The translations under genes were made by a program, and so were the position numbers. Shown here one piece after another: positions 1 through 27,347 of a DNA stretch of 27,347 nucleotides. The notes under the pieces were generated by a model that worked only from the letters and a program-made list of their open reading frames with translations, was not told the DNA's origin and made no database searches. Position 1 is the first letter of the stretch. Each line of letters starts with the position of its first letter. Origin of the DNA: a candidate division KSB1 bacterium (GTDB lineage Bacteria > Zhuqueibacterota > JdFR-76 > DREG01); the NCBI GenBank assembly GCA_022566355.1, contig JADFJB010000056.1, positions 1 to 27,347 on the forward strand, given 5' to 3'.

Positions 1-2
1 GT

Positions 3-635
3 GCAGCGCCTGGCAAACTATTGGATTTGATCGATCTGTATAAACAACAAATGGCAGCAATCCATCAAACGGATGATGAAGCGCCATTCTGGATGCGCCA
101 TTCCCAGGGCGACCAGTGGGATCTCATGTTGATAGCGCCGATTGGAAGTTACCCCGAGTATTACAAAGCTAGTCGAATCGAAAAACGAAACCAGGTAGAT
201 CATTCCATAAATTTTGCAGAAAAGCAAAAACAAATTGTCGCATGGCAAGAGGATCTATTCGTTTACGGAGCGGATTTATCTGAAGTAAAAAACGCTTTCT
301 CAAAATCATCCTATTTTCATGTCGAGGTTTTTCAGGCACTGCCGGGTAAGCACGCAGAACTGTTGCAGCAGCGCGAAATGGAGAATATCTATTTAGAAAC
401 TCTCAATCGTCCTCAAAACTTAATATTCGTTCGAGACCAGGGCGCCGGTTGGGATTTGTTTACGCTTGGGTTTTATCGTGACATCAAACACTTTGCGGAA
501 AGTGCGGATATCCCTGCAGATCAGGAAGATGCTGCTGCAAAAAAGGCCGGTTTCGAAGCAGCTAACCGGATCGGTACGTATTTACGAACCCTGATTAACA
601 GGCACCAGGATACCCTTGCCGGGGCTGTTAATTGA
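3..635 (+). CDS. Tandem dimeric alpha/beta-barrel-like protein, N-terminus cut by window edge
   Basis: The frame is open from base 3 with no credible start: a TTG lies at 21, but the residues before it (A-A-P-G-K) already belong to the fold, so the true start is probably upstream of the window. The protein contains an internal duplication. APGKLLDLIDLYKQQ at the N-end aligns with LPGKHAELLQQREME near codon 107, and GDQWDLMLIAPIGSYPEYY aligns with GAGWDLFTLGFYRDIKHF. Two such units of about 100 residues with a basic-aromatic core resemble NIPSNAP/ABM-type dimeric alpha/beta barrels, which act as small-molecule-binding or mono-oxygenase-like folds, often secreted or periplasmic. The fold is inferred from pattern only; no catalytic residue can be assigned. 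The 3' end is followed by a 93-bp gap and then the symporter genes. Confidence 0.6.
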   Translation, partial: AAPGKLLDLIDLYKQQMAAIHQTDDEAPFWMRHSQGDQWDLMLIAPIGSYPEYYKASRIEKRNQVDHSINFAEKQKQIVAWQEDLFVYGADLSEVKNAFSKSSYFHVEVFQALPGKHAELLQQREMENIYLETLNRPQNLIFVRDQGAGWDLFTLGFYRDIKHFAESADIPADQEDAAAKKAGFEAANRIGTYLRTLINRHQDTLAGAVN

Positions 636-728
636 CGTGAATTCGACATCAGCATATTCATGGTTCAACTCCGCTCACCATGACTATAATTTGCTGCCGG
701 AATTAACAATCAAAGAACAGGAAAGTGA

Positions 729-1010
729 ATGATGAATTCAAACGATGTAAAAAACAAACATCAAGAATACTGGAAAAAGAACCTGCAATACCTGGGCATC
801 CTGTTGGGGATTTGGTTTGTTGTATCTTACGGCTTCGGGATTTTAATTGTCGATGAGCTGGATCGATTTAGATTTGGTGGTTTTAAACTGGGATTTTGGT
901 TCGCACAACAGGGCGCTATTTATGTATTTGTGGTGTTAATTTTCGTTTATGTATTTTTAATGAACCGGTTGGATAAAAAATACGATTTTGATGAAAAGGA
1001 AATAAAATAA
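729..1010 (+). CDS. DUF4212 small subunit of a sodium:solute symporter
   Basis: A 93-residue membrane protein with two hydrophobic helices (about residues 20-42 and 55-77) and charged ends. The N-terminal stretch HQEYWKKNLQYLGILLGIWF followed by FWFAQQGAIYVFVVLIF is the pattern of the DUF4212 / 'putative solute symporter small subunit' family. In this family the gene almost always sits directly before a large SSS permease, as here, where the next start is 2 bp after the stop. Two consecutive ATGs (729 and 732) follow a GGAAAG ribosome site, and either could initiate. It is probably a regulatory or stabilising partner of the permease in the inner membrane. The family is recognised with good confidence; the substrate is unknown. 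Confidence 0.85.
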   Translation: MMNSNDVKNKHQEYWKKNLQYLGILLGIWFVVSYGFGILIVDELDRFRFGGFKLGFWFAQQGAIYVFVVLIFVYVFLMNRLDKKYDFDEKEIK

Positions 1011-1012
1011 GA

Positions 1013-2719
1013 ATGACAGTTCAAGCATGGACCTTTGTTATGGTCGGGTTATCATTTACACTTTACATAGGTGTGGCAATTTGGTCAAGAGCTAAATCCA
1101 CCGGTGATTTTTATATCGCCGGCAGCCAGGTTCATCCGGTTATGAATGGCATGGCTACAGCAGCGGATTGGATGAGCGCTGCATCATTTATATCCATGGC
1201 CGGGCTTATTTCGTTTATGGGAAGAGACGGCGCCGTTTACCTTATGGGCTGGACCGGAGGCTATGTTCTCCTTGCATTGTTATTGGCGCCATACCTGCGG
1301 AAATTCGGTAAATACACGGTGCCGGATTTTGTCGGTGACCGTTACTATTCACAGACAGCCCGCTTTGTTGCAATTGTCTGTGCTATTTTTATTTCTTTTA
1401 CTTATGTATCCGGCCAGATGCGCGGGGTCGGAATTGTCTTTTCAAGATTTTTGGATGTAGACATCACAAACGGCGTTTTAATAGGCATGGGAATCGTTTT
1501 CTTTTATGCCGTTCTCGGCGGCATGAAAGGGATTACTTACACCCAGGTTGCGCAATATTGTGTGTTAATTTTTGCATATTTGGTGCCGGCTATTTTCATT
1601 TCGATATTAATGACCGGAAATATTATTCCACAGGTTGGATTTGGCGATACCCTGTCTGATGGCTCAGGAGTATTCCTGCTGGATAAGTTGGATGGTTTGA
1701 GTCAGCAGCTTGGCTTCCATGCATATACGGAAGGCCGAAAAGAGACGATGGATATATTTTGTATAACAGCAGCATTGATGGCTGGTACTGCCGGGCTTCC
1801 CCATGTCATCGTGAGATTTTACACTGTCCCCAAAGTGGCGGCTGCCCGAATTTCTGCCGGCTGGGCTTTATTGTTTATTGCGCTTCTTTACACGACTGCA
1901 CCCGCAGTGGCATCGTTTGCAAGAACAAATTTATTAACAACGATTTCAAATAAACCCTATCAAGATGTGCCGACCTGGTTTAAGAACTGGGAAAACACCG
2001 GGCTGATTCAATTCGAAGATAAAAATAACGATGGCATCATTCAATATGTGGGGCCAAATTCTGATATTGAAAATGAACTGACAATCGATCGTGACATTAT
2101 AGTCCTGGCAAATCCTGAAATTGCCAATCTCCCTAACTGGGTTGTCGGTCTGGTGGCTGCCGGTGGTTTAGCAGCGGCGTTATCGACAGCAGCTGGTTTG
2201 CTGCTGGTTATTTCCACATCTATAGCCCATGATTTACTCAAAAAAGGAATTAGACCGGGCATTAGTGAAAGAGCAGAATTAATTACAGCCCGAATTGCCG
2301 CCGGTTTGGCAGTTTGTGTAGCTGGCTATTTTGGCATTCACCCCCTGGGGTTTGTCTCAGAGGTAGTTGCTTTTGCATTCGGCCTGGCGGCTGCCTCATT
2401 CTTCCCGGCGATTATCATGGGAATTTTTTCAAAAAGAATAAATAAATACGGGGCGATCCTGGGAATGATAGTTGGGATTACCTTTACGGCTACATATATT
2501 ATTTACTTTAAGTTTACCCACCCTGAATTGAATTCGTCTGAACATTGGTGGTTTGGAATTTCTCCCGAGGGTATTGGAATTATCGGAATGATCTTAAATT
2601 TTTTGGTAGCAAGTTTTGTCTCACTATCAACTCATGAACCGCCAAAAGATATTCAAGAAATGGTTGAAAGAATTCGTGTTCCAAGAGGAACCGGAGAGAG
2701 TCATGAAATTTCTGTCTGA
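1013..2719 (+). CDS. Sodium:solute symporter, large subunit (VC_2705-like, acetate/organic-acid type)
   Basis: A 568-residue protein of the SSS family with about 13 membrane segments spread along its length. Family signatures include the N-terminal region with SRAKSTGDFYIAGSQVHP, the ATAADWMSAASFISMAGL helix, and the late GGLAAALSTAAGLLLVIST helix. A soluble insert near residues 320-350 carries a DKNNDGIIQY stretch, which resembles a single EF-hand loop and is usual for this subfamily. Pairing with a DUF4212 gene 2 bp upstream defines the two-component 'Na_symport_sm/lg' type. It should import a small monocarboxylate or amino-acid-like solute with Na+ across the inner membrane. The ATG is preceded by AAGGAAAT inside the end of the small-subunit gene, so the two are likely cotranscribed and coupled. 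Confidence 0.9.
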   Translation: MTVQAWTFVMVGLSFTLYIGVAIWSRAKSTGDFYIAGSQVHPVMNGMATAADWMSAASFISMAGLISFMGRDGAVYLMGWTGGYVLLALLLAPYLRKFGKYTVPDFVGDRYYSQTARFVAIVCAIFISFTYVSGQMRGVGIVFSRFLDVDITNGVLIGMGIVFFYAVLGGMKGITYTQVAQYCVLIFAYLVPAIFISILMTGNIIPQVGFGDTLSDGSGVFLLDKLDGLSQQLGFHAYTEGRKETMDIFCITAALMAGTAGLPHVIVRFYTVPKVAAARISAGWALLFIALLYTTAPAVASFARTNLLTTISNKPYQDVPTWFKNWENTGLIQFEDKNNDGIIQYVGPNSDIENELTIDRDIIVLANPEIANLPNWVVGLVAAGGLAAALSTAAGLLLVISTSIAHDLLKKGIRPGISERAELITARIAAGLAVCVAGYFGIHPLGFVSEVVAFAFGLAAASFFPAIIMGIFSKRINKYGAILGMIVGITFTATYIIYFKFTHPELNSSEHWWFGISPEGIGIIGMILNFLVASFVSLSTHEPPKDIQEMVERIRVPRGTGESHEISV

Positions 2720-2777
2720 ATGTTAATTTGAGATTGAATATGATGAAAAACAGTTATTTGAATTTTTTGAATAAATG

Positions 2778-2845
2778 AATCCTCTACAAGGATTTAAAAA
2801 ACTGACGCGATCCCATATTTACAATAATAAAACCTCTACAAGGTT
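2778..2845. repeat. Two copies of a CCTCTACAAGG hairpin (REP-like)
   Basis: AATCCT-CTACA-AGGATT at 2778-2794 and AACCT-CTACA-AGGTT at 2831-2845 share the core CCTCTACAAGG and the same 5-nt loop. In each copy the stem has changed on both sides so that pairing is kept (AT versus AA on the left arm, AT versus TT on the right). Compensated change points to conserved hairpin structure, as in bacterial REP sequences. Confidence 0.6.
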
Positions 2846-3096
2846 ATTGATGATTAATGTATTACTTAACTTGGATAATCCATGAATCAGCTTTTAAGCT
2901 TAAAGTTTTCTAATTGTTATCCCTCCGTGCCGGATGACTGTGATATGGTTTATGAATTGATCAGGCTAACTTATTAGAAATGAACTACACCCGGATTTGA
3001 GTCATCCCTGCTGAGAGCTACTTATGAAAATGGAGAATATCAGAAAAATATCGTAGATGTTTAATTATTGTAGGTTCAATGTTATTCTCAAAAGCA

Positions 3097-3118
3097 CGAT
3101 CCGCCAGATGGCGGATCG
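3097..3118. repeat. Perfect GC-rich hairpin CGATCCGCC-AGAT-GGCGGATCG
   Basis: Two 9-nt arms pair perfectly around a 4-nt AGAT loop. No T-run follows, so it is not a standard intrinsic terminator on either strand. Its size and its position between genes fit a REP-type palindrome. The CCGCC/GGCGG core recurs at 22950-22965 in the nested element downstream of the RAYT gene. Confidence 0.6.
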
Positions 3119-3184
3119 ATAAAAAGACGGAGCATATTACAATATAAAAAAAGATGATTTATTAATTACAGGATACTATTCTTT

Positions 3185-3224
3185 GTTACTTTGTAACTTT
3201 GTAACTTTGTCACTCTGTCACTTT
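3185..3224 (+). repeat. Five degenerate 8-bp tandem units upstream of the aminotransferase
   Basis: Units read GTTACTTT, GTAACTTT, GTAACTTT, GTCACTCT, GTCACTTT. The tract ends 20 bp before the ATG at 3245, with AGGAG of the ribosome site between them (3234-3238). It therefore lies in the 5' leader or promoter of that gene. Confidence 0.75.
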
Positions 3225-3244
3225 AAAAATACCAGGAGTTAATC

Positions 3245-4372
3245 ATGACCAATTTTCAACCATTCGTGATGGAACGGATGATGTCCAAATGGGAAAATGA
3301 AGTTGATTATAATTTATCCGAAAGTGGAGTACATCCGATTTCTCTGCGGGAGTTGCTGCAAGATTCCGGAGAAATTGACAAACTTCTGGATGTGGAATTT
3401 GGCTATGCCCAGGCAAATGGCATTCCGGAATTGAGGGAAAATATTGCAGCATTGTATCCCGGCGCTGGTCCTGATAATATTTTAGTGACGGTAGGCTGTA
3501 TCGAGGCAAATTATAACGCCATTCAAACCCTTCTTTCTCCAGGTGATGAAATGGTGATTATGTTACCTAATTATATGCAAATCTGGGGCGCTGCAAAAAA
3601 TGTCGATATCCAGGTAAAAGGATTTCATTTAGATCCTGATAATGGCTGGTCGCCTGATCTCGAACAATTGAACCAGGCCGTTTCCGAAAACACCAAATTG
3701 ATCTCAATATGCAATCCCAATAATCCGACCGGTTATATTTTAACGGAAAAGGAAATGGATGCCATTGTAGCCGTTGCAGATCGGGTAGGGGCGTGGATTC
3801 TTGCTGATGAAGTGTATCGTGGCGCGGAGCGTGTTAACGAAACCGAAACCCTCTCTTTTTGGGGTCGTTATGACAAAGTTCTGGCAACCAACAGTATGAG
3901 CAAAGCATATGGATTGCCTGGGTTGAGAATCGGATGGGTCGTAGGTCCTGTAGAAGTTGTCGATGAAATATGGGCCAGGCATGAATACACAACGCTCAGT
4001 GCAACCACATTATCCAATCGCTTGGCAGCTTTTGCCCTTTCTCCTTCTGTCCGCTCTCGAATTATGCAAAGAACCCGTGGTTACATTCGTCGCGGCTTTC
4101 CAATATTAGAAGAGTGGATGAACAGCAACGGCGATTCTTTCTCGCTTATTTCCCACCAGGCTGCGGCTATGGCATTTATTCGCTATAATTTGAATATTAA
4201 TTCCACCAAACTGGTTGAAAGATTATTTCATGAAAAAAAGATTCTAATCGTTCCCGGGGATCATTTTGGTTTGGATAATTTTATACGAATCAGTTTCGGA
4301 CTAGAACCGGATTATTTGCGGGCTGGTTTGAACAGGATCGGTGAGTTAGTCAAAGAATTGAGAGAGAGTTGA
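3245..4372 (+). CDS. Class I/II PLP-dependent aminotransferase
   Basis: A 375-residue fold-type-I PLP enzyme. The substrate-orienting NPNNPTG motif is at about 157-163, the cofactor-binding DEVY at 188-191, the Schiff-base lysine in NSMSK (K220) and the phosphate-binding arginine in LRIGW (R228). The N-terminus (ERMMSKWENEVDYNLSESGV) resembles the group that includes capreomycidine-synthase-like enzymes rather than the housekeeping aspartate aminotransferases. It is cytosolic and would exchange or eliminate an amino group on an amino acid; the substrate is not known. The start is ATG with AGGAG about 6 bp upstream. The next gene, a Rieske oxygenase, begins 132 bp later, with a palindromic repeat tract between them. 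Family certain, subgroup moderate. Confidence 0.88.
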   Translation: MTNFQPFVMERMMSKWENEVDYNLSESGVHPISLRELLQDSGEIDKLLDVEFGYAQANGIPELRENIAALYPGAGPDNILVTVGCIEANYNAIQTLLSPGDEMVIMLPNYMQIWGAAKNVDIQVKGFHLDPDNGWSPDLEQLNQAVSENTKLISICNPNNPTGYILTEKEMDAIVAVADRVGAWILADEVYRGAERVNETETLSFWGRYDKVLATNSMSKAYGLPGLRIGWVVGPVEVVDEIWARHEYTTLSATTLSNRLAAFALSPSVRSRIMQRTRGYIRRGFPILEEWMNSNGDSFSLISHQAAAMAFIRYNLNINSTKLVERLFHEKKILIVPGDHFGLDNFIRISFGLEPDYLRAGLNRIGELVKELRES

Positions 4373-4439
4373 GAGTTTACCTGGTTAAAACCATTATTAT
4401 GAATCATGTTTTATTGGACTTTATTCACTTGGTCGGGCT

Positions 4440-4501
4440 GATACTTGATGCTGGATACTTGATGTTAGATATCCAGAATCCAGCATCCAGAATCTAGTAT
4501 C
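4440..4501. repeat. 62-bp imperfect palindrome built of 7-bp units, 3 bp before the Rieske start
   Basis: The left half (4440-4470) reads in 7-bp steps GATACTT, GATGCTG, GATACTT, GATGTTA. The right half (4471-4501) reads ATCCAGA, ATCCAGC, ATCCAGA, ATCTAGT, the same kind of unit on the other strand. The two 31-nt arms pair at 24 of 31 positions with no loop. The ATG of the Rieske gene is at 4505 and no Shine-Dalgarno sequence is visible before it. Confidence 0.75.
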
Positions 4502-4504
4502 ATT

Positions 4505-5641
4505 ATGGAACAAAACAAACAAATTGATATCGGAAACTACGCGCATATTCGTAGTGCAGAAGGCGCCAGGACACTTCCGAATAAATATTATGTTTCCGAA
4601 GATATTTACAATCTAGAAAATGAACAAATTTTCCAAAGTCGATGGCTCTATGTCTGCCGGGAATCTAAGCTTAGGAATCCTGGTAACTACTTTTTATTTG
4701 AAATAGAAAAAGAGAGTATCATCATTTTGCGTGACCGGCGGAAAAAAGTACGGGCGTTTTATAATGTCTGTCGACATCGGGGTACCAGGTTGTGCACAGA
4801 GCCAGAAGGGGAGTTTAGTAAATCGATCCAATGTCCTTACCATGCCTGGACTTATGGATTGGATGGAAAATTGATCGGTGCTCCTAATATGCATGAGATT
4901 GAGAATTTCAATAAAAAGGATTACCCCCTTCATCGGGTTGCGCTGGAGATTTGGGAAGGATGTATTTTTATCAATTTATCGGATAATCCCCAGCCGTTTC
5001 GAAAAGCTTTTGCCCCGATTTACAAAAAATTTAAAAGGTGGCAACTATCTAAGTTGGAAATTGACCACAGTTTGCTTTATGAAGTGAATGCCAACTGGAA
5101 ACTCATTTTACAAAATTATTCCGAATGCTACCATTGCCCAACTCTGCATCCCCAACTAAACCGGTTAACAAATTTTCGGGATAGTGCAAATGACCTGGAA
5201 GAAGGCCCATTTCTTGGCGGTCCAATGCGGATGATAAAAAGTGGTGGCAGCATGACCATGAGTGGCAATCGCTGTGCAATGCCCCTAAGTGGTGTTTCCG
5301 GGGAAGATCTGAATAGGGTTTATTATTATGTGATTTTTCCTAACATGCTGCTCAGTTTGCAGCCGGATTATGTTTTAATCCACCGCATTTTACCTCTAGG
5401 GACAAGTAAATCCACAGTTATTTGTGATTGGTTATTTCATCCCGACGCCATGACTGACTCCAAATTCAATCCCAGTGATGCGATTGAATTTTGGAATATG
5501 ACCAACAAACAAGATTGGGAAGTTTGTGAGTCGGCCCAAAAAGGGATTGCCTCCAAAGTCTATATACCCGGTCCATATTCTGAATTCGAAAGCATGATCG
5601 CTGCTCTCGATCGGGAATATCTAAAGGCATTAGATAATTGA
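4505..5641 (+). CDS. Rieske [2Fe-2S] non-heme iron oxygenase, alpha subunit
   Basis: A 378-residue aromatic-ring-hydroxylating-type oxygenase subunit. The Rieske cluster ligands are C89-x-H91 and C110-x2-H113 (CRHRGTRL and CPYHAW). The mononuclear iron site is the NYSECYHCPTLH stretch, with H210 and H215 as ligands and E207 as the probable bridge to the neighbouring cluster. D337 (KQDWEV) fits the third ligand. Overall it looks like the family that holds choline, carnitine and betaine monooxygenases and phenylpropionate-type dioxygenases. It would hydroxylate or N-demethylate a substrate using electrons from a reductase that is not encoded in this window. Neighbours are an aminotransferase and an M29/NicX-like enzyme, which suggests a nitrogen-containing substrate. 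The start codon has no visible ribosome site and follows a 62-bp palindrome directly. Confidence 0.92.
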   Translation: MEQNKQIDIGNYAHIRSAEGARTLPNKYYVSEDIYNLENEQIFQSRWLYVCRESKLRNPGNYFLFEIEKESIIILRDRRKKVRAFYNVCRHRGTRLCTEPEGEFSKSIQCPYHAWTYGLDGKLIGAPNMHEIENFNKKDYPLHRVALEIWEGCIFINLSDNPQPFRKAFAPIYKKFKRWQLSKLEIDHSLLYEVNANWKLILQNYSECYHCPTLHPQLNRLTNFRDSANDLEEGPFLGGPMRMIKSGGSMTMSGNRCAMPLSGVSGEDLNRVYYYVIFPNMLLSLQPDYVLIHRILPLGTSKSTVICDWLFHPDAMTDSKFNPSDAIEFWNMTNKQDWEVCESAQKGIASKVYIPGPYSEFESMIAALDREYLKALDN

Positions 5642-5650
5642 GTCTACTCT

Positions 5651-5727
5651 AAAACCGATTCAATCGCTTTTCTAATAATAAATGAACCATAAAAACAAAT
5701 ACTTGTGAGAGCGATGGAATCGGTATT
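5651..5727. repeat. Inverted repeat with 18-nt arms and 41-nt spacer
   Basis: AAAACCGATTCAATCGCT (5651-5668) pairs with AGCGATGGAATCGGTATT (5710-5727) at 16 of 18 positions. It lies just after the Rieske stop codon and 79 bp before the next start. It could be a 3' processing or termination structure for the Rieske transcript or a small mobile palindrome. No T-run follows. Confidence 0.55.
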
Positions 5728-5806
5728 TCACCTTTTAGAATGAACTCATAATTAATACAAAATTGTAATTGATATTCTTGCTTAGTAAAGATGTATTTTC
5801 AATACT

Positions 5807-6961
5807 ATGTCTGAAAATCTATCAAATCCCGAATTAGTTAAGCTCATCAAAACTGTCTTTCACCCTTTAAGTACAGAAGACAAGAATCTGGCAATTCTGG
5901 TGGATTTACCGGATTCCAAAAATCCTGACAACGAAAAATGGCAAATGCGGCGTCAAATTGCTTATGATTGGTGGAAAATGCTGGAAGCAGCAAAGCATGA
6001 ACTGGTTTTGGATAACGTATCAGTAATCTGTTTTAGAAATACCGGCCGCCAAAATGCTGATCTACCGGAAAAGGGTGTGATCGTTCGATATCCTCCGAAC
6101 GAATGGGATTTGGAAAAGCTGCAAGCCAAGGAGCCATTTGTCGATCTTCAGGGACTATTGTCGCAGCAAAACATCATTCTCGCTCCGACTGAATTTTCAG
6201 CAACAGCCCCTTTGAAATTCCTCGCCAAAAAAGTTGGCTTCCGTGCAGCTACTATGGGTGGATTTTCTCTGGAGATGATCCCGGCTCTCCGACTCGATTG
6301 GAATGAAGTAGCCAGACGTGTACATATCGTGAAAGAAATGCTTGATGAAGCAAATTCTGCGGAAATTACATTTTTAGTCGATGATTCTCGTATTTATTCG
6401 CTGTTCCTGGATTTACGTTTTCGCAAGGCGCATGCAAGTACGGGTTTACTACCTATTTCCGGCACAGCATTTAACCTGCCCAGCGGGGAAAGTTACATCG
6501 TTCCGTACGAGGGTGAGTTAGAGGAGCCCAGCCTGTCTGAAGGAGTCATGCCGATCCAATTTGGGAATGAGATTGTGTGCTATAAGATTGCAGGCAACCG
6601 GGCAGTTGAAATTCTATCACATGGTCCGCAATCAATTAAAGAGGCGAAAAAATTAGAGGAGGAGCCAGCCAGTGGAAATATTGCTGAATTAGGTATTGGC
6701 GTATTGCGTGATTTCGGGATTAAACCCATCGGTGAAACTTTGCTGGATGAAAAATTGGGACTACATATTGCGTTTGGCCGCTCCGATCATTTTGGTGGAG
6801 CTGTCGGCGCTGAACAGTATAATGATCCTGCCAATATGGAGCATTTCGATTGGATATATATTCCGGAAATGCAGCCTGGAATACAGGTGAAATCCATTCA
6901 GTTGAAATCAGAAACGCAGGACTCGGTTATTTTAACAAATGGTGAATTTACTGTTTTTTGA
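5807..6961 (+). CDS. M29-family metalloenzyme (aminopeptidase or NicX-like dioxygenase)
   Basis: A 384-residue protein with the C-terminal metal-site layout of peptidase family M29. It has FNLPSGESYIVPYEGE (metal-binding Glu), SGNIAELGIGV (second Glu), LHIAFGRSDHFGG (His) and a final HFDW (His-x-Asp). The same fold includes 2,5-dihydroxypyridine 5,6-dioxygenase (NicX), which uses a similar His/His/Asp set to bind Fe(II). The N-terminal half is only loosely like classical aminopeptidases of the AmpS/AmpT type. Position 165 bp after a Rieske oxygenase makes a catabolic, ring- or amide-opening role worth considering, but a cytosolic aminopeptidase is equally possible from sequence alone. ATG start; no strong ribosome site is visible. 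The convergent dinB gene ends 139 bp downstream. Confidence 0.75.
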   Translation: MSENLSNPELVKLIKTVFHPLSTEDKNLAILVDLPDSKNPDNEKWQMRRQIAYDWWKMLEAAKHELVLDNVSVICFRNTGRQNADLPEKGVIVRYPPNEWDLEKLQAKEPFVDLQGLLSQQNIILAPTEFSATAPLKFLAKKVGFRAATMGGFSLEMIPALRLDWNEVARRVHIVKEMLDEANSAEITFLVDDSRIYSLFLDLRFRKAHASTGLLPISGTAFNLPSGESYIVPYEGELEEPSLSEGVMPIQFGNEIVCYKIAGNRAVEILSHGPQSIKEAKKLEEEPASGNIAELGIGVLRDFGIKPIGETLLDEKLGLHIAFGRSDHFGGAVGAEQYNDPANMEHFDWIYIPEMQPGIQVKSIQLKSETQDSVILTNGEFTVF

Positions 6962-6968
6962 TGGTTAG

Positions 6969-7068
6969 ATGTCATTGCGAGGAGTGCCGTCCGGACGGCA
7001 CGACGAAGAAATCTCATTCTTTTTCCTGAGGAGATCGCTTCTCCCGGCCAGCCGGGATCGCGATGTCA
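6969..7068. repeat. Composite palindromic repeat between convergent genes
   Basis: The element starts with GTCATTGCGAGGAG and ends near GATCGCGATGTC, an imperfect inverted pair. Inside is a perfect 18-bp palindrome GTGCCGTCCGGACGGCAC (6984-7001) and a second hairpin CCCGGC-CA-GCCGGG (7043-7056). It resembles the widespread GTCATTGCGAG...-type dispersed bacterial repeat. Sitting between two convergent genes, it could also stop transcription from both sides. Confidence 0.7.
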
Positions 7069-7100
7069 ACTGGCTTTCACCTTTAAGATAAATTGTTAAC

Positions 7101-8210
7101 TCACTTCACAGCTTCTTCAAAATCAAATGTGAGCTGACCACTTTGGGGGATTTTTTCCTCCTTCATTTTATCAACATGCTCCAGGTTTGAAACGCCAACG
7201 CCAAGAAGTCTGACCGGTCGTTCATTAGCTTCGGTATTTTGCAAGAGTGAAAAAGCGACAGTATCCAGTGTGGATTTATCGCTCACGTAATCTTCTAAAG
7301 TGCTGCTCCTGGTAATCTTTTGAAAATCAGAAAAAGTAATTTTTAGGGTTATCGTTCTTCCCCGGAAGTTTCGTTTTTTCAAGAATTTAGAAACCCTGTC
7401 GGTCAATTTGCCGATTTCCCATTTCATTTCTTCAAGATCCGTTAGATCCATGGAAAAAGTATCTTCACTGCTCACAGATTTGCGTATCCTGTGAGGTTCT
7501 ACTTTTCGGTCATCGATGCCATTGGCTATCTTAAAGAACCATTTGCCGGCTTTGCCAAATGTCGCAATCAATTCCTCTTCTGTCCGATTTTGTAGATCTG
7601 TCAGTTTATAAATTTGCATCCGGTGCATTCTTGCTTCGGTCTGTTTGCCAATCCCCGGGACTTTTCGTATAGGAAGATTTTTAAGGAAACTCTGAACGCG
7701 ATCCGGGTGAATGACGGTTAAGCCATTGGGTTTATTCATGTCCGATGCAATCTTGGCAAGAAATTTATTGGGTGCAACTCCAGCCGATGCAGTAAGCTCG
7801 GTTGTTTCGAATATTTTCTGTTTAATCTGTATGGCAACGTCCTTCGCATAACGAAGTCCTTTTTTATTATACGTCACATCCAGGTAAGCTTCGTCGAGAC
7901 TGGCTGATTCAACCAGGTCTGTAAATTCACGAAATATCAACATGATTTGTGCAGATACATCACTATATACATTAAAGCGGGGGCGAACAAAAATTGCATG
8001 GGGACAAAGACGCCCTGCTTGTGAACTGGGCATAGCTGAACCAATTCCATATTCCCGTGCTTCATAACTGGCTGTAGCTACCACACCGCGACTGTTAGGC
8101 GGTCCGCCGACCACAATGGGTTTTCCCCGGTATTCCGGATGGTCACGCTGTTCGATGGCGGCGAAGAAAGCATCCATATCGATATGAATAATCTTTCGTA
8201 TTTTTTGCAT
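7101..8210 (-). CDS. dinB: DNA polymerase IV (Y-family)
   Basis: A 369-residue translesion polymerase. The first metal-binding motif is IHIDMDAFFAAIE (D11, with F16 as the likely steric gate against ribonucleotides). VVATASYEAREYGI follows, and the catalytic pair is SLDEAYLDVT (D106, E107). A helix-hairpin-helix region lies around residues 180-200 (RKVPGIGKQTEARM), and the little-finger domain fills the last third. The C-terminus has GQLTFDF, a match to the sliding-clamp binding peptide. It copies past damaged template bases at the cost of fidelity. The start is ATG, just before an AT-rich 149-bp gap shared with the divergent MFS gene. No LexA-type box is evident by eye. Confidence 0.95.
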   Translation of the reverse strand: MQKIRKIIHIDMDAFFAAIEQRDHPEYRGKPIVVGGPPNSRGVVATASYEAREYGIGSAMPSSQAGRLCPHAIFVRPRFNVYSDVSAQIMLIFREFTDLVESASLDEAYLDVTYNKKGLRYAKDVAIQIKQKIFETTELTASAGVAPNKFLAKIASDMNKPNGLTVIHPDRVQSFLKNLPIRKVPGIGKQTEARMHRMQIYKLTDLQNRTEEELIATFGKAGKWFFKIANGIDDRKVEPHRIRKSVSSEDTFSMDLTDLEEMKWEIGKLTDRVSKFLKKRNFRGRTITLKITFSDFQKITRSSTLEDYVSDKSTLDTVAFSLLQNTEANERPVRLLGVGVSNLEHVDKMKEEKIPQSGQLTFDFEEAVK

Positions 8211-8359
8211 AATAAAAATATATTAAGTTATGCCGGATTTTCTCCAAATAATTGATTCGGATTTTTGTGGTTTGGTAAATTTTGAATGACTAATCTGAAG
8301 AAATAACAAATCACATAAAGAAAAATGGATACAAATAAATTAAATCTTTCCCGACACGG

Positions 8360-9586
8360 TTGCCATTTTACTATGGCTGGATTAATTTAGCTATTGCGGC
8401 CCTGGCTATGGTTGCTACATTGCCTGCCAGGACTTTTGGTTTAGGTTTGATTACCGAACCACTCCTGCATAATTTAGCAATTGACCGCGTGTTTTATGGG
8501 AAAATGAATTTTTGGGCGACTATGATCGGTTCTACCTTTGCTTTGGTCTGTGGCCCCGCTGTTGACCGATTTGGAGTGCGAACCATTTCAACTTCAGTAT
8601 TGTTTTGCCTGGGAGTTACGGTATTAGTATTTAGTTCTGTTACAGGTGCAGCCATGCTTATCGTTTTGCTCATTCTTGTGCGAGGATTCGGACAAAGCGC
8701 TCTTTCTGCAGTCAGTTTAACCATTGTCGGAAAATGGTTTGTGCAGCGTTTAAGCAAAGCCATGGGAATTTTTTCGGTGATCATCGGTATTGGATTTGTT
8801 GCAGCCATAGTCATTGTAGAGACTTCGGTACTACAAACTGGCTGGCGAAACACATGGTTTATGATTGGGTGGTCGCTAATAGCCGTTTCGGTGTTAGGCT
8901 GGCTTTTAGTACGGCGAAGTCCTGAATCCTGTGGTCTCGAACCGGATCAAGCGATCAACCGTGAAGATGAAACTCCTGATAAAAATACAATGCCTGGTTT
9001 TTCATTGTCCGGAGCGTTAAAGACAATGGCATTTTGGGTATTTGCAATTGGAAGTGCGTTGTATAATTTGATTATAGCAGGGGTGTTGCTTTTTAATCAA
9101 TCAATTTTACAAGAATTGGGTTTTGATGAAATCGTATTCCGCAATGCAATGGCAGGCTTTGTCCTGGTCGGATTAGCGGGAAATTTATTGGCAGGATGGC
9201 TTGCACAAAAGTGGTCATTGGGGAAATTAATGGCTGTTGCAATGATTAGCTTAACCCTGTGTCTGGCAACATATCCAATTTTAGATAAAGAGTGGAAGGT
9301 CATTCTGCATGCAATGATGTTGGGATTATCAGGAGGAGTGGTAACGGTTGTTTTTTTTACTTCCTTTGGGAAACTTTTTGGCAGGCCGCATTTGGGTAAA
9401 ATTCAAGGGGTGGCACAAGTTCTGGCCGTTTTAGCTTCTGCATGCGGTCCGTGGCTGCTTGCCGAGGTGTACACCCGAACCGGATCTTATAATCCGGCAT
9501 TTTTCGGCTTTGTCCCGGTTGTTGTCGTCATCTCGATTTTAGCGCTGGTCATGCGTATTCCAAAGCCGGAATCAGCCAAAAGTTGA
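8360..9586 (+). CDS. MFS transporter (start region probably frameshifted)
   Basis: A 408-residue major-facilitator protein with about 12 membrane helices. It has the loop-2/3 motif G-P-x-x-D-R-F-G (CGPAVDRFGVRT), a charged mid-protein loop near residues 195-215 and a second six-helix half. It exports or imports a small solute with a proton; substrate unknown. The reading frame as it stands can only begin at a TTG (8360) or ATT (8339), both without a ribosome site. An ATG at 8325 in another frame encodes MDTNKLNLSRHG and would join this frame exactly if one C were added in the CGACACGG stretch near 8352-8358, giving SRHRLPFYYGW. A one-base loss, real or from assembly, is therefore likely. The body of the gene is intact. 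Confidence 0.85.
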   Translation: MPFYYGWINLAIAALAMVATLPARTFGLGLITEPLLHNLAIDRVFYGKMNFWATMIGSTFALVCGPAVDRFGVRTISTSVLFCLGVTVLVFSSVTGAAMLIVLLILVRGFGQSALSAVSLTIVGKWFVQRLSKAMGIFSVIIGIGFVAAIVIVETSVLQTGWRNTWFMIGWSLIAVSVLGWLLVRRSPESCGLEPDQAINREDETPDKNTMPGFSLSGALKTMAFWVFAIGSALYNLIIAGVLLFNQSILQELGFDEIVFRNAMAGFVLVGLAGNLLAGWLAQKWSLGKLMAVAMISLTLCLATYPILDKEWKVILHAMMLGLSGGVVTVVFFTSFGKLFGRPHLGKIQGVAQVLAVLASACGPWLLAEVYTRTGSYNPAFFGFVPVVVVISILALVMRIPKPESAKS

Positions 9587-9789
9587 TAATAATTCATGCC
9601 AAAAACTCCTTGCTCTTTTTAGTACAAATGACTATATTTTTACCTGGATTTCTGCATATTCTGAAACGCTTAACGGAACCAGATTTTGAGAACAATAAAA
9701 ATAAATGCAGTACTTTTTAAGCATTATATGTAAATTATCCTGTCCACTTTGTATGTTTAGTTCCATTATCAACAACCCATTGAAAACAA

Positions 9790-10512
9790 ATGTCTACAAA
9801 TAAAATACAAGCTATTATCTGGGATTATGACGGAACGCTGGTTGATACCGGGCGTGGGAATTTGAATGTAACTAAAAAAATAGTGGAGAATGTTTCCGGA
9901 GTCAATCCAAATAAATTTTTTGCATTGCAAAATTTGGAGAATTATTATTCTGTCAATAAGGTTTCGAAAAATTGGCGGGAATTATATAAACATGAATTTG
10001 ATTTTAATGATGAACAAACGGACAAAGCGGGAAAATTATGGACGGAATTCCAATTAAACGATAATACTCCGGCTATTTTTTTCGATGGTATTCAAGCAGT
10101 CATCTTTGATTTGGCAAAGTATAAACAGGGGATAGTCTCGCAGAACTCCAAAGAAAAGATTATAAGCATATTAAAAAAAGATGAGCTGGATCCTTATTTT
10201 GAGTCAATTATTGGATATGAAGAAGTTGATCTGTTGAAGCAAAAACCGGATCCGGCAGGACTTGTGAAATGTATTGATAATTTGACCGGATTGTTACCAG
10301 GTACAGTAGTTTTTATTGGTGATCATGAAACTGACTTTCAATGTGCAGTTAATACCAACCAGGTTTTTAAATCTGAAAAAATAGATGTAAAAGTAATGAG
10401 TATCGGCGTCCGTTTTAACTTCAATTCCAATGATTCGGAGTGGAGTGTCTTGCCGGATTTTCGTGTAGAAAGAGCGAAAGATATTGTTGAAATCGTTAAA
10501 AGTTTCTATTAA
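9790..10512 (+). CDS. HAD-superfamily phosphatase
   Basis: A 240-residue haloacid-dehalogenase-fold hydrolase. Motif I is WDYDGTLVDT (nucleophile D12, general acid D14). Motif II is the serine in IVSQNS, motif III the lysine in KQKPDP, and motif IV GDHETD. The helical cap between motifs I and II is of the phosphoglycolate-phosphatase/beta-phosphoglucomutase type. Mg2+-dependent removal of phosphate from a small cytosolic metabolite is expected; the substrate cannot be named. The gene stands alone between gaps of about 200 bp (upstream) and 280 bp (downstream). ATG start without a clear ribosome site. Confidence 0.85.
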   Translation: MSTNKIQAIIWDYDGTLVDTGRGNLNVTKKIVENVSGVNPNKFFALQNLENYYSVNKVSKNWRELYKHEFDFNDEQTDKAGKLWTEFQLNDNTPAIFFDGIQAVIFDLAKYKQGIVSQNSKEKIISILKKDELDPYFESIIGYEEVDLLKQKPDPAGLVKCIDNLTGLLPGTVVFIGDHETDFQCAVNTNQVFKSEKIDVKVMSIGVRFNFNSNDSEWSVLPDFRVERAKDIVEIVKSFY

Positions 10513-10573
10513 AGTTGGGTTTTAAGAAAAAGTTTCCTAAAGATAAATGGAGCAAAAAACTAAGGAAGAAAAT

Positions 10574-10602
10574 TTGACAAATTACAATCCAAATTTCATT
10601 AT
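10574..10602 (+). promoter_or_regulatory. Possible promoter for the TonB-dependent receptor
   Basis: TTGACA (10574-10579), a 17-bp spacer and CATTAT (10597-10602) match the housekeeping -35/-10 layout, 190 bp upstream of the receptor start. The region is AT-rich, so chance matches are possible. Many FCB bacteria use a different -7/-33 consensus, which lowers confidence. Confidence 0.3.
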
Positions 10603-10792
10603 TAATCCTTATCGGGTAATCTTATTTCCATTTTTTATTTTGCATAAACTCAGGTTTTTCATTCGAGGGAGAGACACATTCTTTTAGCTGGTCAGTGGGG
10701 TGCTTGATCATTTAAAAAAATCATAGATTAATAATTAATGAGGTAACCTATTGTATTGTAAAAGACTAACTCTTAGGAGGAGGACAATTCGA

Positions 10793-13700
10793 ATGAATAC
10801 TATACCAGTAAGTTTTCAAAAAAATTTGCAAATAGTGCTTATGCATTTTTTCATTATATTATTTGCGAGTAGCGCTCTATTTGCACAGGGTGTTACAAAA
10901 TCTGCTATCAACGGCATTGTAACAGACAACAATGGCGATCCGTTACCGGGTACCAATGTGGTTGCTGTGCATGTATCCACGAATACGCAATACGGTGCAT
11001 CGGTCAGGTCTGGAGGAACCTATAACATTCCACATATGAGGGTTGGCGGACCCTACACGGTTACAGCTTCTTTTATCGGATATAGGACTCAAAAAGAGGA
11101 AAATATCTTTCTCAGTTTGGGACAAACTGTGCGGATCGATTTTAAACTCGAAGAAGAATCATTGATGCTGCAAGCGGTCCAAGTGGTTGCTGAAGAGGAT
11201 GAGGTGATGAACAGCAGTAGAACCGGTGCTGCAACTTTTATCGATCAGGAACAGGTAGTTCTGCTTCCTTCAATCAAACGAAGCACCAGGGATCTCATTA
11301 GATTGGACCCGCGCAGTGATGGTAATTATAGTTTTGGCGGCAGAAACTGGCTGTATAATAACATATCACTAGATGGCTCCTATTTTAATAATCCATTTGG
11401 TTTGGACGATCCCGCGCCCGGTGGTCAAACCAACGCAGAGCCGGTCCCTTTCGAATCCATCGAACAGGTCCAGGTTTCCGTTGCCCCGTTTGACGTACGC
11501 CAAAGTGGTTTTACAGGCGCCAACATCAACTCGGTGACCAAAAGTGGAACCAACGAATTTAAAGGGTCGGTTTATAGCTTTCTTAGAAACGAGAGCTTGA
11601 TTGGTAATAAAGTTAGTGGGAATGAAGTTATAGCAAAGCCGGATTTGTCGTTTAACCAATCCGGCTTTACATTTAGTGGTCCATTGGTTCGAGATAAACT
11701 GTTCTTCTTTGTGAATGGCGAAATTGAGCGGCGACATGATCCGGGGTCTAACTTTGTTGCCAACCAGGGTGGACCGGTAGATTTTGGTGAATCCAGGGTT
11801 GATGCAGCTACTATGGATCGAATCAGATCTGTAATGCAGACCGTTTATAATTATGATACAGGTCCATATGAAGGGTTTGTCCACGAAACCAATAATGATA
11901 AATTGCTCCTTAAATTGGATTGGAACATCAACGATAATCATAACTTGAGCTTTCGCTATAGTTATTTGAATGCGGTGCGTGACCTGCCACCCCACCCATT
12001 TGTTTTAAGTTTTAATAATACCGGTCGCGGACCAAATGCGAGTAGTTTGCCGTTCCAAAATTCAGGGTATGCGATAAATAATGAATTGAATTCTTTTGCC
12101 CTCGAAATCGATAGTCGATCCAAGAATTTCGCGAATAAATTTTTTGCCAGCTACAATCGGTTCCGGGATTTTCGAGAACCATTCAGTGTGGATTTCCCGA
12201 CTATCGATATTGGAGAAAGCGGTGTTCAATATACTACCGTAGGTCACGAACCGTTCTCGATTCACAATATATTGGATCAGGATGTTTTACAGATTACTAA
12301 TAACTTAAGCTATTTTTCCGGTAATCATGTTTTTACTTTTGGCGTAAGCCTTGAAGTTTTCAAATTTTTCAATTCCTTCAATATTTTCCGTCATGGTGTA
12401 TTCTTTCTACCGGATTTTTTGGATTTCTTAGGTGCTACCACGTTCTCATCATTGGATGATTTTTTTGCCAGGACTGATCCTAATGGCAGCAATTTCTATG
12501 ACTTTAATTCAATTATCGGTTCTGGGCCATTTAAGGGAGAAGAAATTGATGTTGGCCAACTTTCCTTTTATGTGCAAGATGAGTATGTAGTATCGGATAA
12601 TTTAAGTATCACTTATGGTCTGCGAGCAGATTTTCCGATGTATTTGACCGACCCGGTTGATAATCCTTTCTCGCGTGGCTTAACTGCCTTAGATGAAAAT
12701 GATAATGCCGAAACAATCGATCAAAGTCGCCTTCCGGGGGCTGATCCTCTGTTTTCACCCCGGGTTGGATTTAATTGGGATATAACAGGTGATAGATCCA
12801 CACAATTACGCGGTGGAACGGGTATCTTTACAGGGCGTGTACCTTTTGTCTGGATTGGCAACGTGATTTCAAATCCCGGTAATAATCCAAATTTATTTGC
12901 AGTTGGCGATGATCCGGATGGCGTTCCGGATGATCATAAAACCAGTGATGATTCTATCCTGCAACAATCATTTGATGTAAATGCAATGAACCCAGAATTT
13001 AAGTGGCCGCAAGTTTGGAATACTAATATTGCCATCGATCATAAATTGCCCTGGGATGTTTTGGGAACCCTGGAAGTTCTATATGGCAAAGATATCAATG
13101 GTATCTTCATGCGTAATGCTGATCTGGTCGCCCCGGTCCGAACACTATCAGACGGTAGACCTTACTTTGGTGGAATTGGCGCCAATGAATTGAATTCCTT
13201 TTTCCCAGGCTCCGGAGAGGGTATCTATGTCATTGATAATACGGATGAAGGATACAATTTTAACGTAACAGTACAGTTACGCAAGAATTTTGATTCCGGG
13301 TTAAAAACAACTTTATCCTATAGTTTTACAGAAGCTAAGAGTCTGTTGAAATCAACCGAAATCGCGAGTGTGCTATGGCAGAATCAACCGGTTCAGGGTG
13401 ATCCAAATAAACCAAAACTCAGCTACTCTGAATTTGGTAACCGCCATCGTATCGTAGGTGCAGCTACATTTAGCAAAACCTGGTCAAGCAGCATGGCTAC
13501 GCATTTTGGATTATTTCTGGAAATAGCCGAAGGTAACCGGTTTGCCGGCGCCGGTGGTAATCGATATTCGTTTATCTATTCCGGCGATGTTAATGGCGAC
13601 GGCTATGGCGGCAACGACCTGATTTATATTCCACAAAGTGCAAGCGAAATAAATTTCGCAGCTTATGCGGATGGTAGCGGAAATCTGGTCTCGGAAGCGG

Positions 13701-14089
13701 AACAGTGGACGCGATTGAATGCTTTCATTGAACAAGATGCTTACCTGAGTAAACATCGAGGTCAAATTGCAGATCGTTTTGGTGGTGTAAATCCCTGGTT
13801 TAGCAATATAGATTTACGAGTCCTTCAAGATTTTAATCTGAACGTTGGCGGTCAATCCCATACTTTTCAGTTGAGTATCGATTTGCAGAATGTGGGTAAT
13901 TTTATTAACTCAGACTGGGGTGTGCGTCAAGTTGCCAGTGTCGCCGCAACCTCACCACTAACTTTAGTAGAATTCAATAAAACCGGAGAGCCCGTATTCA
14001 ATTTTACAGGGCCAGCCGAGACTTATATCGATGATCCCAATCAATTTTCAAGATGGCGAGCACAGGTTGGTCTCAAGTATTTCTTTTGA
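10793..14089 (+). CDS. Oar-like TonB-dependent outer-membrane receptor
   Basis: The ATG at 10793 is chosen because a strong TAGGAGGAGGA ribosome site sits about 10 bp upstream; the longer TTG-initiated frame would place that site inside the gene. The product is 1098 residues. Residues 1-32 are a signal peptide ending LFAQ. Residues 37-120 form a carboxypeptidase-regulatory-like domain (GIVTDNNGDPLPGTNV). The plug follows, with FGGRNWLYNNISLDG and SVTKSGTNEFKGSVYSFLRN, and the rest is a long beta-barrel ending in aromatic KYFF. A GDVNGDGYGGNDLIYIP loop is typical of Oar-like receptors. It imports large or scarce substrates through the outer membrane using ExbB-ExbD-TonB, whose genes lie at the far end of the window. 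No SusD partner is adjacent, so a glycan role is not supported. Confidence 0.92.
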   Translation: MNTIPVSFQKNLQIVLMHFFIILFASSALFAQGVTKSAINGIVTDNNGDPLPGTNVVAVHVSTNTQYGASVRSGGTYNIPHMRVGGPYTVTASFIGYRTQKEENIFLSLGQTVRIDFKLEEESLMLQAVQVVAEEDEVMNSSRTGAATFIDQEQVVLLPSIKRSTRDLIRLDPRSDGNYSFGGRNWLYNNISLDGSYFNNPFGLDDPAPGGQTNAEPVPFESIEQVQVSVAPFDVRQSGFTGANINSVTKSGTNEFKGSVYSFLRNESLIGNKVSGNEVIAKPDLSFNQSGFTFSGPLVRDKLFFFVNGEIERRHDPGSNFVANQGGPVDFGESRVDAATMDRIRSVMQTVYNYDTGPYEGFVHETNNDKLLLKLDWNINDNHNLSFRYSYLNAVRDLPPHPFVLSFNNTGRGPNASSLPFQNSGYAINNELNSFALEIDSRSKNFANKFFASYNRFRDFREPFSVDFPTIDIGESGVQYTTVGHEPFSIHNILDQDVLQITNNLSYFSGNHVFTFGVSLEVFKFFNSFNIFRHGVFFLPDFLDFLGATTFSSLDDFFARTDPNGSNFYDFNSIIGSGPFKGEEIDVGQLSFYVQDEYVVSDNLSITYGLRADFPMYLTDPVDNPFSRGLTALDENDNAETIDQSRLPGADPLFSPRVGFNWDITGDRSTQLRGGTGIFTGRVPFVWIGNVISNPGNNPNLFAVGDDPDGVPDDHKTSDDSILQQSFDVNAMNPEFKWPQVWNTNIAIDHKLPWDVLGTLEVLYGKDINGIFMRNADLVAPVRTLSDGRPYFGGIGANELNSFFPGSGEGIYVIDNTDEGYNFNVTVQLRKNFDSGLKTTLSYSFTEAKSLLKSTEIASVLWQNQPVQGDPNKPKLSYSEFGNRHRIVGAATFSKTWSSSMATHFGLFLEIAEGNRFAGAGGNRYSFIYSGDVNGDGYGGNDLIYIPQSASEINFAAYADGSGNLVSEAEQWTRLNAFIEQDAYLSKHRGQIADRFGGVNPWFSNIDLRVLQDFNLNVGGQSHTFQLSIDLQNVGNFINSDWGVRQVASVAATSPLTLVEFNKTGEPVFNFTGPAETYIDDPNQFSRWRAQVGLKYFF

Positions 14090-14178
14090 TGAATAAGGTA
14101 AAGAAGTGTAAGATGCTTGGTTTACTATTCCGGATGGAAGTAGCTGAGTATCATTAACCATTTTCAATGAATCATACC

Positions 14179-14220
14179 AGCGGCCTGGCGAAATTGTCAG
14201 GCCGCTGTTTTATTTTATTT
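14179..14220 (+). terminator. Intrinsic terminator after the TonB-dependent receptor
   Basis: AGCGGCCTG (14179-14187) pairs with CAGGCCGCT (14198-14206) around a 10-nt loop, followed by GTTTTATTTTATTT. The strong GC stem and T-rich tail fit rho-independent termination about 90 bp after the stop codon. It also marks the region before 14236 as non-coding, which supports the shorter start of the glycosylase. Confidence 0.85.
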
Positions 14221-14235
14221 AATTATTTAGATTTT

Positions 14236-15141
14236 ATGCCGGAATATCCAGACATAACAATTTACATCGAACGTCTCAAAGCGATTGTCCTGGGACAACC
14301 CATTGAGAATATCAGATTCGCCAATCCGTTTTTCCTGCACAGTGTGGACCCGCAAATTGATTCGATAAAGAATGAAAGAGTCCAGGGGTTCGAGCGAATT
14401 GGTAAACGCATTGTGTTTGTTTTTCCAAATGAGTATTTTCTTGTGCTACATTTAATGATCGCAGGTCGATTGTTTTGGAAACAGAAAGGATTCAAAATTC
14501 CTCCAAAACGAGGATTGGCTGCATTGGATTTTGCAAATGGTTCGCTGCTGATTACGGAAGCTGGTACAAAGAAACGTGCATCGATGTACCTGGCGAAAGG
14601 TTTGGCTCATCTTGAGTACTTTGATGCCGGTGGTTTGGAAATATTCACTGCATCATTCGATAATTTTCACAATAGGTTACAGGCGGAAAATCATACGCTT
14701 AAGCGAGCCCTTACAGATCCAAGGTTATTTAGCGGAATTGGTAATGCCTACTCGGATGAAATTCTTCATTGTGCAAAATTATCGCCGGTTCTTCAAACAA
14801 AGCGGATGTCTTTGCAGCAGATCAAACTACTTCACGAAGCTACCATTAGTACTCTCGAAAAATGGACAAAAATATTACGGGATGAGGCAGGAGATAGATT
14901 CCCGGAAAATGTGACAGCCTTTAGAAAAGATATGGCCGTTCATGGCAAATTTGGCAAACCTTGTCCTGTTTGCGGCAAGCAAATTCAGCGTATACGCTTT
15001 GCCAGTAACGAGACTAATTATTGTCCAAATTGCCAGACTGAAGGGAAACTATTGGCGGACCGGTCGTTATCCCGTTTGTTGAAAAAAGATTGGCCACGCA
15101 CCATTGAAGAGCTTGAAGAAAGCAAACATAAGAAGATATGA
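14236..15141 (+). CDS. Formamidopyrimidine-DNA glycosylase family (Fpg/Nei)
   Basis: The ATG at 14236 gives MPEYPD, the required N-terminus: after Met removal, Pro is the catalytic nucleophile and Glu its partner. An upstream ATG at 14167 would bury this Pro and run through the terminator. The product is 301 residues. K57 (ERIGKRI) and M74 (HLMIAGRL) match the family's DNA-contacting positions. GIGNAYSDEILHCAKLSP is the helix-two-turn-helix. CPVCGKQ...CPNCQTE closes with a four-cysteine zinc finger. It removes oxidised bases such as 8-oxoguanine and nicks the abasic site. Whether it is Fpg or an Nei-type paralogue is not settled by eye. It ends 28 bp from a convergent peroxiredoxin-like gene. 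Confidence 0.9.
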   Translation: MPEYPDITIYIERLKAIVLGQPIENIRFANPFFLHSVDPQIDSIKNERVQGFERIGKRIVFVFPNEYFLVLHLMIAGRLFWKQKGFKIPPKRGLAALDFANGSLLITEAGTKKRASMYLAKGLAHLEYFDAGGLEIFTASFDNFHNRLQAENHTLKRALTDPRLFSGIGNAYSDEILHCAKLSPVLQTKRMSLQQIKLLHEATISTLEKWTKILRDEAGDRFPENVTAFRKDMAVHGKFGKPCPVCGKQIQRIRFASNETNYCPNCQTEGKLLADRSLSRLLKKDWPRTIEELEESKHKKI

Positions 15142-15169
15142 GTAGAATTTTCATTGTAAGGAATTGGAA

Positions 15170-15712
15170 TTATTTCAAAAACTTCTCCGATCCCATTCCC
15201 CAATCTTTATGATATTCCCAACCGGGTTGTTGGGAGAGGATGGTACGGAGGTCCATCCGCAGCTCTTCAACTGTAGGACGCCCCACATACCACCAGCCAT
15301 TATAAATTTTATAGATGGTACGATCTCCATTCAAGATAAAAGTGGTGGGAATGAACACAGGGCCATGCCGATGCTCACTCTCATCAGCAATATCCAGCTC
15401 TTGTAAATGCTTACCTTCCTGATCACTTAAGAAGGGCCAGAGGGCTCCAACCCCATTCCGCATCTCAATACTCTCCAGACGAGGTTCTGTGGTGACGGTC
15501 AGCAGTTTACAATAGTTCACTGACAGTTCGGGTTGAAAGTCTGTTGCATAATTGAACAATTGACGGCGATCTTTGGGACAATAGTTGCCTCGATTGAAAG
15601 TAATAACCGTGGGCATTCCTTCCATAAACTCACTCAAGGTCACCATCTCTTTTTTGGTGTCCGGTAAACTGAAATCCGGGAATAGGCTACCTGGCTGTAA
15701 ATCGTTTCTCAT
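15170..15712 (-). CDS. Peroxiredoxin-like thioredoxin-fold protein (single active-site Cys)
   Basis: A 180-residue AhpC/TSA-type protein: PGSLFPDFSLPD opening, then ITFNRGNYCPKD with C45 at the peroxidatic position. The second cysteine of the C-P-x-C version is replaced by D48. C68 is the only other cysteine and could act as a resolving thiol. Later IPTTFILNGDRTIYKIYNGWW fits the redoxin cis-Pro loop and strand. It would reduce peroxides or act as a thiol sensor in the cytosol, since no signal peptide is present. ATG start with AGGAG 3 bp upstream. The neighbouring DNA glycosylase gene suggests an oxidative-damage theme, but the genes are convergent, not an operon. Confidence 0.8.
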   Translation of the reverse strand: MRNDLQPGSLFPDFSLPDTKKEMVTLSEFMEGMPTVITFNRGNYCPKDRRQLFNYATDFQPELSVNYCKLLTVTTEPRLESIEMRNGVGALWPFLSDQEGKHLQELDIADESEHRHGPVFIPTTFILNGDRTIYKIYNGWWYVGRPTVEELRMDLRTILSQQPGWEYHKDWGMGSEKFLK

Positions 15713-15730
15713 TATCTCCTCACATTAATT

Positions 15731-15753
15731 AGTGATTGACCGAAAACTCATCA
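15731..15753 (+). repeat. Solo copy of the outer arm of the 22.8-kb element
   Basis: AGTGATTGACCGAAAACTCA plus TCA matches 22835-22857 at 21 of 23 positions. The same sequence, inverted and slightly changed, closes the other end of that element at 22996-23014. Here only one arm is recognisable. Confidence 0.65.
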
Positions 15754-15788
15754 AAATAAGACGACATTTGCCATTCAGGGGAATCTAT

Positions 15789-15890
15789 TTAAAAAACAGC
15801 ATCTTCCAGATCATTAACTGTTTGATCGCATTGCGTGGAAGTCATGCCTGGGATATTAAAAATCGCGACGATTGCATTATCTGATGACAT
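15789..15890 (-). pseudogene. Truncated 33-aa remnant of a small barrel-like protein
   Basis: An ATG at 15890 with AAGGGA about 7 bp upstream begins MSSDNAIVAIFNIPGMTSTQ and continues CDQTVNDLEDAVF before a TAA. The opening resembles N-termini of small proteins of about 90-110 residues with a dimeric alpha/beta barrel fold (hydrophobic strand, PGM-T, then an amphipathic helix with Q-D). The stop interrupts the first helix. No continuation of the protein is visible downstream, where a dispersed repeat arm lies 36 bp away (15731-15753). A good ribosome site plus an abrupt end suggests a once-functional gene that lost its 3' part. A genuine 33-residue peptide cannot be excluded. Confidence 0.45.
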
Positions 15891-15973
15891 AAAATTTCCC
15901 TTTTTTAGTGTGAATTAATTCGTTGATTTCCAGAACAGTGAGGGACTAACACACGAAACAATAATTCATAGAA

Positions 15974-16363
15974 TCAAAACTTAATCCAAACCCTTCGGCT
16001 TCTCGGTCCGTCAAATTCACAAAAGAAAATTGCCTGCCATGTGCCTAATTGCAATTTTCCATTTTGAATTAAAACCGAAACGGACGAACCCATCATACTG
16101 GCTTTGATGTGGGCGGCCGAATTCCCTTCAAGATGTCGATAGTTATCCTTGAAGGGCACGATTTTGTTTAGTTCTTGTGTCATATCAGAAACAACATCAG
16201 GATCTGCGCCTTCATTAATAGTGATCCCGGCTGTTGTGTGAGGAACAAAAATATGGCATATCTCTTCTTTTATATTGTTCTCGTCGATTAAACTTTGTAT
16301 TTGAGAAGTGATTTTTACAAATTCTACCTGTTGGTTAGTATTTACCTGAATTTCTTTAAGCAA
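15974..16363 (-). CDS. yjbQ: YjbQ family protein (UPF0047)
   Basis: A 129-residue protein with all family landmarks: VPHTTAGITINEGADPDV (H42, E51, D54), the central RHLEGNSAAHIKASMMG (H77, H85) and LGTWQAIFFCEFDGPRSRR. Members form trimers with a His-rich pocket; some have weak thiamine-phosphate synthase activity in complementation tests, but the physiological role is unsettled. The start is TTG, with AAGGGA 5 bp upstream and no ATG available in frame. A 250-bp gap separates it from the divergent dehydrogenase gene. Confidence 0.92.
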   Translation of the reverse strand: MLKEIQVNTNQQVEFVKITSQIQSLIDENNIKEEICHIFVPHTTAGITINEGADPDVVSDMTQELNKIVPFKDNYRHLEGNSAAHIKASMMGSSVSVLIQNGKLQLGTWQAIFFCEFDGPRSRRVWIKF

Positions 16364-16613
16364 CTAAATCCCTTTATTTTAAATAGGTTCATGAATTTAA
16401 AATGTACCCGTTATCCTTTACGTCTACCAACAATTGGCAAATAAATGAAATAGATAGTTAAAGTCAATGGAATTGTAAAAGTTGTTATTAAAATATTTCA
16501 CATTATGAAAAAAACCAACCTAATAATTGGTTATTCTACTTTGCAAAAATATATTCTATTCATTAAAAGACATAATCGTGTTCTTAATAAGAATTGAATG
16601 GAGGCAGATAAAA

Positions 16614-17609
16614 ATGGCGAATTCTATTCGGGTTATCCAATACGGACTTGGACCCATTGGCTGTGCTACGGCGCAATATATAATCGAACACCGGGGCTTG
16701 GAACTCGTTGGTGGTGTGGATATCGATTCGAACAAAATCGAACGAGATATTGGGCATGTTATTGGCATTACAAAAACTTTGGGATTGTCGATCAAAAAAA
16801 CCATTGGTGAGGTTCTTGCAGACACCACTGCAGATGTTGTTATGCAAACAACCAACTCTTATTTTGATTTATTCAAAACTCAGATTATTGATATTTTAGA
16901 AGCTGGGTTAGATATCGTATCTACTTCAGAAGAGCTTTCTTTTCCGTGGATTGCCAATAAAAAAAACGGTGAAGAGATCGATGCTGTGGCTAAACGAGTT
17001 GGAAAGACTGTCCTGGGTACCGGTGTTAATCCTGGTTTTTTGATGGATGCACTTCCTTTGAATCTCACTTCAATTTGCCAGCAAGTAGACCATATTTCAG
17101 CAACACGAAATGTTAACGCATCAGAGCGGAGGGGACCTTTCCAGAAAAAAATTGGTTCTGGGATGAGTGTGGATGAATTTATGGATAAAATGGACGAAGG
17201 ACGCATGGGTCATGTAGGTTTACCGGAATCCGTCGGGATGATATTTGATACTTTTGGAAAAAACCTGAAAAATTACGAAGCCAGTGTCGAACCGGTCGTT
17301 GCTGAAAAGTTAACCAAAACCGATTTTTTTGAAGTCGAACCAGGAAAAGTAAAAGGATTGAAGCAGGTTGCGCGAGGGTACACGGAAGATGAAGAATTCG
17401 TTAAGCTAACCTTTATTGCTGCCCTTGATTATGACCATGGTGGCGATGTTATCAAAATAACCGGCAAGCCCAATCTGGAAGTCAATTTAAAAGGCACGAA
17501 TGGCGACATTGCAACGGCAGCGATTGCAGTGAATGCAATCAAAAGAGTGCATCCGGCGGCGCCCGGCCTGGTAACGATGCGGGATTTACCCATTGTCCAT
17601 GCGGGTTAG
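16614..17609 (+). CDS. Dihydrodipicolinate-reductase-like NAD(P) dehydrogenase
   Basis: The start at 16614 is preferred: GGAGG lies 9 bp upstream and the resulting MANSIRVIQYGLGPIG puts the Rossmann glycines (G11, G13, G16) at the usual distance from the N-terminus. The product is 331 residues. After the nucleotide-binding half comes a DapB-type catalytic half (TGVNPGFLMD, then NASERRGPFQKKIGSGM). The family (COG3804-like) contains 2,4-diaminopentanoate dehydrogenase of ornithine fermentation and relatives that act on amino acids or imines. The short C-terminal end AAPGLVTMRDLP is also typical. It is not the lysine-pathway DapB itself, being longer and lacking the E-HH-K-D-P-SGTA core. Substrate unknown. 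Confidence 0.82.
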   Translation: MANSIRVIQYGLGPIGCATAQYIIEHRGLELVGGVDIDSNKIERDIGHVIGITKTLGLSIKKTIGEVLADTTADVVMQTTNSYFDLFKTQIIDILEAGLDIVSTSEELSFPWIANKKNGEEIDAVAKRVGKTVLGTGVNPGFLMDALPLNLTSICQQVDHISATRNVNASERRGPFQKKIGSGMSVDEFMDKMDEGRMGHVGLPESVGMIFDTFGKNLKNYEASVEPVVAEKLTKTDFFEVEPGKVKGLKQVARGYTEDEEFVKLTFIAALDYDHGGDVIKITGKPNLEVNLKGTNGDIATAAIAVNAIKRVHPAAPGLVTMRDLPIVHAG

Positions 17610-17792
17610 TTAAGCGACATGCACCATTCAGGTTTGGATTAATACTACCCGGAGGAAACATCTGCATAATGAGATTAACCACTTCGGATTTCTGCATGAA
17701 CCGGATAGCTTTCGCTGGCGGATTGCGCTCCTGATCATCCGGATCAGGATACTCTTATAATCACTTACGACATTGATATGATCCAGTTGATA

Positions 17793-17844
17793 GGCACAAA
17801 GGCACATAGGCACAAAGTGATAAGTGAAAAGTGAAAAGAAGAAA
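17793..17844 (+). repeat. 8-bp then 7-bp degenerate tandem units
   Basis: GGCACAAA, GGCACATA, GGCACAAA are followed by GTGATAA, GTGAAAA, GTGAAAA, GAAGAAA; the unit length changes from 8 to 7. Related words (GTAACAAA) continue to about 17872. On the opposite strand these resemble the ACTTTGT-type units at 3185-3224. Confidence 0.65.
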
Positions 17845-17894
17845 GTAACAAATATAGATCAAGTAACAAAGTGGTGCGTGAAAATGAGTTGGGA

Positions 17895-18047
17895 AACCGT
17901 TAATACGGTTAGATTCTTTTAGGATTTACTTCTTCCCACGAATGAATTTGTGGGCTCACTTTTAACTAAACCTAGAAGCCCACAACTTTAGTTGTGGGTG
18001 TTAATGAATTCTATAATGAGGTAACCATTTCAATGGTTTTTCTCATT
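17895..18047. repeat. Cluster of four hairpins (REP-like)
   Basis: In order: AACCGT-TAAT-ACGGTT (17895-17910); CCCACGAA-TGAA-TTTGTGGG (17935-17954, one G-T pair); CCCACAAC-TTTA-GTTGTGGG (17979-17998, perfect); and AATGAG-x2-AACCATT-x2-AATGGTT-x3-CTCATT (18015-18047). The middle two share the CCCAC/GTGGG stem base and look like a REP doublet. The last one lies 27 bp past the TRAP permease stop and may help end that transcript. Confidence 0.7.
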
Positions 18048-18073
18048 TTCGTTTGAAAATCTTATCGGTTTTC

Positions 18074-20005
18074 CTAAGTGGCAACCCTTACACGCCGGTT
18101 AAGAAGACCAGCGCTGATAAAAACAAGTACCCCAAGAACTTGTAACCAAATCAAAGCGCCGCCAGATTTAGTAAGTACCAAAACTAACGCGGTTACTAGC
18201 AAAACGATCCTCATCCATAACACTACCTTGGTAAACCAGAAGCCAGTTATTGCAGCGGCAAGGGCAACAATGCCTGTAAGTGTAATGAGGATATTTATCA
18301 TTATAGGTATGAATTCAGCGGCGCTGCCGTCTGCCGATAATAGCAATAATTCGGGCCGTAAAACAAAAGCGTAGGGGAGGGCAAAGCCAATTAGTGCGAA
18401 ACGGAAAGCAGCAAAAACACTTGGCATGATACGTGAGCCTGCTATCGCTGCTGCGGTGTATGCCGCCAAAGCTACAGGCGGAGTAACCATAGACATCATA
18501 CCAAAATAAAAAATGAAGAGGTGAGCGGCAAGAGGGACAATTCCTAAATCGCTCAATATGGGACCGACTAAAGTTGCCATCAACAAGTAGCACACTGCGG
18601 ATGGCAAACCCATTCCCAGGATGATAGTAGAGACCATGAGTAGAATAAGAGCCAGGATCAAATTATCCTGGGCTAAAGGCAATATGACTCCGGGTAGTTT
18701 GGCGCCAATGCCGGTCAAAGTTACAACGCCGAGGATTACACCGACACATGATGCGGCAGCAATCAATGAAATCCCTCCGTGGGCGGCATTTTGCAGGGAA
18801 GACAGAACTCCACGGATGCCAATACGCGTTTCTTTATGGAAGAAACTCAGAATCAGAACAAGTATTAAACTTAAACTTACTGCCCGAAATGGCGTGTATC
18901 CAATGACTAAAAATAAGATGAGTGTAGTAAAGGCAGCAAAAAATAGAACTCCCTTGAAATTATTTAGCGGTTGGGTTTCTTTTTGTTCTGTGACACCAGA
19001 AGATGCGCCAATCTTTTTGGCCTGAAAATGTACGATTAGCAAGAGAGCAGTGTAATACAGCAGGGCGGGGATCAATGCCGCTTTGATGATCTGCAGATAA
19101 GTAACAGGCGGCTCGATGAGCTCGAGCATCATATATGCGCCGGCGCCCATAATGGGCGGCATCAATGCACCCCCGGAACTTGCAGCGGCTTCCACTCCGG
19201 CTGCAGTCTCCGGTTTGAAGCCCGAACTTTTCATCATAGGAATCGTGAATGTCCCGGTGGTTGCAGTGTTGGCTACAGCGCTTCCGGATAGAGAACCCAT
19301 TATTCCGCTGCTGATCACGGCAACTTTAGCAGGTCCCCCGACGCTTTTCCGAAACAGGTTGCGGGTAAATTGAATGATGAAACCAGTTGCCCCGGTTTTT
19401 TCTAAAAATGCACCGAATAAAACAAACAGAAATACATAAGTAAACATCACTTTCAAAGCAATCCCAAAAACTCCCTGGCTGTGCAAAAAGGTTTGGCTGA
19501 CAATGCGCTCCCAGGAATAGCCCCGATGTGGAAACAACCAATCCGGCATGGCGGAACCGAAAGCAGCGTACATGATGAATACGAAAGATAAAAGGGGTAG
19601 AGTTATGCCAATCGCCCGCCGTGTCCCTTCCAAGACCAGGAGAAGACCCAGAAGTCCCATGACATAATCCATTGTTTGTTCAATCCCCGCACGGTTGCCA
19701 AGCTGCTGATTATCAATCCAGAACAATTTGAATATCGGTTCCGATTGGATGAAAATATAACCAAAAGAAATGACCACAGCGCCGACGAAAATGATATCCA
19801 ATACCTGGAATACAAATTTATTTTCTTGTTGTTTACTAATCGGATATTTCAGGTATACCAAAATCAATCCCAGCATCGCAAATATTGCCAGCTGAGATTG
19901 TGGAGAAAGTTGAGGATAATTTACCTCAACCAATATAAATATGCTGAGTACAACAGCAAGAGCATTAAAGGAAGATTTTTTAAAGCGCTGAAGACGGTCG
20001 ATCAT
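18074..20005 (-). CDS. TRAP transporter fused permease (TAXI type, DctQM fusion)
   Basis: The ATG at 20005 overlaps the upstream TGA as ATGA, so this start is preferred over the TTG at 20029. The product is 643 residues with some 16 or more membrane segments. The N-terminal quarter stands for the small DctQ subunit, and the rest is the large DctM domain. Signatures include GSLSGSAVANTATTGTFTIP with GFKPETAAGVEAAASSGGALMPPIMGAGAY, and later GMGLPSAVCYLLMATLVGP and FYFGMMSMVTPPVALAAYTAAAIAG. It uses a cation gradient (usually Na+) to import an organic anion handed over by the binding protein encoded directly upstream. The 4-bp overlap implies translational coupling. Substrate unknown; characterised TAXI systems take up glutamate or other organic acids. 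Confidence 0.93.
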   Translation of the reverse strand: MIDRLQRFKKSSFNALAVVLSIFILVEVNYPQLSPQSQLAIFAMLGLILVYLKYPISKQQENKFVFQVLDIIFVGAVVISFGYIFIQSEPIFKLFWIDNQQLGNRAGIEQTMDYVMGLLGLLLVLEGTRRAIGITLPLLSFVFIMYAAFGSAMPDWLFPHRGYSWERIVSQTFLHSQGVFGIALKVMFTYVFLFVLFGAFLEKTGATGFIIQFTRNLFRKSVGGPAKVAVISSGIMGSLSGSAVANTATTGTFTIPMMKSSGFKPETAAGVEAAASSGGALMPPIMGAGAYMMLELIEPPVTYLQIIKAALIPALLYYTALLLIVHFQAKKIGASSGVTEQKETQPLNNFKGVLFFAAFTTLILFLVIGYTPFRAVSLSLILVLILSFFHKETRIGIRGVLSSLQNAAHGGISLIAAASCVGVILGVVTLTGIGAKLPGVILPLAQDNLILALILLMVSTIILGMGLPSAVCYLLMATLVGPILSDLGIVPLAAHLFIFYFGMMSMVTPPVALAAYTAAAIAGSRIMPSVFAAFRFALIGFALPYAFVLRPELLLLSADGSAAEFIPIMINILITLTGIVALAAAITGFWFTKVVLWMRIVLLVTALVLVLTKSGGALIWLQVLGVLVFISAGLLNRRVRVAT

Positions 20006-21018
20006 TGTGAAAGGTTTTGGTCGGGCCAAATGCCGATTTCTTTGTAATAACGAATTGCGCCGGTATGGAATGGCGTGCCGGTATCCTTTATTACATTCTT
20101 AGGATTGATCGCTTTGCCGGCTGGGTGTCTCTTTACGACTTCAGCACGATTCTCATAGATGATCTTAGTGAAATTATAAACTGTTTCCTCAGAAACGGCA
20201 TCCGAAGTGATCAAATGCATTGAACCCACATTCATACCTTGATAATCCTGGTCCTGGCCACGGTAGGTTCCGGCAGGTATTATGGCCGGAAAGAAAAAAG
20301 GATAGTTGTCATATAGGTCTTTTTTCGCATTTTCCTCAAATGGAATAAAATAAATATTCTGGGAAGCACAGGCCTGGGTAATAGAGGCTGTCGGTATCGC
20401 TCCGCCCAAGAATGCCGCAACCGCCGCTCCATCTGCCAGCATGTCTACCGAACCAGCTTGTGTGTTGTTCAACGGGCTGAAATCTTCATATGCAACCCCG
20501 TGTGCCTTCAAAATAGGCTTCAAAAAATAATCGAATCCCGCCCCGGCAGGACCAACAACAACTCGTTTACCTTTAAGGTCGGATATGTTTTTTACGTCTG
20601 AAGATTTGGATGTAATAAAAAGTGCGATATTAGGCGCTAATGTCATTACAGTCCGAATGGGGTATTCCTTTTCCCATGCTCCTTCACCGCGTACTGCAAA
20701 ATAAGAAATAGCTGCATTGGCAAGAGCAAACTCCAATTCACCGCTAGCCAAACGTCGAATATTTTCCTGGGTGCCTTTGGTCGCTTCCGCCGTAATTTGC
20801 CATTGTAGCTCACCTGAATTTGTAGTGGCTACGTCGGCGATAGCACCACCAACCACAAAAAACGCACCACCGGGAGGCGCTGTGCCTACACTCAGAAAAC
20901 GGCTCTCTTTGCCACCCTTTTCGGATGTACATGCGACTAAAAATAATAGCGAAAAAATGAAAAAAATACCTATCCAAAAGAGTTTATTATCGACTTTCTT
21001 TGAACCCAAACAACTCAT
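20002..21018 (-). CDS. TAXI-family TRAP solute-binding lipoprotein
   Basis: A 338-residue extracytoplasmic binding protein. The signal peptide ends in the lipobox LVAC (C30), so it is anchored as a lipoprotein rather than free in the periplasm. SVGTAPPGGAFFVVGGAIADV, EATKGTQENIRRLASGELEFALAN and DLKGKRVVVGPAGAG are the hallmark segments of the TAXI (TRAP-associated extracytoplasmic immunogenic) family. The start is ATG with GGAGG 5 bp upstream. It overlaps the permease start by 4 bp, forming a two-gene operon read leftward. It should pick up an organic solute and pass it to the fused permease. Lipid anchoring is compatible with the Gram-negative FCB setting. Confidence 0.93.
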   Translation of the reverse strand: MSCLGSKKVDNKLFWIGIFFIFSLLFLVACTSEKGGKESRFLSVGTAPPGGAFFVVGGAIADVATTNSGELQWQITAEATKGTQENIRRLASGELEFALANAAISYFAVRGEGAWEKEYPIRTVMTLAPNIALFITSKSSDVKNISDLKGKRVVVGPAGAGFDYFLKPILKAHGVAYEDFSPLNNTQAGSVDMLADGAAVAAFLGGAIPTASITQACASQNIYFIPFEENAKKDLYDNYPFFFPAIIPAGTYRGQDQDYQGMNVGSMHLITSDAVSEETVYNFTKIIYENRAEVVKRHPAGKAINPKNVIKDTGTPFHTGAIRYYKEIGIWPDQNLSQ

Positions 21019-21306
21019 GAAGCCTCCATTTAGTATTAAACAATTACAATCAAAAAATTTCAGAAGTAATGGAATATAAATAAAGCATTCTTTCTATACA
21101 ATTATTTAAGTATATTTCAGCTGTGAAGTGCAAATATTGTGATAAATTTTATAAATGAATTTGATTGTAGAACAATATGGGAAATGTCATTTGATTTTCA
21201 ATGTCAGTTAGGTAAATTCGATTGAATTAAAATTGGTTAAAACAGCAGTTAATATTAGGTTAGGTTAGATAAGTTCACATAACAAATACATAATAGTATA
21301 CTCTCC

Positions 21307-21855
21307 ATGAAACGATACCTGTTAACCGGTAGCATTGGCTTTTGTTTAACAAGCCTGTGTGTGTTTGCAACCGTCGCTTTCGCAGAAAGATGGATGTACG
21401 AAAACCTGGGCATTACCGGAGCTTACCTGGTCTGGACTGTTCTGTTCATTGGACTGGGAGGTGCGGTACTGAGGCCGTTAGTAAAAGATTCAATTCGGGC
21501 AGTAAAGTTTTATACTATATTTGCAATTGGATTCTTTTTGTATGCGGTTGGTTGGACAGGTGCCTATTTTACTTTGCGCGGTGTTGTCGGAGAGTGGGTG
21601 GGTTCATTTGTTGGGTCTATTTTGCTAGGACTGGTATTTGTAGTTGGATTCGGTACTTGGCGAGTTGCATTAAGATTATGTACAGTACTGTTCATTTTAA
21701 ACTCAATTGGGTATTTTCTTGGTTCAGCTCTGAATGCCTCAATTGGAGGTCAGGGTGGAATGTTGCTCTGGGGCGTTGCTTATGGTCTATTTTTAGGGGC
21801 AGGTCTCGGAATGGCGTTATATCTTGTGCAAAACAGTATCAAAGAAGTAATCTAA
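21307..21855 (+). CDS. Integral membrane protein, function unknown
   Basis: A 182-residue protein with five or six hydrophobic helices, rich in Gly, Phe and Leu. The first segment (residues 1-27, ending VAFA-ER) could be a signal anchor or a cleaved signal. Conserved-looking points are the FIGLGGAVLRPLVKD loop and Gly pairs near the C-terminus (GLFLGAGLGMALY), as in small channel-like proteins. No family is recognised. It is divergent from the TAXI-TRAP operon with a 288-bp gap in between, so shared control is possible but not shown. The ATG has no strong ribosome site. Base composition is like that of its neighbours. Confidence 0.6.
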   Translation: MKRYLLTGSIGFCLTSLCVFATVAFAERWMYENLGITGAYLVWTVLFIGLGGAVLRPLVKDSIRAVKFYTIFAIGFFLYAVGWTGAYFTLRGVVGEWVGSFVGSILLGLVFVVGFGTWRVALRLCTVLFILNSIGYFLGSALNASIGGQGGMLLWGVAYGLFLGAGLGMALYLVQNSIKEVI

Positions 21856-21915
21856 TTGAAATACAATTCAAATGGTAAGGTTTTTATATCCATTAAAATC
21901 GTTTCCAATTCTCAA

Positions 21916-22512
21916 CTACTCAGAGATTTCAATTTTTCTTTCTGGATTGTCTTCATTTTCAGTCCATCGACTGGGATTTTGTTGTATATAATTTCTGACA
22001 TGCCATAATTCTTTTTCATTTCTAATGATTCTGTCATAATACCTGGGTTGCCAGGTAAAGAACTGTGCAGATAATTTTCTATTTACAAATTTCGTAACGG
22101 CAGATTTAAAGGATCTAATCACGGATGGTAATGACCCACGTTTCGGAGAAATACGGGAGAATTGTGCGGTATTTGTTATGGAGACGTTGCATGCAACGTC
22201 TCCACGATTGGAATTTACCATATTCTCATCATCGATATGATCAATAACAATAATGCCATGTACGTGATTGGGCATTATGATGCATTCATCCAATTTTATA
22301 AAAGGAAAATGCCTGGGTATTTCCAGCCAACAATATTCGGCAATATTTCCAATTGCTGATAAAATAACCTTGCCATGTTCTATTTGACCCAATACACATT
22401 CACGGTTCTTGACGCAGATTGTGACAAAATAATTTCCATTTCGTGAATAATCCCAACTATGCAACCGAGTAGATGGAATACGGTATTTATTTTTGAATAG
22501 GTTGTCAGTCAT
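21916..22512 (-). CDS. REP-associated tyrosine transposase (RAYT, IS200-like Y1 family)
   Basis: A 198-residue Y1 transposase. The HUH metal motif is in IMPNHVHGIIVI (H83, H85). The catalytic tyrosine is Y158 or Y159 in FTWQPRYYDRIIRN, followed by the typical tail HVRNYIQQNPSRW. The N-terminus (RIPSTRLHSWDYSRNGNYFVTIC) is standard for this clade. RAYTs are single-copy, domesticated-looking relatives of IS200/IS605 transposases that cut single-stranded REP hairpins. Between the HUH motif and the tyrosine helix lies a variable loop (about residues 91-122). In it, codons 104-111 (GDVACNVS) are an exact 24-bp palindrome. No flanking inverted ends specific to this gene were found. The frame is intact. 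Confidence 0.93.
   Translation of the reverse strand: MTDNLFKNKYRIPSTRLHSWDYSRNGNYFVTICVKNRECVLGQIEHGKVILSAIGNIAEYCWLEIPRHFPFIKLDECIIMPNHVHGIIVIDHIDDENMVNSNRGDVACNVSITNTAQFSRISPKRGSLPSVIRSFKSAVTKFVNRKLSAQFFTWQPRYYDRIIRNEKELWHVRNYIQQNPSRWTENEDNPERKIEISE
22180..22203. repeat. Perfect 24-bp palindrome inside the RAYT gene
   Basis: The half-site GGAGACGTTGCA is followed directly by its reverse complement TGCAACGTCTCC, without loop or mismatch. It starts and ends on codon boundaries of the RAYT gene (codons 104-111). The sequence resembles intergenic palindromes known from other bacteria with RAYTs. Confidence 0.85.
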
Positions 22513-23124
22513 TCATAAAACCATGTAAAATATTATCTATATCTATGGTAATCGCTATACCCCTGTTACTTAATCGAGCCCGTTATATTTTAACTTTATA
22601 AACCCTGACCATTTCCTCTACATCTTTTTTATTCTTAATACTCATCAGATAAAAATATCCATGTTTAAGGCATCATTAGTAAAACCATTAAAGAATACTA
22701 CAAAAGTCACGACAGAATAATTGCAGCTAGTTGCTTTTAAAATCAATCCAATATAGTTCACTTTAATTCCCATTCTTCAGATGTGTTTTTAGTAATAGGG
22801 GTTTAACACACCCCTCTACCCACATAGACTAACTAGTGTCTGACCGAAAACTCATCATTTGTCATTTCGACGAAGCGAAGCTGAGGAGAAATCTTTTTCA
22901 CGAAATAATGCTAAGATATTAAAATTATAGAAACTTATAAGATTTCTCTCCCGCCGTGTGGCGGGATCGAAATGACAATGAGTGGTATGGGCAAAGAGTT
23001 TTCGTTCAGATACTAACTATAAACTATACAATCTTCAACAGCACACATGTCAAGAACTTTATATACTGTTTACAACTATTGCTCAAACAATGACTCAAGA
23101 CAGTAATAAATCTTAAGTTTCAAT
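22513..23124. other. Gene-free stretch holding a nested inverted-repeat element
   Basis: No credible gene in 612 bp. The first 320 bp are AT-rich without recognisable structure. The element at 22835-23014 fills most of the remainder. The last 110 bp before the DUF5916-like remnant are featureless. Confidence 0.65.
22835..23014. repeat. Nested inverted-repeat element (MITE- or REP-like, about 180 bp)
   Basis: Outer arms: AGTGTCTGACCGAAAACTC (22835-22853) and GAGTTTTCGTTCAGATACT (22996-23014) pair at 17 of 19 positions. Inner arms: GTCATTTCGA (22861-22870) with TCGAAATGAC (22967-22976), and GAGAAATCTT (22886-22895) with AAGATTTCTC (22939-22948), are perfect. Near the right inner arm sits a GC hairpin CCCGCC-GTGT-GGCGGG (22950-22965). 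The inner part matches the widespread GTCATTTCGACGAAGC...-type dispersed repeat. No coding capacity. Confidence 0.75.
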
Positions 23125-23481
23125 TCATAAAACGGTAGTTAGTTTTAAAAAGAGTGTATTGCCCTGATCGGAGCGCTCACCAAATTCTGCAGTTCCACGC
23201 TGGAATGCGATCTGGAAAGTGCCAAAAGGCGGTCGATACCTGTACACAAAAACAGCCTGTATATTTTTTCGATCAATAATAGAATTGGTTTTAAAAAAAA
23301 CCTTCATAAAAAGATCACGTGTAAAAAAATGATTTGCAGTCAAGACATGGATCCAGGTGCTTTCTTCTTCAGGATCCGGATCTAAAAACAATCTTTCCAG
23401 CTCATACTCAATGGCTAGTTTTTCAGTAATCTTGTATCCCGCCTTCAAAGCATTAAACAGCAATTTGATCGATCCGGACTC
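23125..23481 (-). pseudogene. C-terminal fragment of an outer-membrane-type (DUF5916-like) protein
   Basis: The frame has no credible start; it opens just after an in-frame TGA at 23482-23484. The 112+ residues contain alternating hydrophobic strands ending in aromatic pairs (TANHFFTRDLFMKVFFKTN, then AVFVYRYRPPFGTFQIAFQR) and a C-terminus TLFLKLTTVL. This is how the C-terminal membrane domain of DUF5916-type proteins of FCB bacteria ends, where full-length proteins are about 700-900 residues. So about 85% of the gene is missing. Directly upstream the frame changes into the N-terminus of a different small gene, indicating a deletion join. Assignment to DUF5916 is by pattern and uncertain; the fragment status is clearer. 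Confidence 0.55.
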
Positions 23482-23525
23482 TCATATATATCAATTGGAA
23501 TGTTTTTGACTGTGATTGCTAGCAT
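23445..23525 (-). pseudogene. N-terminal remnant of a FitA/RHH-type antitoxin gene
   Basis: An ATG at 23525 follows AAGGA with 8-9 bp spacing and reads MLAITVKNIPIDIYE before drifting into unrelated residues and a TGA at codon 27. The pattern M-x-x-[IL]-T-V-[KR]-N-I-P-x-[DE]-[IL]-Y is the start of ribbon-helix-helix antitoxins of the FitA/VapB type, which are normally 70-85 residues long. Only the first strand and the start of the first helix remain. The ribosome site is intact, so the break is probably recent. No toxin (PIN domain) gene is visible nearby. The match is short, so the assignment is tentative. Confidence 0.4.
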
Positions 23526-23666
23526 AGCTATATCCTTAATGTTAGTTTTATTTTTACATTATTTAGGAATTTATCAATATAGGAGGGAATAAATCAACTG
23601 GAAAGACATATTCCTTTTTTTAGAATTAATAACTATTGTGAACAAAGCAAGTGGAAAATAATTCAC

Positions 23667-24290
23667 TTATGCCAACTCCAACAGGCGATCTAACGAGGTG
23701 GAAACATAAAGTGGTTTAATCGTATTGTTCAGAGCTGATAATCCAATCCGGTTATGCCAATAAACCGGCATCCCAACTCTCATAGCTCCAGCCACATCCG
23801 CAGCAGAACCGGCGACAAATAATACTTCCGCTGCAGGAAATCCTAATCTCTCCAAGGCCAGCAAGTATGGCTTTGGATTTGGTTTGTAGTAACCAGCTTC
23901 CTCAGATGTGACTACAATTTGAATGGATATTCCAGTACAAGGAATCGCTATTTTTGCAAGTTCAATGGATGAATTTGTAACAACAGCAATGGGAATTTTC
24001 AGGTTCAATTTATTTAGCACAGAATGTGTCTCCGGCCAGGGTTCCAAGTAACCCCAACGATCGATTATTTGATCTGAATGCGTGGAGGAAAGGCCTACCT
24101 GTTGAGCCGATTTTTCGATGATTGAATCATAGGAAAGGTACTTACCAGCTTTGTAAGTAAGTTCAAGATATTTTTGACGCCAGGCTAGACCGGTTTTCTC
24201 TGAGCCGGCTACATTATTCCATAGTTTCCAGGAGTTCAATAAAGCTGTGTAAAGATCAAAGAGTACCGCTTTGTATTTTGGTCCAGGCAT
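23667..24290 (-). CDS. HAD hydrolase, haloacid-dehalogenase type II-like
   Basis: A 207-residue HAD-fold protein. Motif I is LFDLYTALL: nucleophile D12 is present, and the second Asp is replaced by Tyr, as in L-2-haloacid dehalogenases (FDxYGTL) rather than phosphatases. Motif II is VVTNSS, motif III the lysine in YYKPNPKPY and motif IV FVAGSAADVAGA. The latter, with a single Asp followed by x-x-G-A, also follows the dehalogenase pattern. A helical cap occupies residues 20-95. The activity may be hydrolytic dehalogenation or an unknown relative. ATG start. It lies 64 bp downstream of an aminotransferase gene on the same strand and may share its transcript. Confidence 0.8.
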   Translation of the reverse strand: MPGPKYKAVLFDLYTALLNSWKLWNNVAGSEKTGLAWRQKYLELTYKAGKYLSYDSIIEKSAQQVGLSSTHSDQIIDRWGYLEPWPETHSVLNKLNLKIPIAVVTNSSIELAKIAIPCTGISIQIVVTSEEAGYYKPNPKPYLLALERLGFPAAEVLFVAGSAADVAGAMRVGMPVYWHNRIGLSALNNTIKPLYVSTSLDRLLELA

Positions 24291-24354
24291 TAAATCCGGT
24301 TGCTGATATATCTTGAATTAAAGCATTCGAATTCGATGGTTCTCAGATTCAAAC

Positions 24355-25551
24355 CTAATCTGCGGATAAGAGTTGCCCAAGTCTCTTAATTCCTTCCTCG
24401 ATTTGTGATTCCGGAACATAGCTATAGCAAAGCCGCATTCGTTCTTTCCCACTACGATTATGATAAAAAGCCGGTCCTGGTACATATGCAACGGATGATC
24501 CTTCAATTGCTTTTGGTAAAAGCGCTTCAGTGTCAAAGTGTTTTGATAAAGTAACCCAGGTATAAAACCCACCTTGAGGTTTTGTCCAATGTGTATCTTG
24601 AGGGAAGTGCTTTTCAAGAGCAGCTAACATGGCATCTCTTTTTCGTCGATAAATCTCAATTGCAGCTGATGTTTGTCGTTGAATTAGCCCTTTTTCAGCA
24701 AAAGAAAACAGTAAATATTGTCCGATAGTTGAAGCACACTGATCCTGGCCTTGCTTGGCCAATATCAACGTGTTAATTAATTCTTTCGACGCAGTTATCC
24801 AGCCTAAACGTACACCCGGGTTAAAGATCTTTGAGAAGGTATTGATATGAATTACATTCTGAGGGTCTAGAGATGCTAACATTTGCGGTGATTGACCTTC
24901 AAAACATAAATCGCGGTAAGCTTCATCTTCAATAATTGGCACACAATATTCGTTGGCGATTTGTATGATTTTATTTCGTCTATCTTCTGAAAGTGTAACA
25001 CCGGATGGATTTTGAAAAGTGGGGACCAAGTAAATAAATTTAGCATGCTGTGAGTTTTGTCTTAAGTTTTTAAGGGTCGCAAGTAGTGCCTCTGGTTGCA
25101 TTCCTTTATCATCCAGTGGAATGCCGGCGAATCGCGCCTGGTAACTTTTAAAAACATGGAGGGCGGCTACATAAGTTGGTTCACCTACAATAACAACATC
25201 ACCAGGGTCAATGAATACTTTACAAACCAGGTCTAACGCTGCAATTCCACCTGTTGTTACCAGGCATTCTTCAAGTTTAGATTGCCTGCCTGACAAAGTC
25301 ATACGTTGTGCCAGCCAATCTCTAAGAGGAGCAATACCGGGGATAGGCCCATAACCAAGAACAGTAGGTCCTCTTTGAGTTATTATTTCTTCAAAAATTT
25401 CTTTGATTTCTTCCAGGAAAAATGTTGTCGGATCCGGAAGACCGCCGGCAAAAGAAATGATCTCAGATCGTTCAGCCAGTTTTAAGATAGCGACTACATC
25501 GGAATGTCCTATTGCATCGATGCGACTTGCGTAGAGATGACTCCAATTCAA
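24355..25551 (-). CDS. PLP-dependent aminotransferase (LysN/MocR-like, no HTH)
   Basis: A 398-residue fold-type-I aminotransferase. Features are the ISFAGGLPDPTTFF opening loop, YGPIPGIAPLRDWLAQR, TTGGIAALDLVCKVFIDPGD, NPSG (181-184), EDEAY (208-212), the Schiff-base lysine in NTFSK (K241), and R248 in VRLGW. This is the 2-aminoadipate/kynurenine (LysN, ARO8) group and the enzyme half of MocR regulators; the winged-helix domain of MocR is absent. It transfers amino groups from aromatic, branched or 2-aminoadipate-type amino acids. The only fitting start is TTG at 25551; no ATG exists in frame before the upstream stop. A 7-bp tandem tract lies 116-185 bp upstream. Confidence 0.9.
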   Translation of the reverse strand: MNWSHLYASRIDAIGHSDVVAILKLAERSEIISFAGGLPDPTTFFLEEIKEIFEEIITQRGPTVLGYGPIPGIAPLRDWLAQRMTLSGRQSKLEECLVTTGGIAALDLVCKVFIDPGDVVIVGEPTYVAALHVFKSYQARFAGIPLDDKGMQPEALLATLKNLRQNSQHAKFIYLVPTFQNPSGVTLSEDRRNKIIQIANEYCVPIIEDEAYRDLCFEGQSPQMLASLDPQNVIHINTFSKIFNPGVRLGWITASKELINTLILAKQGQDQCASTIGQYLLFSFAEKGLIQRQTSAAIEIYRRKRDAMLAALEKHFPQDTHWTKPQGGFYTWVTLSKHFDTEALLPKAIEGSSVAYVPGPAFYHNRSGKERMRLCYSYVPESQIEEGIKRLGQLLSAD

Positions 25552-25666
25552 TTTTGTTAGCCCTATATAAAGAAATTATTCATGATCAACAAGATAAACA
25601 AAATTAAAATAATAGATGAAATAAAAACGAATCAACTTAGCTATTTGTTTTTTTCATGAGACTAAT

Positions 25667-25736
25667 CAAATTACAATGAGCAATGAGCAATTAGCAATTT
25701 ACGATGATCGATGACCAATTAAGAATGATCAATAAT
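25667..25736. repeat. Ten degenerate 7-bp tandem units
   Basis: In register: CAAATTA, CAATGAG, CAATGAG, CAATTAG, CAATTTA, CGATGAT, CGATGAC, CAATTAA, GAATGAT, CAATAAT. A C-A-A-T core recurs in most units and the 7-bp register is unbroken over 70 bp. The tract lies between tonB and the aminotransferase gene, both read leftward. Confidence 0.75.
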
Positions 25737-25819
25737 CTGGTGCTGGGTATAAAAGTGGATGGTCTTATTTCAGAACAAATTGGTCAATATCCATTTTCAT
25801 GAATCAAAGTAATATACCT

Positions 25820-26623
25820 TTACCTAAGTTTGTATCGAAACGTAATGGTCCCCTCAACTGGATCTTGCGGTACATTACGGGGCAGGGGATTGAACTGCCA
25901 GCGCGTAAATGCAGATAAAGCATTCGCTTCTAAAACCGCGTCATATTTCATGATTGGGATAATTTGAGCGACATGGCCGTTTGCCAGGACTTTAAATCTA
26001 AATTTGATCAGCGCTTCTTTATTGTATCCTTGCGGGTACTCTGGCAATATTTTTATCAGGATCTTTCTTTCCGCAGCTTTTCCTTCAATCTCGAATAAAC
26101 TGGATTCAATTCCCGGGTTTGACCCTGCATTCGGTTGTGTTTGGTCTTTCAGGTTACCCGGTTGGAAATCTTCCTTCTCCTCTGTAAAAGTACCTGGTTT
26201 AAAAGTCTCTTTTGCAGTCCCTTCTTTTTGTGGAGTTACTGAAGGAACTACACCGGGGGTTCTTTTTTTATTCGTTACCGCTTGTAAATCAGGTGTTTTG
26301 TCTTCAAGCATTCTTCGTTTGGGAAGCTGAATTTCTTTGGGGACACCAACTTCATCTACTGTTTTCTCTTGTGGGGCAGGATCTTCTTTCTTTTCAATCA
26401 CCGGTTCCGTGCGGGGTTTAACCGGTCGTTTAGTTGGTTGGCCGGTCCGGACAAAATTAATTTCAACAAACTCCGGTAGGCTTAAACTGGTAGAAACAGT
26501 CGTAAAATAGAAAATCAATAAAAGAAGGATATGAGCCAATCCTGAATAAACAAATGTTTTCCCCAGGCTTTGGTTATGCCCTTGGTTTTCTAAATTGCCG
26601 GATTTTTTAGGTTCGTCTTCCAA
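25820..26623 (-). CDS. tonB: TonB family energy-transducing protein
   Basis: A 267-residue protein with the three-part TonB plan. One N-terminal membrane anchor (about residues 25-46, VYSGLAHILLLLIFYF) is followed by a Pro/Lys/Glu-rich periplasmic spacer (about residues 55-165). The C-terminal domain (about 185-267) contains YPQGYNKEALIKFRFKVLANGHV and LSAFTRWQFNPLP. It couples the ExbB-ExbD proton motor to outer-membrane receptors, for example the one at 10793-14089. It lies downstream of exbD on the same strand, 157 bp away. The spacer's repeated KPRTEP/KKED/PQKEG character is usual for spanning the periplasm. ATG start. Confidence 0.9.
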   Translation of the reverse strand: MEDEPKKSGNLENQGHNQSLGKTFVYSGLAHILLLLIFYFTTVSTSLSLPEFVEINFVRTGQPTKRPVKPRTEPVIEKKEDPAPQEKTVDEVGVPKEIQLPKRRMLEDKTPDLQAVTNKKRTPGVVPSVTPQKEGTAKETFKPGTFTEEKEDFQPGNLKDQTQPNAGSNPGIESSLFEIEGKAAERKILIKILPEYPQGYNKEALIKFRFKVLANGHVAQIIPIMKYDAVLEANALSAFTRWQFNPLPRNVPQDPVEGTITFRYKLR

Positions 26624-26780
26624 ATTATCAACTATCCAAATTAATCATCAAATTTGCCACAAGGCGTAAAGTTGCCAAAGCAATATTCATTAATATCTAA
26701 AATTTGTTTAAGCAAATCATTATTATTTCATACCTAAAAACTCTGTGATTTTGTGTCTTTGAAGCAACGAATTCACACCT

Positions 26781-27179
26781 TCAAATTGGATTCGTTGCGA
26801 TGACAAACTTTTCAGCTCCTGCCAGCTTTATGATGTCAATCACTTCAATGGCCTTTTCCAGTGTCAATCTTTTATCTGCCTGAATCACCACAACCAGACC
26901 GGCATTTTTTTGCAAAAGTTCACGAATGCTTTGACCCAATTCATTTTTCTGAAGTCGTTCTTCATTAAGAAAGATCAAGCCATCTTGTGTTATGGTTAAA
27001 AATATTTTCCCTTCGGTATCAACAGGGGTTGGCGTCGCTTTCGGTAATTGAACTTTGATACCAGGCTGTACTACAAATGAGGATGTAAGCAGAAAAAAAA
27101 TGAGAAGGAGAAAAACGATATCCGTTAATGAAGCGGCCGTAAAGGTCGTGATTCTTTTGTTTTTATATTCAAATTTCAT
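26781..27179 (-). CDS. exbD: ExbD/TolR biopolymer transport protein
   Basis: A 132-residue ExbD-family protein. A short cytoplasmic start is followed by one membrane helix (about residues 17-40) with the family's key aspartate in SLTDIVFLLLIFFLL. Next comes VVQPGIKVQLPKA, and the periplasmic domain with VVIQADKRLTLEKAIEVIDIIKLAGAEKFVIAT. It forms the proton channel with ExbB and activates TonB. Its ATG lies within the end of the upstream exbB frame (11-bp overlap), so the two are cotranscribed and probably translationally coupled. The ribosome site AAGGAG lies inside exbB. Confidence 0.93.
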   Translation of the reverse strand: MKFEYKNKRITTFTAASLTDIVFLLLIFFLLTSSFVVQPGIKVQLPKATPTPVDTEGKIFLTITQDGLIFLNEERLQKNELGQSIRELLQKNAGLVVVIQADKRLTLEKAIEVIDIIKLAGAEKFVIATNPI

Positions 27180-27347
27180 GTTTTACAATCTCCTTTTCAC
27201 GAACCATTTCGAGGAGACTATAAGAACTTTCTTCCATTTCAAACACGTTTCGGGCAATTTTTCCCTGGATATAGTTATAAAACACCAAAGCTAGCGAAGG
27301 AATAAGCGCTCTGGGTATTCCATAAGCGCCTATGCCTTTAGCACCTA
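27169..27347 (-). CDS. exbB: ExbB/TolQ/MotA proton-channel protein, C-terminal part only
   Basis: The frame runs off the window's right edge; the 59 visible codons end at a TGA at 27169. They read G-A-K-G-I-G-A-Y-G-I-P-R-A-L, then PSLALVFYNYIQGKIARN and VFEMEESSYSLLEM. This matches the end of the last ExbB helix (small residues, then A/V-x-Y-N-Y followed by a charged cytoplasmic tail with EMEESS). The overlap with exbD confirms the usual exbB-exbD order. It would conduct protons for TonB-dependent transport. The upstream part lies outside the window. Confidence 0.8.
   Translation of the reverse strand, partial: GAKGIGAYGIPRALIPSLALVFYNYIQGKIARNVFEMEESSYSLLEMVREKEIVKHEI

Follow-up and report, generated by a model that had tools for sequence, protein, structure and literature searches.

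Why should a perfect palindrome be translated, with the reading frame left open, inside the gene of an enzyme that acts on hairpins? The TnpA_REP (RAYT) family binds and cuts hairpins tagged with GTAG (PMC8266576), and one of its members lies in the DNA analysed here, a 27,347-nucleotide stretch from a candidate division KSB1 bacterium (the window). Palindrome scanning and folding place a perfect 24-bp palindrome, GGAGACGTTGCATGCAACGTCTCC, at 22180-22203 within a gene on the minus strand. The sequence-only reading had reported an exact palindrome within a RAYT at these sites, which we confirm, and the palindrome even grows by one pair to a perfect 26 bp (22179-22204); the runner-up among the perfect palindromes of the window has 18 bp. 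Equally correct was its translation in frame as GDVACNVS, codons 104-111 of the open reading frame at 21916-22512 (minus strand). Folded singly, each DNA strand of the palindrome gives a hairpin of 11 bp capped by a 4-nt loop; its energy is about -11.8 kcal/mol (z about -6), a stability that none of the shuffles reached.

Judged from the open reading frame, a family model and structure comparison, 21916-22512 (minus strand) encodes an intact RAYT of 198 amino acids. Its product matches NF047646 (REP_Tyr_transpos) with an E value of 2e-16 and 60 bits, under the model cut-off of 80, and scores 19.8 against Pfam Y1_Tnp, for which the cut-off is 23. The HUH motif PNHVH (residues 81-85; 22258-22272, minus strand) and the single catalytic tyrosine of a Y1 HUH enzyme, Y175 in YIQQNP (21988-21990, minus strand), occupy invariant alignment columns, as do W154-Q155 among relatives. 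In the AlphaFold model (mean pLDDT 82) they fall on a strand, residues 83-90, and a helix, residues 166-178, and the closest solved fold is 4er8, E. coli TnpA_REP with its REP hairpin. A variable loop, residues 91-127 (22132-22242, minus strand), links the HUH strand to the helix that follows (residues 128-147). Internally, pLDDT drops below 50 only at residues 104-111, exactly those encoded by the palindrome, so the earlier placement of GDVACNVS in a loop between the HUH motif and the catalytic-tyrosine helix stands. By the signature motifs in the subclass table of PMC6006769 (NH[IFV]H, WQ and YIxNNP), on which this placement rests, the protein belongs to subclass 2.4; NHVH and WQ agree, the in-frame insertion in the loop agrees, and YIQQNP differs at one position from YIxNNP, which is also the consensus among 39 relatives. 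Elsewhere in the window, inspection by eye of the translations at 18074-21018 (minus strand) suggests a fused TRAP permease and, after it, a solute receptor of the TAXI type.

The palindrome is the core of a 28-nt double-foot REP, sense strand GTGGAGACGTTGCATGCAACGTCTCCAT, at 22178-22205 (minus strand), which pairs through 13 perfect pairs and a terminal G.T. A GTGG foot (GT[AG]G motif, as defined in PMC6006769) stands on the coding strand at 22202-22205 (minus strand). The opposite strand has ATGG, so that the canonical foot is kept on the coding strand only, and the 3' end, CCAT, is one base off the C[TC]AC of the double foot described for subclass 2.4 in PMC6006769; in-gene REPs of relatives have both feet. 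The window's REP is identical at 25 of 28 positions to the commonest form, GTAGAGACGTTGCATGCAACGTCTCTAC, which is found beside and inside the RAYT genes of other genomes in the same phylum (L006, L009, L030 and L037). By sequence comparison the palindrome is a REP, through homology rather than copy number. A REP is expected to have many extragenic copies, and this one is single: the 24-mer is absent outside the gene, which answers the genome search proposed earlier, and no second copy of its 20-mer core was found at up to two mismatches in the 4.62-Mb genome (98.5% complete). No strict double-foot REP of any kind was found in that genome, no other hairpin of at least 10 bp within 1.5 kb on each side of the RAYT, and no Rfam family at gathering threshold around the gene. 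RAYT genes are usually, but not universally, flanked by REPs, and such REPs are present at the orthologous locus L006. A 160-bp imperfect inverted repeat at 22836-22995 (TTTGTCATTTCGACGAAGCGAAG...) has 23 matches in the genome, six of them long; it is MITE-like and unrelated to the REP, and its left end resembles 15732-15754.

Is a REP in this loop peculiar to the window? We collected 128 non-identical RAYT genes from many phyla whose frame is open from the HUH to the W motif. With the alignment as query, a profile search of genome contigs found RAYTs, whereas a single-protein query found none. The foot GTRGRGRC (sense strand) occurs in the loop of 92 of the 128, against 0 of 128 equal-length coding controls; as the relatives were found through the window's protein and one alignment, these 72% are no unbiased estimate for the family. 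Perfect loop hairpins of at least 12 bp are present in 66 of 128 genes, compared with 2 of 128 equal-length stretches before the HUH motif and 0 of 640 dinucleotide shuffles. A count of paired versus unpaired substitutions is biased, the loops having been selected as hairpins, and it was not used as proof; it was replaced by a test in which loops are chosen by their left foot alone. Here a 13-bp stem with at most one mismatch was seen in 68 of the 92 foot-bearing loops, and random right arms never gave fewer than four mismatches. Many of the remaining loops look less like decayed copies than like another type of REP, one with a loop. The palindromes vary widely from gene to gene, and about a quarter of the loops lack the foot. 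The alignment of homologues proposed earlier hence finds a REP in many loops and none in some, and the suggestion of a fixed loop cassette survives in part: the insertion is recurrent, but its sequence, frame and exact position vary. In five loops (L076, L118, L169, L174 and L207) REP-derived peptides are tandemly repeated (e.g., VKTQNIAGTNVKTQNIAGTNVETQNIASL in L076), as if an in-gene REP had been amplified and then partly eroded. In four others (L065, L073, L094 and L114) the palindrome runs well past the REP, with flanking codons paired too and arms of up to 24 bp (e.g., TATGGATTCTGTAGGGGCG... in L065).

We then compared in-gene REPs with those around the same genes. When no more than one mismatch is allowed, the middle 16 nt of the loop REP recur in the gene's own flanks in 24 of 75 cases and in other genes' flanks in 19 of 1500. 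A second measure gave 25 of 75 against 36 of 2000 (Fisher p 4e-22, only a guide, the sequences being kin). The same REP both flanks and sits inside orthologous RAYTs, for example L006, L009 and L030. Among paralogous RAYTs within one genome, the in-gene REPs differ in 8 of 9 pairs, and therefore do not stem from one genomic pool. In-gene REPs resemble the flanking REPs of their own gene, not those of other RAYTs.

The copy in the window is not a recent arrival. Two relatives, L006 (G040; 62% amino acid identity) and L172 (G001; same family, gene truncated where its contig ends), carry the same REP, read in an identical frame and set in the same context, AATTC..ATCGT-REP. On this comparison of sequences, at least two relatives share the window's REP by inheritance. 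The genome has no pool of dispersed REPs and the insertion is common to relatives, so that recent insertion from such a pool is ruled out here. Both relatives read GTAG...GCCTCTAC and the window GTGG...GTCTCCAT; relative to them, both members of a pair at the foot differ in the window's lineage (A-T to G-C), and they have an A.C mismatch where the window pairs fully. A single case of paired change is no proof of selection.

We consider it very likely that a double-foot REP entered the loop between the HUH motif and the tyrosine of this subclass 2.4 RAYT in an ancestor, was tolerated and inherited, and that the in-gene copy is the sole one left. Entry would have been into a variable loop in a frame that brought no stop codon. 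The REP probably came from the RAYT itself, acting on single-stranded DNA where its gene lies, because an in-gene REP resembles the REPs that flank the same gene and does not resemble those beside other RAYTs. The insertion would have been near-neutral for the enzyme since it merely lengthens a disordered surface loop, and it would then have passed down as part of the gene. In the window's genome, flanking and dispersed copies would have been lost or never been present. The earlier proposal that a REP had entered its own transposase harmlessly is supported accordingly by the foot in 92 of 128 homologues, usually cognate or formerly cognate, by the disordered loop and by the intact enzyme.

Alternatively, selection may be maintaining the in-gene REP as an element of DNA or RNA, which we regard as possible but unlikely. 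It could serve as a self-carried substrate or seed that ties the enzyme to its cognate REP, e.g., when the gene moves into a new genome, or as a hairpin in the gene or the mRNA through which the RAYT curbs its own expression. A purely neutral in-gene REP should decay after its REP family has been lost, yet stems with at most one mismatch are found in 43 of 52 genes lacking a flanking copy of the left arm, as against 25 of 40 with one. The stems are thus well paired where flanking copies are absent, which speaks for selection and against tolerance alone. So do the paired change of the window's copy relative to L006 and L172, made with no template copy in the genome, and another in the Nodosilinea pair L097/L098. 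The GTGG foot is kept on the coding strand, and the mRNA segment with the palindrome folds at z -3.5. On the other side, in-gene REPs are eroded in the loops of otherwise open genes (L196, L198, L200 and L208), which argues that the in-gene REP is not strictly required; L006 and L172 carry the A.C mismatch, the footless quarter of loops does without, and counts of paired changes carry the bias described above. A positive role, whether as self-seed or in autoregulation, may exist; the sequence-only reading had raised a self-targeting or autoregulatory site as one of its three explanations.

Copy number bears on the same choice. The other RAYT of the window's genome (C3:42595-43102; L005 900-1110) also has an in-gene REP, GTAGGCGACGCATGCGTCGCCCCTAC, likewise single-copy. 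Set against its counterpart in L085, this REP is two G's short, and the reading frame shifts at the same place; the second RAYT is probably dead, broken at its own REP. Changes in a REP are then not always harmless, which is a point against simple tolerance. Among 31 other genomes, picked for in-gene REPs without close flanking copies, five (G049, G100, G105, G109 and G114) have one strict double-foot site only, which their in-gene REP fits, and others have up to 86; "only copy" here refers to the strict pattern, L023 (G049) having an imperfect flanking relative. That the in-gene REP is so often the only copy, in both RAYTs of the window's genome and in those 5 of 31, favors selection. A broader form of the idea, that in this RAYT subclass the in-gene REP might be a maintained part of the element, with enzyme and substrate inseparable and dispersed REPs its secondary, transient offspring, seems to us improbable to much the same degree.

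Far less probable is that GDVACNVS is conserved as a protein element, with the palindrome as a by-product. RDVACN[VA]S does recur in the same frame in several RAYTs (L006, L045, L046 and L074). However, one REP has two readings, VETLHATSL in L009, L030, L093 and L099 and RDVACNVST in L006, L045, L046 and the window. Since one stretch of DNA is used in two frames, it is the DNA and not the peptide that is conserved, and on this ground we reject the peptide. Across the 92 genes the foot lies in frame 0 in 71 and in frame 1 in 21; the third frame, in which TAG would be read as a codon, never occurs, as any open reading frame demands. Codons rather than residues are conserved: 8 of 9 REP codons share their third position with L006, compared with 44% in the rest of the gene (Fisher p 0.013). 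Other palindromes encode unrelated peptides in other genes, and the segment is predicted to be disordered. The sequence-only reading had named, as what would refute it, absence of the 24-mer elsewhere in the genome together with residues conserved through varied, palindrome-breaking codons; the absence is real, but the varied codons are not.

Least probable of all is a chance palindrome or an unrelated operator site, which we reject: a 4.6-Mb genome should contain about 0.4 perfect palindromes of 24 bp, but the window only about 0.002, the sequence is of the REP type found in and beside other RAYTs, and loop hairpins far exceed their controls (66 against 2 of 128).

REPs inside RAYT genes are already known. 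For TnpA_Y1 subclass 2.4 (RAYT group 4 of Bertels), Quentin et al. 2018 (PMC6006769) describe REPs inserted within tnpA_REP with the frame intact, generally between the HuH and Y motifs, and suggest that activity is little affected. The window's gene is like those in its in-frame REP and double foot, in its NHVH, WQ and YIxxNP signatures and in a variable-length insertion at the same place. It differs from the subclass as described there in lacking flanking REPs, in an in-gene REP that is single-copy in its genome, in a Y motif that is not exactly YIxNNP and in a host from the phylum of candidate division KSB1. GTAG/CGTC REPs also lie in frame inside unbroken genes (Di Nocera et al. 2013, PMC3733652), but those hosts are unrelated genes (uvrA, dnaE2 and others) and the REPs abundant, whereas here the host is the RAYT. 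E. coli TnpA_REP (4er8) shares the fold and the enzyme family; it is of subclass 2.2, with no loop insertion and with bulged, single-foot REPs outside the gene. In the open-licence literature we found no controlled comparison that matches in-gene to flanking REPs gene by gene, no two-frame use of one REP, no single-copy in-gene REPs and no functional test of in-gene REPs.

These observations bear on the origin of REPs and on what keeps them matched to their RAYT. Genes with a cognate REP in their reading frame, often its sole genomic copy, are natural one-gene systems that pass on enzyme and substrate as a unit. Should the hairpin within the gene be a seed or a control site, it would explain the co-evolution of enzyme and REP. 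If it is neither, it would be a clear case of a selfish repeat tolerated within its own maker.
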